A DNA stretch of 64,000 nucleotides from Brevinematales bacterium (lineage in GTDB: Bacteria > Spirochaetota > Brevinematia > Brevinematales > Thermospiraceae). The notes beneath the pieces were generated by a model that saw nothing but the letters and a program-made list of their open reading frames with translations, searched no databases and was not told where the DNA came from. The stretch is taken from NCBI GenBank assembly GCA_013177995.1, contig JABLXN010000008.1, positions 1 through 64,000 of the forward strand. The letters run 5' to 3'. The position numbers were made by a program, and so were the translations under genes. The first letter of the stretch is position 1. Every line of letters starts with the position of its first letter. Shown piece after piece: positions 1-64,000 of this stretch.

Positions 1-1
1 G

Positions 2-115
2 GCCAATCTCTGCGTGGCTCACAAACTCCTTCGCCTCCTCTACGCCATGCTCTCTCATCAAACTACCTTCGACCCCTTTCGCCTTACCTCCTTCCCTCAG
101 GAGGTGAATTTATAA
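2..115 (+). CDS. C-terminal end of an IS110-family-like transposase (partial, cut by window edge)
   Basis: The first 114 bases read without a stop and end in TAA at 113-115. The 37 residues contain VAHKLLRLLYAML followed by a FDP motif. This matches my memory of the extreme C terminus of IS110/IS116/IS902 transposases, which usually read AHKLLR-(I/L)-(I/L)YAML and then a short polar tail ending near F/YDP. The start lies outside the window, so I cannot tell an intact insertion sequence from a remnant. IS110 elements normally lack terminal inverted repeats, and none is seen after the stop. It faces cheW, 70 bp away. The identification rests on a short tail only. Confidence 0.5.
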   Translation, partial: ANLCVAHKLLRLLYAMLSHQTTFDPFRLTSFPQEVNL

Positions 116-185
116 TAGTTGACTCCTCTATAAAAATTGTCCCTTTATGGCTATAATGATAACACAAAAAAAGAAAAAAGGCAAT

Positions 186-641
186 TTATTCCACAATCTT
201 TTTCTCAAGAAAATCCCGCATCTCAATGGTAAAAAGCCTCTGAATATTCACCCGATAGACGATTTGTTCCCCCGCCCTGATAATGCCGTCTACGAAATGC
301 TGGGCGACGCCGGAGAGAGAAATCCCTGCCGCCTCCTGGACCTGATCCTTTTCCACCTGGATCACCCTGTCAATCTGATCGACTAACATCCCCACCAGAA
401 TATCATCCACCATCACCACCACCATCTTTGCCCGGGAAAGATCCGTTTCCCCAAGACCAAGCCGCTTGCGAAGGGAAATCACAGGGAGAATAATCCCACG
501 AAGATTGACCACCCCCTCCACGTATGCCGGAGCATCCGGCATGGGGATAACCTTCTCCACACGAACAACCTCTTTCACATCAAAAATATTCACCGCAAAG
601 AGACGATCCGCTACAAAAAAGGTGACGAACTGTTCTTCCAC
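186..641 (-). CDS. cheW: CheW chemotaxis coupling protein
   Basis: A single CheW domain fills the 151 residues. Typical features are FFVADRLFAVNIFDVKEV near the N terminus, then P-A-Y-V-E-G-V-V-N-L-R-G and LPVISLRKRLGL. CheW is a cytoplasmic adaptor that links chemoreceptors to the CheA kinase. The start is GTG at 641, preceded by a GGGGAGGG ribosome binding site; no ATG is well placed. It is last in the reverse-strand group and no other chemotaxis gene lies beside it, so it may be one of several CheW copies in the genome. Confidence 0.93.
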   Translation of the reverse strand: MEEQFVTFFVADRLFAVNIFDVKEVVRVEKVIPMPDAPAYVEGVVNLRGIILPVISLRKRLGLGETDLSRAKMVVVMVDDILVGMLVDQIDRVIQVEKDQVQEAAGISLSGVAQHFVDGIIRAGEQIVYRVNIQRLFTIEMRDFLEKKIVE

Positions 642-742
642 GCTTTCCCTCCCCCTTTATGATAAGGCAAAAAAAGGATTTGTCAAGGGGAAGCAGGGAA
701 AGAACAAAGAGAAACTCACCATGAAAAATCTCATATACCCTT

Positions 743-1291
743 CTACTGGATGAGACTTCTATATACCTTTCCCAGATCCTCTGAATATCGATAGACAAGT
801 TTCACCCATCTGGGAGAAATCTGCCCCTCAAGGGCCTGATATTCCCGAAGTCGTTTCTGCAAAAGCAAAGCTGTTTGAATTCTCTTTTCTTTTTCAAACG
901 CATTTGTTTCTGTCTCTAATTGCTTGAGAATATCATCAATCTCTCGTATCAATACCTCTGGCGAACGATCCGCTAAACTCTCAGAAAAAGAAAGATAAGC
1001 ATAATGCAAGGTTATATTCGAAAAAGTATTGATATACTCTTCAACCGAAGAAAACTTCTGCGTTACAATAGCCACAAATACATGGTTTGTCTCAAGATCC
1101 TGATGCAAAGCCCCCATTATCGCAGGATTGAAAAAACCCGTGGAGGCAATAAACCCCACCTTATTCGTATAAAATGGTCGCACCTCATTCCAGAGAGAAA
1201 GAAATTGCTTTACCTCTTTCTCTTCCTGAGAAAGCGCACACCCCACGAGAAATATTACCATAACAAAAACAACTCTTTTTATTTTTTTCAT
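743..1291 (-). CDS. Lipoprotein of unknown function, 182 aa
   Basis: A basic N terminus and hydrophobic stretch end in a lipobox L-V-G-C, with the lipidated cysteine at position 18. The rest is mostly charged and helical, with a likely coiled coil over about residues 125-165. I do not recognise the family. Its ribosome binding site (AAGGATAGGG) lies just past the terminator of the upstream lipoprotein gene, so either some read-through or an unseen promoter must drive it. It probably sits on the periplasmic face of a membrane. A role cannot be inferred. Confidence 0.75.
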   Translation of the reverse strand: MKKIKRVVFVMVIFLVGCALSQEEKEVKQFLSLWNEVRPFYTNKVGFIASTGFFNPAIMGALHQDLETNHVFVAIVTQKFSSVEEYINTFSNITLHYAYLSFSESLADRSPEVLIREIDDILKQLETETNAFEKEKRIQTALLLQKRLREYQALEGQISPRWVKLVYRYSEDLGKVYRSLIQ

Positions 1292-1303
1292 ACCCTATCC
1301 TTT

Positions 1304-1336
1304 ACAAAAAAACGAAGGGGGAATCCCCCCTTCGTT
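1304..1336 (-). terminator. Rho-independent terminator after the small lipoprotein gene
   Basis: A 9-bp perfect stem (CGAAGGGGG with CCCCCTTCG) closes a 4-base loop and is followed on the minus strand by a run of seven T. It begins directly after the stop codon at 1337-1339. Confidence 0.9.
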
Positions 1337-1663
1337 TTACTTGACTTGCTGTACCTTGATAGTGCGAGTGGTAATACTCAATTGCCCCAAAACAACCGAG
1401 AAGACATAATCCAGAAAACCCATCTCTGTGACAACAACTACTTCAGCCCCATCGGGATAGTTGGCAAGAAGAGAGGCTGTGGAGTTGTCACCAAGTGGCA
1501 CCAGACCCCAAAGGATATACCACACCCGTTTCTCCTGCTCAGCAGCAGTGAGAGGTTGACTACTGATAAAAATCTTCTTCCCAGCAGGAGCCTTCACCAC
1601 AACCTGCCCACACCCTGACACCACAAACGCCACGGCCAACACGAGAGCAACAAACCTTTTCAT
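1337..1663 (-). CDS. Small lipoprotein, 108 aa
   Basis: The signal peptide ends in the lipobox V-S-G-C with the cysteine at residue 18. The mature part holds a WYILWGLVPLGD motif, reminiscent of small Bor/TRL-like lipoproteins, but this likeness is weak. The gene is preceded by AAAAGGAGGTAGAGGT, an excellent ribosome binding site, and by its own promoter (1708-1736). It is followed by a strong hairpin terminator (1304-1336). It therefore looks like a separately transcribed, well expressed monocistronic gene. Function unknown. Confidence 0.75.
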   Translation of the reverse strand: MKRFVALVLAVAFVVSGCGQVVVKAPAGKKIFISSQPLTAAEQEKRVWYILWGLVPLGDNSTASLLANYPDGAEVVVVTEMGFLDYVFSVVLGQLSITTRTIKVQQVK

Positions 1664-1707
1664 ACCTCTACCTCCTTTTTAGGAATTTTTTGATGAATTA
1701 CCACTAC

Positions 1708-1736
1708 ATATTATATGAAAAATTTCTTTTTGTCAA
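1708..1736 (-). promoter_or_regulatory. Sigma-70-type promoter for the small lipoprotein
   Basis: On the minus strand a perfect TTGACA (1731-1736) is followed after 17 bases by TAATAT (1708-1713); a TATAAT overlaps it at a 15-base spacing. It lies between the rnfA stop and the lipoprotein start, so that gene need not depend on the rnf transcript. Confidence 0.7.
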
Positions 1737-1752
1737 GAGATTTTGGAAGATT

Positions 1753-2334
1753 TTATTTCACAAAACCTACAAAAGCATACATAGCCATAGACATGAGCGC
1801 CGCTGAGATAAAGGCAATAGGAAGTCCCTTGAAGGCCTTGGGAACCTTGGCGAGATCAAGCTTCTCCCGAACACTGGCCATCATAATAAGCGCAAGCGTA
1901 AATCCAAGCCCGGCCGTCAGAGCAAACACCAAAGACTCCACGAACGTGTACCCTTCTTTCAGGACGAGAAAAGCCGTCCCTAAAATGGCACAGTTTGTGG
2001 TAATAAGGGGAAGATAAATCCCAAGGGCATGATAGAGAGCAGGGGCTACCTTCTTCAAGAAAATCTCCACAAGCTGCACAAAACTGGCAATCACTAAAAT
2101 AAACACAATGACCTGCAAAAACTCAAGCCCCAGTTTCACAAGAAGGAGATTCACAGGATAAATGACCGCTGTGGACATCACTAGCACAAAAATGACAGCA
2201 AACCCCATCCCTATCGCAGAACTCATTTTTTTCGACACACCAAAAAAAGGACAAAGCCCCAAAAAACGAGAAAAGATAAAATTATTCACAAAGATAGCAC
2301 TCATCGTAATGAGAAAAAGCTTATTCACATCCAT
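1753..2334 (-). CDS. rnfA: Rnf electron transport complex subunit A
   Basis: An integral membrane protein of 193 residues with about six membrane segments. It has the family hallmarks NNFIFSRFLGLCPFFGVSK near the N terminus and ITTNCAILG in the middle. RnfA pairs with RnfE as inverted-topology subunits that hold an iron-sulfur centre in the membrane and help move Na+ or H+ while electrons pass between ferredoxin and NAD. A good ribosome binding site (TAGGAGGG) precedes the ATG, 9 bp after rnfE. In most operons rnfB follows rnfA, but here a lipoprotein gene with its own promoter follows. Confidence 0.95.
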   Translation of the reverse strand: MDVNKLFLITMSAIFVNNFIFSRFLGLCPFFGVSKKMSSAIGMGFAVIFVLVMSTAVIYPVNLLLVKLGLEFLQVIVFILVIASFVQLVEIFLKKVAPALYHALGIYLPLITTNCAILGTAFLVLKEGYTFVESLVFALTAGLGFTLALIMMASVREKLDLAKVPKAFKGLPIAFISAALMSMAMYAFVGFVK

Positions 2335-2343
2335 ACGTCCCTC

Positions 2344-2985
2344 CTAAGCCTTGTTCGCCTTGGCTTTTTCTGCCTGACGGTTCCTGAGATATTGAAAGAA
2401 GGCCAAAAGAAGCCCCATCACAACGAATCCACCTGTAGGAAGAATCATCACCACCGCAGGACTAGAAATCCACTGGCTCAGGTCTATCACCGTTCCTATC
2501 CCCGCTAGTTGAAGGGTTATCGTCCCACTCCCTAAAACCTCACGAATAAACCCGATAAGCGTCAGAGACAACGTAAATCCCAATCCCATACCAAGACCAT
2601 CCATCACCGAAAGAAGCGGGGGATTTTTTGAAGCAAAGGCTTCAGCACGACCAAGAATGATACAATTCACCACAATCAGGGGGATAAAAATCCCAAGTGC
2701 CCTATCCAGTTCCGGGGCAAAAGCCTTGATCACCATCTGGACAATCGTCACAAAGGAAGCAATAATCACAATATAAGCTGGAATACGCACCATCTCAGGG
2801 ATAAAATTTCGCAAAAGAGAAATGAGAAGATTGGACATGGTGAGCACAAAAATCACCGCAAGCCCCATCCCAATCCCATTGATGGTCTGGGTTGTCACCG
2901 CTAATGTAGGACAGAGCCCCAGCACCACCACAAAGATAGGATTTTCCTTGAAAAGCCCTTTCAGAAACTCTTTCCATGCGTTCAT
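2344..2985 (-). CDS. rnfE: Rnf electron transport complex subunit E
   Basis: A 213-residue membrane protein, the sister of RnfA, with the typical NPIFVVVLGLCPTLAVT near the N terminus and VVNCIILGRAEAFA in the fourth membrane region. It forms the membrane core of the Rnf ferredoxin:NAD oxidoreductase together with RnfA and RnfD. Start ATG has GGAGGAAAGCA upstream and overlaps the rnfG stop by 4 bases, which indicates translational coupling. The length is slightly below the usual 200-230 range midpoint and nothing is missing. Confidence 0.95.
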   Translation of the reverse strand: MNAWKEFLKGLFKENPIFVVVLGLCPTLAVTTQTINGIGMGLAVIFVLTMSNLLISLLRNFIPEMVRIPAYIVIIASFVTIVQMVIKAFAPELDRALGIFIPLIVVNCIILGRAEAFASKNPPLLSVMDGLGMGLGFTLSLTLIGFIREVLGSGTITLQLAGIGTVIDLSQWISSPAVVMILPTGGFVVMGLLLAFFQYLRNRQAEKAKANKA

Positions 2986-3584
2986 TGCTTTCCTCCCTCA
3001 GAAACTTCATTCGTTGGTGTGGCGCTCGTCATAGGGCTTTCTTTATTATCTCCATCCATAATTTGTGTATACATCGCCAACGCCTCATGAATCCCTCGTG
3101 TCACAGCAAGAGAAGAAAACGTAGCTCCCGACACTGCATCACACCCCTTCGCCTGAAAATCAGGCTTGGTGGTAGGAATACCATCTACCCCCCGACCAAG
3201 AAACTGGGAAAGCCACTTCTGATCCCTGGCTTTTGTCCCTAAACCAGGCGTCTCTCCACCCATACTCATCACCACCACACGAGCTACAATCCCATTGGTC
3301 ACCGCTGTTAGGGTTTCCACTGGTCCACCATATCCTGGATACGACGCACGAAATACATAAGCCACTATTGTCTCATTTTGATAAAGAATATAGTAAGGTT
3401 TGTCCCCCAGCTCTTTGGTTTCATAACGAGAAAAAGAAGGATAGACCTCCTGAAGAGCACGCTCGAATTCACGCTTATCCGCCTCATCTAAGAGGGGCTT
3501 CAAATTCCCATAGGTGAGGGCAAGCAATCCCCCCAATACCGTCGCAATCACGACTAAAGGATACAATTTCTTGATAAAATCCAT
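2982..3584 (-). CDS. rnfG: Rnf complex flavoprotein subunit G
   Basis: One N-terminal membrane anchor (about residues 8-27) is followed by a periplasmic FMN-binding domain. The covalent flavin attachment motif S-G-A-T is present at residues 152-155, so Thr155 should carry FMN by a phosphoester bond made by ApbE, which is not in this window. The 200-aa length is normal. Start ATG at 3584 has AAAGGAG upstream and lies 1 bp after the rnfD stop codon. RnfG passes electrons between RnfD and the membrane core. Confidence 0.94.
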   Translation of the reverse strand: MDFIKKLYPLVVIATVLGGLLALTYGNLKPLLDEADKREFERALQEVYPSFSRYETKELGDKPYYILYQNETIVAYVFRASYPGYGGPVETLTAVTNGIVARVVVMSMGGETPGLGTKARDQKWLSQFLGRGVDGIPTTKPDFQAKGCDAVSGATFSSLAVTRGIHEALAMYTQIMDGDNKESPMTSATPTNEVSEGGKQ

Positions 3585-3585
3585 A

Positions 3586-4653
3586 TCAGGACTCCTTTGG
3601 CTTTTTCACAATAGCCCGTCGATAACCATATATAGAAGGCCTAAAATACCTATCGATCAAGGGAACAAAAATATTCATGAGCGCAATCGAAAGGGCTACT
3701 CCTTCCGGATATCCGCCAAAAAGACGAATCATCGTCGTCAAAATTCCTAACATAATTGCATAAAATACATTCCCGGAAAAACTCAAAGGAGAAGTCACAC
3801 TATCATTAGCCATAAAACAGGCCCCGAGCATAAGCCCCCCCGAAAGCACATGAAAAAGCGCATCCCCGGTAAAAAGCCCCGTCCCCTGCGGAAGCCCTCC
3901 AAAGATCCATGAGAGAAGCGCCACCGTTCCCACATAGAGCACGGGAACTTCCCAGGTGATCACCCGTCGTACCAGAAGATAGATCACCCCAAGAAGAATA
4001 GCTAACGCCGAGGTTTCCCCGATACAGCCCGGCACATTCCCGATAAAAAGATTCCAGTAATCAAGAAGTCCCTGCTTATAAAGCCCTGCAAACCCATCTA
4101 CCTTCAAGGTAGTAAGAGGAGACGCTGAGGTGATCATTTCAGGAGAAACAATAGCCCTGGAAGCCTCCCAGAAATCCATTCCTCTGTCTATCAGAGAGCG
4201 AATCGTGGGAGACCATCTCCCCGACATCACCCCGGACCAGGCAATCACCACAAAAAGCCTTCCACCAATGGCTGGATTCATAAAATTATACCCCAATCCG
4301 CCAAAGGCCCACTTCACAAGAGCCACGGCAAACATATTCCCAAAGACAACCACATACCATGGAGCCGCCGGCGGAAGATTATAGGCAAAGAGAAGCGAGG
4401 TAATCATCACACTTCCATCAAATATCGTTATCCCTCGCCTGGTAAGAAGCCCCATCACCAATTCGGTGAGAAGCCCTGTAGCCACACTTATTCCAATAAT
4501 CCGAAGGGCATTGGCCCCAAAAAAATACACACTGGCGATCCCCGCAGGAATGAGGGCAATCACCACATCCCACATCACCCTTTCTACTGAAAAAGGACTA
4601 TGAATATGGGGAGAAAAGAGCCCTGCTCCAGCCTTTCCTTTTGCTTTTGCCAT
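3586..4653 (-). CDS. rnfD: Rnf complex membrane flavoprotein subunit D
   Basis: A polytopic membrane protein related to NqrB. I chose the ATG at 4653 (355 aa, starting MAKAKGK) because AGGAGA lies 7 bases upstream and the 17-bp gap to rnfC fits; an upstream in-frame start would run into rnfC. The conserved NPAIGGRLF segment is at about 126-134. The usual flavin site reads S-(G/A)-A-T-P-L with a covalently modified threonine; here residues 176-180 read S-A-S-P-L, so Ser178 stands where the threonine is expected. See findings. Confidence 0.94.
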   Translation of the reverse strand: MAKAKGKAGAGLFSPHIHSPFSVERVMWDVVIALIPAGIASVYFFGANALRIIGISVATGLLTELVMGLLTRRGITIFDGSVMITSLLFAYNLPPAAPWYVVVFGNMFAVALVKWAFGGLGYNFMNPAIGGRLFVVIAWSGVMSGRWSPTIRSLIDRGMDFWEASRAIVSPEMITSASPLTTLKVDGFAGLYKQGLLDYWNLFIGNVPGCIGETSALAILLGVIYLLVRRVITWEVPVLYVGTVALLSWIFGGLPQGTGLFTGDALFHVLSGGLMLGACFMANDSVTSPLSFSGNVFYAIMLGILTTMIRLFGGYPEGVALSIALMNIFVPLIDRYFRPSIYGYRRAIVKKPKES

Positions 4654-4670
4654 GGTTGTCTCCTGATGCG

Positions 4671-6005
4671 TTATTTCTTGGCCTGCGCCTGTTTGCGCTT
4701 GTAAAACTCTTTGCCATATCTGATAAGCCCCACAAGAGGAATCTTGGAGGGACAGATATAGGCACAGGCACCACATTCAATACAATCAAAAAGACCAATA
4801 GATGCCGCTTCCTCTACAAGAAAATTATCCGCCAGTTTGGCAATCTCTGTGGGCATAAGACCGATGGGACACACCGCCAAACACTTGGCACATCGAATAC
4901 ACGGCCTATCCTCAACCCCATAGTCTTCCTTGGGAGAGAGAAACACAATCCCGCTTGTGGACTTCATCACAGGCATGTTTTCATCCGGAATTTCAAGACC
5001 CATCATAGGACCACCAGAGATCATCGTGGCAAACTTGGCCGGCTTGCCATAGCTTTCGATGAGATGAGAAATTGGGGTACCTATACGGACCTTGTAATTC
5101 CCGGCCTTTGGCACTCCTATCCCTGTATAGGTAAGCCCCCGTTCAATGAGCGGTTTATGGTGAACCACCGCTTCGTAGATGGCATTCATAGTCGAAACAT
5201 TTTCCACCAGAACCCCAATATCAGCCGGGAGCCCTTTGGTTGGTACTTCCTTGCCGGTAATAGCCTGAATGAGCTGTTTTTCTCCCCCCTGGGGATAACG
5301 GGTACGAAGGGGTACCACCCTGATATCCGAACGACCAGCAAGGAGGTTTGTCCAGTGATCAATGGCGTCCTCTTTGTTGGTTTCTATGCCAATATAGACC
5401 TGCTTGATAGTCGGAAGTGCGCGTTTCACGATCTCAATGGCGGTGAGAATTTCCTGAGACTTCTCGAGAAGCATACGATGATCAATGGTGAGATATGGTT
5501 CACATTCGGCCCCATTCAGAATAAGGGTTTCCACTACCTTGCCTGGAGGTGGAGAAAGCTTCACATGGGTGGGAAACGTCGCCCCACCAAGCCCCACTAC
5601 CCCCGCTTCCTGTACCAAAGACACAATCTGAGCAGGCCCCAGATTTTCCCAGGGAAATTTCTCCCCCACCCAGTTGTGGAAGCTTCCCCCCGTCTTGATC
5701 ACAACAAAATCCACCTGTTTTGCGGTAAGGGTATTTGCCTTTTCTATGGCCGTTACCACCCCAGAAACACTGGCATGGACATGCGCCGAAATCATGCCCG
5801 TCGCTTCCCCTATCCGCTGTCCCTCTACCACTTCGTCCCCAACAGAGACAAGAACCCGCGCAGGCGCTCCAAGATGCTGGGCCATGGGAATACGCACCAT
5901 CAGGGGAATATCAGCATTGACAATCGGTTTCTCTGCGGTTAACTTTTGCTCATGGGGATGAACTCCCCCTCGTTTGAAGGTAAACACTTTTTGTTTTTTG
6001 TCCAT
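4671..6005 (-). CDS. rnfC: Rnf complex iron-sulfur subunit C
   Basis: The 444-residue protein has an N-terminal barrel-sandwich part, a NuoF-like NADH/FMN domain (G-L-G-G-A-T-F-P-T-H around 140-150) and two C-terminal 4Fe-4S motifs, CIRCAKCLAVCP and CIECGACAYICP. It is the peripheral subunit where NAD(H) reacts. I chose ATG at 6005, with GTGGGGTG just upstream, over a GTG at 6017 with no ribosome binding site. It is first in rnfCDGEA and is transcribed from a clear promoter divergent from lspA. Confidence 0.95.
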   Translation of the reverse strand: MDKKQKVFTFKRGGVHPHEQKLTAEKPIVNADIPLMVRIPMAQHLGAPARVLVSVGDEVVEGQRIGEATGMISAHVHASVSGVVTAIEKANTLTAKQVDFVVIKTGGSFHNWVGEKFPWENLGPAQIVSLVQEAGVVGLGGATFPTHVKLSPPPGKVVETLILNGAECEPYLTIDHRMLLEKSQEILTAIEIVKRALPTIKQVYIGIETNKEDAIDHWTNLLAGRSDIRVVPLRTRYPQGGEKQLIQAITGKEVPTKGLPADIGVLVENVSTMNAIYEAVVHHKPLIERGLTYTGIGVPKAGNYKVRIGTPISHLIESYGKPAKFATMISGGPMMGLEIPDENMPVMKSTSGIVFLSPKEDYGVEDRPCIRCAKCLAVCPIGLMPTEIAKLADNFLVEEAASIGLFDCIECGACAYICPSKIPLVGLIRYGKEFYKRKQAQAKK

Positions 6006-6037
6006 GAGGCACCCCACTTCACAAAAACATTCTTTAT

Positions 6038-6066
6038 ATGATAAGAGAAGGGGAGAAAATAGTCAA
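6038..6066 (-). promoter_or_regulatory. Promoter for the rnfCDGEA operon
   Basis: Minus strand TTGACT (6061-6066), 17-base spacer, TATCAT (6038-6043). It lies 33 bp upstream of the rnfC ATG and back to back with the lspA promoter. Confidence 0.75.
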
Positions 6067-6114
6067 GAAAAAACAATTCTCCCCAGAGAAAAAACACCTC
6101 CCCTCTTTCGAATT

Positions 6115-6143
6115 TTGACATCTTCTTCTCTTCCGGGTATAAT
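6115..6143 (+). promoter_or_regulatory. Promoter for lspA and the following glycosyltransferases
   Basis: A perfect consensus sigma-70 promoter: TTGACA (6115-6120), 17 bases, TATAAT (6138-6143). Transcription would start near 6150, about 20 bp before the lspA ATG. Confidence 0.88.
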
Positions 6144-6171
6144 ATTATCCACACTTTTTCAAGGAGATCCC

Positions 6172-6672
6172 ATGTCAAAACGCCCCTGGCATATAGCCCT
6201 CTTTGTGATGGTTGTCGTCCTTGCGATCACCTCGGACCAGATCACTAAAGCTCTGGCCAAAGAATATCTCCCCCGTGGTGAAATGATCCAGGTCGTAGGG
6301 GACGTTTTTGTCCTCATCTATGCAGAAAATGAAGGGGCTTTCTTGGGGCTTGGATCTTCACTTCCTCCCACGATACGAACATGGGCCCTGGTTATCTTCC
6401 CCACCTTTTTGCTGGTTCTTTTTGTTTTTGGCCTTTTTGTCCGTGAAAAACATCCCTCTCTTCTCCATATCCTGACTATGGCTTCTATTGTTGGAGGAGG
6501 CCTCAGTAATCTCTTTGATAGAATGGCCTACGAGGGGCGTGTCATTGACTTCATGAACTTCGGGATAGGGCCTGTTTTTCGAACAGGCATCCTCAACGTG
6601 GCTGATCTCTGGATAACCTTCGGGGCTATCGTCCTCATCATCTGGGGAGGAAGGGAGAAGAAACATGGATAA
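6172..6672 (+). CDS. lspA: Lipoprotein signal peptidase
   Basis: An aspartic protease of the inner membrane that cuts prolipoprotein signal peptides. It has four membrane segments in 166 residues, the normal size. The catalytic aspartates are D116 in the N-L-F-D-R segment and D145 in N-V-A-D-L-W. Start ATG at 6172 has AAGGAG 6 bases upstream; longer in-frame extensions lack one. It serves the several lipoproteins in this window. A glycosyltransferase gene overlaps its 3' end by 8 bases and so probably shares its transcript. Confidence 0.95.
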   Translation: MSKRPWHIALFVMVVVLAITSDQITKALAKEYLPRGEMIQVVGDVFVLIYAENEGAFLGLGSSLPPTIRTWALVIFPTFLLVLFVFGLFVREKHPSLLHILTMASIVGGGLSNLFDRMAYEGRVIDFMNFGIGPVFRTGILNVADLWITFGAIVLIIWGGREKKHG

Positions 6673-7819
6673 GAAAAACTCCCAAAATTCATGTCCCAAA
6701 GTCTATATTTTGATTATTAACTACAATAATTGGGAAGATACCATAGAATGTTTATATAGCCTGTTCCAAAATGAATATAAAAATTATCAAATTATTCTCA
6801 TAGATAACCATTCACAAAACAACTCTGTCGAATACATAAGAGCATGGCTAGAAAGAAAAAACTATGCCCACCCTCTCCCCTCTCTTTCACATACTTTAGA
6901 ACAAGATATGCCCTATCTCCTTTATCAAATAGAAGAAAAAGACGATGGCTACAAGTTTACTTTATTAGAGAATAAAATTCCTGCCACTGTTGAACCCAAT
7001 GACTCCAAAAGCCTTCCCTTAATATTGATTGCCACAAAAACCAATTTGGGTTTTGCCGAAGGAAACAACGTAGGACTATTATACGTTCTACAACAAAATG
7101 ATTTCGACTACGTATGGATTCTAAATAACGATACTGTTGTAGAAAAAAGAAGTCTTATTGAAATGTTACAAGTTTTCGAGCAATGCCCTTCGGCGGGAAT
7201 AGTAGGTTCAAAGCTCATTTATTATTCTTCCGGGGAAATTCAAGCATACGGCGGAACAAAAAAAATCACCTGGATAAATGCTGGTAGTGGGAAATATATT
7301 ACCAAGCTCCCCATAAACCATCACTTGCCATACTTGAGAATTCCAGGCTATATTATTGGTGCCAGCATGTTAGTTAAAAGAGAGGTATTCGACAAAATAG
7401 GATTGTTAGATAAAAATTATTTTATGTGGAACGAAGAATCTGATTTTTGTTTTCGTGTCATTAAAAACGGTTATGAATTGTTTTGTGCTTGTAATTCAAT
7501 TGTATATCATAAAGAAGGCGCAAGCACAGGAAAACAAAAGTCCTCAAAATTTTTACTTTTTTCCAAACAAAGACCTTCCTTTATCAGATTTGTCATTACA
7601 ACTTACTTAGATATACGAAATCATATTTATTTTAACAAGAAACATTTTGGAAACTTTTACGCTTTTGTTTACCTTGTAATAAGGATACCAAATATATTAA
7701 AAAAAATATTGGGGGTTCTTCTTTTTGATGAGGATAAAACTCGTAGGCTCTCATTAATTGCAAAAAGTATAAAAGACGGTTTTCAAGGAACTATGGGAAA
7801 ACCTAAGGAGATCCCATGA
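6665..7819 (+). CDS. Glycosyltransferase family 2 (rhamnosyltransferase-like)
   Basis: A cytoplasmic GT-A enzyme of 384 residues. Features are VYILIINYNNWEDTIECL at the start, the nucleotide-sugar motif N-N-D-T at 154-157, and MWNEESDFCFR near 255. These fit GT2 enzymes that add rhamnose or similar sugars to lipid-linked glycans. It overlaps lspA by 8 bases and the next gene by 4. Base composition is markedly more AT-rich than lspA, a sign that the glycan genes were acquired. Substrate cannot be told. Confidence 0.85.
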   Translation: MDKKNSQNSCPKVYILIINYNNWEDTIECLYSLFQNEYKNYQIILIDNHSQNNSVEYIRAWLERKNYAHPLPSLSHTLEQDMPYLLYQIEEKDDGYKFTLLENKIPATVEPNDSKSLPLILIATKTNLGFAEGNNVGLLYVLQQNDFDYVWILNNDTVVEKRSLIEMLQVFEQCPSAGIVGSKLIYYSSGEIQAYGGTKKITWINAGSGKYITKLPINHHLPYLRIPGYIIGASMLVKREVFDKIGLLDKNYFMWNEESDFCFRVIKNGYELFCACNSIVYHKEGASTGKQKSSKFLLFSKQRPSFIRFVITTYLDIRNHIYFNKKHFGNFYAFVYLVIRIPNILKKILGVLLFDEDKTRRLSLIAKSIKDGFQGTMGKPKEIP

Positions 7820-9024
7820 AAATTCTTATTGTCTCTGCGATACCGATTAGTTATCCCCCAAAGGATGGATATTCAATGGTAGTTTTTTATCGTTCTTATT
7901 TCCTCAAAAAGTTATACAACATAGAATCAGATATTATTCTTGCTGAAAATGAAAATTCTTCCCATGAAAAACTTTTGGCCTCTGGTATTTTCTCAAAAGT
8001 GTTTACTTACCCTACCAAAAATAAATGGCTTTCTCTGTTTCTCTCTTTCTTTTTACGTCTCCCTTACAATGTCATTAGGTTTTCTCCCTCTTCCAGTTAT
8101 ATAAAGAAATATATCTCTTCCCTTAAAAAAGAACAATATCAAGGCGTTATTTTTGACCATAGTTATTCCTATTTAGTATACAAAAGACTTACCTCTCTTC
8201 TTAATATACCAAAAGAAAAAATGATTTATTGGAGCCACAACATAGACTTTCTTGATATAAAGTATAATGCTTTAGAATCAAAGAATTTATTAAAAAAGCT
8301 TCTTTATTTATCAGTTTATAGAAAACTTAAAAAAATCGAAACCTCCTATATTAAAAATTTCTCAAAAATTGTCTCTGTATCAAAACACGAAGTGCCATTC
8401 CTTAAAACCATTAACCCCTCTGCTAATGTAGAATGGATCCCTCCTATACTACCAAAAGCTGACAATGCTTCTACTCCTATTCACTCCGAGCTACGAGAAT
8501 CTTTGGAAAAACAACTCAGTTTCTACAAACACAAAATCCTTTTTACAGGGATTTTGATGAAACCTTCAAATATTGAACCCGCCATTTGGTTTGCTGAAAA
8601 TGTTCTACCAATAATAAAAACAAAAGATAAATGTTGTTTCATTATTGCAGGAAAAGATCCTTCAAAAAAAATTCTGAATTTGGCTCAAAAATATCAAAAT
8701 GTAATTATTGTTCCCAATCCACCTTCCATGGAACCGTTGTACCATATAGCTGATATAGTAATTGTTCCTTTGAAAAATCCTGCTGGCATTAAGCTTAAAC
8801 TGATAGAAGCCTTAAACTACCGAAAAAAAGTTGTCGCCACAAAAGAAGCTCTTGTGGGTGCCGGTCTTGAAGAGCTCGTTCCGTATGGAGAAAACCCAAA
8901 AGATTTTGCAAAAAAATGTCAGGAGGTACTTGAAAACCAAATTGATTATGATTCGATATTTACTCAATTTAATTCAATGTATGATTATTCTACCGTTTGC
9001 GAGAAAATAAAAAACTTTCTATAA
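7816..9024 (+). CDS. Glycosyltransferase, GT4-like (GT-B fold)
   Basis: A 402-residue protein with a donor-binding second half. Visible are KILFTGILMKPSNIEPAIWF around 240-260, IIAGKDPSKK, and a PLYHIADIVIVPLKNPAGIKLKLIEAL segment in place of the usual E-x7-E region. This pattern is common in group 1 transferases of surface polysaccharide loci (Glyco_trans_1_4 type). It overlaps the previous gene by 4 bases (ATGA). The N-terminal acceptor half is divergent. It is strongly AT-rich. A gap of 57 bp separates it from the convergent reverse-strand cluster. Confidence 0.8.
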   Translation: MKILIVSAIPISYPPKDGYSMVVFYRSYFLKKLYNIESDIILAENENSSHEKLLASGIFSKVFTYPTKNKWLSLFLSFFLRLPYNVIRFSPSSSYIKKYISSLKKEQYQGVIFDHSYSYLVYKRLTSLLNIPKEKMIYWSHNIDFLDIKYNALESKNLLKKLLYLSVYRKLKKIETSYIKNFSKIVSVSKHEVPFLKTINPSANVEWIPPILPKADNASTPIHSELRESLEKQLSFYKHKILFTGILMKPSNIEPAIWFAENVLPIIKTKDKCCFIIAGKDPSKKILNLAQKYQNVIIVPNPPSMEPLYHIADIVIVPLKNPAGIKLKLIEALNYRKKVVATKEALVGAGLEELVPYGENPKDFAKKCQEVLENQIDYDSIFTQFNSMYDYSTVCEKIKNFL

Positions 9025-9081
9025 GCCCCCTTTCCTTTTTACTCGTTTTTTATAAGAAATAGAAATTTACTAAAACTCTTC

Positions 9082-11121
9082 CTATCTCTCCTCCACACAA
9101 AATATCTTCCTCATATCTTCTTGAAACTTTGAAGGCTCTGCTTTTATTATTTTTCTATATTCATCAAAATCCTTATATCTCTGATCAAAATGAACAAAAC
9201 AATCTTCTATTTTCTCAAGGATCAATGGAATATTTTCTTCTTTATCCTCAAATTTATACTCTTCTGGTATTGGGACATCTTCATGGTATGCAGCACTCCC
9301 TCGTTTCCCTGTAATCACACAACAGCCCAAAATAGCTGCTTCTCTGGGAATCCGATCTTTCCCGGGATGATTACCAAAATCGATGTAGACTTTGGCTCTC
9401 TGCAAGGTTTGTATAACTCCTTCTCTGGTCATATTTTCAAGAGGGAAAAATTCAATTCTTCTCTGAGCTCTTTGGACAATTTTATTAACAAAAACTTCTC
9501 CTTTTTTTGGATTGTACACAACTATATTCTGTTTTCCAGACAAATCTGTTTCAGTTTCTAAAAAAGCACGATTCAAATACTCTGAAAGATAAAAAAGAGG
9601 CGACAAATCTTTGAAAAAAGAAAGCCCTCTTATTGAGTTGGTCATATAAAAAGAAGCCAACTTTAACATCCTATCTTTCCTATAATCATATTTTTTCATC
9701 ATCTTTCTTAAATTTTCAGGAGAAGCCAAATCATAAATTGTTTTCTTCCTCACCACTTTGCTTATTTTATTGACAATACGTTGCCACAAAAAATCTATTT
9801 TTTTACAACGACTCAAATAATAATTATCCACACTCAAAAACCAGACCCCTTTTCGGATATTTTTATACATAGAAAGTAATCTCAGCCCCTCTTTCACCTC
9901 AGGTACAATCAGAATATTTTGCTCATTATCATCTTGAGGAGAAATTTTTTTCACAAAAGGAATACCATAATGTCTATAGGCAGAAGAAACCGGATCCTCA
10001 TTATCTTTAACGTTATAGTAATACATAAAGGTATTCGCCGCCAAAACATTTCTCAAATCATAAGCCAATTGATGAAGTAATTCTGGCCCTCCCGTACTTA
10101 CATGAGCAGGACAAGCAATATAGACTTTTGAAGAAGAAAAAATCACAATCTTCTCCAGATTCTTTTTCACGTGTTCAATCCTCGGCGTATACCACAGACT
10201 CTGCAGAATAGCCTTCAATCTTAAAAACCATGTACCAAGAGGAGAAAAAGGAATCCTTATGACATTCTTCATAATTTCTATATAAAATCTTTTTTTAAAA
10301 TGAAGCTTGTATATCCATAACCAATTTCTAATATTATAAAACAGCCGTTTGTCATTCACGGTGGTAGCAGAATAATTCTGTTTTGTTTTATGAATCACAA
10401 CACTCAAAGGAGCATACACTCCCAAAAAGCCCTTTTTTGTTATTCTCAAAGTATATTCCACATCATCCGCCCAAATAAAAAAGCTTTTTATCGGCAAACC
10501 TACTTGCTCAACCACATTCTTATGAATCAACAAAGAAACAAAAGAAGAAAACGAGACTAACAATAATCTTTTTTCATCATACAAGTTAAAAGGCCTGTTT
10601 TCCACCAAGGGAGAAATCCCAGGAATATTCATAATATGGGGAGACCCATCCGTCCATATCACCTTACTACACAAAAATCCTATACGTTCTTTTCCCAATT
10701 CTTGTGATCCATACAAAAGAGTAGCCAAAGCATCTTGCATCGGAATGGTATCGTCATCCATCAACCAAAACCATTCATAACCTTTTTCATATCCTCTTCT
10801 CAACCCTTCATAAAACCCACCACTCCCCCCTACATTAACAGGCATTCTCACATAATGCAGTTTCATACCTTCTTCCTGTCCTGGCTGTGTTCGTATAAAC
10901 TCCTTCTCCCATGGTTCCTTCAATTGTTTAGGTGGCAATTCTTCTATAAACCCTTTTTCAAGAAGTAACGCTTCCGTACCATCCTGTGAAGCATTATCAA
11001 TCACATACACCGCATAAACAGGATGAGTTTGTTTTTCTATAGCCTCCAAACACTCTATCAATAATTCTTTTCGATTATATGTTACTACAACTACGCACAC
11101 ACGTTCTTTTCTATCTGTCAT
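9082..11121 (-). CDS. Two-domain glycosyltransferase: GT2 domain with a second, possibly transferase, domain
   Basis: Residues 1-320 form a GT2 domain with VVVTYNRKELL and a triple-aspartate motif W-L-M-D-D-D-T-I-P at 119-126, as seen in GlfT2-type galactofuranosyltransferases. Residues about 330-679 form a second domain starting with VYIACPAHVSTGGPELLHQL; its end (REAAILGCCVITGKRGSA) resembles the donor-binding end of GT-B enzymes. At 679 aa it is about twice a normal GT2. The 4-base overlap with glf suggests it uses UDP-galactofuranose; that is inference. Confidence 0.8.
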   Translation of the reverse strand: MTDRKERVCVVVVTYNRKELLIECLEAIEKQTHPVYAVYVIDNASQDGTEALLLEKGFIEELPPKQLKEPWEKEFIRTQPGQEEGMKLHYVRMPVNVGGSGGFYEGLRRGYEKGYEWFWLMDDDTIPMQDALATLLYGSQELGKERIGFLCSKVIWTDGSPHIMNIPGISPLVENRPFNLYDEKRLLLVSFSSFVSLLIHKNVVEQVGLPIKSFFIWADDVEYTLRITKKGFLGVYAPLSVVIHKTKQNYSATTVNDKRLFYNIRNWLWIYKLHFKKRFYIEIMKNVIRIPFSPLGTWFLRLKAILQSLWYTPRIEHVKKNLEKIVIFSSSKVYIACPAHVSTGGPELLHQLAYDLRNVLAANTFMYYYNVKDNEDPVSSAYRHYGIPFVKKISPQDDNEQNILIVPEVKEGLRLLSMYKNIRKGVWFLSVDNYYLSRCKKIDFLWQRIVNKISKVVRKKTIYDLASPENLRKMMKKYDYRKDRMLKLASFYMTNSIRGLSFFKDLSPLFYLSEYLNRAFLETETDLSGKQNIVVYNPKKGEVFVNKIVQRAQRRIEFFPLENMTREGVIQTLQRAKVYIDFGNHPGKDRIPREAAILGCCVITGKRGSAAYHEDVPIPEEYKFEDKEENIPLILEKIEDCFVHFDQRYKDFDEYRKIIKAEPSKFQEDMRKIFCVEER

Positions 11122-12263
11122 CGTATTTCCTCCTCAAAAATATCCAAAGCCCTCTTTATCACATCATCCATATCATAATATCTATATTCTGCCAACCTGC
11201 CAACTAAAAGAAGATTTTCAAAACCTTTTGCCATCTCCGCATACTTATCATACATCCCTTTTGCCTCCGGTGTAAACAGAGGATAATAAGGAATTTTCCC
11301 GAATTCATACGATTCTGGATATTCATACATATAGGTAGTCATTGGAGAGTCTACGGGATGAATATGCTTGAATTCTGTAATTCTGGTATAATCATAGTCA
11401 TTTGGATAATTTACAGTGGCCACCTCCTGCATATACTCCTTTCTTTCAGTGCGAAGAGAAAACCTCAAAGATCGATAAGGAAGATACCCAAAACAATAAT
11501 TAAACAGTTCATCAATTGGCCCTGTAAAAATCACCTTTCCTTGAAATTCTTGATTAAACAGATAAATTTTTCTTGCCGAAATATCTATTTGCATAACATC
11601 CTGAAAATTTGTATTCAACATTATTTTGATTCGAGAATCATCCAACATTCTCTCAAAGATCTTAGTATATCCCTCTGCGGGCACTGCTTGATACCTATCA
11701 TAAAAATATCTATCATCTTTCCCAACAAGGACAGGAACTCTTGCTGTCACCTCAGGGTCTATATCCTCCGGCTTCTTTCCCCATTGCTTCATCGTATAAT
11801 ACAGAAAAATCTTTTTGTAGATGAAATCCGCCAAAAAGTGCAACTCTTTCTCTTCCCTTTTCTTAAGCTCTAGAATAGGCACTTTACTTCCATATTCAAA
11901 ATATTTCAGCAACTGTTTTTGCAAATTCAATGAGACTTCTTGCGGAAAAAGTAAATCCATAGAATGAAAATTAAAAGGAATCGGAACCTTTTTTCCATCT
12001 ACATAAGCCAAAACCTTATGTTGATAAAGAGACCAGTCTGTAAAATTAGACAAATAATCAAACACTTCCTTGTAATCAGTATGAAAAAGATGGGGTCCAT
12101 ATTTATGGACAATAATCCCATGGCTATCCCTATAATCAAAACAATTTCCACCTATATGAGATCTTTTCTCTATCAACAAGACCTGACGATTAAGTACTTT
12201 GGCAATTCTTTCTGCCAAAACTGCTCCCGCAAAACCGGCTCCAACAATACAATAATCAAACAT
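11118..12263 (-). CDS. glf: UDP-galactopyranose mutase
   Basis: A flavoenzyme that converts UDP-galactopyranose to UDP-galactofuranose, the donor for galactofuranose residues. The FAD-binding motif GAGFAGAVLAER occupies residues 8-19, followed by L-I-E-K-R-S-H-I-G-G-N and HKYGPHLFHT. The length of 381 is normal. It overlaps wzx-like 12256-13596 by 8 bases and the two-domain glycosyltransferase by 4 bases, so it is in the middle of the polysaccharide operon. Its presence shows that the glycan contains galactofuranose. Confidence 0.95.
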   Translation of the reverse strand: MFDYCIVGAGFAGAVLAERIAKVLNRQVLLIEKRSHIGGNCFDYRDSHGIIVHKYGPHLFHTDYKEVFDYLSNFTDWSLYQHKVLAYVDGKKVPIPFNFHSMDLLFPQEVSLNLQKQLLKYFEYGSKVPILELKKREEKELHFLADFIYKKIFLYYTMKQWGKKPEDIDPEVTARVPVLVGKDDRYFYDRYQAVPAEGYTKIFERMLDDSRIKIMLNTNFQDVMQIDISARKIYLFNQEFQGKVIFTGPIDELFNYCFGYLPYRSLRFSLRTERKEYMQEVATVNYPNDYDYTRITEFKHIHPVDSPMTTYMYEYPESYEFGKIPYYPLFTPEAKGMYDKYAEMAKGFENLLLVGRLAEYRYYDMDDVIKRALDIFEEEIR

Positions 12264-13596
12264 ACTTTTTCTTCTCCTTTTCTATAATTGTAAGGCCTGT
12301 TCTCTGCAAGTAAAGAAACATACTTATCGTCACAAAACTCTCTACCAAAGTTACAGATATGGCTGACCCCACGTGTTTATAAAAGGGGACAAGTATGAAA
12401 GAAAGAAAAACATTCAACAAACTCGCTATCATCAAAATATTTCGAAAAGCTTTTTTTCTATCAAAAGGAAGCATAACCTGAATTCCAAAAATATTACTCA
12501 AACCAATCAATAAAGGATGAATAGCAAGAATTCGCAAAACGATAATCGATTCTACTAATCTCTCGCCGGCAAACAAAAAGATTAAAAATGGACTCAAAAG
12601 AAAAAGCATAACAAAGATCATAAAATTAACCACAAAAACAATCAAAGTAATTTTTCGAATTATCCTCAAACTACCTTCTTTTGATTCAAAGGTCTTCCGA
12701 GAGAGAAAAGGATACAAGGCTGTTGAAATTGGAGCCTGAAGACTTTTTATTACCTGGATAATTTTATCCGCGATAGTATAATAGCCCACAAAAACATTAC
12801 TATGAGTAAGAAGCCCCAAAAAGAAAGGTGTAGAAAATGTATACAAGCTTGTAGCTATATTAGAAACAAAAATATGCCAACCTTCCCTTAACTGTACAAA
12901 AATCATTTCTTTTTTGGGCCAACACATCTTTATCAAAAAAAATCTTCTTATCAAAAAAAGGCTCAAAAAACCTGTCACCATCCCTCCTATGAAATTCAAA
13001 AGGGGGACCTTGGCATAATCTGCTTCATTTCGTATAATCACAAAAACACCAAGAGTAAATACCAATCGTGATAAAAAATTCAAGAAGGTAATATACTTCA
13101 TATTTTCAATCCCTTGAAAAAACCATACCGGGAAAAATACATTCGCCACAACAACACCAAAAGTAAAAAAATAAACTAAAAACTCTTTCCTCAATGCCGT
13201 AAGGCACATTACACAAACAACTAAAATTAAAAAACTTATTACCATAAAAAGAAATTTTATTATAAATATACTACTAAAAATTTCTTGCAACTTTTCTTTG
13301 TTCTCTCTATTGATAGAAATCTCTTTTGGAGCAGAAAGATTAAAACCATAATCTGTCAACATGTTAAAAAAACCTATAACTGACCCAGCAAAAGAAAGCA
13401 AGCCATACTTTTCCACCCCAATCACCCTTACCAAGTAAGGAAAAGTCAACAAGGGGAAAACATAATTCAAAACCTGTAATACGGCCAGATAAGAGAAATT
13501 CTTAAAAACCTTTCTATATTCTTCCTTCCGGAAGATTTTTTGCAATAATGATATAAAGTCACGATACAAATTGGCCACTTTCATCCCCACATGCAT
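12256..13596 (-). CDS. Polysaccharide flippase, Wzx-like (first of two)
   Basis: A 446-residue membrane protein with about 12-14 hydrophobic segments and the family signature LTFPYLVRVIGVEKYGLLSF around residues 50-70. Wzx proteins flip undecaprenyl-linked repeat units across the inner membrane. The start is uncertain: ATG at 13596 or ATG at 13584, neither with an ideal ribosome binding site. It is separated by 109 bp from the polymerase-like gene and overlaps glf, so it likely leads a sub-operon wzx-glf-glycosyltransferase. Confidence 0.87.
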   Translation of the reverse strand: MHVGMKVANLYRDFISLLQKIFRKEEYRKVFKNFSYLAVLQVLNYVFPLLTFPYLVRVIGVEKYGLLSFAGSVIGFFNMLTDYGFNLSAPKEISINRENKEKLQEIFSSIFIIKFLFMVISFLILVVCVMCLTALRKEFLVYFFTFGVVVANVFFPVWFFQGIENMKYITFLNFLSRLVFTLGVFVIIRNEADYAKVPLLNFIGGMVTGFLSLFLIRRFFLIKMCWPKKEMIFVQLREGWHIFVSNIATSLYTFSTPFFLGLLTHSNVFVGYYTIADKIIQVIKSLQAPISTALYPFLSRKTFESKEGSLRIIRKITLIVFVVNFMIFVMLFLLSPFLIFLFAGERLVESIIVLRILAIHPLLIGLSNIFGIQVMLPFDRKKAFRNILMIASLLNVFLSFILVPFYKHVGSAISVTLVESFVTISMFLYLQRTGLTIIEKEKKKYV

Positions 13597-13705
13597 TCTT
13601 TTACTATATATTTTAAAGGAAAAATAAAAAATTCTCTGCTTTTAGTACTTTCTTGCATACTTTATTATCCTTCCTTAATTTTTAAGAATACCAACAAAGT
13701 TTCCA

Positions 13706-15955
13706 TCATTTTTTCTTCTTTTCTATCCCATACCACGTCATCGCCCCTACAACAAACCCCATGACCACCGTCACCACTGTCCACCAGAAACGAAGAAACT
13801 GCGCCTGAACAAACCAGCGATTCCCAGACCAGGAAAACCAGCTTCTTACTTTCATCTGTTTCTCTTCTTTATTTTCCTCTACCCAGAAATCTGGTTTCCA
13901 TGGTAATTCTACCCTTCCCCATGAGGTTTGGAGTTCTATACTTTCCACTTTCAACATTTCATTCACAGGTTTTTCTAAATAAGAGATGGGGTAAGAAAAC
14001 TCAAACAACCATAACCCAGGATTATGTCCCTCTGGATTTCTGGGTATCCACACAAGCCAGTCTTCAAGAAGAAGCCTGTGATAACGAATGGGGTCAAAAT
14101 CTTTGGCTCCTTTTTTCTTCCCATAACTCATCGTGAGCGGAGAAAAACGAATGCTTTTCTCTTTCTTTTCCCAGAAGGTCTCATCCTCTAAAAGAAAATT
14201 CAGTCCTTCAAGAAACTTTTGAGGATTCTTCACAAAAAGGTTATTCCTTGAAACCAACTCAAAATAGAGATTGGTGGTAGGAATATAAATATAGTCTGGA
14301 GAATTAGTTTTAGCCATGATGGAGTTCAGAGTCTTCCACAAATAAAATGCTTCCTCACTTTCAAAATAACGCCGAGAAAGAGTTCGATTTGAGATAAAAG
14401 ACAAAGAAGCCCTCTTGTCATCAATAAGAAGTGATACACTCTCATAACCATAAATCCCCCTTCCTGTATTATAATAAACTCTTCCATAACTCGACTTTAT
14501 AAGCCATTCACCGTGGAGTTTTGCTCCCTCTACCTCCACAACAAGAGGTTGAAAAACAAAAACAATGCCCGCCACGGTCATCGCTAAAATACCCGTAAAC
14601 ATACTTGTCCCTACTTTGAGTGCCCCGGAGGGGAGTGTAAGAGAAGGGGCCAATCCCTTCCCTTCCTTCCATGCCAAAAAACCTATAAACATTGCCACAT
14701 GATTCCACACATATACCCTGAGAATATTCTGATTGAAAAGAAGAAGAAACCCCTGCATCACCAAACCTCCAGCAAGGGCTAAAAACCAGGCCTTCTCCTG
14801 AGAAGAAAAACGTCTCCAGGAAAAGAAAGAGAAGAAAAAAAGAGAAGCCAAAAGCCCAGCCACAACAAAAGCCCCCAAAACCCCAAGCCCTGCAAGAAGT
14901 TCTAAAGGCACCCCTGCTCCTTCAAATGGTTTCACGTCACTATTGCCCTGAGGAACGATATTTCCTCGAAAAAGGGCAATATCCGGCGCTACCCCGCCTA
15001 AACTCACCGAAGCAAAGGGATGACGAAAAAACACCTCAAGGGTATTCTGGATACCTCCCATCCGATCAAAGTAAGAATGAGCAAGTATTCTTGCCGCCAC
15101 CTTTTCCCATGGAAAAAAGAGAAGAAAGCCCACCCCACTCACCATAACCCACCCAATCCCAAACAAAAGTAAACCACGAAAAGCTCTTGCTCCCCATCTT
15201 TTTCTGAACCATAAGCCCACTTCTATCAGAAGAATCACCATTCCTTCTATTCCAAGAGCTATCCACCCCATCCGTGATGTAGAAAGCCCAATCATAAGCA
15301 CAGTCAATATCAGATACAAAAATACAAAAAACTTTTCGTGTCCTTTACTCTGACGAAACCACACCCACAAAAGCGGAGGAAGCACTACAAGATAGGTGGC
15401 ATAATACGATGGCTCATAGTTCCATCCATTGACCCGATAGAGGCTATACTCTCCAAATAAGGGAAGCGTCCACTGAGTACGCCAGAGCCCCTCTCGTATC
15501 CAGGCAAGAGATGGAACAATCCACTGAAGCCATCCCACAAGAAGCGCCGGCAAAAAAGATAGCATATACACAACGAAAAGCCTTGAAAAAAGAGTCTTTT
15601 TCTCTTCCTGAAAGAAAACAGTTCCAGCACTCACCTGTACCATCACAAACACCCAGACCACAAACACCCAGAGCCACAGAGCATACCCAAAGCTTCGTAA
15701 AGGCAAACTGCTATTCAAGGCAAAAACGGTATTCAAAAGAGCTAAAAGAACAAGCCATCCCATACCAGAAATGAGAAAAAGCCTTCTTGAACGCACAAGA
15801 GAAACCATCCAGAAGGCTTCAAGAACCATCATCACAAGAAGAGCCAAACGCACGTTAAATCCGGCTACATTCATCACCAGGAAAATATCCATGGAAGCCG
15901 TCACAAACACCAGTGCTACAAGAATCCAGAGAAAATACTCTTTTCCCCTTGTCAT
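13706..15955 (-). CDS. O-antigen ligase/polymerase-like membrane protein with large C-terminal domain
   Basis: Residues 1-440 are strongly hydrophobic with 10-12 membrane segments; a loop with NGWNYEPSYYATYLV and a R-M-G-W motif resembles Wzy/WaaL family ligases. The following part is an extracytoplasmic domain (about 470-730) closed by a last membrane helix near the C terminus. At 749 aa it is much longer than a normal 400-450-aa Wzy. I chose ATG at 15955, which forms TGATG with the preceding gene; longer starts run into it. It probably polymerises or ligates the surface glycan. Confidence 0.72.
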   Translation of the reverse strand: MTRGKEYFLWILVALVFVTASMDIFLVMNVAGFNVRLALLVMMVLEAFWMVSLVRSRRLFLISGMGWLVLLALLNTVFALNSSLPLRSFGYALWLWVFVVWVFVMVQVSAGTVFFQEEKKTLFSRLFVVYMLSFLPALLVGWLQWIVPSLAWIREGLWRTQWTLPLFGEYSLYRVNGWNYEPSYYATYLVVLPPLLWVWFRQSKGHEKFFVFLYLILTVLMIGLSTSRMGWIALGIEGMVILLIEVGLWFRKRWGARAFRGLLLFGIGWVMVSGVGFLLFFPWEKVAARILAHSYFDRMGGIQNTLEVFFRHPFASVSLGGVAPDIALFRGNIVPQGNSDVKPFEGAGVPLELLAGLGVLGAFVVAGLLASLFFFSFFSWRRFSSQEKAWFLALAGGLVMQGFLLLFNQNILRVYVWNHVAMFIGFLAWKEGKGLAPSLTLPSGALKVGTSMFTGILAMTVAGIVFVFQPLVVEVEGAKLHGEWLIKSSYGRVYYNTGRGIYGYESVSLLIDDKRASLSFISNRTLSRRYFESEEAFYLWKTLNSIMAKTNSPDYIYIPTTNLYFELVSRNNLFVKNPQKFLEGLNFLLEDETFWEKKEKSIRFSPLTMSYGKKKGAKDFDPIRYHRLLLEDWLVWIPRNPEGHNPGLWLFEFSYPISYLEKPVNEMLKVESIELQTSWGRVELPWKPDFWVEENKEEKQMKVRSWFSWSGNRWFVQAQFLRFWWTVVTVVMGFVVGAMTWYGIEKKKK

Positions 15956-16437
15956 CACTCCCTCCGAAGGAACCAGGCTATCATCACCCCAAGAGCCAAG
16001 GCAAGCGAAAGTGTCCCCAAAAGAAACCATCTCCTCTCCGGCTGAAGCTCAGGAACTGTTCGAAGTTCAGGTCCATACCAATTGACATGAGAAAAATTTG
16101 TCCTGAGATACCTATCAAGAGACAAGCTTTCTTCAGGCGTAAGGATTTTATTGGGGAAAAAAAGTGAAATATTTGTGTTTTGTCGAATAGTCAATTTCAT
16201 CTCTTTTTCTATATCATTTTGAACTTTTCGGTTCAGGGCCTCTTCTGTAAACTCATCTTCTCTTCCATACAAAGGAAGTGGTCTATCAATCACATACCTC
16301 ACTTCACAGAGCCGATAAGAAACTCCTGACACTTGCATCATCACAAAAAGCCCCACAAAAAATACCCCCCATAGGACAAAAAATCCCACCACTTCCTTCC
16401 AGGTTATGCTTTTCAACTCTATCCTATACCAGGGCAT
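15955..16437 (-). CDS. Small bitopic membrane protein, possibly Wzz-like
   Basis: The 160 residues contain one membrane segment near the N terminus (about 15-40), a charged periplasmic part, and a second membrane segment close to the C terminus (about 135-155). This two-helix layout is that of Wzz chain-length regulators, but the protein is about half their size and shows no clear Wzz motif. It sits between a GT4 gene and the polymerase-like gene with TGATG overlaps on both sides. A role as length regulator or polymerase partner is inference from position and topology. Confidence 0.6.
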   Translation of the reverse strand: MPWYRIELKSITWKEVVGFFVLWGVFFVGLFVMMQVSGVSYRLCEVRYVIDRPLPLYGREDEFTEEALNRKVQNDIEKEMKLTIRQNTNISLFFPNKILTPEESLSLDRYLRTNFSHVNWYGPELRTVPELQPERRWFLLGTLSLALALGVMIAWFLRRE

Positions 16438-17576
16438 CACGCTCTCCTTTTTTCTCGAAATTCCTCATACACCTTTTCCACATACTCACAAAATTCCTTT
16501 TCGAAACGCTTCCGGCTGAATTTCAGGGCATGCTGACGAATAGCCACAGGATCAAAACTCTTCTCCAGCGTTTCAAAACGCTCTATAGCTCCCGCAAGAT
16601 CCTGAAGAGTCTGATGATAAAAATGAACCCCTGTTTTCCCATCGATCACCGTCTCCTGTGTTCCCCCTCTGCCAAGACAAATTACCGGTGTCCCACAGGC
16701 CTGAGCCTCCACCGGAACAATCCCAAAATCCTCCTCTGCGGCAAACACAAACGCTCTTGCCCGCTGCATGAGATCCACAAGAACCTCATCCGGTTGGTAT
16801 CCCAAAAGCTCAATATTTTTCGCTGCCAGCGCCTTGATTTTCTTCTCATCAGGTCCTGTGCCTACCACCACCAGTTTTTTCCCTATTTTCGCAAAAGTCT
16901 CCACAATCAGATCTATCTTCTTGTAGGGAACCATTCGGGACGCGGTAAGATAAAAATCCTCTTTTGCCTCCCTGAGCGTAAACTTTTCCACGTCCACAGG
17001 TGGATAAATCACATCAGCTTTCACCCCGTAAACCCTTGCTATCCGTCTGGCAATATAGTGAGAATTGGCCACCCACCTGTCCACTCTATTCACTGTCGTC
17101 TGATCCCAGAGCCGGATATAATGCAAAATAAGTTTCGCTATTTCCCCCTTGAGTCCCCTCTCAAGACCACTTTCCCTCAGGTACTGATGATACAGATCCC
17201 ACGCATACCTCACCGGCGTATGAACATAACTGATATGAAGCTGGTCCGCATGCGTCAAAACCCCCTTCGCTACTGCATGCGAGGAAGAAAGAATGAGATC
17301 ATACTCCCTCAGGTCAAACTGCTCAATAGCTAACGGAAAAAAGGCAAGATAACCCCGGTATTTTTTCCTAGCAAAAGGAAGCCTCTGGATAAAAGAGGTC
17401 TTCGCATACTTTCCCTTGAGAATAACCTGTCTATCCTCTTCACTCAAAAAGTCAATGAGACTATAGATATCCAGATCATCCCAGATATTAGTGATACTCT
17501 CAATACACTTTTCAGCTCCAGCGTAAACGGAAAACCAGTCATGCACAAGGGCTTTTTTGAGAGAGGAAAGAGCCAT
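16437..17576 (-). CDS. Glycosyltransferase family 4 (mannosyltransferase WbaZ/WbpZ-like)
   Basis: A GT-B enzyme of 379 residues. N-terminal KKALVHDWFSVYAGAEKCIE, then SYVHTPVRYAWDLYHQYL, ASRMVPYKKIDLIVE and EEDFGIVPVEAQACGTPVI are typical of the WbaZ/WbpZ group, which often add mannose from GDP-mannose. The retaining E-x7-E motif is present in the last of these. GDP-mannose is also the precursor used by gmd in this locus. Start ATG at 17576 has GAGGA upstream. A promoter at 17612-17641 could drive this gene and those downstream. Confidence 0.87.
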   Translation of the reverse strand: MALSSLKKALVHDWFSVYAGAEKCIESITNIWDDLDIYSLIDFLSEEDRQVILKGKYAKTSFIQRLPFARKKYRGYLAFFPLAIEQFDLREYDLILSSSHAVAKGVLTHADQLHISYVHTPVRYAWDLYHQYLRESGLERGLKGEIAKLILHYIRLWDQTTVNRVDRWVANSHYIARRIARVYGVKADVIYPPVDVEKFTLREAKEDFYLTASRMVPYKKIDLIVETFAKIGKKLVVVGTGPDEKKIKALAAKNIELLGYQPDEVLVDLMQRARAFVFAAEEDFGIVPVEAQACGTPVICLGRGGTQETVIDGKTGVHFYHQTLQDLAGAIERFETLEKSFDPVAIRQHALKFSRKRFEKEFCEYVEKVYEEFREKRRA

Positions 17577-17611
17577 AAGAATCCTCGTTCTAATGAATAT
17601 AATATGAGAGT

Positions 17612-17641
17612 ATTATAAAGGGAAAATACCTTTTCGGGCAA
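17612..17641 (-). promoter_or_regulatory. Likely internal promoter in the polysaccharide locus
   Basis: Minus strand TTGCCC (17636-17641), 18-base spacer, perfect TATAAT (17612-17617), in a 115-bp gap upstream of the GT4 gene. The -35 is weak. Confidence 0.5.
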
Positions 17642-17691
17642 ATCAGATAACAGATATAAAACTTAAAGAACCATTGTAGGAAAAAAGTTCT

Positions 17692-18453
17692 TCACTTTAT
17701 CAGGCGATAAACAGACACAATCATCCCATTATGAACCCTATGCAAAAACCTGAGAAACTTCGAGGAACAATACTGACACAGCGTCTCATAATCCTCTCGA
17801 AATTGAGCCTCAAATCGAGATCCACCTTTTGACTCTCCATGAATACGAAAAGCAGAAAGTTTATCAGAAAGAACAAGAGGTTTATGCCCCTTTGACAACA
17901 ACCGAAGCCAGTAATCATAATCCATCGTATAGTGCTTTCTCTCATCAAAAAAACCCACCTGTTCCAAAGCTTCTTTTCTCCAGAAAGTACTTGGCTGAAT
18001 AATACAATTCATCACATACAACGACTGAGGAAACCCCACTTTCCGCCAGAGTTTTTTGTAGAGAGCAATGGGCTGTTGAATCCTTTTCCCGTGGGCATCC
18101 ACGATGATTCCATCTCCCGTTACCCACAACGCCTCTGGATGACTCTCAAAAGCCTCCCGCACCTTTACAAGTGCCCCAGGAAGATAATAATCATCCGAAT
18201 TGAGATATGCCACAATGTCTCCCGTGGCTCTTCGAAGCCCCTTATTGATGGCATCTGTCTGTCCCCTGTCCTTTTCAGAAACCCAATGAATAGCCTCTCC
18301 ATACGAGCGAAGAATCTCTACCGTCCCATCAGTAGATCCACCATCAACGACCAAAACTTCCTTTTCTACCCCTTGCTGCGAAAGAACACTATCTATCGTT
18401 TCCCTGATGAACTGAGCCTGGTTATAAGAAGGTATCACAATGAAAAATTTCAT
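17692..18453 (-). CDS. Glycosyltransferase family 2
   Basis: A compact GT-A enzyme of 253 residues with FIVIPSYNQAQFIRETIDS, VVDGGSTDGTVEIL and the metal-binding YLNSDDYYLPGA. This subgroup is usual in O-antigen loci and acts in the cytoplasm on lipid-linked sugars. It overlaps the DUF2304 gene by 4 bases. The nearest relative within this window is the GT2 at 21689-22531, which has the same VVDGGSTDGT motif. Substrate unknown. Confidence 0.88.
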   Translation of the reverse strand: MKFFIVIPSYNQAQFIRETIDSVLSQQGVEKEVLVVDGGSTDGTVEILRSYGEAIHWVSEKDRGQTDAINKGLRRATGDIVAYLNSDDYYLPGALVKVREAFESHPEALWVTGDGIIVDAHGKRIQQPIALYKKLWRKVGFPQSLYVMNCIIQPSTFWRKEALEQVGFFDERKHYTMDYDYWLRLLSKGHKPLVLSDKLSAFRIHGESKGGSRFEAQFREDYETLCQYCSSKFLRFLHRVHNGMIVSVYRLIK

Positions 18454-18812
18454 TTCTTTTTCTCCTTTTCCCCCCTCAACTTCTCAAGCTCATGCCTTGT
18501 TAACCCAAGCTCCTGGGTAAGCTCTATCACCCTTTTTGAAAGCCGGGAAATCACCACCGAGAACTGGACAAGAATCAAGAGAAGTGCCCCTATCAAGATC
18601 AAAAGAAGAGCCACAGGAGGATAATGAATCCCCACAAGACGTGCCAAATATTCAAGACCATCTCTCCACACAGAAAAAATGAGTAGAACACCCCCAAAAA
18701 AAAGCCAGAGAATGGCATACTCCTCATGGATTCGTCTTTTGAAAACCAGAGGAAAAATAAGCCCAAGATAGAATACACTTCCTATAATCGCCACTATTTG
18801 AACCCTATTCAT
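18450..18812 (-). CDS. DUF2304 membrane protein
   Basis: A 120-residue protein with three hydrophobic segments and a charged C-terminal tail likely to form a coiled coil (about 88-120). The pattern (RRIHEEYAILWLF, then a membrane helix and ELTQELGLTRHELEKL) fits DUF2304, a family usually found beside dolichyl-phosphate-mannose-type glycosyltransferases, as here. It may anchor or regulate the neighbouring polyprenyl-phosphate glycosyltransferase; that role is inferred from neighbourhood. Confidence 0.8.
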   Translation of the reverse strand: MNRVQIVAIIGSVFYLGLIFPLVFKRRIHEEYAILWLFFGGVLLIFSVWRDGLEYLARLVGIHYPPVALLLILIGALLLILVQFSVVISRLSKRVIELTQELGLTRHELEKLRGEKEKKK

Positions 18813-18821
18813 TCCTCTCTC

Positions 18822-19526
18822 CTACCGCAAACGATATCGAAGGGCTGTCATAATAATCGCTAACGTCACCTTAATCATATAATAAGCCGAACGCCAGCCA
18901 AAGATAGAAGAATGCCCTCCCATTCTTTCTCTCATCTCAACAGGAACTTCGACTATACGAAAACGGTTTCTTCCCAAGAGAATCACCGCCTCTGGTTCTG
19001 GATAGTCTGTAGGATAATTATACACCATGAAATCAATAACGTCTTTGTTATACGCACGAAACCCGGAAGTGTTGTCCGTAATCCATTGCCGGATCAGAAG
19101 CGAATTCAGAACCTCAAAAAACCATATCCCGATCCGTCTTCCTATGGTTGACTGAAACGAAGACTTCTGCCCCGGCAAAAACCTCGAACCAATGACCGCG
19201 TCCGCCCTTCCTTCATGCAAAGGACCAAGAAGTTTGTCTATCTCAGAAGCCAAGTGTTGCCCATCCCCATCAAACTGAATAGCCACATCATACCCATATC
19301 TGTGGGCATACTTGAGCCCCGTCTGGACTGCCCCTCCTATCCCCAAGTTCGTGGGGAGTTCCACCACAAGCGCCCCTTTTTCTTTCGCAATACGGGCTGT
19401 GTGATCACGAGAACCATCACTCACCACAAGGACATCAAAATCAGGCACGTGGGTATGGAGATCATCGATCACTTTCCCTATAGCTTCTTCCTCATTGTAG
19501 GCCGGAACAATCACCAGTACCTTCAT
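18822..19526 (-). CDS. Polyprenyl-phosphate glycosyltransferase (DPM1-like GT2)
   Basis: A 234-residue GT2 enzyme with [35 protein letters not shown] and the catalytic D-G-D-G-Q-H. The lack of C-terminal membrane helices and the short length fit soluble dolichol-phosphate mannose synthase relatives, which load a sugar onto undecaprenyl phosphate. The pairing with DUF2304 (9 bp downstream) is common. It overlaps fcl by 4 bases. The lipid-linked sugar could feed the GT-C-like protein at 57202-59001, but that is speculation. Confidence 0.88.
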
Positions 19527-20476
19527 CGTTTCTCCCTTGCCACAATCTCGTCATAGTGGTCAACCATCCACTGATAGGCCAAGCGAAGCCCTTCTTCCAG
19601 AGAAACCTTCGGACGCCAACCCAAAGAAAAAAGACGCGACACATCTAAAAGCTTTCGTGGTGTCCCATCTGGCTTTGACGTATCATAGATCACCTCACCC
19701 TCAAAACCACTGATACGACGAATCATCTCCACAAGTTCCCGGATACTAACATCCTCCCCCACCCCGACATTTATATGGAGCCCATCACTATAATGATTCA
19801 TGAGAAAAACTAAAGCATCAGCTAAATCATCAATATAGAGAAACTCACGCCTCGGAGAACCTGTCCCCCACACGGTTACCGACCTCTGGTTATTTTTCTT
19901 TGCCTCATAGAACTTGCGAAGAAGCGCAGGGATCACATGCGAATTCTGAAGATCAAAATTATCATGTGGTCCATAAAGGTTCGTAGGCATAGCCGAGATA
20001 AAATCACACCCATACTGTTGGCGGTAAAACTTGGTCATCTCCAGTCCTGCAATCTTGGCAACTGCATACGCCTCATTGGTGACTTCAAGAGAACCGGTCA
20101 AAAGGTACTCTTCCTTGATTGGCTGGGGACAAAGTTTCGGATAAATACAGGAACTTCCCAAAAACAAAAGCTTCTTCACCCCATAGGTATAGGCTGTATG
20201 AATCACATTTGTCGCGATAGCCAAATTCTGATAAATAAAATCGGCTGGATAGGTAGCATTGGCCAAAATTCCCCCTACCTTGGCCGCCGAAAGAAACACA
20301 TACTCCGGCCTCTCGGAAGCAAAAAAGGCCTCCACTTCTGCCTGTTTAGTGAGATCAAGTTCCTGATGAGTCCTCACCACAATATGAGTGTAGCCCTCTC
20401 TTTCCAGAGCCCGAACAATAGCACTTCCCACAAGCCCCCTGTGCCCGGCAACATAGATTTTTGCGTTTTTTTCCAT
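19523..20476 (-). CDS. fcl: GDP-L-fucose synthase
   Basis: A short-chain dehydrogenase of 317 residues (normal about 310-320). It has the NADP-binding [17 protein letters not shown] near the N terminus and the catalytic Y-x3-K in [10 protein letters not shown]. It converts the keto-deoxy sugar made by Gmd into GDP-L-fucose by epimerisation and reduction. It lies 3 bp downstream of gmd and the two form the full two-step route from GDP-mannose. The conserved [12 protein letters not shown] segment is present. Confidence 0.95.
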
Positions 20477-20479
20477 TCT

Positions 20480-21571
20480 TCACTCCGAGAACTTGTAGGT
20501 TTTGAACCCTTCCGTCTTGAGAAGGTGATCTCTTTTGGCCTCTTCCATGTCATGAGCGATCATATCCTTCACAAGATCCTGCAAGGTATGTTTTGGTTTC
20601 CAGCCAAGCTTGGTTCGCGCCTTTGTAGCATCCCCGAGAAGAATATCCACCTCCGTCGGTCGGAAATACCGAGGATCAACCTCTACCACTACCTCTCCTG
20701 TATCCGTGCGAATACCCTTTTCATTCACACCTTCACCTTCCCACTTCAGGGGAATCCCCACTTCAGCAAAGGCCATCTCCACGAATTCTCGCACCTCATG
20801 AGTTTCTCCCGTAGCGAGGACATAATCCTCCGGCTGGTCCTGTTGGAGAATGAGCCACATCCCTTCCACATAATCCTTCGCATGCCCCCAATCTCGCTTC
20901 GCATTGAGGTTCCCCAAATAGAGCTTCTTCTGATGCCCCAACTTGATACGACACACCGCTCTCGTAATCTTTCTGGTAACAAAGGTCTCTCCTCGCAGGG
21001 GACTTTCATGATTGAAGAGTATCCCATTGCAGGCAAACATATGATAAGCCTCACGATAGTTCACCGTAATCCAGTAGGCGTAGAGCTTGGCCGCTGCATA
21101 GGGACTTCGCGGATAAAACGGTGTTGTCTCATTCTGGGGAATAGCCTGAACCTTGCCATATAATTCAGAGGTGGATGCCTGATAAAAACGCGTCTTGTTT
21201 TCCAGTTTCAAAATACGAATAGCCTCCAACAAACGAAGCGTACCTAATGCATCCGCATTGGCCGTATATTCAGGAGTCTCAAACGAAACCTGCACATGCG
21301 ACTGAGCCGCAAGGTTATAAATCTCATCTGGTTGAACCTCCTGAACAATACGGATGAGATTGGTCGAATCCGTCATATCCCCATAATGAAGAATAAGCCT
21401 CTTGTCCGGATCATGCGGATCCTGATACAGATGGTCAATACGATGCGTATTGAAAAGTGAGCTTCTTCGCTTCACTCCATGGACTTCGTACCCTTTGCTG
21501 AGTAAAAACTCCGTGAGATACGCTCCATCCTGTCCCGTAATACCTGTAATCAGGGCTCGTTTCATTTTCAA
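20480..21571 (-). CDS. gmd: GDP-mannose 4,6-dehydratase
   Basis: A 363-residue SDR enzyme with [14 protein letters not shown] at the N terminus, [10 protein letters not shown], and the catalytic Y-x3-K in [10 protein letters not shown]. It dehydrates GDP-D-mannose to GDP-4-keto-6-deoxymannose, the first step to GDP-fucose. The length and the NADP-binding [10 protein letters not shown] motif are normal. It is followed by fcl. A 117-bp AT-rich gap upstream separates it from the GT2 gene and may hold a promoter, but no strong match is seen. Confidence 0.96.
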
Positions 21572-21688
21572 ACCTCTCTTATTTTTCTCTTGATATTATA
21601 GATAATTATAGAAAAAAAATCAATAGAAACTTTTATCACACGCATTTCTTCTCTTCCTGTACTTTTATCATTTCCTTTAAGAACCAGA

Positions 21689-22531
21689 CTAAGCTTTTTT
21701 AGAAAAAATCTTTCTTCGTTTACAAAAATATACCAACTTGTGCCAAACCACAGAAGGCACAAGATTTTTACCCATATCTATCAAAAAAGAGAACAAAAAC
21801 CTAAAAAAATAATACAAATGAACCCTATACACAAGACCTGAAGAAAGATTATCCCTTACTCTCACAACTTTCCACCACTCTAAAACAGAAGCTGCTTGTT
21901 TCTTATTAGAAACCCCCTCCACATCAACTATAGACACGATATTTTCCCTATAGGCAAAAGAAGAGTGGAAGACAAAAAAAGCCCGATAAAAAAAATCAAA
22001 ATCGGCCGCTATACGAAAACGGATATCAAACAAAAGTCTTTGACACAGAGTGGTTTTCATAAAAACCGATTGATGGGAAAAAATCATCCCTTTCCATAAT
22101 TGGTGGGGATCAGGATTGGCTTTTTGGAAAACAAAAAAATCGCCATAATCAAGAAGCACATCCCCATACAGAATATCCACTTTATCCAGACCCTCAGCCT
22201 TAAACATATTTTCTATCGCCTTTTCTGAAAAGAACTTATCCCCCGCATTCATAAAACATATCCACTCACCATGAGCCTTATGAATACCTTTGTTCATGGC
22301 ATCATAGATACCCTTATCTCTTTCTGAGATCACACACGCCATATGATTTTTATAACGCATGATGATATCAAGCGTTCCATCCGTCGATCCCCCATCCACA
22401 ACAATATATTCTTTCAGAGGATATGTTTGCGAGATAACACTTTCTATGGTTTCCTCAATATATTCTTTAGCCTGATAACATATAGTGATAATAGTAACAA
22501 GTGGCTTTTGGCCATCGTTAGGCATGGTCAT
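21689..22531 (-). CDS. Glycosyltransferase family 2
   Basis: A GT-A enzyme with VTIITICYQAKEYIEETIES, VVDGGSTDGTLDII and CFMNAGDKFFSEKA, the WcaE/PssE-like layout of enzymes in capsule loci. I chose ATG at 22531 (280 aa), preceded by GGAGG at 10 bases; it lies 14 bases inside the upstream gene. A hydrophobic and basic C-terminal stretch (about 235-275) may sit against the membrane. Substrate unknown. Confidence 0.86.
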   Translation of the reverse strand: MTMPNDGQKPLVTIITICYQAKEYIEETIESVISQTYPLKEYIVVDGGSTDGTLDIIMRYKNHMACVISERDKGIYDAMNKGIHKAHGEWICFMNAGDKFFSEKAIENMFKAEGLDKVDILYGDVLLDYGDFFVFQKANPDPHQLWKGMIFSHQSVFMKTTLCQRLLFDIRFRIAADFDFFYRAFFVFHSSFAYRENIVSIVDVEGVSNKKQAASVLEWWKVVRVRDNLSSGLVYRVHLYYFFRFLFSFLIDMGKNLVPSVVWHKLVYFCKRRKIFSKKA

Positions 22532-23624
22532 TTTGTATTTTCCTCCACACTCTCTCATAAAAAGCTAACGTTTTTTGAAAGGTTTTCTCCCAACTAAATT
22601 TCTGAGCTTGAGCAAATCCTTTCTCCTTCATAGACAATCGAATTCCTGGATTATTGAGAAGAGCCCTTACTCCTTCAACAAACTCCCCTTCATTTTCAGG
22701 ATTGCACAAAATACCAGCCTCCCCTACCACCTCAGGAAGAGAAGAAGAATAAGACACAACCACAGGGCATCCCGCCTGCATCGCCTCAAGTGGTGGAATT
22801 CCAAAACCTTCATAAAAAGAAGGATAAACCAAACAGAGAGCATTGTTATACAGCATATTTAACTTTTCAATAGAAAGCCCCTGATAATGGTACACTCTAT
22901 CCTGAATATCTTGCAACAGTCTTTTTTCTTCCGCTGAAAAATCTCCTCCACCAACAACTACAAGAGAGAGAGAAGGCAAATTTTTTGTTATAGAGAGGGC
23001 TACAGGAAAATTTTTGTATGGAGCTCTACTTCCCACATAAAGAATATATGTTTTATTGCTTATTTCAGGAAAAGACTGAGAAAGATCCTCTTTTGGCTTA
23101 TGCAATGGTTTATACCCTTCGTGGGCCGCATGATAAATCACCTCTATCTCTTTATCAGAAGCCTTTGGATAAAACCGTAATAAATCTCTCTTGGTATTCT
23201 CAGAAACACAAATAATCCCATAGGATTGAAGAATAGCCGTCCTCTTATGCCATTTCTCTATTTCCCTTTCATAAAAAGGAAACGCGTAGGGATAATACTC
23301 ATGAATAAAATCGTGAACAGTGGTAATATTATAAACATCCTTTTGAAGGGAAATACGATAATAACTACTATGAAAAAGAGAGGGAGAAGGGATTTTCCTC
23401 AGAAAAAAAGGTATATGAGCAAATAGCCTTCCTGTAAATAAATTTAATTTCTTTATCTCATGAGCATATCCTACAAAAATATTATTGTTGTGCCCCTCAT
23501 AAATAAGGAGAGAATTTTCTATCTCCCTTATCAATCTTTTCTGAATCTCGGCCCAGTAGTAGGATATACCTCCGGACGTTTGCATGGAAAAGATAATGTT
23601 ATCGTGGATAATGTTCTTCTTCAT
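22518..23624 (-). CDS. Glycosyltransferase family 4
   Basis: A 368-residue GT-B enzyme. The N-terminal MQTSGGISYYWAEIQKRL gives the glycine-rich acceptor loop, and the C-terminal half has YVGSRAPYKNFPVAL and YPSFYEGFGIPPLEAMQAGCPV with the E-x7-E pair. This is the mannosyltransferase-like GT4 type that often works with GDP-mannose, consistent with gmd in the same cluster. It overlaps the preceding GT4 gene by 4 bases. Confidence 0.9.
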   Translation of the reverse strand: MKKNIIHDNIIFSMQTSGGISYYWAEIQKRLIREIENSLLIYEGHNNNIFVGYAHEIKKLNLFTGRLFAHIPFFLRKIPSPSLFHSSYYRISLQKDVYNITTVHDFIHEYYPYAFPFYEREIEKWHKRTAILQSYGIICVSENTKRDLLRFYPKASDKEIEVIYHAAHEGYKPLHKPKEDLSQSFPEISNKTYILYVGSRAPYKNFPVALSITKNLPSLSLVVVGGGDFSAEEKRLLQDIQDRVYHYQGLSIEKLNMLYNNALCLVYPSFYEGFGIPPLEAMQAGCPVVVSYSSSLPEVVGEAGILCNPENEGEFVEGVRALLNNPGIRLSMKEKGFAQAQKFSWEKTFQKTLAFYERVWRKIQNDHA

Positions 23625-24865
23625 TTTTCATTCCCCAAAATTTTCTGATATAAAGCCATATATTTTCTTCCCACAATCTCACTGGAAAACTCTTTTTCCA
23701 CCTTTGCTCTCGCATTCTGACATAGCTTCTCATACTCTGGATAAGCTAATACCCACTCAATACCTCTCGCCAAATCCTCAGCATCATATGGTCTCGCCAA
23801 ATATCCATTTACCTCATGTTCTATCATATCTCCATTTCCACCAATATCAAACGCTACAACTGGCGTACCACACGCCAAGGATTCCATAATAGCATTCGAC
23901 AAATTCTCTTGCAAACTGGGAACCACCATTACATCAGCAGCACTATACAGAGTTACTAAACTTACCTCATCTTGAAGTTTTCCTACATAATGCACCCGAA
24001 AACCAAAATCAGGAGCACGCTTTGGTTCTCCACTTCCAAAGACAATCAGTTCAATATCATTCCCCTTGAGAAACCTAAAAGCTTCTTTCAATTCTTTAAA
24101 ACCTTTCCTCGGATCACTTGTGGCACTCATAGCTCCAAAAAGTATTAATCTTTTATTAGAGGGAAAATTCCACAGTTTTCTAGCCTTTTCCTTATCAAAG
24201 GGTTTGAAAAGATTTGTATCTATAGGATTGGGTAAAAAGACTACATTTTTCCCACGAAAAAGACTACTTTCTTTCGCGCAATTCCCAATCCACTGACTAA
24301 GCCCTACAATTGTTAGATTTTGAATTTTTTGAAAAACTCTCTCCTTGCGACACCAAACCTTTCTACTAATATCTTTTTCGCTTTGACTTCTCAAAACCCT
24401 ACATTTACCACATTTCTTCTCATAACTACCGCAACCTTCGTCGTAATGACATCCACCTGTGAAAGCCCACATGTCATGTAAACTCCATACAACCGGCTTT
24501 TTGATTCTCCCTATATCTTCTACACTCAACATCCCCGCCGCTACCCAATGTAAATGAACTATGTCCGGATTTAATTTATTTAGAATTTTCCTCACTTTTC
24601 TATTACCCCAAATAGCCGTAGAAAAAAGAGTGGGAGATCTCTTCTTATACCGCATCAATGGCAGTTGATCAAGGGGAAATCTGAAAAGATTAATAAACTT
24701 TTCTGCCTTTGTTTCTGGTCCAATGACAGTATAATCATCTCCCTGTTTGTCCTGAACCAACATATAACTTTCTACCCCAAGAGAGAGAAGAGCCCTATGA
24801 AGACGATACGCAGCTCGAGCAGCACCACCACCAGCATCAAAGGTATTTATTATAAGAACCTTCAT
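23621..24865 (-). CDS. Glycosyltransferase family 4 (WcaL-like)
   Basis: A GT-B enzyme of 414 residues. It begins with KVLIINTFDAGGGAARAAYR, has a cysteine-rich insert after TGG (CHYDEGCGSYEKKCGKC, around 140-156) typical of this subgroup, and ends with SLQENLSNAIMESLACGTPVV. I chose ATG at 24865, which forms TGATG with the pyruvyl transferase stop and has AGAGGA upstream; the GTG 6 bases earlier is less likely. It is part of the glycan operon; substrate unknown. Confidence 0.9.
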   Translation of the reverse strand: MKVLIINTFDAGGGAARAAYRLHRALLSLGVESYMLVQDKQGDDYTVIGPETKAEKFINLFRFPLDQLPLMRYKKRSPTLFSTAIWGNRKVRKILNKLNPDIVHLHWVAAGMLSVEDIGRIKKPVVWSLHDMWAFTGGCHYDEGCGSYEKKCGKCRVLRSQSEKDISRKVWCRKERVFQKIQNLTIVGLSQWIGNCAKESSLFRGKNVVFLPNPIDTNLFKPFDKEKARKLWNFPSNKRLILFGAMSATSDPRKGFKELKEAFRFLKGNDIELIVFGSGEPKRAPDFGFRVHYVGKLQDEVSLVTLYSAADVMVVPSLQENLSNAIMESLACGTPVVAFDIGGNGDMIEHEVNGYLARPYDAEDLARGIEWVLAYPEYEKLCQNARAKVEKEFSSEIVGRKYMALYQKILGNEK

Positions 24866-26013
24866 CACCACAATCCTCTCAATTCCTCTACATATACATT
24901 CAAATGCACATATACTTTCTCGATGTCAAATACAAACCTATCCTCTTCATTTCTAATAATTGTCGAGTCTATTGTTTGCTCTTGTAAAGAAATATATCTT
25001 TCTTTATAAAATCCATTTTTGTCAATATCACTCAAAAAGCCAATGATTTTTCCTTTTTGGGGTTCTGTATAATCTAATATATAGTTTTTGCCACTTACCA
25101 TAGTTTGCATAACTACGGCATGAAATCTCATACCGATATTAAAATACGCATTCTGATAAGTTTCTATAGTCTGTTTAAGCGTCAGGTTGGAATTTTGCAC
25201 ATAAATATTGGGTAAATTTAAATCCATCGCTATATCATTCAAAAAAAATCTATCATCATTACCTATATGAAAATAATGCATTGGTATCAATCGTATTTCT
25301 CTCTGGGAATATTTAAGTGCTACGTCCTTTACAAAATTTTTTAAATTTCTATCAATGTCATTACAATCTTTCCCTTGTATATATTCAGATGGAAATTTTC
25401 TCAAATTAATAGCAACATACTCTTGGGGAACAGGAATATTTCTTTTACCAAACTCTAATACACTCTCCACAGCAGGATCATAGCTAGTCTTTATAAAAGC
25501 ATAATCAAAAAACTTTCCTTCCTCCTTACAAAAATATTTCAGTCTTTCTTTTGATAGACTATCCCTAAGAATGACAAGATCGCTATGTTCTACTATTTCC
25601 AATACTGATTTCCAATATTTTTTCTTAAAAAGAGGCCCCACACCACACCCCAACAAAGCCGTTTTCTTTGCCAACTTTCTTGCTTTTTTAAAAGCATACT
25701 CAATCATAAATAATTCATCTAAATCCATTAGAGGACCTCCGCCCATTATCACTATATCCGAACACCTTATGGCATTGTCAAGTTGCCGAGAATCCTTGCT
25801 GTCAAATATTGATATTTTTATGTCTTTTGATATTATTTCTTTATAAAAATCATAATCTTCAACAATAGTTCTTTGACTAAAAAATGGATACAAACTTCCA
25901 AGTTGAATTTCAAAATCACCAAAAGACTTCTTGAAAAAAGAAATTAATCCCGCCACTATCGCCCTATCTCCAATTGTCTCCGTTCCATACCACCCTATAA
26001 TAACAATTTTCAT
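24865..26013 (-). CDS. Polysaccharide pyruvyl transferase family protein
   Basis: A 382-residue protein with KIVIIGWYGTETIGDRAIVAG at the start and IVIMGGGPLMD plus TALLGCGVGPLF in the middle, matching the CsaB/WcaK fold (PF04230). Such enzymes add ketal pyruvate from phosphoenolpyruvate to sugars, giving an acidic glycan. It overlaps the radical SAM gene by 4 bases. It is strongly AT-rich, unlike gmd-fcl, which suggests a separate acquisition. Some members of this family have other roles, so the reaction is likely and not certain. Confidence 0.82.
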   Translation of the reverse strand: MKIVIIGWYGTETIGDRAIVAGLISFFKKSFGDFEIQLGSLYPFFSQRTIVEDYDFYKEIISKDIKISIFDSKDSRQLDNAIRCSDIVIMGGGPLMDLDELFMIEYAFKKARKLAKKTALLGCGVGPLFKKKYWKSVLEIVEHSDLVILRDSLSKERLKYFCKEEGKFFDYAFIKTSYDPAVESVLEFGKRNIPVPQEYVAINLRKFPSEYIQGKDCNDIDRNLKNFVKDVALKYSQREIRLIPMHYFHIGNDDRFFLNDIAMDLNLPNIYVQNSNLTLKQTIETYQNAYFNIGMRFHAVVMQTMVSGKNYILDYTEPQKGKIIGFLSDIDKNGFYKERYISLQEQTIDSTIIRNEEDRFVFDIEKVYVHLNVYVEELRGLW

Positions 26014-27167
26014 AACATAAACCTCGCCTTAAACCGATAAAATTTCATAGCAACATTATCTTTTATCATGTATAACAAAAAGTTCCATACATCCTGAAAC
26101 CTTGGTCGCCCACTATAATCGTGAATACAATGATTACAGACATTTTTAACAATATTTTTACGATATTCAATATTTTTTCTGTCAAAAAAGATCTTTTTCC
26201 CCTTTTCTACACGCAAACTCCCAAGACTATCACTTGCCACAGCACAATAATAAATGTTGCCTTTTGAATCCAAGGTAATACCCTCCTCTTGCCAATAACA
26301 ACCAAGCATTCGTTTCGGTTTTTCTGAACAGAGCCATTTAAAAATAGCATAATACTTGAACCTATCTGACAAATGTTCTGAATGATGCATAAGATAATGA
26401 AAAAACTCTATGGCACTTTGCCTAAAAGGAGCCTCCATCACAGAATATTGCTCCCTCAAATCATAATTTCCTATTCTCTTATTCTCAATTCCTAAACGGT
26501 ATTTGATATTATACTTTTTTCTTTTAGCATATGTATCCAGTTCTACTAAATAATTGACATTTTGTTTAACAATAGTACAAGCTACGTCATAACTATCACA
26601 ATATTTGGCTTGATCTCTTATAATTTCATCAATAGAAGCAACTGTCTTTTCAAAGACATTTTCTCTTCCTCTTACAGCATCGTGAATCTTCCCAATACCA
26701 TCAAGAGAAATAGATACATGAAAAAGGATTCCTCTCTTTTTGCATGCATCATAAATTTTTTGAACATGCAAAAGCAATCTCTGAGGAATAAAACCGTTAG
26801 ATATAATGTTCAGATACTTCAAAGATGGTAAATTTAAAATTTTCTCTGCATACGCAGGAAGATTCGAAACAAGCGAAGGCTCTCCTCCATTTATACCTAC
26901 CGATTCAACCTTCTTAAAAATATCATCCTTCATAAACTTTGCAAACTCTTCAACAGAAAACTCGTTTTTATGATCCATTCGCCAAACATTACACATCACA
27001 CATCTTGAGTTACATCGATAGGTTATAGGAAGTTGTAAAACCTTAGGATATTTCTTTCTGCCGCCATTTGGAGAAAACAAATTTGCCGCGAATAAAAAAT
27101 ACAAAACTTTCCCTAGTAAAAAAAACTTCTTATTTTTTTTAATTAGCCTAATTAAAAATTTTCCCAT
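26010..27167 (-). CDS. Radical SAM protein with SPASM-like C terminus, in polysaccharide locus
   Basis: The cluster-binding motif C-N-S-R-C-V-M-C gives CxxxCxxC at residues 52, 56 and 59. NGGEPSL follows near 100. Further cysteines (C-Y-W-Q-E near 300 and C-N-H-C-I-H-D-Y near 350) resemble a SPASM/twitch auxiliary cluster region. I chose ATG at 27167 (385 aa), with AAAGG upstream. In glycan loci such enzymes may modify sugars or act on lipid carriers, but no function can be given here. It overlaps genes on both sides and is very AT-rich. Confidence 0.8.
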   Translation of the reverse strand: MGKFLIRLIKKNKKFFLLGKVLYFLFAANLFSPNGGRKKYPKVLQLPITYRCNSRCVMCNVWRMDHKNEFSVEEFAKFMKDDIFKKVESVGINGGEPSLVSNLPAYAEKILNLPSLKYLNIISNGFIPQRLLLHVQKIYDACKKRGILFHVSISLDGIGKIHDAVRGRENVFEKTVASIDEIIRDQAKYCDSYDVACTIVKQNVNYLVELDTYAKRKKYNIKYRLGIENKRIGNYDLREQYSVMEAPFRQSAIEFFHYLMHHSEHLSDRFKYYAIFKWLCSEKPKRMLGCYWQEEGITLDSKGNIYYCAVASDSLGSLRVEKGKKIFFDRKNIEYRKNIVKNVCNHCIHDYSGRPRFQDVWNFLLYMIKDNVAMKFYRFKARFML

Positions 27168-28092
27168 TTTTAAAAAACCTTTTGATAAATTTATGTAAAA
27201 ATACAAAAAAGCTATCTCTTTTTTTAATCAAATTATATAATCTCACATCCTGCACGATATAATTTGGATGCCTAAATTCCCCTTCGGTTTCATGTAACGT
27301 CACATAGGTATAGGGATTTTTCCCAGCCGTATGTGTGGAATTTTCACCAAAGCCTAAATTAATAATATAATTTTTTTTAGGAATTACTGTAAATTGAAAG
27401 TTTTTATATAATACATAACTCCATTGATAATCCCACGTATCTATCAAACCTTTCCTAACTTTATTAAATATTTTCAATCTCTGTTTTAATTCTTTCTCAT
27501 CAAAAAGAAATTGAAATTGCTTCATGCTCACAATTTCATCAAAATCTTCCAATTCAAAAGAATAATTTTCCCATCTATTTCGCCAAGTAGCCCACCCCCA
27601 AATCATTGGATATATTGAGAATAAATAATCATAAGGCAAATCATCATTCTCATATCCATAATTAAAGCCACTAATCTGCCCAACTCTCATATCATCTTTA
27701 TATATTTCAAGAAGGCCTTCACAAAACCAAAAAAAACTCTGACTGGGCAAAGTGTCATCTTCCAAGATAATACCCATTTCCTCATTCTCAAAAAACCAGG
27801 TAATGGCTTCGCTCACCGCCTTTCCACACCCCAAATTTTTCTCTCTAAATAGAGTTTTTACCTCACATTCCCAGTCAATATGGTTCATCACATATTCTCG
27901 AACAGCCATTACTTTTTCTGTTTCTCCTTCTTTACTCTCCCGTGGGCCATCCGCCCCGATATACAATCGTGGTGGTCTGGCTTTCTTAATAGCTTCAAAC
28001 ACCTGTTTTGTAGTCTCAAGTCTATTAAAGATAAGAAATAAAACAGGAGTCGAAAGTGGCTTAGGTGGAATAAAGTGCGCCACTTCTCTCAT
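27148..28092 (-). CDS. GT-A glycosyltransferase (HlpA/nucleotide-diphospho-sugar transferase-like)
   Basis: The 314 residues contain PVLFLIFNRLETTKQVFEAI at the N terminus and an acidic metal motif I-L-E-D-D-T-L-P-S around 113-121, followed by SIYPMIWGWATWRNRWENY. This combination is found in proteins often labelled haemolytic protein HlpA-like in O-antigen clusters, which are predicted glycosyltransferases. GGGAGT is present 8 bases before the ATG. It is AT-rich in its second half. Acceptor and donor unknown. Confidence 0.8.
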   Translation of the reverse strand: MREVAHFIPPKPLSTPVLFLIFNRLETTKQVFEAIKKARPPRLYIGADGPRESKEGETEKVMAVREYVMNHIDWECEVKTLFREKNLGCGKAVSEAITWFFENEEMGIILEDDTLPSQSFFWFCEGLLEIYKDDMRVGQISGFNYGYENDDLPYDYLFSIYPMIWGWATWRNRWENYSFELEDFDEIVSMKQFQFLFDEKELKQRLKIFNKVRKGLIDTWDYQWSYVLYKNFQFTVIPKKNYIINLGFGENSTHTAGKNPYTYVTLHETEGEFRHPNYIVQDVRLYNLIKKRDSFFVFLHKFIKRFFKNGKIFN

Positions 28093-28164
28093 AGTATTGT
28101 ACTCCCTACAAACTTATTATAAAAAATCACCATAAACAAACATACCAATGAAAAAAATACCCCC

Positions 28165-29478
28165 TCATTTCTTTTCCAAGCCAACCAAACTCAAAGGAAT
28201 CCATTTTGTTTTTTTGCTCAAAAAAAGAAACAAAAAAACAACTCCTTGTCCTATAACTGTCGCAATCCCCGCGCCTATCAAACCCATTGTTTTTATCAAA
28301 ACTCCATTAAAAAACACATTAACCACCACCCCAACACAAGTCCTCAAAAAAGAAAACTTTTCTAATCCCTCCACCACGAGTAAATAAGAACTCCCCACCC
28401 CCAAAAACACAAACACACTCGCCCATACATAAAGACGAAGGACTCCTCCTGAAGCCCTATAGGCATCTCCAAACAACACCTGGACTATACTCTTACTCAA
28501 AAGAGAAATAGGCAAAGCCATAAAAACAGCCACTCCTGCTAACAACCAAAGCATCTGCCTTGCCCGTTCTCTGTATATTTTTTCGCCTATTTTCTTTGCC
28601 TCCACCAGAGCTGGAAAAACAGACGAGGCAATCACTCCCGGAATAAAATACCACACTTCCGTCAAACTCACCGCCGCCGAATACCAGCCAACCTCTTTCT
28701 CGCCCAGCATGTTACGAATCATTACCTGGTCAACCCGCATATAGAGGGAAATAGCCACACTCGAAAGAATAAGTGGCCAGCTATGATAGAGAAGTTTTTT
28801 CGCCATTTCTCCATCAAATTTCCAGTTTGAGATATGTCCTCCTTTTCTGTTGTAGAAAAATACAAGAAAAATACCGGCAATACAAGCCTCAAACAAAGAC
28901 ATCATGGCAAACCATTCGACGGATAGTCTCATAAGAATCAGAAATACTCTCAGAAGAGACACAACAAAAAAAGCGGTGTTCTGCGCAATCACGGTGTATT
29001 TTGAGAGGATCTTGCTCTGAAAGAAAAAATCAATGGCAAGAAACGCCTGCGCCACCATCCCAAGTGAAACAAAGAAGATCATGAGGATAGTCTTTCCATC
29101 TCCTCGATGGACGAAAAAAGCTGTGAAGGTGGCAAGAAAAAGAACTATCACTCCGCCCATCAGTTTGAGAAAAAAAGACGTCCCAACAAGTTTTCCTTCA
29201 TTTTCCGGTGAGTGGACAAGCTCTCTAACCACAATTTGATCAAGCCCAAGCGTGGCCAAAGCACTAAAAAGAGTTACAAAAGCCACCGCATAATTTAGCA
29301 TCCCATAGCCAGCAGGTCCAAGATATCTTGCCACCCAGACACCAACAAAAAGCCCCACACCAAGCCGCAGAACCTTGTCCAAAGAAAGCCAGCTGATATT
29401 TTCGACAACTCGAAGAAGCATAGGTCGGGAAGAAAGCCACTTGCCCACAACAGGTAAAGAAAGCAAAAGATTTTGCAT
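28165..29478 (-). CDS. Polysaccharide flippase, Wzx-like (second of two)
   Basis: A 437-residue membrane protein with about 12-14 hydrophobic segments. The pattern VGVWVARYLGPAGYGMLNYA (residues 45-65) is the family signature of oligosaccharide flippases. It is the first gene of the reverse polysaccharide locus, with a promoter at 29497-29526 and GGAGC before the ATG. It is not a close copy of the Wzx at 12256-13596, judging by their different N termini, so two different lipid-linked glycans may be exported. Confidence 0.88.
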   Translation of the reverse strand: MQNLLLSLPVVGKWLSSRPMLLRVVENISWLSLDKVLRLGVGLFVGVWVARYLGPAGYGMLNYAVAFVTLFSALATLGLDQIVVRELVHSPENEGKLVGTSFFLKLMGGVIVLFLATFTAFFVHRGDGKTILMIFFVSLGMVAQAFLAIDFFFQSKILSKYTVIAQNTAFFVVSLLRVFLILMRLSVEWFAMMSLFEACIAGIFLVFFYNRKGGHISNWKFDGEMAKKLLYHSWPLILSSVAISLYMRVDQVMIRNMLGEKEVGWYSAAVSLTEVWYFIPGVIASSVFPALVEAKKIGEKIYRERARQMLWLLAGVAVFMALPISLLSKSIVQVLFGDAYRASGGVLRLYVWASVFVFLGVGSSYLLVVEGLEKFSFLRTCVGVVVNVFFNGVLIKTMGLIGAGIATVIGQGVVFLFLFLSKKTKWIPLSLVGLEKK

Positions 29479-29496
29479 ATATGCTCCAGTTATTTT

Positions 29497-29526
29497 ATTA
29501 TATCAAGGAATCCAAAAAAAAATCAA
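29497..29526 (-). promoter_or_regulatory. Promoter of the reverse-strand polysaccharide locus
   Basis: Minus strand TTGATT (29521-29526), 18 bases, TATAAT (29497-29502), just before the flippase start at 29478. This is the outermost promoter of a locus running to 9082. Confidence 0.65.
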
Positions 29527-29574
29527 GTTAAAGAAGAAAGAAATTGGGGAAAGAAAAGGAAGATAAGTTTTTAT

Positions 29575-30025
29575 AATACAATAACTAATAGCTATCTCCT
29601 TTTTTCAAACGAGTTGGGTGTATTTGTATGTCCTGTAGTGTCTTACATATCTTTTGTTTGAGAGAAGGGGATAGGAGAGGGTGTTGCTGAAACATAGGAA
29701 TAGGACCAGCCCTTCTCTCTGGGAGAAGGGTGCCGGGAGATTTTGCTATGACCTTATTTCAGCAAAGGGGGCTCGTTTGCTGAGACATGGTGATAGCCGG
29801 GGTTGTATTTTCTTGCTGAAAGGGGGTGAGAGCGGCCATTTGAGTTTGTATAGAGGGGGAGGCAAACGTTTAACCGGTGAGGTGGTTTGCTGAAACAGGG
29901 TGATAGCAATAACCATGAGGGGGTGTAAAGAGAGGTTAAACGTTTAATCATTGCCTTTGGCTGAGACAAGGTAAGCCGGGCGCCCTGCGTTCTCAGAAAG
30001 CCCCCTTGTGGTTGACACATCGCCA
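29575..30025. repeat. Non-coding gap filled with short interspersed repeats (TTTGCTGAAACA / TTAAACGTTTAA family)
   Basis: This gap carries at least six versions of a word close to TTTGCTGAAACAGGGTGATAGC: at about 29685, 29743-29768 (inverted), 29776, 29813, 29886 and 29958. It also has two copies of a palindrome close to GGTTAAACGTTTAACC (29861-29877 and 29934-29949). The segment 29850-30020 is clearly related, in inverted orientation, to 45820-45980, including the word TCTCAGAAAGCCCCCTTGTGG. No plausible gene is present; short open frames here have no ribosome binding sites or recognisable products. Confidence 0.75.
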
Positions 30026-30058
30026 TAGTCCTCTTCCCTGCAGAGGCTACTCTTTCAT

Positions 30059-30087
30059 TTGACAAAACCACAGGGAATCTCTACAAT
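30059..30087 (+). promoter_or_regulatory. Promoter of the aminopeptidase-to-rodA operon
   Basis: TTGACA (30059-30064), 17-base spacer, TACAAT (30082-30087), about 35 bp before the ATG at 30123, which is preceded by AAGGAG. Confidence 0.85.
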
Positions 30088-30122
30088 AATATCTCAACTT
30101 CTTTTGTGATAAGGAGACCATC

Positions 30123-31529
30123 ATGGCTGAAAAGAAAACTCTTCCCTTTGCTTATGAGCGCAAAAATGTCTGGGACAACAAAAAGGACGAGATCCAGGCT
30201 ATCTATTCGTTTGCTGATGACTACAAGCATTTTATTTCCACCTGCAAGACGGAGAGAGAGTGCGTACGATTTGTCGAAGAAGAGGCAAAGAAGCATAATT
30301 TCCACGCCTTTGAAGAGAAAAAGTCTCTGAAAGCGGGTGATAAGGTTTTCCTGCGAAATGGCTATCGAAATATCTTGCTTGCCATCATTGGGAAAAGGCC
30401 TATCTCAGAAGGGGTCAATATGGTGGTGGCCCATATCGATGCTCCACGTCTGGATCTCAAGACCGTTCCCCTTATCGAGGATGGGGATATGGCCCTTTTG
30501 AAAACTCATTACTATGGGGGTATCAAAAAATACCAGTGGGTAAATATTCCCCTTGCCCTTCATGGAACGGTTATCCGAAGAGACGGTTCGAGCGTGGATC
30601 TCTGCATCGGAGAGAAAAAGGATGATCCTGTGTTTACCATCAATGATCTTCTTCCCCACCTTGCCGGGAAATCTCAGGGAGAGAAAAAGCTCCTTGACGG
30701 GGTTGAGGGAGAGAATCTTCGCTTGGTGGTGGGAAATCGCCCGATTGAGGACAAAGACCTTTCAGAACGGATCAAAGCCCTTGCTCTCAAACACCTTCAT
30801 GATGAGTACGGGATTGAAGAAGAGGATTTCATCTCAGCAGAAATTGAGATTGTGCCTGCCTTTGAGGCAAGGGATATTGGCTTTGATAGAAGTATGGTAG
30901 GGGCCTATGGCCATGATGATAGGGTGTGTAGTTATGCCGCCTATAGGGCTATTCGGGACTTTGCAGGAACTCCAGAGAAAACCCTGATAGTTTTTCTTGT
31001 TGACAAAGAAGAAATTGGTTCCTATGGGGTAACGGGGATACGGTCTCGCTTTTTCCAGAATGCTTTGGGTAAACTTTTGCGTCTTCAGGATCCATCGGCA
31101 CCAGAAGCGGCTTTTCGTGAGATGTTTGAGAAGAGTTTTGCCCTTTCAGCCGATGTGGGGGCCGTGATTAATCCCATGTTCAAAGAGGTTTTTGATCCGG
31201 TTGTTTCTCCTCGGATGGGATATGGGGTTATTCTTGAGAAGTATACAGGTTCCAGAGGAAAGGCAGGGGCAAGCGATGCTTCTGCTGAACTTATGGGCAA
31301 GGTGAGAAAGATCTTCAACGACAATGGCATCATCTGGCAACCGGGTTCACTCGGCAAGGTTGATGAAGGGGGCGGTGGTACGGTGGCTTATTACCTTGCG
31401 GACCTTGGGATTCAGGTGGTGGACTGTGGCGTAGGGGTGGACGGCATGCATTCTCCTTTTGAGGTGATAAGCAAAGCAGACCTTCACCAGGCTTATGAGG
31501 GATACAAGGCCTTTTTGAAGGATGCCTGA
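30123..31529 (+). CDS. M18-family aminopeptidase
   Basis: A cytoplasmic zinc aminopeptidase of 468 residues, in the normal range. The metal and catalytic residues are seen in order: V-V-A-H-I-D-A-P-R-L-D, Y-G-H-D-D-R, D-K-E-E-I-G-S, S-A-D-V-G-A and G-M-H-S-P-F-E. M18 enzymes remove N-terminal, often acidic or neutral, residues from peptides and commonly form dodecamers. It is first in a forward operon with its own strong promoter, and its stop lies 1 base before the next ATG. Confidence 0.93.
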   Translation: MAEKKTLPFAYERKNVWDNKKDEIQAIYSFADDYKHFISTCKTERECVRFVEEEAKKHNFHAFEEKKSLKAGDKVFLRNGYRNILLAIIGKRPISEGVNMVVAHIDAPRLDLKTVPLIEDGDMALLKTHYYGGIKKYQWVNIPLALHGTVIRRDGSSVDLCIGEKKDDPVFTINDLLPHLAGKSQGEKKLLDGVEGENLRLVVGNRPIEDKDLSERIKALALKHLHDEYGIEEEDFISAEIEIVPAFEARDIGFDRSMVGAYGHDDRVCSYAAYRAIRDFAGTPEKTLIVFLVDKEEIGSYGVTGIRSRFFQNALGKLLRLQDPSAPEAAFREMFEKSFALSADVGAVINPMFKEVFDPVVSPRMGYGVILEKYTGSRGKAGASDASAELMGKVRKIFNDNGIIWQPGSLGKVDEGGGGTVAYYLADLGIQVVDCGVGVDGMHSPFEVISKADLHQAYEGYKAFLKDA

Positions 31530-31530
31530 G

Positions 31531-31719
31531 ATGGAAACCATCTTTGATCATCATCCCACCCCGGAAGAAATCAAGGCTCTTTTTGGGGAAATGATTGACG
31601 AGAGAAACTATGAGGTTTTGGATCAGGCGAATGAGTATGGGGTTATTTATCAGCTGTACCGACTGCGAGGAGACGAAGAAAAAGCCGCTTTTTACTACCA
31701 TAAAATGGAGAAACTATGA
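31531..31719 (+). CDS. Small protein of unknown function, 62 aa
   Basis: An acidic, helical protein starting METIFDHHPTPEEIKALFGE. I chose ATG at 31531, with GAAGGATG 8 bases upstream, over ATG at 31522, whose ribosome binding site would be too close. It starts directly after the aminopeptidase stop and overlaps the agmatine deiminase ATG by 4 bases (ATGA), so it is translated in line with both. The tail (LYRLRGDEEKAAFYYHKMEK) looks like one tetratricopeptide-like helix pair. I do not recognise the family. Confidence 0.7.
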   Translation: METIFDHHPTPEEIKALFGEMIDERNYEVLDQANEYGVIYQLYRLRGDEEKAAFYYHKMEKL

Positions 31720-32756
31720 ATCACCGTTTACCAGCTGAATGGGAAAGTCAGGATGGAATTCTTCTTGCCTGGCCGCACGAAAAAAGCGATTGGGCGCCCC
31801 TTCTTTCAGAAGTAGAAAAGACCTATGAGGTATTGATAGCGGCTATTACCCGTTTTGAGAAGGCTGTGGTGATTGTCCCCGAGGGGAGAAGTAAACTCTT
31901 TCGTTCCCGGTTGCTTGATACGGGTTCACAAGAAGCCAATCTTATTCTTGTAGAACTTCCCACCAATGATACGTGGGCGAGGGACTTTGGTTTTCTTACG
32001 GTTGTTGATAAAAAGGGACGAAGGAAGTTGTTGGACTTTGGGTTCAATGGCTGGGGACTCAAGTTTGTAGCCTGTGAAGACAACCAGGTGAATCGTCGGC
32101 TTTTTCGTGCTGGTCTTTTTCGGCGAGGGGTTTCTCTTTCGACGATTGGGCTTATTCTTGAAGGGGGGAGTATTGAAAGCGATGGACAGGGGACTCTGAT
32201 GACCACTTCCACCTGTCTTCTCTCTCCCAACCGGAACCCCCATCTCTCTCGTGGGCAGATTGAGAGGGCTCTTCGTCGCTATCTTGGGGCAAGGCGCGTG
32301 CTGTGGGTAGAACATGGGTATTTAGCAGGTGATGATACAGATTCCCATATTGATACTTTAGCACGGTTTGCCAGTCCGAAGATGATTCTCTATGTGAGTT
32401 GTGAGGATCCGGCGGATGAACATTATCAGGCGCTCAAAGAGATGGAGAACGATCTCAAGCGTTTCCGTACTCCTGAAGGCAGACCCTATACCCTCATTCC
32501 TCTTCCTATGCCAGCGGCGCGCTACGATGAGGAGGGAAATCGTCTTCCGGCCACCTATGCCAACTTTCTTTTTGTGAATGGGGCTGTCATTGTCCCCACC
32601 TATCATGATGAGGTAAATGACCCAAAAGCCCTTCGTCTTTTTCAAGAGGTTTTCCCTGAGAGGGAGATTATTGGAATTCCCGCTCTTTCTCTCATCAAAC
32701 AACATGGCTCTATCCATTGTGTGACTATGCAGATCCCACAGGGGGTGCTTGTATGA
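31716..32756 (+). CDS. aguA: Agmatine deiminase
   Basis: A guanidine-modifying enzyme of 346 residues that turns agmatine into N-carbamoylputrescine and ammonia. Visible are WPHEKSDW near the N terminus, N-D-T-W-A-R-D, E-G-G-S-I-E, the H-I-D motif, and the catalytic cysteine in G-S-I-H-C-V-T-M-Q near the C terminus. It overlaps aguB by 4 bases, and together they form the two-step route to putrescine. Confidence 0.95.
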   Translation: MNHRLPAEWESQDGILLAWPHEKSDWAPLLSEVEKTYEVLIAAITRFEKAVVIVPEGRSKLFRSRLLDTGSQEANLILVELPTNDTWARDFGFLTVVDKKGRRKLLDFGFNGWGLKFVACEDNQVNRRLFRAGLFRRGVSLSTIGLILEGGSIESDGQGTLMTTSTCLLSPNRNPHLSRGQIERALRRYLGARRVLWVEHGYLAGDDTDSHIDTLARFASPKMILYVSCEDPADEHYQALKEMENDLKRFRTPEGRPYTLIPLPMPAARYDEEGNRLPATYANFLFVNGAVIVPTYHDEVNDPKALRLFQEVFPEREIIGIPALSLIKQHGSIHCVTMQIPQGVLV

Positions 32757-33637
32757 CATACAAAATCGCTCTTGTTCAGATGGCCTGTAGTCAAAACCCT
32801 GAAGCTAATCTCAAAAAAATAGGTCAGGCTATTGAGGAAGCCGCTCAGAAAGAGGCCAAGCTTATCTGTCTTCAGGAACTTCACAATACGCTCTATTTTT
32901 GTCAGGAAGAGGATGTGAGGTATTTTGATCTTGCTGAACCTATTCCCGGGCCAAGTACTGAGTATTTGGGCAAACTTGCCGGGAAGTATGGGGTGGTGAT
33001 TGTCAGTTCTCTTTTTGAAAAAAGGGCACCGGGGCTCTATCACAATACGGCGGTGGTAATAGAAAAAAATGGAGAGATCGCCGGCATCTATCGCAAGATG
33101 CATATTCCTGATGATCCAGGTTTTTATGAGAAGTTCTATTTTACGCCGGGGGATTTGGGATTTCGGCCGATAGAAACCTCTCTTGGGAAAGTGGGGGTTC
33201 TGGTTTGCTGGGATCAGTGGTATCCGGAAGCCGCCCGTCTCATGGCTTTGCAGGGGGCAGAGATCCTTGTGTATCCCACCGCTATTGGTTGGGATCCTGC
33301 TGATCCAGAGGAGGAGAAGCTTCGCCAGAGAGAAGCCTGGATGACGGTGCAGAGGGGACATGCGGTAGCCAATGGGTGTTATGTGGTGGCTGTGAATCGC
33401 ACAGGGTTTGAAAAATGGGAAGGGGTGAAAGGGATTCAGTTCTGGGGGACAAGCTTTGTAGCGGGTCCTCAAGGAGAAATCCTGGTTCAAGCTGGAACGG
33501 AGGAAACCATTCTCGTTGTTGATATTGATCTGCAAAGGGTGGAGAACGTTCGTCGGATATGGCCTTTTTTCCGGGATAGGCGAATCGATGCCTTTTCTGA
33601 TCTCACCAAACGCTACATTGACAGGAAAGAGTTATGA
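32753..33637 (+). CDS. aguB: N-carbamoylputrescine amidase
   Basis: A nitrilase-fold amidohydrolase of 294 residues that hydrolyses N-carbamoylputrescine to putrescine, CO2 and ammonia. The catalytic triad is visible: E in C-L-Q-E-L-H, K in Y-R-K-M-H-I-P and C in V-L-V-C-W-D-Q-W-Y-P. The start ATG at 32753 overlaps the aguA stop (ATGA). The long F-Y-E-K-F-Y-F motif is typical of AguB against other nitrilases. Confidence 0.95.
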   Translation: MTYKIALVQMACSQNPEANLKKIGQAIEEAAQKEAKLICLQELHNTLYFCQEEDVRYFDLAEPIPGPSTEYLGKLAGKYGVVIVSSLFEKRAPGLYHNTAVVIEKNGEIAGIYRKMHIPDDPGFYEKFYFTPGDLGFRPIETSLGKVGVLVCWDQWYPEAARLMALQGAEILVYPTAIGWDPADPEEEKLRQREAWMTVQRGHAVANGCYVVAVNRTGFEKWEGVKGIQFWGTSFVAGPQGEILVQAGTEETILVVDIDLQRVENVRRIWPFFRDRRIDAFSDLTKRYIDRKEL

Positions 33638-34251
33638 GAGAAGCCCTTCTTTGCACAAAAAATCCCCACAAAGTCGTCGAAATCCAGCAGATTCTCCCCA
33701 TGTTTCGGTGGGTGACCTTAGAGGAGGTGGGTTTTTCTCTTGAGATCCCCGAGGAGGGGAATACCTTTGAGGAAAATGCCACCCAGAAGGTTATTTTCGT
33801 CAAGAAGCATCTGAGTTCTTCGCTTTTGGCTGTTTCTGATGATTCAGGGCTTGAGGTGGATGCCCTGAATGGTCGTCCAGGGGTTCATTCAGCTCGTTAT
33901 CTTGGAAATGATCGTGATTACACCAGAAAATGTCTTGGGCTTCTTTCCGAACTTGGGGATACTCCTTTTGAAAAAAGAACCGCTCGTTTTGTTTGTGTGG
34001 TAGCGGTTTTTCTTTCGTCGGGGGATATTTTCACCTTTCGAGGAACCTGTGAAGGGCGTATAGGATACGAGATGCGGGGGAGCGGAGGGTTTGGTTTTGA
34101 TCCTATTTTCTTGCCGGAAGACTACCACTATGAAAAAAGCCTTGCCGAGCTTTCTCCTGAGGAAAAGAATGCCATCAGCCATCGAGGAAGGGCTTTTCGT
34201 GCCTTTCATCAGTGGGTAGAGCAGGAGGGAAAAAGGTATGGGCTTGTTTGA
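33634..34251 (+). CDS. rdgB: XTP/dITP diphosphatase (RdgB/HAM1)
   Basis: A house-cleaning pyrophosphatase of 205 residues that removes dITP and XTP from the nucleotide pool. N-terminal C-T-K-N-P-H-K-V-V-E, the metal site V-S-D-D-S-G-L-E-V-D and the F-G-F-D-P-I-F loop with S-H-R-G-R-A near the end are all present. It overlaps aguB by 4 bases and the uracil-DNA glycosylase gene by 14 bases. Confidence 0.95.
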   Translation: MREALLCTKNPHKVVEIQQILPMFRWVTLEEVGFSLEIPEEGNTFEENATQKVIFVKKHLSSSLLAVSDDSGLEVDALNGRPGVHSARYLGNDRDYTRKCLGLLSELGDTPFEKRTARFVCVVAVFLSSGDIFTFRGTCEGRIGYEMRGSGGFGFDPIFLPEDYHYEKSLAELSPEEKNAISHRGRAFRAFHQWVEQEGKRYGLV

Positions 34252-34906
34252 TCCCTATCGGGCGCTTTTCTGTTATCTCACCGGTGAATGGCCTGAGGCT
34301 CTTGTCCAGAAAAGTTTCACTCAGGTTTCCGAGGATGATCTTTCTCTCGCTTTGGAAAAGGTGAGACAAAAGGTTCTTGCCTGTCAGGGCTGTAGCCTCT
34401 ATCAAACAGCCAAGCAAAGTGTTTTTGCTGATGGGAATCCCCATACCCCTCTTGTCTTTGTGGGAGAAGCCCCTGGAGAAGAAGAGGACAATCAGGGACT
34501 TCCCTTTGTGGGAAGAGCGGGGAGACTTCTCACGGCCACACTGGAAAAATTCGGGGTGAGTCGAAGCCAGGTCTATATTTGCAACATTCTCAAACATCGT
34601 CCGCCGGGAAACCGTACCCCAACAGTTGAAGAAACCATCGCCTGTACACCCTTTTTGAGGGAACAGATAGAACTGATTCAGCCAAAATTGATCGTAGCGT
34701 TAGGCAATTCTGCAGCCAAATATCTGTTGGCTACAGAAGAGGGAATTACCAAAACAAGAGGCCAGGAACACAAGAGTATCTTGGGGTTTCCGGTGTTTCC
34801 CACCTTTCATCCTGCCGCAGTGCTTCGTAATTATGTGGCGTACTATCCTCTCTTTGAAGCGGATATTCATGCAGCCCTCCAGAGGGTTGGTTTATGCCAA
34901 AAGTAG
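34238..34906 (+). CDS. Type 4 uracil-DNA glycosylase
   Basis: A 222-residue iron-sulfur uracil-DNA glycosylase. G-E-A-P-G-E-E-E-D at 77-85 and T-F-H-P-A-A-V-L-R in the C-terminal part are the active-site motifs. Cluster cysteines C49, C52 and C136 are present. The family's third cysteine, normally in a K-C-R-P-P motif, is replaced by histidine (K-H-R-P-P, H120); see findings. It removes uracil from DNA; the pairing with rdgB fits DNA and nucleotide repair. It overlaps priA by 13 bases. Confidence 0.9.
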   Translation: MGLFDPYRALFCYLTGEWPEALVQKSFTQVSEDDLSLALEKVRQKVLACQGCSLYQTAKQSVFADGNPHTPLVFVGEAPGEEEDNQGLPFVGRAGRLLTATLEKFGVSRSQVYICNILKHRPPGNRTPTVEETIACTPFLREQIELIQPKLIVALGNSAAKYLLATEEGITKTRGQEHKSILGFPVFPTFHPAAVLRNYVAYYPLFEADIHAALQRVGLCQK

Positions 34907-36873
34907 CCGATGTCTATCTTCCCGTTCCCTTAGATCAGCCTTTTTCCTATCTTGTGGAGGACGCTACACCTCTTTATGGACGGGTGGAGGTAACCCTTCG
35001 GGGCCAGCGTATGATTGGGGTGGTGGGGGCTCTCAAAGAGCCTGAGGAAGTCAAAGCCTCGTATGAGATAAAACCTGTGGAAAGGGTTATCGATCACACT
35101 CCGATTATGACAGAGGCTACCTGGCAAATGGCCAACTGGATCAGCGAGTATTATGTCTCGCCGTTGGGGGAGGTTCTTGGTACTCTTCTCCCAAAGGCTA
35201 AGCGTCCTACCCCTCTTTTTCATACTCCTGTTTCCCCAAAGTCTTTGTACAAACTCAACCCCGAGCAGCAGAAGGTTTTTGAGACTGTTGTACCCCATCT
35301 GGGAACTCCCAAACCCTTTCTTCTTCATGGGGTAACGGGAAGCGGCAAAACCGAAGTGTACAAACATTTGGTTGCCCGTTGCCTTGAGATGGGGAAAACA
35401 GCCCTTATTCTTCTTCCGGAGATAGCCCTCACTCCTCAGATGGTAGAACGTTTCTCTCAGGTTTTTGGTGATGTAATAGCCCTCTACCATAGTCGTCTCT
35501 CGGCTGGTGAACGTCTTCACGAGTGGCTTCGGTGTTTGAAAGGGGAAGCGAAAGTGGCCATTGGACCACGTTCTGCGATTTTTCTTCCAATGCAGAATCT
35601 TGGCCTCATCATCATTGATGAGGAACATGAACCCTCCTATAAATCCCAGGAAAGTCCTCGCTATCATGCCCGTCAGGTGGCTTTTTATCGTTCTCAGAGG
35701 GAGAAGGCTACCCTTCTTCTTGGTTCCGCGACCCCTCAGATAGAAACCTATTACCATGCCCTTCAGGGAAAGCTCACCATAGTGAAACTCTCTACCCGTC
35801 ATGGAACAACCCCTCTCCCTTCTGTGCATATCATTGACCTCAAGGCATCCAAAGAAGAGGAGAAGAATACCATTTTGAGCACTCCTCTGCTTCAAGCTAT
35901 GGTGACAACCCTTTCTCAGAAGAGGCAGGTGCTGCTTTTTCTCAATCGAAGGGGATTTGCGCCGGTTCTTTTCTGTCCTGATTGTGGGCATAGTTTTACC
36001 TGTCCCCACTGTGATGTAGCTCTCACCTATCACAAGAAGAAAAATTCTCTTGTTTGTCATCATTGTGGCTATACGAAAACTCCACCGGACACCTGTCCGG
36101 AATGTCATGGGACCAATCTCAAGGAGATAGGGATAGGAACCGAGCGTCTTGAGCACTTTCTTTCTGAACATTTTCATGGCTATCGTACCATCAGGCTTGA
36201 TCTTGACACCACCACCCACAAACATAGCTTTGATACCATGATTCAGCAAATACGAAACCATGAGTATGATATTATTGTGGGAACTCAGATGATGGCCAAA
36301 GGGCATGATATTGAAAAGTTAGATCTTGTAGGGGTTATTTTGGCTGATATAGGCCTTCAGATACCGGATTTTCGGGCTTCGGAGCGCACCTTTGTCCTTA
36401 TCACGCAGGTCGTAGGGCGAGCCGGGAGAAGGGAGACACCTGGAGAGGCCTATATCCAGACCTATCTTCCTTCCCATCCAGCTATTACGTTTGGGGCTAA
36501 GCAGGATTATGAGGGTTTTTACCAGCAGGAGATTCTCAAGAGGAAGGAGTTTTCCTATCCCCCCTTTGTTCGATTGGGACGGGTGGTTATTCGAAGTGAT
36601 GACAAAGGGAAGCTTACGCACTTTCTTGCTTCTCTTGAACCTTCTCTCAACTCTTTTCGACAGCATCATCAGGGAAAGGCCCTTATTCTCGGACCCTTCC
36701 CCTGTCCATTTGAAAAGTTGAAAAATACCTATAGATACCATATAATGATAAAATCGAAAACGGTAGAAAGCATTCAGGCCTTTTTTCGGCTGATGAAGGA
36801 AGAGATGAAGCGCAACAAAAAAACTTCAGGGCTTTATCTTGAGCTTGATCTTGATCCTTTTCATCTTTTATAG
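34894..36873 (+). CDS. priA: Primosomal replication helicase PriA
   Basis: A superfamily 2 helicase that restarts stalled forks. Present are the Walker A motif G-V-T-G-S-G-K-T (about 147-154), the Walker B I-I-I-D-E-E-H-E and the eight-cysteine double zinc-binding region (CPDCGHSFTCPHCDVA, then CHHC, CPEC). At 659 aa it is shorter than E. coli PriA (732), mainly in the N-terminal DNA-binding part, as in many other phyla. Its start overlaps the glycosylase gene and has AGAGGG upstream. Confidence 0.96.
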   Translation: MPKVADVYLPVPLDQPFSYLVEDATPLYGRVEVTLRGQRMIGVVGALKEPEEVKASYEIKPVERVIDHTPIMTEATWQMANWISEYYVSPLGEVLGTLLPKAKRPTPLFHTPVSPKSLYKLNPEQQKVFETVVPHLGTPKPFLLHGVTGSGKTEVYKHLVARCLEMGKTALILLPEIALTPQMVERFSQVFGDVIALYHSRLSAGERLHEWLRCLKGEAKVAIGPRSAIFLPMQNLGLIIIDEEHEPSYKSQESPRYHARQVAFYRSQREKATLLLGSATPQIETYYHALQGKLTIVKLSTRHGTTPLPSVHIIDLKASKEEEKNTILSTPLLQAMVTTLSQKRQVLLFLNRRGFAPVLFCPDCGHSFTCPHCDVALTYHKKKNSLVCHHCGYTKTPPDTCPECHGTNLKEIGIGTERLEHFLSEHFHGYRTIRLDLDTTTHKHSFDTMIQQIRNHEYDIIVGTQMMAKGHDIEKLDLVGVILADIGLQIPDFRASERTFVLITQVVGRAGRRETPGEAYIQTYLPSHPAITFGAKQDYEGFYQQEILKRKEFSYPPFVRLGRVVIRSDDKGKLTHFLASLEPSLNSFRQHHQGKALILGPFPCPFEKLKNTYRYHIMIKSKTVESIQAFFRLMKEEMKRNKKTSGLYLELDLDPFHLL

Positions 36874-36903
36874 CGATGAATAAGACAAAAGGAGCATGGG
36901 CTG

Positions 36904-38712
36904 ATGCAGGAACTTACCAAACGTTCCTTTACCAAGATAAAGATTATCTTTGGTATTGTGTATGGGTATATGGCTATTGCCCTGGCCACGGTGATGTTTT
37001 TTCAGATTATTCGCAGTGTGGAGTACTTTCAGAAAGCCCAGCTCAACCGTGCCCGTGTTCGATTTATTCCCGCTTATCGAAGTGTTATTTATGACAGGAA
37101 TCTTCAAACGCAGCTTGCCTATAATGTGAAGTCTCTCAGTCTTGTGGTGATTCCCGGTCTTCTTCCTTCGGGAACCAACCGCACAATGGTGATTGAAAAC
37201 CTTGCTGTTCTTCTCAATACTTCATCTTCCAATATCAATGCCATGATCGAAGAACAGGCCCTTGATAAATTTACGCCTATTGTCATTGCTTCCGATATTG
37301 ATGCAAAAACCATGGTTCGTTTTGCTGAGCATCAGGAGAACTTCCCCGGTGTGTACATGGAAAACCTGCCACGACGATTTTATCCCCTGGCTGAGAAGGC
37401 TGCGCATCTTCTTGGTTATACCGGTATCATCAGCAAGGCGGAGTACCAGCAACTCAAGGATGATCCTGAGTATTATGCGGGTGCTATTGTGGGCAAAATG
37501 GGAATTGAAAAACAATACGACAAGCAACTTCGTGGTAAAAAGGGTATCATGAACCGTGTGGTAGATGCCAAGGGAAAACTTATTCGTGAAGAGATTGCCG
37601 AGGAACCGCAGCATGCCCAGCCGGTCGTGCTCACCATTGATGCCAGACTTCAGGCCATGGCCTATGACCTTTTAGCAGGGAGAAATGGGGCAGTCGTTGT
37701 TTCAAAACCCTATACAGGAGAGGTTCTTGCGCTGGTGAGTAGTGCTTCATTCAATCCCAATGTCTTTTCCGATAGATACAGCCGGGAGGAATTTTATATC
37801 ATCCGGGACAATGAAAACAAGCCCTTTCTCAACCGTGCTATTCAGGGAATCTATCCCCCCAGTTCTACCTTCAAGCTTATTTCTGCGGTGGCTATTCTTG
37901 CCAGTGGGATTGATGTGAATCGGATAGTGTATTGTCGTGGCTCAATGAGGATTGCCAACCGTATTTTTAATTGCTGGGATGTTCATCATGCGGAAAACTT
38001 TTTTGATGGGATTGCAAACTCTTGTGATGTTTACTTCTATACCATGGGATTGGAGGTCGGCAAGGACAAAATTTTGGCGTATGCGAGGGATTTTGGCATC
38101 CAGGAAAAAACCGGTATTGATCTCCCGGGAGAGGCGAAGGGGCTCATTCCTGAGGAAGCCTGGTTCAAACGTCGATATAATCGACCGTGGAGTCCTGGAG
38201 ATACTGCCAATATCAGTATTGGTCAGGGAGATCTTCTCATTACTCCTGTGGGTCTCAACAAGATGACGGCCGCTATTGCGAACAGGGGAACGGTGTATCG
38301 GCCATTTCTTCTCAAGGCCATCATTGATGAAGTGACAAGAGAGACCCTCTGGGAAAATAAACCGCAGGTTCTTCGAAAGGTGGTGCTTCCTGAAACGTCC
38401 TTTGACCTGTTGCAAAAGGCTATGTACAAGGTGACCACCGAAGGAACGGCACGATGGGTGCAATATGCCACACCCTATCCTATCGCAGGAAAGACCGGGA
38501 CAGGAGAAGCAGGCAAGGACAAGGAGACCCATGCCCTTTTCACAGCTTTTGCTCCCTATGGCTCTTCCAATCCTGAGGATTATATTGTGGTCACGGTGGT
38601 GGTGGAACATGGAGGCGGGGGATCAGCAGCTGCGGCTCCTATTGCGGTGAAGCTTATTGACTATTATTTTCGAGAGATTCATCCGCTCAATCCAAACCAG
38701 TTTAAGAGGTAG
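36904..38712 (+). CDS. mrdA: Penicillin-binding protein 2 (elongasome transpeptidase)
   Basis: A 602-residue class B PBP with one membrane anchor (about 10-35), a pedestal domain and a transpeptidase domain. Catalytic motifs: S-T-F-K (S321, K324), S-C-D (near 372-375) and K-T-G-T (K530). It crosslinks peptidoglycan during cell elongation together with RodA, whose gene starts 3 bp after its stop. A ribosome binding site AAAGGAG precedes the ATG at 36904. The pair fits cylindrical growth of a spiral cell. Confidence 0.95.
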   Translation: MQELTKRSFTKIKIIFGIVYGYMAIALATVMFFQIIRSVEYFQKAQLNRARVRFIPAYRSVIYDRNLQTQLAYNVKSLSLVVIPGLLPSGTNRTMVIENLAVLLNTSSSNINAMIEEQALDKFTPIVIASDIDAKTMVRFAEHQENFPGVYMENLPRRFYPLAEKAAHLLGYTGIISKAEYQQLKDDPEYYAGAIVGKMGIEKQYDKQLRGKKGIMNRVVDAKGKLIREEIAEEPQHAQPVVLTIDARLQAMAYDLLAGRNGAVVVSKPYTGEVLALVSSASFNPNVFSDRYSREEFYIIRDNENKPFLNRAIQGIYPPSSTFKLISAVAILASGIDVNRIVYCRGSMRIANRIFNCWDVHHAENFFDGIANSCDVYFYTMGLEVGKDKILAYARDFGIQEKTGIDLPGEAKGLIPEEAWFKRRYNRPWSPGDTANISIGQGDLLITPVGLNKMTAAIANRGTVYRPFLLKAIIDEVTRETLWENKPQVLRKVVLPETSFDLLQKAMYKVTTEGTARWVQYATPYPIAGKTGTGEAGKDKETHALFTAFAPYGSSNPEDYIVVTVVVEHGGGGSAAAAPIAVKLIDYYFREIHPLNPNQFKR

Positions 38713-38715
38713 CCT

Positions 38716-40032
38716 ATGTGGAAAAGACTGTTTCGAAATGTTGATTGGTTTCTTGTTCTTATTCCTCTTCTTCTCACGTGTATAGGGATTCTTTTTATTT
38801 ATAGTACAGGTATTACGGCGACGGGAGAAAACTCAGGGAAGTACCTTCGCCAGCTTATCTGGGTGGGGATAAGTCTTTTCGTGTTTTTGGTTATTCTGTG
38901 GGTGGATTATTACCGGTGGGTGGAGCTTTCGTCGTATTTTTATATTCTTGGTATTCTTCTGTTGATTCTCACCCTTCTTGTGGGGAAAAACATTCGTGGT
39001 TCACGAAGCTGGTTTGGGGTTGGGGGTCTTGGTATTCAGGCTTCGGAGGTGATGAAGATTTTTTATATTCTTTTTTTAGCGAAATACCTTGCCAATGCGC
39101 CTGTGATAGAGAAAAGAGTACAGGTGTTTTTAGTGTCTTCCTTGATTGCCCTGTTTCCCATAGGGCTTATTCTTCTCCAGCCTGATTTAGGGACGTCCCT
39201 TGTGTATATTCTTATCTTCCTTGCGATGGGGTATGTGGGGATGGTGGATACCCGTTTTATTCGTTATCTTTTGATAGTTGGCCTGGTGGGTTCTGTGGTG
39301 ATTCTTCTTATTGCTCTCTACAAATATTATCTGGAGGTGGGGAATCCGCCGCTTCCTCTGATTGATATGCTTATTGATTTCAAAACCCTTTTCAGTATTG
39401 CACTGGCTCTTCTTCTTTATTCTCTCTTTACCGCTATCATTGATTTTTTCAATCCTGTGGATTGGATCAAGAAGATACTTCCCTTTTCTATTTTTAGCGG
39501 GATGGGGTTTCTCATGGCGGCCGCAGCAGTCAAGGTTTTGAAAAGTTATCAGTGGAAACGTATTCTTGTGATGATCAATCCTGAGTTTGACAAAGCAGGG
39601 GCGGGGTATAATGTGATACAATCCCGTATTGCCATTGGTTCTGGTGGTCTTTTTGGTAAGGGGCTTTTCCGCGGGACGCAAAACCAGCTTGGATTTCTCC
39701 CGGAAAAGGATACAGATTTTATCTTTTCTATCATTTGTGAGGAACTTGGGCTTGTTGGGGCTCTTCTCGTCTTGGGACTCTTTTTTCTCTATTTTTCGTA
39801 TATGTTTGCCATTATCAAGGAGGCGAAGGATAAGGAGGGGACTCTGGTTACCATCGGAATTTTTACGATGTTTGCGAGCCACGTGATCATCAATACAGGG
39901 ATGGCGCTGGGTATTCTCCCTGCAACGGGGCTTCCCCTTCCCTTTATCAGTTATGGTGGTTCGGCCTACCTTGCCTTTGCGATGGGATCGGCGCTTCTTA
40001 TCAATATTCATTCAAGGCGTTTTGTGCATTAG
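38716..40032 (+). CDS. rodA: Peptidoglycan glycosyltransferase RodA
   Basis: A SEDS-family polymerase with ten or more membrane segments in 438 residues. Conserved are Q-P-D-L-G-T-S in the extracellular half, the G-L-F-R-G-T-Q-N-Q-L-G-F-L-P-E-K-D-T-D-F segment (39664 onward) and L-P-F-I-S-Y-G-G-S near the C terminus. It is longer than E. coli RodA (370 aa) because of an insert around residues 190-270 that includes one more hydrophobic segment. It is coupled to mrdA. A 140-bp gap with one TGCTGAAATA repeat word follows. Confidence 0.94.
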   Translation: MWKRLFRNVDWFLVLIPLLLTCIGILFIYSTGITATGENSGKYLRQLIWVGISLFVFLVILWVDYYRWVELSSYFYILGILLLILTLLVGKNIRGSRSWFGVGGLGIQASEVMKIFYILFLAKYLANAPVIEKRVQVFLVSSLIALFPIGLILLQPDLGTSLVYILIFLAMGYVGMVDTRFIRYLLIVGLVGSVVILLIALYKYYLEVGNPPLPLIDMLIDFKTLFSIALALLLYSLFTAIIDFFNPVDWIKKILPFSIFSGMGFLMAAAAVKVLKSYQWKRILVMINPEFDKAGAGYNVIQSRIAIGSGGLFGKGLFRGTQNQLGFLPEKDTDFIFSIICEELGLVGALLVLGLFFLYFSYMFAIIKEAKDKEGTLVTIGIFTMFASHVIINTGMALGILPATGLPLPFISYGGSAYLAFAMGSALLINIHSRRFVH

Positions 40033-40172
40033 AGAGAAAAATCCGCAGAGGGGCTCTGGAGAGGTTTCAGCCAATAGGGGTGTTTTGCTGAAATAGGGGA
40101 AGAGCTTTTTTCATGATGAATTGTTTTTGTGGGTTTATACTTTTTGGGGTTTGACGTTTGTGAGGAAGGGGG

Positions 40173-41042
40173 TTAAGCGTATTTTTTTCTTTTCATGTAT
40201 TCGTCGAAATCCCCCAAGATGAGAATTCCCTTTTTGTACACAATGACATTGTGATAACGTGAGGTAACATCGAGTTTCTGGTTATCAATGGCTAACGAGA
40301 CGTTTTCATAGATCGTATCATGGATGATAATGGTTCTCTCAAGTTCACTCTGTTTTTGTGAGAGCTCCCACAGCTGTTTTCTTTCTTGCTGGATCTGGCT
40401 TATCTGCAGAGAGAGGTGTTGATAGGTTTTCACCTGCTGGGCGAGTTCCTGTTTTTTGGCAAGGGGGAGTTGTTTGACCTTCTCGCCCAAGATACGGATG
40501 ATCTGAATGGTTTTTTCGTACTTCTCTTTTTCAGCCGTAAGTTTTTTCTCCATCTCGGCCAACTTCTGGCTTCGGAGAAACATCTCCGATTGTTTGAAGT
40601 TGGTGAGCTTGGCGGTGGTGTAAAATCCCTTTTCGTTTCCCAAGAACTTGGTTTCAATCTCCAGCCCGGCTTCGGCACTTCCACCCACAATAGCCCCTTT
40701 GCCTTCTTTGCACAGGATGGTTTCTTTGGCGATCAGGTGGGCTTCGACGGCTTCGTACAGGATGGTGATGGTTTTTCTTGCCCGGAGGGTGGCACTTCTG
40801 ACGGTGTGAACCACAATGTCTCCATCGGAGACGAGAGAGGTTTGATAACCTATCACCAGTCCATGGACGGTGATACTTCCTTCATGGGAAAAGACCTTTG
40901 ACTGTTCGACATCCCCGATGATGACAATATTACCTCTGGCTTCGATGTGGTTTCCTGCCCCGACATTTCCTCGAATTTCCACATCTTCATTGAAAACCAT
41001 TGGCTGGCTGTGGGGTGGGATTCCTGTTTCGATAATCTTCAT
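40173..41042 (-). CDS. DUF342/FapA-domain protein
   Basis: A 289-residue cytoplasmic protein. The first 120 residues hold a glycine- and hydrophobe-rich right-handed beta-helix like pattern (E-I-R-G-N-V-G-A-G-N-H-I, G-S-I-T-V-H-G-L-V), the FapA/DUF342 fold, followed by a long coiled coil (about 155-235) and a short beta end. Many spirochaetes encode such proteins near motility genes; their role is not clear. It is the last gene of the fliS operon, 6 bp after the GAF-domain gene. Confidence 0.75.
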   Translation of the reverse strand: MKIIETGIPPHSQPMVFNEDVEIRGNVGAGNHIEARGNIVIIGDVEQSKVFSHEGSITVHGLVIGYQTSLVSDGDIVVHTVRSATLRARKTITILYEAVEAHLIAKETILCKEGKGAIVGGSAEAGLEIETKFLGNEKGFYTTAKLTNFKQSEMFLRSQKLAEMEKKLTAEKEKYEKTIQIIRILGEKVKQLPLAKKQELAQQVKTYQHLSLQISQIQQERKQLWELSQKQSELERTIIIHDTIYENVSLAIDNQKLDVTSRYHNVIVYKKGILILGDFDEYMKRKKYA

Positions 41043-41048
41043 ACAACC

Positions 41049-42470
41049 CTATACCATGTTCATCAGTTTGGTAAGATAGGGCAAAAGAGTTTCCCCTTCA
41101 TCGGGATAACTGGCAATGGAGGTCTGGACCTGGATGGGAATTTCTCCCTGATGAGAAAATACCTCGGCTACTAACTGATGAAGTGTCTCTACCATGACCT
41201 CCACATCAGAGGAGGGGACGCCGGTGAAGATGAAAAGAAACCTCTCAAGGTCATAATGAATCCACTGAGAGAGAGAAGAAGAGAAACTGTCCACTATCTT
41301 GTGCTCAAAGGTATGGAGAAGAGAAAGTGTCTGTTCTTCGGAATAAAACTCCGGGTATTTTGAGAGGTTGTTAAGTTTGAGATAGAGAAGAGACATCCCT
41401 ACCCCGAATTCCCTGGCTTTTTGGGCCTCGGTACGGAGAGTCATATAGAGGCTTTCGAAGGGGTTGTGAACGGATTTTTCCCTGATCCACTGGGAGAGGA
41501 GAAGGGGAGGAGCAATCTGAGAGGCAATGATGGCCAAAAGATTGAGGGTTTCTGTATCCACGGTAGAGACGGGCTTATTGTCCATAGAGGTAATCACCAG
41601 GGCTCCGACCCGTCTTTTGACTGTGGAGAGGGGGAGGAAAATATAGGGGGCACTTGACCATGAAGAAGAGGAAATGAGCTTTGGTTGGTTGTCGGCAAAG
41701 CTCGCTTCTTCTTCCGGGGAGAGCGAATATATTTGATCCACCTGGAATCCCTCTACCTGATAACAGGAAGCCACGCGGGCTTTTCCTTGCTGAAAGGCAA
41801 GGAGAAAAGAAGACGTCACCCCAAACCCCGTAGCCAACGTCTCTTGAAGAAGGGAGGTAATCAGGTCAAAATCATCACTTGAATTGATAAGGGTACTGAT
41901 CTCATAGAGAGCGGAAAGCTGCTTGAGTTTTCGGTCGAGGTCATGATAGGCCTTTTGAAGGGAGGTATAGAGGTGAGCGTTCTCAAGAGCACTTCCCGCA
42001 AGAGAGGCTACCGCTTCAATGAAATGGTAATCCTCTTCCTGGTAATTTTCTTCTCCTCGTGGCCCGAGAAGAAGAAACCCATTCCAGCCATTTTTGCTGA
42101 GAAGAGGGACAAGAAGATAGGGTTTAGAGAGGCCTGAGAAATACCCCTCTCCCCTGAAATCTCGTACAAGCCCCTGAGAAAAGAGCGACTCTATGCTAAA
42201 GTCAACCTTAGGCTCGATATTCTCCATTCCCTGTTGCTGGGCAAGAAAATACGATGTCCCCTCTTTTTGATAAATGGCTACTTCAGAGAGCTGAAATTGC
42301 CCCATCAGGGTAAATAAGAGGATCTGGAGAAGTTCCTCGCTTTTGAGGGTAGCGCCAAGCTCTTTATTGATCTCTAAAAGGGTTTGAAGTTCCAGAAGTT
42401 TTTTCTCGTAGTTAATCGAAGGAGGTTGGACGCTAAAACGGTAATACTTTGCCTTTTCCCTCAATCCCAT
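41049..42470 (-). CDS. GAF-domain signalling protein with a degenerate GGDEF-like end
   Basis: The 473-residue protein has two GAF domains (about 25-165 and 190-330) joined by a helix (L-K-Q-L-S-A-L-Y-E-I-S-T-L-I-N), then a C-terminal domain of about 120 residues with AREFGVGMSLLYLKLNN. The latter has the fold pattern of a diguanylate cyclase but lacks a G-G-D-E-F motif, so it is likely inactive and used for binding. GAF domains sense small ligands. Function in the operon with fliS is not known. Confidence 0.72.
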   Translation of the reverse strand: MGLREKAKYYRFSVQPPSINYEKKLLELQTLLEINKELGATLKSEELLQILLFTLMGQFQLSEVAIYQKEGTSYFLAQQQGMENIEPKVDFSIESLFSQGLVRDFRGEGYFSGLSKPYLLVPLLSKNGWNGFLLLGPRGEENYQEEDYHFIEAVASLAGSALENAHLYTSLQKAYHDLDRKLKQLSALYEISTLINSSDDFDLITSLLQETLATGFGVTSSFLLAFQQGKARVASCYQVEGFQVDQIYSLSPEEEASFADNQPKLISSSSWSSAPYIFLPLSTVKRRVGALVITSMDNKPVSTVDTETLNLLAIIASQIAPPLLLSQWIREKSVHNPFESLYMTLRTEAQKAREFGVGMSLLYLKLNNLSKYPEFYSEEQTLSLLHTFEHKIVDSFSSSLSQWIHYDLERFLFIFTGVPSSDVEVMVETLHQLVAEVFSHQGEIPIQVQTSIASYPDEGETLLPYLTKLMNMV

Positions 42471-42478
42471 ACGGTATC

Positions 42479-44584
42479 CTATAAGCCAAGTTTTTCCATG
42501 ATCTTCATATAGAGATCATAGTACTCAGACTGGGCAAATTCTTTGATCTTTTCCTCGGGGAGATCAGCAAGGAGATTGTCAAGGTACTGGATCACTTTGC
42601 GGAGTTCCTCTCGTGTGGTTCCGCTCAAGGTGTCAAGGTTGGTTTCAATCATCTGTCGGCGATCCATCTCCTCTGCTACGGGAGATTCCATATAGGCCTC
42701 ACTGACAATCGGTTCGGAAACCTCTTCGTTAGCGGTTACGCCAAGATCGGCCAAAGAAACCTCCACGGTTTCGGCTTCTTCGAGAGGGGGTAGGGTCTCT
42801 TCACCACCAAGGAGCGATTCCGTTTCATTCTCTAAAGACTCCACGTCTGGTTCGGCGATTTCAATGAGTTGATTGAGATCCTGCTGTTTAATCTCTTCTA
42901 TCTTTTCTTCTTCGGCAATCATGGACTCGAAACTTTCTGGGGAGAGAGGAACTTCGGTTTCGATGGGTATCTCCAGCCCTCTTTCGAGTTCAGAGAGGCC
43001 TTCTTCTGGTCCAGCTGAGGCAATCTCAATATTACCCTCTTCTTCTTCTGGGGTAGCAGATGCCATCGAGAGAGGGGGTTCTTCCGTGACTTCAATGTTG
43101 TTGAGTTCTTCAAGGGAAAGGGCTATGGGTTCGTTTTCATCTTCTACCGTAGGCTGGAGATCAGGGATAGCAGAAAGATCAAACTGGAAGTCCACCTCTT
43201 TTGTTTCTTCTTCGGAGGAAGTCATCTCAGAAACAAGAGGGCTTTCACCTACTTCAATGACGGTAGGTTCTGCCTCCACCATCTCAATGGCTTCAGGCGC
43301 AGTTTCTTCGATAACGATGTTTTTCTCTTTCTCTTCTTCAATGGAAAAGGGGATGGGCTCCTCATCAAGGGTAATAGGTTCAAGCGAGATCTCTTCTGCC
43401 TCAAGAAGAACGGGCTCCTGAGGGGTAGAGGTGGGAAGTTCTTCGCTTGAGAGCATCGAAGAAGGCTCATTCACAACCTTGTCGAGCTCTTCTAAATCAG
43501 GGAGAGGAACCTCAGGCTCTCTCTCGGGGCCTGCAGGGCCTTCTCGCAGTACTTCCGTTGGTTCAGAGGTATAGACGGTCTCTTTATCAGCGGAGGCCTC
43601 ATTTTCTACGATGAGTTCAAAGTTTTCCTCTAAAGGCACATGGTTTTTGGTGCTTTCGACGTATATCCGTTCTCCTTGGGAAGCAACCTCCTCGGGAGCA
43701 ATCAGGGTTTCAGGAATGGTTTCCTCCACCGGGGGAAGAATCACCTCCTCCCCTGCTTCTTCAGGGATGACCTCAACGCCGCCAATGGTATCGCCGTAGA
43801 GGAACTTGTCCAGTTCGTCTCCACTGAGACTGATAATCTCATCCTTGTCGTTAATCGGACGGCTTTCTTGAGGTGATATCTCTTCTGCTCCTTCTTCTTG
43901 AGGGAGTTCGGGTTCCTCTTTGATGGCTATTTCTTCTGTTGTGGCTTCCTGAATAGGAGGCTCTTCCTCAGAGAGGAGATTGATGGTTTCTTCTTTTTCG
44001 ATAGTGGGTACCTCGAGTTCCTGGGAGGGAATTTCTTCTCCCTCAGAGAGGGGAACAGGTCCGCCAAACTCGAGTTCGTCAACATTGAGGGATTCGATAG
44101 AGGGGGCCTCGGTCATGCCGGTTGGAAGTGTTTCTGGGGATGTAGGAGGTACTTCCTCGAAAGAGGAAAGAGGGGAAGTCTGAGAGGGACTTATTCCTTC
44201 TGCTGGAGCCATGCCTAGTTGAGGGGAGGATATGGTGAGATTTTCAGTCTGAATGGTGATAGAGGGAGCAGAAAGCTTGATTTCTTCCGGTTCGAGAGAG
44301 AAGCTCCCTGAAAGGGGAAGAGGACCTGTTTCCACACCAGGTGCTCCACCTCCACCAGCGGTCCCTTCTCCGATTCCTCCTGCCGGTCCCCCAAAAGAGG
44401 CTGTGCTGATCTGAATGTTTTCGATGTTGCCGATACTTCCTACCTCCATTGTCCCAGGAGAAGAGGCAAACTCCTGAGGGAGGGGTTCTTCAAACTCTCG
44501 AAGATCTATATCATCAAGCGTAATGGTTTCAATATCCATGTCCAGTTCAAAATCGTCGATAATTTCATGGCTCCCATTTGGCAT
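42479..44584 (-). CDS. Very acidic, low-complexity protein with conserved C-terminal domain (701 aa)
   Basis: Most of the length is dominated by E, P, S, T and I/L, in loosely repeating units such as E-E-I-P-S-Q-E and E-E-T-I-P-E, and should be disordered. There is a glycine-rich patch at about 65-85. The last 60 residues are ordered: TREELRKVIQYLDNLLADLP followed by E-K-I-K-E-F-A-Q-S-E-Y-Y-D-L-Y. I recall similar C-terminal sequences in other spirochaete proteins but cannot name a function. It lies 21 bp downstream of fliS. Confidence 0.75.
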   Translation of the reverse strand: MPNGSHEIIDDFELDMDIETITLDDIDLREFEEPLPQEFASSPGTMEVGSIGNIENIQISTASFGGPAGGIGEGTAGGGGAPGVETGPLPLSGSFSLEPEEIKLSAPSITIQTENLTISSPQLGMAPAEGISPSQTSPLSSFEEVPPTSPETLPTGMTEAPSIESLNVDELEFGGPVPLSEGEEIPSQELEVPTIEKEETINLLSEEEPPIQEATTEEIAIKEEPELPQEEGAEEISPQESRPINDKDEIISLSGDELDKFLYGDTIGGVEVIPEEAGEEVILPPVEETIPETLIAPEEVASQGERIYVESTKNHVPLEENFELIVENEASADKETVYTSEPTEVLREGPAGPEREPEVPLPDLEELDKVVNEPSSMLSSEELPTSTPQEPVLLEAEEISLEPITLDEEPIPFSIEEEKEKNIVIEETAPEAIEMVEAEPTVIEVGESPLVSEMTSSEEETKEVDFQFDLSAIPDLQPTVEDENEPIALSLEELNNIEVTEEPPLSMASATPEEEEGNIEIASAGPEEGLSELERGLEIPIETEVPLSPESFESMIAEEEKIEEIKQQDLNQLIEIAEPDVESLENETESLLGGEETLPPLEEAETVEVSLADLGVTANEEVSEPIVSEAYMESPVAEEMDRRQMIETNLDTLSGTTREELRKVIQYLDNLLADLPEEKIKEFAQSEYYDLYMKIMEKLGL

Positions 44585-44605
44585 ACCTTGCTCCTTTCCA
44601 CAGTT

Positions 44606-45013
44606 TTATCCCAGCAGGTTGAGATTCTTCTGGTCATCCGGCGTATCGCCTCGTTGCTGAGACAAAAGAATCTCCCATGCCTCCTTGAGGGTGGTCATGA
44701 GTTTTGTAACCTCATCGATGATGGTAATATCCTTGGCCACATTGGCCTCAATCAGGCGTCTGTTGATATACATGTAGAGGCTATAGAGGTTCTGGGCAAT
44801 CTCACCTGCCTCAAAGTTCAGGGAACTGATGAGCTCAAGCACAATATCCTGGGCTTTGAGAAGGTTGTTGTGGGCTACATCGAGCTTTTTGTTGCGGATG
44901 GCTTCCCTGGCAATTCCTAAGAAACGAATAGCCCCCTGATAGAGCATAACGACTAACTTTAGCCCACTGGCTGTTTCAATGTCTACCTCTTTGTAGCTCT
45001 GATAGCCTTCCAT
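44606..45013 (-). CDS. fliS: Flagellin export chaperone FliS
   Basis: The 135-residue all-helical protein starts MEGYQSYKEVDIETASGLKL and has the V-V-M-L-Y-Q-G-A-I-R-F motif of FliS. It binds the C terminus of flagellin in the cytoplasm and prevents early filament assembly. I chose ATG at 45013, which has AAAGGAG upstream; longer starts run into repeat DNA. It leads the operon with the acidic, GAF and DUF342 proteins. A possible sigma-28 promoter lies 33 bp upstream. Confidence 0.93.
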   Translation of the reverse strand: MEGYQSYKEVDIETASGLKLVVMLYQGAIRFLGIAREAIRNKKLDVAHNNLLKAQDIVLELISSLNFEAGEIAQNLYSLYMYINRRLIEANVAKDITIIDEVTKLMTTLKEAWEILLSQQRGDTPDDQKNLNLLG

Positions 45014-45045
45014 GGAATGCTCCTTTGTCTTTTTTTCTCTTATTA

Positions 45046-45072
45046 CCATCGGCATTTGAAGGGTATTTCTTG
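45046..45072 (-). promoter_or_regulatory. Possible sigma-28 (FliA-type) promoter for fliS
   Basis: Minus strand GCCGATGG (45046-45053) matches the strong -10 core GCCGATAA. Eleven bases upstream is CAAGAAAT, a poor match to TAAAGTTT. Position and gene function support it; the -35 does not. Confidence 0.35.
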
Positions 45073-45125
45073 AAAGGTTTTTGGTAAAAACTCTTTGTTT
45101 TGCTTCTGGCTTTTGTCGTGTCGTT

Positions 45126-45731
45126 TGTCGTTCCACATTTATCTCGAATGGTTGTTTTCACACAAAATTGAATACTTATTCAATCATCTTTTCTCTTTCA
45201 GTTTTGGATTCTTTTTGTTACCCATCTTTTTTCCACGAAGCGCTCCCGCGCGGGACAAAAGGGGCTTCGCCCCTTTTGAAAACCCCACCCCGCCCCTGCG
45301 GCAACAGGGAGCCAAGAAGCGCTTTGTCCTCGTCGCATGCTACGCATGCGCCTCGGACGGACCATGGGCCGCTTTTGCGGGCAAGAGAAAGACCTCTTCT
45401 CTCCAGGGGAAGTTCTTCCTCCGTGGGCGACCTTGCCTCGTCCCCAGGACTTCGGCAACCACACCTCGTCCTCCTGACTTCGGAAGAAGAGCGCCCACCT
45501 CGCTCCGCCGATTCCCCGCTCAGGCGGGGGCCCCGCGGCTCCGCTTCGGTGGGCTTGCGGGTAAAAGCAACACAAGAGGTCGCCACGGGTGCCTCCTGCA
45601 CCCTCACTCCGGAAGGACTTCCCCATTGGTAGTACAAAGACCCATCTTCAAAACCGCAAAAGCGGCCCGGCGGGTACTGAGCGAAGTCGAAGTGGGGTAC
45701 AGAAAAAAAGGGGGTGATAAAAGAACAGGGC
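45126..45731 (+). repeat. Damaged copy of the 600-bp GC-rich element
   Basis: The left end has TTTGTCGTTCCACAT followed by an AT-rich lead and then GC-rich DNA matching the complete copy at 52985-53581 over most of its length. Shared parts include the hairpin word CGCATGCTACGCATGCG, the pair GCCGCTTTTGCGG (45368-45380) and CCGCAAAAGCGGC (45654-45666), and a single CTGAGCGAAGTCGAAG unit. The right inverted end is missing after about 45731. Confidence 0.75.
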
Positions 45732-45819
45732 CTTCTGTCACCAGGTCCGCAGGGCACGTGTCACCCCGGGGCTTCTCCTACGGCGCACCGCAGGCAGGGG
45801 CGGGGCAGGGGCGTTCAGC

Positions 45820-45990
45820 CACAAGGGGGGCTTTCTGAGACCACAAACGTGGGGCTATAACCCTGTTTCAGCAAAACACCCCATGGCCATTGCTATCACC
45901 TTGTTTCAGCAAATACACCACCTGGTTAAACGTTTAACCTTTCTCTATAACCCCCCATGGCCATTGCTATTACTCTGTTTCAGCAAAAGC
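45820..45990 (-). repeat. Short-repeat cluster related to 29.85-30.02 kb
   Basis: Read on the minus strand it has three TTTGCTGAAACA-type words and a perfect 16-bp palindrome GGTTAAACGTTTAACC (45924-45939). The order and spacing match the plus strand at 29850-30020, so these are two copies of one composite segment. Confidence 0.7.
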
Positions 45991-46150
45991 CCCGCGGCTC
46001 CACTTCGGTGGGCTTGTGAGAAAAGCAACAAAAAACGTCGCCCCAGGTGCCTCCTGCATCCTCTCTTTGGAAGGACTTCCCCCTTACGACAAAGGGCACA
46101 CAACCGCAAAAGCGGTCTGGTGGGTACTGAGCGAAGTCGAAGTGGGGTAC
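45988..46150 (+). repeat. Partial copy of the right half of the 600-bp element
   Basis: From CCCCGCGGCTC to GTCGAAGTGGGGTAC it repeats 45531-45710 with scattered differences, including a CCGCAAAAGCGG word at 46104-46115 and a CTGAGCGAAGTCGAAG unit. It ends beside the hydA terminator. Confidence 0.7.
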
Positions 46151-46157
46151 TGAAAAA

Positions 46158-46186
46158 AAAGGGAGTGCCGAAACACTCCCTTTTTT
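46158..46186 (-). terminator. Terminator of the hydrogenase operon
   Basis: Stem GGGAGTG (46161-46167) and CACTCCC (46174-46180) around a 6-base loop, with T runs on both sides, so it could work in both directions. It starts just after the hydA stop. Confidence 0.88.
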
Positions 46187-46187
46187 G

Positions 46188-47939
46188 TTACCTGTTGTAC
46201 AGTGGCCTTTCATGGTAATGGGTATGGAGAAGCTTGTGGCTCTTTTCGGAAAGAGGTTTACCCAAGTACTCCTTGTAGAGTTGCTGGACCATGGGGTTAT
46301 GGTGAGAACAGCGGAGTTCGTTCTGCTTGTCGTCCTCATAGATACCCTTGGCACGTTTGGCCCGGATTTCATCGGTAGCTCCATAGGGCTGACCACCTCC
46401 ACCGACACATCCTCCACGACATGCCATCACTTCAATGAAGTGGTAAGGGGGTTCCTTGCCTGCGGCAAGGGCGCTTTTCACCTCTTCCATCACATATTGC
46501 ACATTGGCAAGACCATGAGCCACGGCAATATTGACCTTGGTGCCATTGATATCGATGGTGGCCTTTTTGATGCCTTCAAGTCCGCGGGTTTCCTCAAAAT
46601 CAACCTTGCCCAATTCCTTGCCTGTGATGAGATAATAGGCTGTTCTGAGAGCAGCTTCCATCACACCACCGGTGGCACCAAAGATAACACCAGCACCGGT
46701 ATAATCCCCAAGCATGTTATCAGCTTCCATATCCGGGAGATTCAGGAAATCAATACCCGAAGACTTGATCATGCGGGTAAACTCACGGGTGGTGAGTACC
46801 ACATCCACATCCTGACAACCGCTCGCGTTCATCTCTTCGGTACGGGTAATCTCGTATTTCTTGGCTGTACAGGGCATGATGGAGACTCCGTAGATATCGC
46901 AGGCTTTCAGTCCCTTTTTCTCTGCGTAATAGGTCTTGGAGAGAGCTCCTACCATCTCATGGGGGGACTTGGCCGAAGAGAAGTGGGGGATCATATCGGG
47001 ATAGTACTTCTCAAGATAGTCCACCCATCCAGGACAACAGCTGGTAATAAGGGGGAGGGGACCCTTTTTGTGGACAAAACGTTCGACAAATTCGCTTCCC
47101 TCTTCCATGATGGTAAGGTCGGCCCCAAAATTGGTATCAAACACAGCATCAAAGCCAAGGCGTTTGAGCACGCTATAGATCTTCTTGGTGAGAATTGTGC
47201 CTGGTTCAAGTCCAAAAGCCTCTCCTACGGCTACACGTACTGCGGGGGCAATCTGGACGACCTTGTGCTTCTTGGGATCCTGAAGAGCCTCCCACACGGC
47301 GGGGGTTTCGTCTTTCTCGTACAGGGCACCTACAGGACAATGAGCGGTACACTGCCCGCATTTCACACAGGGGCTATCGATGAGTTTGACATCAGCTGCG
47401 GGAGCAATACGCATATTGTATCCTCGGCCGATGAACTCGAGAGCCCATACGTTTTGCATCACCTGACACACCTCTACACAGCGGCCACATTTCACACATT
47501 TGGCGGGATTGATGGTAAGGGCCGGGGAAGAGTCATCTACGGGATGTTCCACAATCATATTGGCAAAGGGAACCTCCCGGATACCAAAATCCTCGGCAAG
47601 TTTCTGAAGCTCACAGTTGCCATTCCGAGGACATCGGAGACAATCGTTGGGGTGATTCGAAAGGATGAGCTCAAGAACGGTGCGACGAACCTGGTAGAGT
47701 TCAGGATCATGGGTGATCACTTCCATCCCCGGTTCTACCTTGGTGGCACACGCACGGATCATCTTGGGGTTGTTTTTGATCTTCACAATACAGAGTCCAC
47801 AGGCGGCCGTAGGGGGAAGATCAGGATGATTACAGAGTTTGGGAATATTGACCTGAGCCCTTTTGGCGGCCTCTAAGATGGTGGTTCCCTTGGGAACCTC
47901 GATGGCTATGTCGTTGATCTTTATTTGAATCATTTCCAT
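46188..47939 (-). CDS. hydA: [FeFe] hydrogenase catalytic subunit of the electron-bifurcating HydABC complex
   Basis: The 583-residue protein begins with a 2Fe-2S domain (C36, C47, C50, C64), a His-Cys 4Fe-4S site (H96 and cysteines 100-109) and two 4Fe-4S motifs (148-158, 191-201). The H-cluster motifs follow: TSCCPGW (C301-C302), MPCTAKK (C357) and MACRGGCVGGGGQP (C507, C511). It makes or uses H2 while electrons are shared between ferredoxin and NADH. AAGGAGGG precedes the ATG. Unlike some relatives it has no extra C-terminal 2Fe-2S domain. Confidence 0.96.
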   Translation of the reverse strand: MEMIQIKINDIAIEVPKGTTILEAAKRAQVNIPKLCNHPDLPPTAACGLCIVKIKNNPKMIRACATKVEPGMEVITHDPELYQVRRTVLELILSNHPNDCLRCPRNGNCELQKLAEDFGIREVPFANMIVEHPVDDSSPALTINPAKCVKCGRCVEVCQVMQNVWALEFIGRGYNMRIAPAADVKLIDSPCVKCGQCTAHCPVGALYEKDETPAVWEALQDPKKHKVVQIAPAVRVAVGEAFGLEPGTILTKKIYSVLKRLGFDAVFDTNFGADLTIMEEGSEFVERFVHKKGPLPLITSCCPGWVDYLEKYYPDMIPHFSSAKSPHEMVGALSKTYYAEKKGLKACDIYGVSIMPCTAKKYEITRTEEMNASGCQDVDVVLTTREFTRMIKSSGIDFLNLPDMEADNMLGDYTGAGVIFGATGGVMEAALRTAYYLITGKELGKVDFEETRGLEGIKKATIDINGTKVNIAVAHGLANVQYVMEEVKSALAAGKEPPYHFIEVMACRGGCVGGGGQPYGATDEIRAKRAKGIYEDDKQNELRCSHHNPMVQQLYKEYLGKPLSEKSHKLLHTHYHERPLYNR

Positions 47940-47951
47940 GGCTTCCCTCCT

Positions 47952-49739
47952 TTAGCTTTTCATCACAGCGCCAAATTTACATACGGTATAACAGTTGCCA
48001 CACTTAATACACTTTGCCTGGTCAATGGTATGGGGCTTGCGTTTTTCACCGGAGATACAGTTCACGGGACATTTCATAGCACAGAGCCCACACCCAATAC
48101 ACTTCTGGGGATCAATCACATAACTGACCAGTTCTTTACAGCTTCCAGATGTACATTTCTTTTCCACGATGTGTTGTCGGTATTCATGCTCAAAATAGCG
48201 AAGGGTGGAGAGGACTGGATTGGGAGCTGTCTGACCAAGTCCACAGAGAGAAGCTTTCTGCATGGCCTGACCAATCTTTTTGAGTTTGTCGATATCGGAA
48301 AGCTCACCCTTTCCTTTGGAGATTCTGTCGAGAATGCCGTGCATCTGACGACCACCAATACGACATGGGGAACACTTTCCACAGGATTCATCGACGGTAA
48401 ACTCGAGGTAGAACTTGGCAATATCAATCATACAATCGTCTTCATCCATGACGATGAGACCACCAGAACCCATGATAGATCCCAATTTCTGGAGGTTTTC
48501 GTAGTCTATAGGGGTGTCAAGATACTCAGCGGGGATCACACCACCAGAAGGTCCACCGGATTGGACAGCCTTGAACTTTTTGCCTCCCTTGATGCCACCT
48601 CCGATGTCAAAAATAACCTCCCGGAGAGTGGTTCCCATGGGAACTTCAATGAGACCTGAGTTGTTGACCTTACCAGTGAGGGCGAAGACCTTGGTACCCT
48701 TGGAGGTTTCTGTTCCAATGCTTGCAAACCATTTTCCTCCCTTGAGGATGATCACGGGAATGCTAGCCCAGGTTTCTACGTTGTTGATCACCGTGGGTTT
48801 GCCCCAGAGACCACTCACCGCAGGGAAGGGCGGACGAGGACGAGGCATACCACGATTGCCTTCGATAGAAGCAAGAAGGGCTGTCTCTTCACCACAGACA
48901 AAGGCTCCTGCCCCGAGTCGAATCTCAATATCAAAATCAAAGCCACTACCCAGAATATCCTTGCCAAGCAGACCCATTTCTCTTGCCTGCTGGATAGCCT
49001 TTTCGAGGCGCTTGATGGCGAGAGGATATTCAGCACGGATATAGACATAACCCTGATTGGCACCCACCGTGTAACCACAGATGGTCATTGCTTCAATAAT
49101 GGAGTGAGGATCACCTTCGATGGTACTTCTGTCCATGTAGGCTCCGGGGTCACCCTCGTCGGCGTTACATACCACGTACTTGACATCAGACTGGACATCC
49201 TTGGTGAACACCCACTTTCTCCAGGTGGGAAAACCAGCTCCACCACGTCCGCGAAGACCAGAGATTTTGAGTTCCTCAATCACATCATCTGGCTTCATCT
49301 CAAAGAGAACCTTTTCAAGAGCCTTGTAGCCATCACGAGCGATATACTCATTGATGTTTTCAGGATCAATTACTCCACAGTTTCGAAGAACAATACGAAA
49401 CTGCTTCTGATAGAAAGGGATGTTTTCGATACGAACATTTTTCTGGCTTTCCTCGTATTGATAGACAAGGTCTTTTACAGGACGACCCTTGAGAAGATGT
49501 TCCTGCACAATACGATCAGCATCTTCCACCTTGACATCAACGTAGAAGGTTTCATCGGGGAGAACCTTCACAATCGGACCCTTTTCACAGAGACCAAAAC
49601 AACCTGTTTTTACAAGCTGAATCTCGTTCTGAAGCCCCAGTTCTGTCATCTTTTTTTTCATGGCATCAAAGATGACGCCGGCTTTGTTGGATTCACAACC
49701 TGTGCCTCCACAGACAAGAACAAAACCTCTATACGCCAT
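47952..49739 (-). CDS. hydB: HydB, NADH/FMN subunit of the bifurcating hydrogenase (NuoF-like)
   Basis: The 595-residue protein has an N-terminal thioredoxin-like 2Fe-2S domain (C-G-G-T-G-C and K-T-G-C-F-G-L-C), the NuoF core with G-L-R-G-R-G-G-A-G-F-P and A-D-E-G-D-P-G-A-Y-M-D, an NuoF 4Fe-4S site (S-C-G-K-C-S-P-C) and two C-terminal ferredoxin motifs (CIGCGLCAMKCP, CIKCGNCYTVCK). It holds the FMN believed to be the bifurcation site. It lies 12 bp upstream of hydA. Confidence 0.95.
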   Translation of the reverse strand: MAYRGFVLVCGGTGCESNKAGVIFDAMKKKMTELGLQNEIQLVKTGCFGLCEKGPIVKVLPDETFYVDVKVEDADRIVQEHLLKGRPVKDLVYQYEESQKNVRIENIPFYQKQFRIVLRNCGVIDPENINEYIARDGYKALEKVLFEMKPDDVIEELKISGLRGRGGAGFPTWRKWVFTKDVQSDVKYVVCNADEGDPGAYMDRSTIEGDPHSIIEAMTICGYTVGANQGYVYIRAEYPLAIKRLEKAIQQAREMGLLGKDILGSGFDFDIEIRLGAGAFVCGEETALLASIEGNRGMPRPRPPFPAVSGLWGKPTVINNVETWASIPVIILKGGKWFASIGTETSKGTKVFALTGKVNNSGLIEVPMGTTLREVIFDIGGGIKGGKKFKAVQSGGPSGGVIPAEYLDTPIDYENLQKLGSIMGSGGLIVMDEDDCMIDIAKFYLEFTVDESCGKCSPCRIGGRQMHGILDRISKGKGELSDIDKLKKIGQAMQKASLCGLGQTAPNPVLSTLRYFEHEYRQHIVEKKCTSGSCKELVSYVIDPQKCIGCGLCAMKCPVNCISGEKRKPHTIDQAKCIKCGNCYTVCKFGAVMKS

Positions 49740-49748
49740 GGTGTCCTC

Positions 49749-50138
49749 CTACTTCATAATATCCGCAGCGGGCTTGTCCATGACATGCTCGCTGACCAGT
49801 TTTTTGTGAATCACATGGTCTTCGAGAATTTTCCTTGCTACCTCAGCCGTGACTTTGCCATAAATGGTACGTGGCATGTCTGGCATCACTACCTCAACGG
49901 TGGGTTCCACATAACAATACCCCATGCATCCTGTTTGTTTGACCACGACATCCTTGAGACCAAGTTTGTCGATGTTCTCGACAAAGGATTTGAGGGTATC
50001 ACGGGCACCCGCTGCAATACCACAGGTTCCCATACCCACAATGATAATGGTGGATTTTCCCTCCACCTCTCGTTTTTCTATCTCGGACTTCGTTTTTTCA
50101 CGAAGTCGGCGCAGTTCCTCAAGCGTGATTTTTGCCAT
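49749..50138 (-). CDS. Thioredoxin-like [2Fe-2S] ferredoxin of the hydrogenase operon
   Basis: A 129-residue protein with the four-cysteine pattern of the thioredoxin-like ferredoxins: M-G-T-C-G-I-A-A-G in the first half and Q-T-G-C-M-G-Y-C-Y near 86-93. A helical charged N terminus (LRRLREKTKSEIEKRE) precedes it. Such a small subunit is found in many hyd/hnd operons (sometimes called HydD or HndB) and probably carries electrons inside the complex. It overlaps the ATPase gene by 20 bases and lies 9 bp before hydB. Confidence 0.85.
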   Translation of the reverse strand: MAKITLEELRRLREKTKSEIEKREVEGKSTIIIVGMGTCGIAAGARDTLKSFVENIDKLGLKDVVVKQTGCMGYCYVEPTVEVVMPDMPRTIYGKVTAEVARKILEDHVIHKKLVSEHVMDKPAADIMK

Positions 50139-50685
50139 AGATTGCCTCCTTTACCTCTTCCTCTGATTTTTCAAAATAATATTTTGCAAGTGAGAATCCT
50201 GAACTGTCCTCAAAACTTCCCACACTCTCTTGAAGTTCACTTCGGGTGACCCGGTAGGAAGCCTCTCCACACTTTCTATGAACAAGCAGTTCATACTCCC
50301 CATCAAACATCATGATCTGAGCAAAAAGGTAGGGAAGATCTCCCACCGGTGGCATATCCACATGATGTTTTGGAAGAACAAGGGCTACAGATGTTCCTTC
50401 ATCCTTTCGGGAGTCCAAGAGAAACTCTCCTCCTACCGTTTCGGCAAGCTGTTTGGCAAAAGCTAACCCTAAGCCAACACGACGATGAGCATGTTTTTCC
50501 CCATTGGTGTAAAAGGGATCGGTGGCCTGTTTCATCTCCTCAGGTGTCATCCCACAGCCATTGTCCCCAACACAACAGGTAATTGTTTCCTCATCTTCAA
50601 GATAATCCACCGTAATAAGCGTGGCCTTTGCCTCAACAGCGTTCTGCACAAGTTCGTAGAGGATATCACAGAGAGTGGCGTGCAT
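50119..50685 (-). CDS. GHKL ATPase-domain protein of the hydrogenase operon
   Basis: The 188 residues are a histidine-kinase-like ATP-binding domain with an N box (ELVQNAVEA), G1 (DNGCGM) and G2 (GLGLAFAK), but no phosphoaccepting histidine domain or sensor. It is in the middle of the hydrogenase operon, 3 bp after hydC. Similar genes are found in bifurcating hydrogenase operons of anaerobes, where their role is not established; regulation of transcription or of assembly are possibilities. The last 70 residues are not conserved in kinases. Confidence 0.82.
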   Translation of the reverse strand: MHATLCDILYELVQNAVEAKATLITVDYLEDEETITCCVGDNGCGMTPEEMKQATDPFYTNGEKHAHRRVGLGLAFAKQLAETVGGEFLLDSRKDEGTSVALVLPKHHVDMPPVGDLPYLFAQIMMFDGEYELLVHRKCGEASYRVTRSELQESVGSFEDSSGFSLAKYYFEKSEEEVKEAIYGKNHA

Positions 50686-50688
50686 AGG

Positions 50689-51171
50689 CTACTTGCTGTA
50701 CTTGGCAATGATATCGGGGATCTGGTCTTTGGTGAGACGTCCGTACACCTCCCCGTCCACCGTGAGCACAGGGGCAAGACCACAACACCCGAGACAACGA
50801 ACAGCCTGGAGAGAAAATTGTCCATCCTCAGTGGTACCATTGACCCCTACACCAAGCTGGACCTCCAGTTCCTTGATGAGATCCTCACCACCCTTGAGGT
50901 AGCAGGCCGTTCCCATACACACCGAGATGGTGTGCTTCCCTGGTTTCACCAGACGGAAGAAGTGATAAAAAGTGACCACCCCATAGATTTTGGCAAGAGG
51001 GACATCTAACATACGGGATAAAGACAGGGCCACATCACGAGGGATATACCCATACTCCTCCTGCACCCGGTGCAGAATCATGATAAGGTTGCCCGGTTTT
51101 GACTTCCATTCGTTTATGAATGAAAGGAGTTCCGGGGAAAGCTTGACCTCTTTTTCTTTGGTCTCAAACAT
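50689..51171 (-). CDS. hydC: HydC, NuoE-like [2Fe-2S] subunit of the bifurcating hydrogenase
   Basis: A 160-residue protein of the 24-kDa NuoE family. The N-terminal helical part (MILHRVQEEYGYIPRDVA) and the 2Fe-2S cysteines in C-M-G-T-A-C-Y and V-R-C-L-G-C-C-G-L-A-P are typical. I chose ATG at 51171 with GGAGGAGAGACG upstream; an in-frame start at 51225 would overlap the promoter. It is first in the operon hydC-ATPase-ferredoxin-hydB-hydA. Confidence 0.94.
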   Translation of the reverse strand: MFETKEKEVKLSPELLSFINEWKSKPGNLIMILHRVQEEYGYIPRDVALSLSRMLDVPLAKIYGVVTFYHFFRLVKPGKHTISVCMGTACYLKGGEDLIKELEVQLGVGVNGTTEDGQFSLQAVRCLGCCGLAPVLTVDGEVYGRLTKDQIPDIIAKYSK

Positions 51172-51226
51172 CGTCTCTCCTCCTTCTCCATATATTCTTT
51201 GGTAAAGAGAAAAATTATGTGCCATT

Positions 51227-51255
51227 ACTATAGGAAAAAAGAAAAAAAATCACAA
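51227..51255 (-). promoter_or_regulatory. Promoter of the hydrogenase operon
   Basis: Minus strand TTGTGA (51250-51255), 17-base spacer, TATAGT (51227-51232). The word TGGCACATAATT lies across the likely start site (51213-51224) and a near-copy, TGGCACATTATT, lies 86 bp upstream (51299-51310); these may bind a regulator. Confidence 0.55.
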
Positions 51256-51321
51256 TGAAAGGGAGAGGAAAAGAAAAAGAGAAGGGAACATTATGGAGAA
51301 TAATGTGCCAAAACTTATAAG

Positions 51322-51356
51322 AAAAAAGGGGGTACTTTCAGAAGCACCCCCTTTGG
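51322..51356 (-). terminator. Terminator after the CsgG-like/outer membrane protein gene
   Basis: A hairpin with AAAGGGGGT paired to ACCCCCTTT, inner CTT-AAG pairs and a short loop, followed on the minus strand by TTTTTTC. It begins right after the stop at 51362. Confidence 0.85.
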
Positions 51357-51361
51357 TTTTT

Positions 51362-52882
51362 TTATAATCTGAATATAATCTCCACGCCTCCCGTTATCCC
51401 CGTCGTCCCCAATTTCCCGTTCCAGTTCTGGAAGGTGGGCGTGACAGAAACCGATTCGGCACTTTCATCATCGCCACTTTCACGGAAGTACAGGCTTGCC
51501 ATCTGGTAGAAACTCCACTGGAAACCTCCAAAGAGACGAAGCTTCACCGTCTGGTTGAATTGGATATTCCAGGAGAGCTGGGGCAGAAGGGCAAAATCAA
51601 ACCAGTTAAGGGAGACACTTACAGGGGTGGCCAAATCCTTGCCCCCGATGGTGAGATAATCGAGGGTACTGGTGAGTTTGCCAAGTTCTTTGGCACCTAT
51701 GTTTGCGGCAAACTTGACACCAAAAACCACACTCGTATTTCGCATGTACCATTCATAGGCGGGGCCTATTTGCATGGAGATAAGCAAAGGATCAGAAAAA
51801 CCGATACCAAAGGCGGATTCCCAGAGCCAGCTGTATCCCATCTCTAGATCAAGATGCATGAAAAAGGCCAGAGCAAAACCATTCACCGATCCAAAAGAAA
51901 GGTTGGTATTGAGCGAAACGCTTCCAGATGAGTAGGTTAGTGTTGCCGTTGAAGGCACCTCCATAGGCAAAACGCCGAAAGAAAGACCAAACCTTCCCCC
52001 TGCTTTTGGAGCCTCTATCAGTTGTTGTCCCGGCTTGGGATTACCAAAGATGATATGCCCATAGGAATACTCGTCACTTACGTAACTCACCCGAATCAGT
52101 CCTGTGCGACGTTTCTCCTTGAAGCGGTCCATGATCTGGATCTCTTCCTCAATGGCAAACTCGTATCCGGGGCTGATACCTAAGTTTTTCCCCAGTTCAA
52201 GGTAGGCATAATCACCCTCTACCCGGAGAATAGCCGTTTTGATCTTGAACTCTTCTACATTCCGGAGATAATAGCCAAGTCCCCCTACGGCACTATTCAC
52301 GGCTTTTTGGTAAGCGTCATTCGGACTGAGTCTGGAGACACCTTCACCACTGTTGTCATAAGTAGAAAGAAGATTGCCAGCCGTATCGATAATCTTGATG
52401 GAGATATTGACCGTCGCGCGGTGTTCTTTGACAATCCTGATCTGATACCCACCACCCTGTTTGGCCTCTTTGATTTCAATATCGTAGGAACGGGAATCAT
52501 AGCCGTTGATAGACGGGATGAACACAAAGACAGAATTGACCAACCTCTCCATTTCGGCAGCCGGGATAACCGCTACCCCTAAATCCTCATCTCGATACTG
52601 GGGATTTTGAAGGGCAGCCTGTTTTTTGAGTTCCCTGATACGCTCAATGAAGCGCTGGGCTGTGGTCCCGTCAAGCCGGTATTGATAACCGATAACCTGA
52701 AAGCGTCTCATGGAAGCAATCGTGGCAATCATCTGATCGTCAAAATACATATACGCTGAACTGGGAAGATTGTATGAACTGTATACAGGCATCACGGCAA
52801 TTTCTTTCCTCTGAGAAACCTCGGCTGAAAATCCCAAAGAAAACATGACCACTCCTACCAACCATAGCCAGGATGAACGCAT
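51362..52882 (-). CDS. Exported protein: CsgG-like N-terminal part and outer-membrane barrel-like C-terminal part
   Basis: The 506-residue protein has a signal peptide ending near F-S-A-E (about residue 20). The following 280 residues resemble CsgG/GNA1162-type periplasmic proteins (RKEIAVMPVYSSYNLPSSAY, then FQVIGYQYRLDG). The C-terminal 200 residues have alternating aromatic and polar beta strands and end in ITGGVEIIFRL, with a phenylalanine two residues from the end region, as in outer-membrane barrels. ATG at 52882 has AAAGGAGG. Function unknown; a single transcription unit with its own terminator. Confidence 0.68.
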   Translation of the reverse strand: MRSSWLWLVGVVMFSLGFSAEVSQRKEIAVMPVYSSYNLPSSAYMYFDDQMIATIASMRRFQVIGYQYRLDGTTAQRFIERIRELKKQAALQNPQYRDEDLGVAVIPAAEMERLVNSVFVFIPSINGYDSRSYDIEIKEAKQGGGYQIRIVKEHRATVNISIKIIDTAGNLLSTYDNSGEGVSRLSPNDAYQKAVNSAVGGLGYYLRNVEEFKIKTAILRVEGDYAYLELGKNLGISPGYEFAIEEEIQIMDRFKEKRRTGLIRVSYVSDEYSYGHIIFGNPKPGQQLIEAPKAGGRFGLSFGVLPMEVPSTATLTYSSGSVSLNTNLSFGSVNGFALAFFMHLDLEMGYSWLWESAFGIGFSDPLLISMQIGPAYEWYMRNTSVVFGVKFAANIGAKELGKLTSTLDYLTIGGKDLATPVSVSLNWFDFALLPQLSWNIQFNQTVKLRLFGGFQWSFYQMASLYFRESGDDESAESVSVTPTFQNWNGKLGTTGITGGVEIIFRL

Positions 52883-52984
52883 AGATCCTCCTTTACTTTT
52901 GTTTTTCTCTTGAAAAAGTATATCATCAGAAGAGAAAAATTTCAATCAAAAAGAAAAGAGAATTGGGATATAGCTTGGTTTTTG

Positions 52985-53581
52985 TGTCGTTCCACATTCA
53001 TACAGAATGGTTATCTTCACACAAAAACTGAATACTCGTTTTACCATCTTTTCTCTTCTAAATTTTTAGCTCTTTTTGTTACCCATTTTTCTTTTTCCAC
53101 GAAGCGCTCCTGCGTGGAACAAAAGGGACGTTGTCCTCGTCGCATGCTACGCATGCGCCTCGGACGGATAGTGTGCCGCTTTTGCGGGCAAGGAGAAAAA
53201 CATCCTCTCCTTCCAGGGGAAGTCCTTCCTCCGTGGGCGACATTGCCTCGTCCTTGAGACTTCAGCAACCACAACTCGTCCTACTGAACCTTGCAGCCAA
53301 CTTTATAAACTTTACAAACTTTCAACTTTCAACTGATACGCACCCCACTCCGGAAGGACTTTCCCCTTACAACAAAGGACACACGACCGCAAAAGCGGCC
53401 CGGTGAGCCTCCTGAGCGAAGTCGAAGGAGAGCACTGAGCGAAGTCGAAGGAGAGCACTGAGCGAAGTCGAAGTGGGGTACAGAAAAAAGGGATTGAAAG
53501 AACAGAGATTTCTCGTGTTATTTCCCTGTTCATAAGAAATGTGGAAATAGGTATTAGTTTCATATGTGGAACGACACGACA
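52985..53581 (+). repeat. Complete copy of a 600-bp non-coding element with inverted ends
   Basis: The ends are inverted copies of TGTCGTTCCACAT (near 52985-52997 and 53564-53576). Just outside, GATATA(G/T)CTTGGTTTTTG occurs on both sides (52967-52984 and 53582-53599), 17 of 18 bases identical, like a target duplication. Inside are AT-rich arms, a GC-rich core with the hairpin word CGCATGCTACGCATGCG, inverted words GCCGCTTTTGCGG (53175-53187) and CCGCAAAAGCGGC (53387-53399), and a 23-bp tandem repeat. No protein is encoded. Broken relatives are at 45.1-46.2 kb. Confidence 0.75.
53412..53475 (+). repeat. Tandem repeat, 23-bp unit, about 2.8 copies
   Basis: Units CTGAGCGAAGTCGAAGGAGA plus GCA start at 53412, 53435 and 53458; the third is cut after GTCGAAG. 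Single units of the same word occur at 45678 and 46124. The core GAGCGAAGTCGAAG is a word I have seen dispersed in genomes of other phyla. Confidence 0.85.
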
Positions 53582-53607
53582 GATATATCTTGGTTTTTGA
53601 TTTTTGC

Positions 53608-53636
53608 TTGTATTTTGGTTTTGGTTTCTTTACAAT
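53608..53636 (+). promoter_or_regulatory. Promoter of the polysaccharide deacetylase gene
   Basis: TTGTAT (53608-53613), 17 bases, TACAAT (53631-53636). The start site would lie about 10 bases before the ATG at 53653. It lies just outside the 600-bp element, whose right end stops at 53581. Confidence 0.55.
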
Positions 53637-53652
53637 GAAAGGGAAGAAAACT

Positions 53653-54381
53653 ATGAGGAAATATCTTTGTGTTTTTCTTCTTGTGTGCCTCGCGGCATGT
53701 TCTACCGTTTTAGTGAAAAAAGAGACCATGGGACTCTCTGATTATGAAATTCTTTTGACCTTTGATGATGGTCCCAATCCCTTTCCCGGGACTACCGATG
53801 CCCTTTTGGAGGTTCTCAAAAAGTACAGTATTCGGGCCGTGTTTTGTTTAGTGGGAAAGGAGATGGCAAAATATCCTCATCTGGTAAAACGTATCCGTGA
53901 AGAAGGGCATGTCATTGTCAATCATAGCTACTCGCATATTCCCCGTCTTACCGCACGGGGAACTTCGCAGGAGATTGTCCTGTGGAACAGGGCCCTTTCT
54001 ATGGCTGTGGGGACGAATGCTTCTTCTCCCTGGTTTCGTCCTCCGGTGGGGCTGGTCTTCTGGTCTACACAGAAGGGGCTCTCTTCCTATGGGATAAGAA
54101 CTTTTGGGGTGAGTGTATTTGAGTTTGATAGTGAGTATCCTCCCGGGGAAAAAGAAAACCTGAAAAAGAGAATTATCCAGTCTTTAGAGAAACAAAAAGG
54201 AGGTGTTCTTGTTCTCCATGATGGGGTGCAACGCCTTTATTCTCTGAGAGAGGAGGACTTCACCAATAACCATATAGCGAATCGTTCTTTTGTCCCTTCT
54301 CTGGTAGAAGAACTTGTCCTTTATTTTCAAGCGAAGGGATATGTCTTCATTGATCCACAGGTTGTCATGGGAACACCATAA
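53653..54381 (+). CDS. Lipoprotein polysaccharide deacetylase (NodB domain)
   Basis: The 242-residue protein starts with a lipobox L-A-A-C (cysteine at about residue 16) and then a NodB domain: L-T-F-D-D-G-P-N-P with the metal and catalytic aspartates, N-H-S-Y-S-H with the two zinc histidines, R-P-P-V-G, and V-L-H-D-G-V near the end. It should remove acetyl groups from peptidoglycan or another glycan in the periplasm. ATG at 53653 has AAAGGGAAG upstream. A 200-bp element begins 8 bases after its stop; its 9-bp target duplication overlaps the stop codon. Confidence 0.88.
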   Translation: MRKYLCVFLLVCLAACSTVLVKKETMGLSDYEILLTFDDGPNPFPGTTDALLEVLKKYSIRAVFCLVGKEMAKYPHLVKRIREEGHVIVNHSYSHIPRLTARGTSQEIVLWNRALSMAVGTNASSPWFRPPVGLVFWSTQKGLSSYGIRTFGVSVFEFDSEYPPGEKENLKKRIIQSLEKQKGGVLVLHDGVQRLYSLREEDFTNNHIANRSFVPSLVEELVLYFQAKGYVFIDPQVVMGTP

Positions 54382-54388
54382 AATATTC

Positions 54389-54589
54389 GAGACCCTTGCA
54401 CGGGTGCTTTCTTGCCCTTTTTAGGTCAGGGGCTATGCCCCTCTTCCCCGTTTTTTCTGTTTACAGGGGCTTATTTGTCTTTTCTATTCAAAAAATAGGA
54501 TTATTGATTACGAAAAGAAATATTTTTATACTATTTTTGTTTTTTTTATTCCCTTTTTTGAGACCTTCGCACATTCGTGCGAAGGTCTC
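54389..54589 (+). mobile_element. 200-bp MITE-like element, copy 1, with 9-bp target duplication
   Basis: Begins GAGACCCTTGCACGGG and ends with the hairpin GAGACCTTCGCAC-ATTC-GTGCGAAGGTCTC, so the first bases and the last bases are inverted copies. AAAATATTC is present on both sides (54380-54388 and 54590-54598), a clean 9-bp target duplication. Inside are a GC hairpin TCAGGGGC-TAT-GCCCCTCT-like word and an AT-rich half. No coding capacity. Confidence 0.85.
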
Positions 54590-54598
54590 AAAATATTC

Positions 54599-54882
54599 GA
54601 TTCGCGGAAATGTTGTCCTTTTGGGTTTTGATTAAAAATTAGGCAAATGGCAATTTTTTGTCTCTTTCTTCATCACACAGAAAAACCGGCATGCGAATTT
54701 TTTCTTGGTTTTTTTTCTTTTTTTGATGGTTTCTTTTTCTTGGTAAGAAAGAGAATTTTTCTTTTCTTGATTTTCTATTTTCTTGAAATGATTGAACTTA
54801 TAAAAAGTTTAACAGGAAATACTTTTTCTGGTGTCATTGTGAAAAGGGTTTTTGAGATGATTTTTTATCTCTCTGGAGGGTC
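54599..54882. other. T-rich leader region upstream of amtB
   Basis: Between the 200-bp element and the sigma-54 promoter there is T-rich DNA without a gene on either strand. Sigma-54 activators normally bind 80-150 bp upstream of such promoters, so a NtrC-like binding site may be here, but I see no clear palindrome. Confidence 0.5.
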
Positions 54883-54897
54883 TGGCACACTTCTTGC
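54883..54897 (+). promoter_or_regulatory. Sigma-54 promoter for amtB-glnK
   Basis: TGGCAC (54883-54888), five bases, TTGC (54894-54897): an exact match to the -24/-12 consensus TGGCAC-N5-TTGC. The start site would be near 54909 and the ribosome binding site AAAGGAGG lies between it and the ATG at 54934. Confidence 0.85.
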
Positions 54898-54933
54898 CCA
54901 ATAAATAGGCAAAACCAGAAAAGGAGGAAAGCC

Positions 54934-56289
54934 ATGAAACGATGGTTTTGGGTGGCTACAGGTATTTTTGTGGCGTCTTCAGCTTTGTTTGCGCAGGAAA
55001 GTGCTGAGATGACCAAAACGCTTTCTGTAGCCCTTGATACGGTATGGGTGCTTCTCACCGGGCTTCTTGTGTTTTTTATGAACACAGGGTTTGCCATGGT
55101 GGAGGCTGGATTGGCACGGGCCAAAAACACGGTGAATATTTTGGCAAAGAATTTCATCGTGTTTGCTTTGGCCTCTCTGGCGTACTGGGTGATTGGATGG
55201 GGTCTCATGTTTGGCGATGGGAATGGATTCATGGGACTGACCAATCTCTTCTTTGCCAATGGTGGTGTTGATGAAGGGTACAGCGCGATCAGCTGGACAC
55301 AGGTTCCTTTCTGGGCCAAGTTTTTCTTCCAGCTTGTGTTTGCTGGGACGGCGGCCACGATTGTGTCTGGAGCTGTGGCTGAAAGGATCAAGTTTCTCTC
55401 CTTTCTTGTGTTCTCTTTGATCTTAGTGGCCTTTGTGTATCCTATCGTTGGACACTGGATATGGGGTGGCGGATGGCTTCAGCAATTGGGCATGTGGGAT
55501 TTTGCTGGTTCTACCGTTGTCCACTCGGTAGGAGGATGGGCTGCGCTTGCTGGGGTACTTCTGCTTGGACCTCGTACGGGAAAATACCGTGCCGATGGGA
55601 GTATCCAGCCCATTATGGGGCATAACCTCTCGCTTGTGACGTTGGGCGGGCTTATTCTCTGGTTTGGTTGGTTCGGGTTCAACCCGGGTTCTACCATGGG
55701 TGTTGGAGATGGAAAGGCCATTGCGCATATTTTTGTGACGACAAATACGGCGGCTATTATGGCTATTTTGAGTGCCACGATAACCTCCTGGATTATCCAA
55801 GGCAAGCCAGATCTCACCATGCTTGTAAACGGTGCCTTGGCAGGTCTGGTCGCTATTACCGCTGGTTGTGCCTTTGTGAGTGTGCCGTCTGCAGCCATCA
55901 TAGGGCTTGTGGCTGGTGTGCTGGTGGTGTTGAGTGTTATCACCTTTGATAAGCTCCGTATTGATGACCCTGTTGGCGCTCTCTCGGTACACCTTGTGAA
56001 TGGAGTTTTCGGAACAATTGCCGTCGGGCTTTTTGCCGAGAATGGGATCACAGGGGCTGAAACAGGAAACGGGCTTTTCTTTGGTGGTGGAATGACACTC
56101 CTTCTTCACCAGATCCTTGGGGTCTTGATGGTAGGGGCTTTTGTGTTCACGGTTGCCCTTGTTGTCTGGGCTATTCTCCACAAGACCGTGGGTATTCGGG
56201 TGAGTCGTGAGGAAGAACTCATCGGGCTTGATCTGGGTGAACACGGGCAAGAAGCCTACCCTGATTTCCAGGGATTCCTCACAAAGTAA
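54934..56289 (+). CDS. amtB: Ammonium transporter
   Basis: A 451-residue Amt protein with a signal peptide (cut near F-A-Q-E, residue 20) and eleven membrane segments. The twin histidines of the pore are H197 (V-V-H-S-V-G-G-W) and H353 ([10 protein letters not shown]). It takes up ammonium under nitrogen limitation, and its pore is blocked by the PII protein encoded 11 bp downstream. The sigma-54 promoter ahead of it shows nitrogen control. Confidence 0.96.
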
Positions 56290-56300
56290 AGGAGGTTTGT

Positions 56301-56642
56301 ATGAAGTGGATTATAGCTATCATTCGACCGGAAAAACTCACCGATGTGAAACAGGCCCTGGCCAATGCGGGTGTAGGCAAGATGACGGTTACCAATGTGA
56401 TTGGCTGTGGACAGCAAGGTGGTTATACGGAGACGTATCGTGGTGTGGAAACGGAAATTAACCTCATCAAAAAGGTGAAGCTCGAGATTGCAGTAAACGA
56501 TAACTTTGTGGACATCACGATTCGTACCATTATGGACACGGCCTTCACCGGCAAGATTGGTGATGGAAAGATCTTTGTTCTCCCTCTGGAACGGTGTATC
56601 AGGGTCCGTACAGAGGAGGAGGGACCTGAGGCTATAGGATAA
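56301..56642 (+). CDS. glnK: PII nitrogen regulatory protein (GlnK-type) lacking Tyr51
   Basis: A 113-residue PII protein with the T loop, and the nucleotide-binding [10 protein letters not shown] at 83-92. It should bind AmtB and sense 2-oxoglutarate and ATP/ADP. The usual uridylylated Tyr51 is threonine here (Y-R-G-V-E-T, T51), so control by uridylylation at that site is not possible. Good ribosome binding site AAAGGAGG. A terminator follows at 56666. Confidence 0.95.
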
Positions 56643-56665
56643 TTTTGCTGGAGAAACTTTGTAAG

Positions 56666-56697
56666 AGCCACCCAGAAGATGCTGGGTGGCTTTTTTG
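56666..56697 (+). terminator. Terminator of amtB-glnK
   Basis: A 10-bp perfect stem AGCCACCCAG with CTGGGTGGCT, 6-base loop and a T run. Confidence 0.92.
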
Positions 56698-56774
56698 TTG
56701 GGGGAGGGGATTTATATGCTATCCCCTTTATTCAAACATTCTTTTTCTAACTTCTTTATATAAAATAAATTATC

Positions 56775-56976
56775 GAGACCCTTGCACGGATGTTTTCTTT
56801 GCCTGTCTGGGTCAGGGGCTACGCCCCTGAAACCCCGATTTTTCTGTTTACAAGGGCCGGTTTGTCTTTTTTATTCAAAAAAATTGGTTTATTTATTACA
56901 GCACGGAATATTTTGATACTAATTTTTGTTTCTTTATTACTTTTTTGAGACCTTTGCACATTCGTGCAAAGGTCTC
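56775..56976 (+). mobile_element. 200-bp MITE-like element, copy 2
   Basis: Same ends as copy 1: GAGACCCTTGCACGG at the left and GAGACCTTTGCAC-ATTC-GTGCAAAGGTCTC at the right, with the TCAGGGGC-TAC-GCCCCTGA hairpin. The flanks (TAAATTATC and TTTAGTGTG) do not match, so no target duplication is visible. Confidence 0.82.
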
Positions 56977-57126
56977 TTTAGTGTGCTTTTTTATTCATTC
57001 TGAGAGAAAATCTTTTTGTTTTGAGGTTCTCATTTCTCTTTGTCCCCCTTTTTTGAGCTTATGAGGGGGATTTTTTCTTCTTTTGCCCAAGGGCAAAGGT
57101 TATTCTCACGGATGCAGGGCATCTCT

Positions 57127-57155
57127 TTGATTTTCCATAAAATATACTTTATAAT
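57127..57155 (+). promoter_or_regulatory. Promoter of the GT-C-like membrane protein gene
   Basis: TTGATT (57127-57132), 17-base spacer, TATAAT (57150-57155). AAGGAG lies before the ATG at 57202. Confidence 0.75.
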
Positions 57156-57201
57156 ACTACGTAAACAAAAAATATCTTAAAAAAACCACAAGGAGCAGAC
57201 C

Positions 57202-59001
57202 ATGGATCTTCTTTTCCTTCGTAGTTTTTGGGGCCTCTGGTATTTGACCTTTCTTTCTGGTTTTGTAATCCTGAGAATCTCTCGTTATAGATCCTCTCTC
57301 ATGTATGAAATGGCTGGCAGTTTAGGCATAAGTTTACTCATCAACTACACCATTGTCTTCTTGGGAACTCTCTTTCATATACCTCTTGGAGTTCTCCTCT
57401 GGAGTACTTCCTTTCTATTTTTAGGAATATTTTTCTGGATACTCTCTAAAGAAACCCCGGCAGAAAGAAAACAAAGCCTCTGGACTACCCTTGCCTCCTT
57501 AGGAATGCTTCTTTTTCTCTGGTTCCTCAATCAATTTGTCGCTAAATCCGGAAGTATACCATGGGCAGGAGACGATATCTTAGGTTGGAATAGTTGGGCT
57601 ATGGCATGGTACCAGCAGAAAGGAATTTTTGCTCAACAAAACTTTTATCCTCAAATGCTTCCCATCATGTGGGCTACCTCGTATGTCTTCAGTGGAACAA
57701 GCGAAATCTTCTTTTTTTCAAGAAGCCTCATGCCGTATTTCTTCTTTGGTATTTTTATTATGGGATTGGCCATCTTCTGGATGGAAAGAAAGATAACCAC
57801 TTTGTTTGGACTTCTCAGTTTAGGATGGCTTTTTGTATTGTGGCGACACTTCCCCCGCATGACCATGGGAATTGCCGATATCCCGGCAGCGTTTTTTGCC
57901 TTTGCTTCGTTTGGATTTTTCCTGGAATACCAAAAAACAAAAAAGGTATCCCCTTTCTTCATCAGCCTTTTGCTTGCGGTAGCCAGTAGTCTTACCAAAC
58001 AATATGGGGTTCTTTACTTAGCTGGATGGGGACTTCTCTGTATTATAGAAATCCTTAAGTCCCCCTCACTTCTCAAGCAAAAAGGCTTCTGGATTGTCAC
58101 AGCTTTCGCTCTTCTTTTATTTGCCATGTGGTATGGGTATGGATTCTTTGCGCAGGGATATCATCGCTCTTTTTCAAAACTGTTTACGGTGGGGTCTTTT
58201 CAGGCTTACAGCAGCAATCCTCTCGTTTCTCAAGAATCTACCTCCATCACCAAAAATCTTGAAAATGGGCTTTTTTTCCTTTCTCAGCAATTCAAACATC
58301 CTGTGGTTTTCTTTTTCATGGTACTTCTCTGGATAACAGGAATGTTCGTTCATCCCTTTGGATGGGTGGCACTTTTTATTACTGTGCCCGCTTTTGTCTT
58401 CTGGAGTGAACTCATCGCCTACGACATACGAAACTTCTCCATAGGGATTGTCTTTTTTCTCTATCAAGCAGGAATTGGGATAGGATGGGCAACAAAAAAA
58501 ATCATCTCCTTTCTGCCAGCAAAAAACCAGAAAAAATCCTTCTTCTCCTCTTTTAACAAGACCCTCGCTTTCAGCCATCGCTTTCTCATCCCTTCAGGAG
58601 TGGTGGTTTTCATGTTCATTGTTGGCTGCTCTTTATTCTTTTCTCATCAATATCTCTCGCAGGAACAAAATCGCCGCATGAAAAAATACGTCGGAAATCA
58701 TCGAGAAGTCAATGCTATGCTCTATGAGTACCTTGAAAAAAAGCCATCAGCTGTGGTATATACCGATTATCCTTTTGCTCGTTTTATGCCCGATATTCAT
58801 CATCTGCAGGGTTCTTTTACCAATCTCGCTGAAATCCAGAAGGCCATTGCCAATCATCATGATCTGGTATTTCTCATCATCTCCTCAAATGGCTTCCCTC
58901 CTTCTCGTTTTTCTCCAGAAGTGGAAACATTTTTCCGCACAAATTCTCGTCTCAAAAAGGTCATGGATGTGGGCACGGGAATGCTGGTGGAAAAAAAGTA
59001 A
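57202..59001 (+). CDS. Polytopic membrane protein, GT-C glycosyltransferase-like
   Basis: The 599-residue protein has 12 or more membrane segments and a smaller C-terminal outer domain (about 490-599). After a membrane pair, an acidic loop motif W-A-G-D-D-I-L-G-W-N-S-W (around 122-133) fits the first-loop catalytic aspartate of GT-C enzymes, which take sugars from polyprenyl phosphates. T-K-Q-Y-G at about 265 is also common in this group. The assignment is by topology and motif only. It has its own promoter and a hairpin after it. Confidence 0.6.
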   Translation: MDLLFLRSFWGLWYLTFLSGFVILRISRYRSSLMYEMAGSLGISLLINYTIVFLGTLFHIPLGVLLWSTSFLFLGIFFWILSKETPAERKQSLWTTLASLGMLLFLWFLNQFVAKSGSIPWAGDDILGWNSWAMAWYQQKGIFAQQNFYPQMLPIMWATSYVFSGTSEIFFFSRSLMPYFFFGIFIMGLAIFWMERKITTLFGLLSLGWLFVLWRHFPRMTMGIADIPAAFFAFASFGFFLEYQKTKKVSPFFISLLLAVASSLTKQYGVLYLAGWGLLCIIEILKSPSLLKQKGFWIVTAFALLLFAMWYGYGFFAQGYHRSFSKLFTVGSFQAYSSNPLVSQESTSITKNLENGLFFLSQQFKHPVVFFFMVLLWITGMFVHPFGWVALFITVPAFVFWSELIAYDIRNFSIGIVFFLYQAGIGIGWATKKIISFLPAKNQKKSFFSSFNKTLAFSHRFLIPSGVVVFMFIVGCSLFFSHQYLSQEQNRRMKKYVGNHREVNAMLYEYLEKKPSAVVYTDYPFARFMPDIHHLQGSFTNLAEIQKAIANHHDLVFLIISSNGFPPSRFSPEVETFFRTNSRLKKVMDVGTGMLVEKK

Positions 59002-59015
59002 GAACATACAAAGCT

Positions 59016-59043
59016 CTCTCCTTTGATCAAAGGAGAGAATTTT
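59016..59043 (+). terminator. Likely terminator after the GT-C-like gene
   Basis: A perfect 22-bp palindrome, CTCTCCTTTG-AT-CAAAGGAGAG, followed by AATTTTAT. The T run is short, so strength is uncertain. Confidence 0.55.
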
Positions 59044-59089
59044 ATGTAGGAGAGAGCAGTCCCCACCGGCTGAAACAGGGAAATAGCCC

Positions 59090-59440
59090 CTACCTCCCCA
59101 CCTCCCTCAGATACGCATCAAACACCCAGCCAAGCACTGGTGTCCCTTTCTCCGTACGCCTCCCCGTATCCACAAACACCCATCGCCCCCTTTTGCCGTC
59201 TATCTCCATCTCCTCATCCCTATGCCTCAAAATCACCACCTCCTCCCCACGCTTGAGCCTTTCAATAATCTCCTCCTCATTGTACCCCGCATAGTACTTC
59301 ATCTTCGGGATACGCCTCACCCGCAAAACTTCCGCCGTCACCACAGCCCTCACCGGCCGAAAACTTTCCACCAGAGACTCATCCGTCACACGAACCAAAT
59401 TCGTGTTCGAAAGATGCTCGTACACCACCACATCCCACAC
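59090..59440 (-). CDS. SH3-like domain protein, probably the truncated end of a longer gene
   Basis: A protein of about 116 residues with beta-rich SH3b features (SFRPVRAVVTAEVLRVR, then R-G-E-E-V-V-I-L-R and W-V-F-V-D-T). The GTG start at 59440 has no ribosome binding site, and the frame stays open upstream to 59479, into the edge of copy 3 of the 200-bp element (59485). The expected signal peptide is absent. I think the N-terminal part was lost when that element inserted or recombined. It may not be expressed. Confidence 0.5.
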   Translation of the reverse strand: MWDVVVYEHLSNTNLVRVTDESLVESFRPVRAVVTAEVLRVRRIPKMKYYAGYNEEEIIERLKRGEEVVILRHRDEEMEIDGKRGRWVFVDTGRRTEKGTPVLGWVFDAYLREVGR

Positions 59441-59484
59441 CCGCCGATTGGTCTCAAATAGAAGGAGATTTTTGATTTAGGTTT

Positions 59485-59684
59485 GAGACCCTTGCACGGG
59501 TGTTTTCTTCCCCTGTTTGGGTCAGGGGCTGCGCCCGTCTCCCCCGTTTTTTCTGTTACAAGGGCTTATTTGTCTTTTTTATTCAAAAAAATAGGATTAT
59601 TGATTACGAGAAGAAATATTTTTATACTATTTTTTGTTTTCTTATTACTTTTTCGAGACCTTCGCACATTCGTGCAAAGGTCTC
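59485..59684 (+). mobile_element. 200-bp MITE-like element, copy 3
   Basis: GAGACCCTTGCACGGG at the left, and GAGACCTTCGCAC-ATTC-GTGCAAAGGTCTC at the right with two mismatched stem positions. Flanks (TTTAGGTTT and GAAATCTTT) do not match. It borders the truncated SH3-like gene. Confidence 0.82.
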
Positions 59685-59724
59685 GAAATCTTTATTTTCT
59701 TTCAAGTTTTGAACTTTGTCCAAA

Positions 59725-59757
59725 AAAGAGAGGCCACCTGCGGGAAACAGGTGGCCT
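59725..59757 (-). terminator. Terminator of flaA
   Basis: A 10-bp perfect stem AGGCCACCTG with CAGGTGGCCT around a 7-base loop, followed on the minus strand by CTCTTTTTT. It lies 38 bp after the flaA stop. Confidence 0.88.
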
Positions 59758-59795
59758 AGGGAGGGGGAAGCTTTTATAGGAGGTTTCTTGGAGGG

Positions 59796-60719
59796 CTATT
59801 TGTCTACCACAGGATCTTTCTGAAGTTGCATGCGATATTTCTCCTGCTGATAGAGGTAGAGGTTCTCTACAAGCCGCATTTCTTCTATGCGTTGTCGGCG
59901 TTTTGCTCTGGTGGTAATAATCTGCCACACCTCTTCGTCGTTGATATCTTCCACCACATCGCTATCAACAATGTAGGGCGTGTATTCCATATCAATCGAC
60001 TTGATATAGGTCACAAAGTCTCCCCCGATCTGATCAGCATACCGGTAGATAATAATCGCATCAAGCACAAGATACGGTACATCTTTTGGATAGAGTGGTT
60101 CACGACGAAGTACCTTGGCATTGAACTTCTCAGAAAAGTTGGGGTTCACATACATAAGCTTTCTCCATCCCTCGAAGTTCAGCCAGCCCACGAAAAACTC
60201 CTGATAATTTTCGTTTTTGTCTCTGAAACGAACACTTGCCCCATACGGATAGTTTCTTCCACTTACCCACATAGACACAGAACGCACCTCAGAAACATTG
60301 GGCATCACGCCATTGGAGATATTCATATAGCGCCCTTCATCGTCATAGATCTTGATAGGGAAAGGAGGTTGAATGAGGGCATTGGCATTATTCTTCCAGG
60401 TGGGAAAATGGATACGGGCCCCAAGTACAGTCCCGAATCGCTTACTTTCGACGGGTTTACAGTAGCTTTGAAAACGATTCTGGTCCATATTTGCCGACTC
60501 ATTGAGTTTAATGGTCCAGTTTTCGAGGAGAAAATCCTTATATCCAAACTTGATGTAGGGTTGACCATCAATATTGGTAATATAGCTTTCTTCTGGTCCT
60601 TCAAACTGGAGTTTGATACGTTGATCATATTCGGAGAAATCAATCACATTGCGACTGATAACTCCGTAGGCGCTTACTCCAAGAATAAACCCAATAAGAA
60701 CTGCTGCTATTCTCCTCAT
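59796..60719 (-). CDS. flaA: Flagellar filament outer layer (sheath) protein FlaA
   Basis: The 307-residue protein has a signal peptide (MRRIAAVLIGFILGVSAYG) and the FlaA pattern with S-V-S-M-W-V-S-G-R-N-Y-P-Y and F-F-V-G-W-L-N-F-E-G-W, then the positively charged tail. FlaA forms the sheath around the FlaB core of periplasmic flagella and is specific to spirochaetes, so it is the strongest sign of the host. ATG at 60719 has AAGGAG; a longer start has none. Own terminator. Confidence 0.93.
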   Translation of the reverse strand: MRRIAAVLIGFILGVSAYGVISRNVIDFSEYDQRIKLQFEGPEESYITNIDGQPYIKFGYKDFLLENWTIKLNESANMDQNRFQSYCKPVESKRFGTVLGARIHFPTWKNNANALIQPPFPIKIYDDEGRYMNISNGVMPNVSEVRSVSMWVSGRNYPYGASVRFRDKNENYQEFFVGWLNFEGWRKLMYVNPNFSEKFNAKVLRREPLYPKDVPYLVLDAIIIYRYADQIGGDFVTYIKSIDMEYTPYIVDSDVVEDINDEEVWQIITTRAKRRQRIEEMRLVENLYLYQQEKYRMQLQKDPVVDK

Positions 60720-60749
60720 AACCCACTCCTTTGTGTTGTTACACCAGAA

Positions 60750-60776
60750 AAATCGGAAGAAATTCAAAAAGCCTTA
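60750..60776 (-). promoter_or_regulatory. Possible sigma-28 promoter of flaA
   Basis: Minus strand TAAGGCTT (60769-60776), 11 bases, TCCGATTT (60750-60757), resembling TAAAGTTT-N11-GCCGATAA. Spacing is exact, bases are about 70 percent matched. Confidence 0.35.
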
Positions 60777-60949
60777 TATTTTCAGGGGGTGTTTTTTGAG
60801 GATTTTTTTGAAAAGGCTCAAAAGAGGGCAAAGATCTCATCTTATTTCGACCAGCATGCTCTTTGCTGAAACAATGTAATAACCATAGTTTTTATACTTC
60901 ATAGAGGGGCGACATTTCTCTTGAATCACGAGAAGAGTCGGAAGAGACC
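60777..60949. other. Gap between flaA and the peptide gene promoter
   Basis: No gene is seen. It contains one TTTGCTGAAACA-type word (60864). Confidence 0.55.
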
Positions 60950-60977
60950 TTGACAAAAAAAAATACCCCATTATAAT
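60950..60977 (+). promoter_or_regulatory. Strong promoter of the 24-aa peptide gene
   Basis: TTGACA (60950-60955), 16-base spacer, TATAAT (60972-60977), both perfect. Confidence 0.85.
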
Positions 60978-61022
60978 AACACGACTCATGAGTCAAAAAA
61001 ATACTCATACAGGAGGCCAAGA

Positions 61023-61097
61023 ATGGTGAAAAGAAAAAAAGTGGTTAAGGTAGTTATCGGAAAAGAAAACTGTATGACTTCTGGTAGATACAAGTAA
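61023..61097 (+). CDS. 24-residue peptide, candidate RiPP precursor
   Basis: An ATG preceded by AGGAGG with 6 bases between starts a 24-residue frame (MVKRKKVVKVVIGKENCMTS then G-R-Y-K) that ends in TAA. A perfect promoter lies 45 bp upstream. A basic leader and a C-terminal part with Cys, Thr, Ser and Tyr precede a radical SAM/SPASM gene by 56 bp and a MATE exporter gene. PqqA has similar size and place. Function is inferred from position, promoter and ribosome binding site. Confidence 0.6.
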   Translation: MVKRKKVVKVVIGKENCMTSGRYK

Positions 61098-61153
61098 AAA
61101 CAAAAAACCACCGGTGGTTTAATTCTGGAGTAAATAAGGAGAAAATACAGTAT

Positions 61154-61781
61154 ATGTCTATATATGTTAATGTAGAAGATTTGTGTTATGAATCTGTGTT
61201 TCGTTCCTGCCAAATAGAAATCACGGGAAAATGTAATTTTCATTGCAAGCATTGTCGCGCGGCAGAAGATCCCTGCTCTCATATGGAGGAGGCCGTGTTT
61301 AAAAAAGCACTTGAATTTGCAGACCCCCAAGATGATTCATTTATTCTTGTTGTTTCTGGTGGAGAACCTTTTCTTCATCCGCTTTTGCCAAAATTACTTC
61401 ATATAGCTTCTGTAGATTTCGGAATAAAACGTATATGTGTAACGACAAATGGGTCTTGTTATGAAAAAAACCTTCTTGAGACAATAAAAGAAACGAGACC
61501 CTTGCACGGATGTTTTCTTCCCCTGTTTGGGTCAGGGGCTACGCCCCTGAAACCCCGCTTTTTCCATTTACAAGGGTTTATTTGTCTTTTTTTGTTCAAA
61601 GGAATAGTTTTATTTATTACGTTAAGGAACATTTTTATACTATTTTTTGTTTTTTACTACTTTTTTGAGACCTTTGCACATTCGTGCAAAGGTCTCAAAA
61701 CGATTATGCGGAGGTTGCAGAGCAAGGGCTTTTGCTTCTTCGGGTGATCTTTTGGGAGAAGATCCTCTATGCTGGAGGTGA
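61154..61781 (+). pseudogene. Radical SAM/SPASM gene, interrupted by a 200-bp element and missing its middle
   Basis: The 5' part (61154-61494, 113 residues) has the radical SAM motif CxxxCxxC (C27, C31, C34) and S-G-G-E-P-F. Copy 4 of the 200-bp element follows (61495-61696). In another frame after it, 61698-61781 reads [19 protein letters not shown] then G-E-D-P-L-C-W-R and stop, the end of a SPASM enzyme. About half the protein, between the two parts, is gone. The remnant lies between a 24-aa peptide gene and a MATE gene (5 bp on). Confidence 0.85.
61495..61696 (+). mobile_element. 200-bp MITE-like element, copy 4, inside the radical SAM gene
   Basis: GAGACCCTTGCACGGATG at the left, right hairpin GAGACCTTTGCAC-ATTC-GTGCAAAGGTCTC and internal TCAGGGGC-TAC-GCCCCTGA. 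The flanks (AAAAGAAAC and AAAACGATT) do not match as target duplications. Confidence 0.85.
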
Positions 61782-61786
61782 AGTGA

Positions 61787-63085
61787 ATGAATCGAACTCT
61801 CTATTTCTTAAAGGTAGTTTCTGGTTTTTTCCTGAGTTATATCCTGGCGCGTTTAATGGAACAAACAGATATTATAATGGTTGGTTTTTTTGGAGAAAAG
61901 GCTATGGCTGCGTTTTCCATTCCCCAGAATATAATGTTTATTGATAGTTTTGTTGCTCTTTTGGTGACACCTTTTATTACCCTCTATCTTTCTCGCTCCA
62001 AATCTAAAGGAAAAGTTCAAGATATCTTTTGTTTTGTAGTGATTCTCTCACTCGCTCTCACTGTATTGGGACTTGTGGTTTATCCCCTTCTCTATGCAGG
62101 ATATCATGTCGAGTCTTCAGTAAAAAAACTCGGGGGACAATTTCTTTTTCTCATGACGATGTCTATATTTCCTCGTTTTGTTCTCTTTGGAGAAGAACTC
62201 ATTCTCTATAGTCGGGGGAAAACAAAACGGGTCTTGATGAATAATGTTATTCTTTTCCTGGTGAATATCCCCTTGAACTGGATATGTATGTTCTGGTTAT
62301 CCATGGGGGCTATAGGAAACTACGTTTCGACGGTTATTCTCTACACTCTGGGGGCTATTGACCTTTTTTTCGTGTTGGAAAAGCCATCTCTTTTCCCCTT
62401 GAAAGAAAGACTCAAAAGAATAGTGCTCTGGTTAAGGCACTACCAATTTTCCTGGGGGTGGGAGTTCTTCCGCACGCTTTCAGAGAAAGTTCTACCTCTT
62501 GTTATGCTCTGGGTAATCACGGTGTTTTTTCAGAAATCATGGATGTTAGCCCTCTATGCTATTGTTATGGGATGGAAGGCTCTTTTTTCTATGTTTCCTG
62601 TGGCTATTCTGAGAGCCACGCCCATTGTGCTCAATCATTTGTATAGGAAAAACGAGTCTTTGACACAAGAAAATCTCTCACCTTTTTTGTTTCTGAAGAC
62701 CGCTCTGGGATGGAGTGTGGTGGGAGCGGGAGTTTTTGGAGCTATTTCCTTTCTGGGAAGAGAGTGGCTTTTTCAGGTATATCATCTGGTGGGACAGGAT
62801 CTCCAAAAAGGATTTTCCCTTTTTCTTCTTTTCTGGATTCCTCTTTTCGCTCTCATGACCTTCAATGCCTTTGGGATAGGAATAGTGTATTCTGAGGAGA
62901 ATTTACGCCATTTTGCTATTGTAGACATTGTAGGAGATTGGATTTTCTTTCTCCCTCTTTTTGTGGTGGGAGCCTGGCAAAAGAATGTCTTACTTCTGTG
63001 GGGATCTTTCTGTATAAAGGAACTTTGGTTGTGCTTTTCTTTGCCTTTTGGATACAGGAAAAAAACAAAAAATTTTCTATCTTGA
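61787..63085 (+). CDS. MATE-family multidrug/peptide efflux transporter
   Basis: A 432-residue membrane protein with about 12 segments, starting ILARLMEQTDIIMVGFFGEK, the MATE/NorM-like first-helix signature, and symmetrical halves. MATE proteins export small molecules using Na+ or H+ gradients. ATG at 61787 has GGAGGT 7 bases upstream, so it is coupled to the radical SAM remnant ending 5 bp before. Its place after a peptide gene and a radical SAM gene suggests export of a modified peptide or derived cofactor. Confidence 0.85.
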   Translation: MNRTLYFLKVVSGFFLSYILARLMEQTDIIMVGFFGEKAMAAFSIPQNIMFIDSFVALLVTPFITLYLSRSKSKGKVQDIFCFVVILSLALTVLGLVVYPLLYAGYHVESSVKKLGGQFLFLMTMSIFPRFVLFGEELILYSRGKTKRVLMNNVILFLVNIPLNWICMFWLSMGAIGNYVSTVILYTLGAIDLFFVLEKPSLFPLKERLKRIVLWLRHYQFSWGWEFFRTLSEKVLPLVMLWVITVFFQKSWMLALYAIVMGWKALFSMFPVAILRATPIVLNHLYRKNESLTQENLSPFLFLKTALGWSVVGAGVFGAISFLGREWLFQVYHLVGQDLQKGFSLFLLFWIPLFALMTFNAFGIGIVYSEENLRHFAIVDIVGDWIFFLPLFVVGAWQKNVLLLWGSFCIKELWLCFSLPFGYRKKTKNFLS

Positions 63086-63134
63086 AGAGCCATCTGAAAC
63101 CACAACAGAGACAAGAGGCCAAAACCTCAAAAAC

Positions 63135-63163
63135 TTGACTATTTTCGGTTTTTGCATTTTAAT
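63135..63163 (+). promoter_or_regulatory. Possible promoter of ilvB
   Basis: TTGACT (63135-63140), 17 bases, TTTAAT (63158-63163). The 31-bp leader is too short for an attenuator or T-box. Confidence 0.55.
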
Positions 63164-63194
63164 AATAGTACTTGAAAAAGGTGGAGGTGAAAAA

Positions 63195-64000
63195 GTGACG
63201 CTATCTGGTGCAAAGATTTTAGTTGAATGTTTGAAACGAGAGGGTGTGGAGGTAATTTTTGGCTATCCCGGTGGGGTAGTAATCCCTCTTTTTGATGTTC
63301 TCTACGAAGAGAAAGACATCAAACTCATCCACGTGCGTCATGAACAGGGGGCTGCTCACGCCGCAGATGGGTATGCCAGAGCCTCCGGCAAAGTGGGCGT
63401 CTGCTTGGCCACCAGTGGCCCTGGAGCCACCAACTTAGTGACGGGGATTGCTACTGCCTATATGGATTCCATCCCCATGGTGGCTATTACTGGACAGGTG
63501 GCTACCTCCATGATAGGAAGCGATGCCTTTCAGGAGGTGGATATCACTGGTATCACCCGACCTATCACCAAGCACAATTTCCTTGTGAAAGATGTCAATG
63601 ACCTTGCTCGTATTGTGCGGGAGGCTTTTTATATTGCCAGTACAGGCAGACCAGGACCTGTTCTCATCGATGTTCCCAAGGATGTTCTCACAACGAAAAC
63701 CGAATTTATCTGGCCAGAGAAGGTGGAACTTCGGAGCTACAAGCCCTTTTTCAAGGTCAATCAGGGCCAGATCAAGAAGGCCATCGAACTTTTAGAAAAG
63801 GCTCAAAGACCGGTAATATACTACGGAGGAGGTGTCATCGCAGGAAATGCCGGGGATCTTCTCACCGAATTTGCACGAAAACACAAGATTCCTGTCACCT
63901 CCACCCTTTTGGGTCTCGGGGGGTATCCTGCCGAGACAAGTGATCCCCTCTATCTTGGTATGCTTGGCATGCATGGAACAGTTTATGCCAACTATGCCAT
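63195..64000 (+). CDS. ilvB: Acetolactate synthase large subunit (partial, cut by window end)
   Basis: Visible are the first 268 residues of a thiamine diphosphate enzyme: F-G-Y-P-G-G-V-V-I-P, the catalytic glutamate E50 in V-R-H-E-Q-G-A-A-H-A-A-D-G-Y-A-R, G-P-G-A-T-N-L-V-T-G and V-L-I-D-V-P-K-D-V. It condenses two pyruvates to acetolactate in valine and leucine synthesis. Start is GTG at 63195, with GGTGGAGGTG upstream. The C-terminal half and any regulatory subunit gene lie outside. Confidence 0.95.
   Translation, partial: MTLSGAKILVECLKREGVEVIFGYPGGVVIPLFDVLYEEKDIKLIHVRHEQGAAHAADGYARASGKVGVCLATSGPGATNLVTGIATAYMDSIPMVAITGQVATSMIGSDAFQEVDITGITRPITKHNFLVKDVNDLARIVREAFYIASTGRPGPVLIDVPKDVLTTKTEFIWPEKVELRSYKPFFKVNQGQIKKAIELLEKAQRPVIYYGGGVIAGNAGDLLTEFARKHKIPVTSTLLGLGGYPAETSDPLYLGMLGMHGTVYANYA

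Follow-up and report, generated by a model that had tools for sequence, protein, structure and literature searches.

A large MITE-like element of a Brevinematales bacterium and a resident IS1202-type insertion sequence as its probable mover

MITEs are usually under about 600 bp, and the REP/RAYT systems are known for many dispersed, strongly conserved imperfect hairpins. Among autonomous insertion sequences, those of the IS1202 family have TGT and ACA ends, a transposase of about 400 aa and a Q at E+7, according to the family account in PMC10132070, which also distinguishes a long-duplication group with duplications of 16-28 bp. The terminal inverted repeats of the family are imperfect and about 22-29 bp long, with 16/24 and 18/27 as examples in Table 7 of that paper, and a second repeat that binds the transposase lies inside each end; the same table gives ISTde1 of Treponema denticola a length of 1327 bp, a transposase of 394 aa and a 17-bp duplication. 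A bacterial MITE that has been assigned to a family of insertion sequences is MITEPye1 of Paracoccus yeei, which belongs with IS1182 and, in the account of PMC11578231, has 1-3 chromosomal copies.

We describe here an element in a stretch of 64,000 nucleotides from a Brevinematales bacterium; the whole of this stretch is called the window below. Judged from sequence, it is very probably a large MITE-like, non-autonomous element that is mobilised in trans by the transposase of a resident IS1202-type insertion sequence (IS), with a hairpin-bearing interior carried along. In the literature covered for a link between IS1202 and MITEs, which does not extend to the ISfinder listing, the sole bacterial case was PMC11578231 (IS1182), the rest being animal by title. 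As a probable partner of an IS1202-type IS with 18-bp duplications, itself non-autonomous and present in high copy, the element offers natural variants with which end recognition by a little-studied group of transposases can be tested.

The element, its copies and its target-site duplications

The window element is placed between two divergent genes and upstream of each (Table 1); the right-hand gene has a product that we take to resemble a polysaccharide deacetylase (motif TFDDGPN). Inside the element there are only short ORFs, which overlap one another on the two strands. The inverted ends and the long flanking direct repeats that a preliminary description had pointed out are both present, the former as a perfect match of 14 bp (52984-52997 and 53564-53577). 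Of the limits given there for the segment, 52985-53581, the left one stands; the right one had to be refined to 53576, with an extra CGACA left outside.

Table 1. Features of the window and their coordinates
Feature	Position	Strand	Remarks
Flanking gene, divergent	51362..52882	-	start placed by eye at an ATG with AGGAGG upstream; 51362-52945 in the ORF list
Target-site duplication, left copy, 18 bp	52967..52984	.	17/18 identical to 53582-53599
Putative non-autonomous element	52985..53576	+	TGTCG...CGACA, delimited at either end with a length of 592 bp; ends match those of the resident IS
Element left end, reversed IS right end	52985..53035	+	blastn 81-83%, 53 columns, against the L069/L071 IS
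Conserved hairpin	53133..53165	+	GTCC..CGCATGC-TAC-GCATGCG..GGAC; 21-mer at 37 places in the genome (33 without mismatch), control 0
Nested inverted words	53175..53399	+	arms 53175-53187 (GCCGCTTTTGCGG) / 53387-53399 (CCGCAAAAGCGGC) and 53216-53237 / 53344-53365; kept across copies
Three 23-bp tandem units	53412..53480	+	CTGAGCGAAGTCGAAG...; word present in at least seven further genomes of the phylum
Element right end, reversed IS left end	53537..53576	+	blastn 93-95%, 41 columns
Additional CGACA	53577..53581	+	repeats the element's final five bases; read from the sequence; sits before the right duplication
Target-site duplication, right copy	53582..53599	.	GATATA[G/T]CTTGGTTTTTG on both sides
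Flanking gene, divergent	53653..54381	+	ORF list
Second copy of the element	45126..46163	+	keeps an intact left end and two right-hand modules; has lost the right end
Second repeat, four copies	54389-54589, 56775-56976, 59485-59684, 61495-61696		ends GAGACC[C/T]TTGCAC, self-complementary right end

Rather than a single copy with flanks inside a longer tandem region, the genome holds many copies, and the flanks are target-site duplications. A genome-wide search gave at least 99 alignments of the window element (40 of the 122 first-look candidates scored), and the terminal 12-mer TGTCGTTCCACA occurs 108 times with no more than one mismatch, against 9 for the reversed control, all copy counts being lower bounds in a 57-contig draft. 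Thirty-two two-ended elements could be delimited: three, of 1365-1372 bp, carry the transposase gene, and 29 are without a matching one, a set that takes in one copy with an ISH6-type transposase gene inside (L074) and a 288-bp remnant (L077). For comparison with the MITE norm, the window copy measures 592 bp and 26 of the 29 non-autonomous copies 565-1307 bp. The copy at L074:310-2719 is interrupted by the ISH6-type gene, which encodes 410 aa. Two pairs of copies (L048/L042 and L064/L072) have one flank in common and the other flank different, which may reflect recombination between copies or an error of the draft assembly; the same applies to any flanks common to copies in an assembly of 57 contigs. 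Nearer to the window element, the damaged copies reported earlier at 45126-45731 and 45988-46150 are indeed related to it, but they are parts of one element and not two separate copies, since the whole of 45126-46163 can be aligned with C22a, a copy of 1307 bp (1079 columns, 77%).

A clear duplication (score of 12 or more) borders 15 of the 32 elements, 13 of the 29 non-autonomous ones and two of the three IS copies, and the same score was reached by 3 of 992 mismatched pairs of flanks from different elements. Eighteen base pairs is the length of 11 of the 15 clear duplications, and the mode in the IS and the non-autonomous elements alike. The duplications at the IS copies L069 and L070 agree at 18/18 positions, L069 being bordered by CATCTTTCTTTTCGTACC on either side; at the flanks of the third IS copy, L071, a duplication was sought and none was found. 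Half of the elements (16/32) have no duplication at a score of 6 or more, which is consistent with age, recombination or the draft state of the assembly. A retrotransposon-like, target-primed insertion was considered because the duplications first looked variable, and was rejected on the mode of 18 bp, which is common to the DDE insertion sequence.

The ends of the element are those of the resident IS, left-right reversed. The right end of the window element resembles the IS left end over 41 bp, and its left end resembles the IS right end over 53 bp (identities in Table 1); for the window copy this likeness stops after 41 and 53 columns. The IS body found a blastn match in none of the 29 elements, and the transposase found a tblastn match in none of them. 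That the element is simply the IS with an internal deletion was rejected, as beyond the ends there is nothing in common. It is the ends shared with the resident IS, the missing transposase gene and the same 18-bp duplication that lead to the reading of a non-autonomous element of IS1202 type; counted against it is the left end, whose likeness to the IS right end is no more than about 80%. The large non-autonomous mobile element of the preliminary description is borne out by these observations, and where no name could be given to it then, it can now be called the probable non-autonomous counterpart of an insertion sequence of IS1202 type in the same genome.

In the mechanism that we propose, the resident DDE transposase of IS1202 type would bind the element ends in trans and insert the element at a stagger of 18 bp. 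The interior, rich in GC and in hairpins, would travel as a passenger of the element, and its hairpins may be kept through selection or through copy-to-copy homogenisation. An empty site was sought in two congeners, which lack the neighbouring gene, and was not found. REP/RAYT was rejected as the mover: PF01797 (Y1 transposase) had 0 matches in the own genome, and 5 of 14 control genomes were positive.

The mosaic interior and its maintained hairpins

The inverted core words, the CGCATGC-TAC-GCATGCG hairpin and the tandem repeat that had been noted inside the window element are all there. The 26 elements of 565-1307 bp are mosaics built from AT-rich ends and from GC-rich blocks that vary in order and number among copies, and several copies (C35, C12b) are without the core. 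A well-kept part is the hairpin word TCGTCGCATGCTACGCATGCG: the four of its 37 occurrences that are not exact have one mismatch, none has two, and three further three-mismatch matches are hairpin copies read on the opposite strand. The 36-column hairpin block is off consensus at 3.7% per position (35 copies), next to 2.6% and 6.0% for the terminal 13 bp (27 elements), and the columns adjoining the block are off by 25-43%, a figure that indels inflate because the comparison was ungapped. In L066 and L135, a longer and perfect stem (GCATGCGACGAGGAC) has taken the place of the imperfect conserved hairpin, as would be expected if the template had been switched at a quasi-palindrome. A different palindrome, GGTTAAACGTTTAACC, which we presume to resemble a LacI-type operator, recurs within long copies (L127, L128, L133; C5, C21).

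Pairing was followed in two alignments, one of 22 copies and one of 14 copies of a single interior class; one long core (L045) of the 23 cores found was left out of the larger. The copies of both were picked by two helix words, and the alignments therefore favour helices. In the 14 copies, helix columns have a mean pairwise identity of 0.947 against 0.818 elsewhere, a difference reached by none of 353 slid masks; 98.1% of the helix cells pair, and there are 16 double-change cells against 0-2 in the slid controls. Compensatory changes occur in 4 of 57 pairs, mainly in one hairpin with the variants GGGTGC/GCACCC (12), GGGCAC/GTGCCC (4) and GGACAC/GTGTCC (3). What covariation is clear in the core lies in this hairpin; most long-range pairs are invariant. 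The departures from pairing comprise 6 G-U and 8 A-C cells, which indicates no strand preference. The interior hairpins are maintained; that RNA is produced from them does not follow.

A somewhat unlikely alternative is that the hairpins are DNA sites, for the transposase or for a nucleoid or replication protein, and are kept because they aid movement or tolerance. Departures without strand bias would suit such sites, as would a hairpin block that stays about as close to its consensus as the terminal 13 bp while its neighbours do not. However, the autonomous IS manages without the core, its body being matched by none of the 29 elements, and no known binding motif was recognised in the hairpins.

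The core was also found outside the TGTCG-ended elements, where it adjoins ends that belong to a second family of repeats, each about 200 bp long. The end word of that family, GAGACCCTTGCACGG, has 136 matches in the own genome and 0 in the control, and the copy at 54389-54589 has AAAATATTC on either side. Five cores (L127, L130, L131, L132 and L133) have one common junction, and L133 carries ends of the second family to its left and right. For the core at these places, the explanation that we prefer is recombination between GC-rich words that resemble each other. We think it improbable that the core, some 230-300 bp long and rich in hairpins and GC, is itself the selected unit, as RNA or as protein-bound DNA, riding two unrelated non-autonomous families of one bacterium with its 21-bp hairpin near-unchanged in 37 copies. 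If the core were functional, it would be a non-coding cargo common to two transposon families. The second repeat also occurs nested in TGTCG-ended copies, in L033 (reverse complement, element 82-287) and in L057 (element 727-930).

The suggestion in the preliminary description that the element possibly forms a structured RNA is met by helices that are kept across copies, but the window core folds like its shuffles (z -0.62), the element has no Rfam match at the gathering threshold, and the strand bias is missing. Folded as a whole, the element has z -4.5 and -3.8 on its two strands, and part of this comes from the inverted ends. A known RNA family was rejected, the two weak Rfam matches (E 1.7-1.8) being implausible. 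A structured RNA from the interior is possible. To go further and take the interior for a structured non-coding RNA gene, with the mobile element mainly its vehicle, seems to us distinctly improbable: the 21-mer in its 37 places, the conservation of helix columns above that of the slid masks, and the covarying hairpin with its double-change cells would speak for such a gene, and the shuffle-like fold, the lack of an Rfam match and of a strand preference, the mosaic interiors with copies that have no core, and the choice of the aligned copies by two helix words speak against it.

Occurrence beyond the own genome

The element has no match in either of two congeners, nor in the plasmids or phages that were searched; the hairpin word is absent from the viral contigs, and an element end pattern from a collection of genome contigs. 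In the same collection, the transposase gave 66 pattern matches, none of which was confirmed as a relative. In a set of 392 genomes of the phylum, the own genome among them, one other genome has the hairpin word at up to two mismatches, and the core was found by blastn in at least nine others (two candidates scored per genome). Seven of these nine match only at the CTGAGCGAAGTCGAAG region, one at the AACTTTATAAACTTT word and one at query positions 101-156. The CTGAGCGAAGTCGAAG word itself lies outside this element in at least seven other genomes of the phylum. Relatives of the transposase at E 1e-15 or better are present in three other of the 392 genomes, the best at 44% over 222 aa. A literature search with ACTGAGCGAAGTCGAAGT gave no match.

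The resident insertion sequence and its described relatives

The IS copy L069 is 1367 bp long and has an intact ORF for a 406-aa transposase, and L071 has an intact ORF for one of 404 aa. The best NCBIfam match of the transposase is ISNCY_2 at 2.2e-38, with 132 bits and below the cut-off of 250 bits. Both transposases have a Q at E+7 in IERKIQTFQ, the catalytic E being assigned by eye. All three IS copies have the outer ends TGT and ACA; the terminal inverted repeat is identical in 12 of its 13 outer bases and in 16/24 when compared ungapped, and a candidate second repeat (ATTTCCACAT or ATTTTCACAT) with 7-9/12 matches lies near base 29-31 of the ends. With its TGT...ACA ends, its duplication length, ISNCY_2 as the best match and the Q at E+7, the resident DDE insertion sequence fits, by these sequence features, the IS1202 family and within it the long-duplication (ISTde1-like) group. 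Ten draft contig ends break within IS copies, with ends 95-100% like those of L069, which suggests that the IS has been recently active.

IS481 duplications are shorter, and a mover of the IS481 family instead of IS1202 is highly improbable, even with an NCBIfam IS481 model that matches the transposase at 5.9e-34, close to the value for ISNCY_2. The 18-bp duplications and the Q at E+7 both agree with what PMC10132070 gives for the IS1202 family.

To return to the element as a non-autonomous partner of the IS, the REP/RAYT palindromes are like it in being many, dispersed and strongly conserved as imperfect hairpins, and unlike it in that the hairpins here lie inside DDE-type elements and a Y1 transposase was not found. 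The resident IS shares with ISTde1 and ISCARN63, as they are given in PMC10132070, the TGT/ACA ends, a size of about 1.3-1.4 kb, a transposase of about 400 aa, a duplication of 16-18 bp and the Q at E+7; within this range of duplications, Table 7 of that paper has 17 bp for both, whereas that of the resident IS is 18 bp. The window element differs from both in having no transposase gene and another interior. MITEPye1, as described in PMC11578231, is similar in that its terminal inverted repeats resemble the ones of an IS family resident in its host; it too has direct repeats, a folded interior and no transposase gene. However, MITEPye1 is of IS1182 type and present in 1-3 copies, whereas the element here would be of IS1202 type, is present in high copy, measures mostly 565-1307 bp and has a mosaic, GC-rich interior.

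Follow-up and report, generated by a model that had tools for sequence, protein, structure and literature searches.

Short elements are well known to undergo deletions and exchanges between their copies, an ordinary, repeat-driven route of gene loss. The locus described here, a radical-SAM/SPASM gene broken at a short element in a Brevinematales bacterium (Spirochaetota), is a new instance of this known process. We analyzed a stretch of 64,000 nucleotides (positions 1 to 64,000 of contig JABLXN010000008.1, assembly GCA_013177995.1), hereafter the window, in which the element of interest is the fourth copy of its family.

The element resembles the miniature inverted-repeat elements (MITEs) of the IS5 family. 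Like them, it is about 200 bp long, has no credible gene of its own, carries 14-bp terminal inverted repeats, reaches a high copy number, makes a fixed-length AT-rich target duplication and is accompanied by a full-length IS5-family element whose 14-bp ends are the same. In contrast to them, its right end is a 30-nt hairpin that includes an inverted second terminal repeat. Among the Tn3-derived miniature elements (TIMEs), copies that lack duplications have been attributed to recombination between copies (PMC4133298). Our family shares with the TIMEs the many copies without duplications and the 5-bp AT-rich duplications, whereas a Tn3 origin, 38-bp ends and a low copy number are TIME features (PMC4133298). 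In Candidatus Thiomargarita nelsonii, broadly scattered MITEs interrupt metabolic genes; unlike the elements described here, those have other ends and a 10-bp duplication, and deletion between copies is not shown there (PMC4853749).

The interrupted gene, in turn, resembles the radical-SAM/SPASM maturases of the TIGR04053, AhbD and PqqE type, with CxxxCxxC and GGEP in its N-terminal part and CGGCRARA at its C-terminus. Its N-terminal part is about 30% identical to these enzymes, a likeness that indicates the class only, as the middle needed to recognize a specific family is lost.

A family of 202-bp elements and its probable parent

Copy 4 occupies 202 bp at positions 61495..61696 on the plus strand of the window, with GAGACCCTTGCACG at its left end and the hairpin GAGACCTTTGCAC-ATTC-GTGCAAAGGTCTC at its right end. 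We aligned it with the three other copies in the window, and full matches elsewhere in the genome were found at 88-97%. The terminal inverted repeats consist of GAGACCYTTGCACG at the left end and its complement at the right, the right-end hairpin also containing a second, inverted terminal repeat. The hairpin pattern occurs 177 times in the 2.38-Mb draft genome, the reversed control pattern 0 times. The family thus amounts to about 170 copies and approximately 1.5% of the genome. In the two other members of the genus that were searched the family was not recognizable, and short matches only were obtained. When the element was searched for known RNAs, no Rfam family came near its threshold.

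We extracted the flanks of 45 distinct copies and compared the two sides of each. Exact 5-bp direct repeats were present at 26 of them, against 1.0 expected from mispaired flanks, and thus the element transposes with a 5-bp duplication; a few other copies are flanked by repeats of 4, 6, 9 or 15 bp. Two of the longer exact repeats stand in place of the 5 bp: the 9-bp repeats AAAATATTC around copy 1 (window 54389..54589, plus strand) and the 15-bp repeats around the copy at L012:1501-1701. These two copies perhaps inserted between repeats that already existed. Copy 3 (59485..59684, plus strand) is without duplication. On another contig (G000:C18:10694-11315; L005, L051), at least three copies, one of them partial, are arranged head to tail in just over half a kilobase. 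A different family of repeats, which contains the motif TGAGCGAAGTCGAAG and repeated blocks of 65-94 bp, is present in the window at 45313-46163 and 53120-53494.

With 177 hairpin ends, a length of 202 bp and no credible open reading frame, the family is multi-copy and has no transposase of its own. The copies are best called non-autonomous MITEs, which we infer to be mobilized by an IS5-type element. The genome contains an autonomous element of the kind expected from an IS5-family origin. This element (L089), present on one contig, measures 1366 bp between GAGACCCTTGCACG ends, has the same 14-bp ends as the MITE and encodes a complete transposase (NF033581, IS5 family, 283 bits versus a cut-off of 140). 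Judging from its ends and its transposase, this IS5-family element is the probable parent of the MITE. The flanks of its single copy match at 4 of 5 positions and do not form an exact duplication. An IS1380 element was also considered as a parent and was rejected, since its intact copy is without the GAGACC ends and is merely a target.

Two remnants of a radical-SAM/SPASM gene

Directly to the left of copy 4 lies the N-terminal remnant of the gene (61154..61494, plus strand), comprising 113 codons plus 2 nt. Its start codon, read directly from the window, is at 61154, and the remnant was recognized with Pfam and by alignment to six homologues. It matches the Pfam Radical_SAM model PF04055 over model positions 1-99 of 166 (41.6 bits, 1.9e-10). 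Both the iron-sulphur motif CxxxCxxC (as CNFHCKHC) and GGEP are contained in this remnant; as the two are typical of a radical-SAM enzyme, we read it as the beginning of one.

The C-terminal remnant of the same gene (61698..61781, plus strand; 27 codons and a stop) is located directly 3' of the element and ends with TGA at 61779-61781. Its frame differs from that of the N-terminal part read through the element. Among the NCBIfam models it matches the extreme C-termini of SPASM models only (TIGR04053, positions 338-362 of 366; heme b synthase, positions 311-335 of 339), and between 12 and 15 of its 27 residues are identical to those of the homologues. It is this end of the gene that carries CGGCRARA, and the last three SPASM cysteines are the only ones left. 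The reading of the window and the homologue alignment agree with the 113 N-terminal and 27 C-terminal residues counted in a preliminary description of this DNA, made from the letters alone; the protein end, given there as ...SSGD, is in fact ten residues further on.

To measure what is absent, we aligned the six homologues carrying both parts and counted from the last aligned residue of the N-terminal part to the first residue of the C-terminal part. The gap was 214 residues in all five of the closest complete homologues and 198 residues in the sixth, more distant one; the first estimate had been about 200 residues. What was lost is the second half of the barrel together with the greater part of the SPASM domain. 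The alignment is gapless up to the element on both sides: at the left edge IKET stands opposite IKES, IKKA or IKGS in the homologues, and at the right edge the C-terminal residues align without gaps, for instance against YKAFCAGCRARA. Since 214 residues are gone and only the last three SPASM cysteines are left, the gene, judged from its sequence, is a pseudogene: it has neither the complete barrel nor the full set of SPASM cysteines of a functional radical-SAM/SPASM enzyme.

Elsewhere in the assembly the missing middle did not turn up: PF13186 and a profile built from the middle parts of the homologues hit only other genes. The genome yielded two other SPASM domains, and only two, each within a long open frame (401 and 518 residues). 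Another radical-SAM-like gene, with a 405-residue frame, shows weak similarity to the missing middle at 26517-26723 on the minus strand of the window. The preliminary description had pointed to related strains as the place to look for an intact gene or for two elements within it. Neither turned up. For an intact orthologue, the search covered 41 relatives, 393 genomes of the phylum, GTDB contigs, plasmids and viral contigs and gave only relatives of about 30% identity. Nor did the 393 genomes, or any other source searched, yield a strain whose gene contains two elements.

Origin of the deletion at copy 4

On this alignment, the 214 missing codons rule out a simple insertion into an intact gene, and the earlier argument that it does not fit is borne out, with the two gene parts reaching both edges of the element. 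The mechanism proposed at the same time, two elements in one gene followed by recombination between them, fits all the features of the locus while falling short of proof. We favor it as the probable origin of the deletion, if with some reserve. Two MITE copies in the same orientation would have inserted at about codons 114 and 328 of the radical-SAM/SPASM gene. Homologous recombination between them would then have deleted 214 codons (about 640 bp) together with one element, and the single element that remained would have on its left the target of one insertion and on its right that of the other. The gene would have been left as a pseudogene, while the neighboring peptide ORF and MATE exporter gene would have stayed in place. 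Both the former presence of two copies in the gene and homologous recombination as the maker of the deletion are thus things that we infer.

Several observations count in favor of recombination between two copies: the gapless edges, the absence of an exact duplication, the absence of the middle from the assembly, and the presence of one complete element, with flanks from two sites, as a deletion between two direct copies predicts. The density of the family also bears on the two-insertion step. From 177 copies, about 6 neighboring pairs in the same orientation would be expected within 1 kb, and at least 4 are seen, for example at 24411/24768 on contig C6 and at 10694/11062 on contig C18. Consequently, this step needs no special assumption.

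Copy 2 (56775..56976, plus strand) provides further support, as it has no duplication and its flanks have been exchanged. Its right flank is a remnant of an IS1380 3' end (56977..57119, plus strand), which starts exactly at TTTAG and is 89.5% identical over 143 bp to the IS1380 3' end at L090. The other half of the site is found on contig C36 (L091:1498-2178), where an IS1380 copy stops at ...AACTTTTAG and passes straight into a MITE. Placed on the uninterrupted IS1380 of contig C38, the left flank from C36 corresponds to 1497-1612 and the right flank of copy 2 to 1608-1728, and the two overlap by exactly 5 nt, TTTAG, at 1608-1612. By this comparison, the two flanks are the halves of one IS1380 insertion site, each with its own copy of the duplicated 5-mer and now joined to different partners. 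Thus, the 5-nt overlap shows that MITE copies in this genome have lost or exchanged a flank on one side, whichever enzyme was responsible.

Some observations count against recombination between two copies. The left flanking 5-mer of copy 4 is GAAAC (61490..61494, plus strand) and the right one AAAAC (61697..61701, plus strand), in a family whose rule is a 5-bp duplication. The preliminary description, drawn up without knowledge of the duplication length, held that these flanks do not match. There is indeed no exact duplication, but 4 of the 5 positions agree, so that "unmatched" was too strong a word, and a simple insertion followed by one later mutation would leave such flanks, which gives a plain insertion at an existing deletion scar a small chance; this keeps the origin of the flanks from two sites short of certain. 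Since shuffling the flanks yields pairs with at least 4 of 5 matching positions in 10.4% of cases, the flank comparison is on its own a weak argument, and the gene sequence running up to both element edges is a stronger one. Copy 4 also shows no chimeric signature: when its left and right halves were compared with 43 other copies, neither stood out, and many copies that do have duplications gave correlations just as low. The lack of a two-element strain or an intact gene in the searches described above counts on the same side.

We weighed recombination between two copies against four other explanations. The one that survives best, though we consider it unlikely, is that only one insertion ever took place and that a transposase acting at the element's end later removed the neighboring 640 bp or so. 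Such an adjacent deletion would yield the same anatomy, an intact element with one native flank and the other flank at the deletion end, and the genome does encode a transposase that is probably the parental one. However, it needs a special transposase reaction, whereas the density of copies already makes pairs common, and no feature at the copy 4 locus points specifically to it.

Marginally less probable still is a collapse in the assembly, in which two elements and the middle persist in the genome and the assembler skipped the middle and one element. The assembly is a draft of 57 contigs, and the starts of contigs C44 and C19, at least, lie within copies, which also counts against recombination between two copies. 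Yet the SPASM and homologue-profile searches did not find the middle as a separate piece of the assembly, and contig C56 runs through at least 8 copies.

We regard as improbable that the deletion came first and that a single element then inserted at the scar, its GAAAC/AAAAC duplication later mutating once. Flanks agreeing at 4/5 positions would fit this, given the family's 5-bp duplication; however, the gene parts reach within about 1 base of the element, so the scar would have to be hit almost exactly, and some 10% of random flank pairs do at least as well. Finally, an assembler misjoin of two different radical-SAM genes, each with an element, is scarcely credible even in a draft assembly with many near-identical copies, because both other SPASM domains of the genome sit in long open frames and leave no donor for the second half.

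The cassette around the broken gene

The broken gene belongs to a cassette of about 2.3 kb (60811..63125, plus strand) that also comprises a peptide ORF and a MATE exporter gene, and whose limits were set by DNA alignment with L093 and L094. In both of these, from the sister species, the whole cassette is absent and flaA and ilvB adjoin, their aligned parts being about 50-100 bp apart. The searches brought up no homologous cassette.

The peptide ORF, MVKRKKVVKVVIGKENCMTSGRYK, has 24 codons (61023..61097, plus strand) and is preceded by a strong ribosome-binding site. Based on its position and size, it is a candidate for the substrate peptide of the lost enzyme. It has no NCBIfam match; its IGxExxM stretch recalls, as we presume, PqqA, and we take this as a lead only. 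Judged by its layout, the cassette may have been a peptide-maturation system.

A wider reading is that the MITE family drives frequent gene loss, that the copies without duplications mark deletions or exchanges throughout the genome, and that a small system for peptide maturation (made up of the 24-residue peptide, the radical-SAM enzyme and the MATE exporter) was lost in this way after its acquisition. We put this forward tentatively and regard it, taken as a whole, as rather doubtful. The locus offers a clean case of recently acquired genes being eroded by short repeats that are abundant in the genome, and the copies with and without duplications form a usable set for estimating the rate of repeat recombination in a spirochaete genome.

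The MATE-type exporter gene (61787..63085, plus strand; Pfam MatE) lies downstream of the broken gene and is intact. Its product bears a distant likeness, below the cut-off, to the methanobactin exporter MbnM, and its ribosome-binding site is located within the surviving C-terminal remnant of the broken gene.
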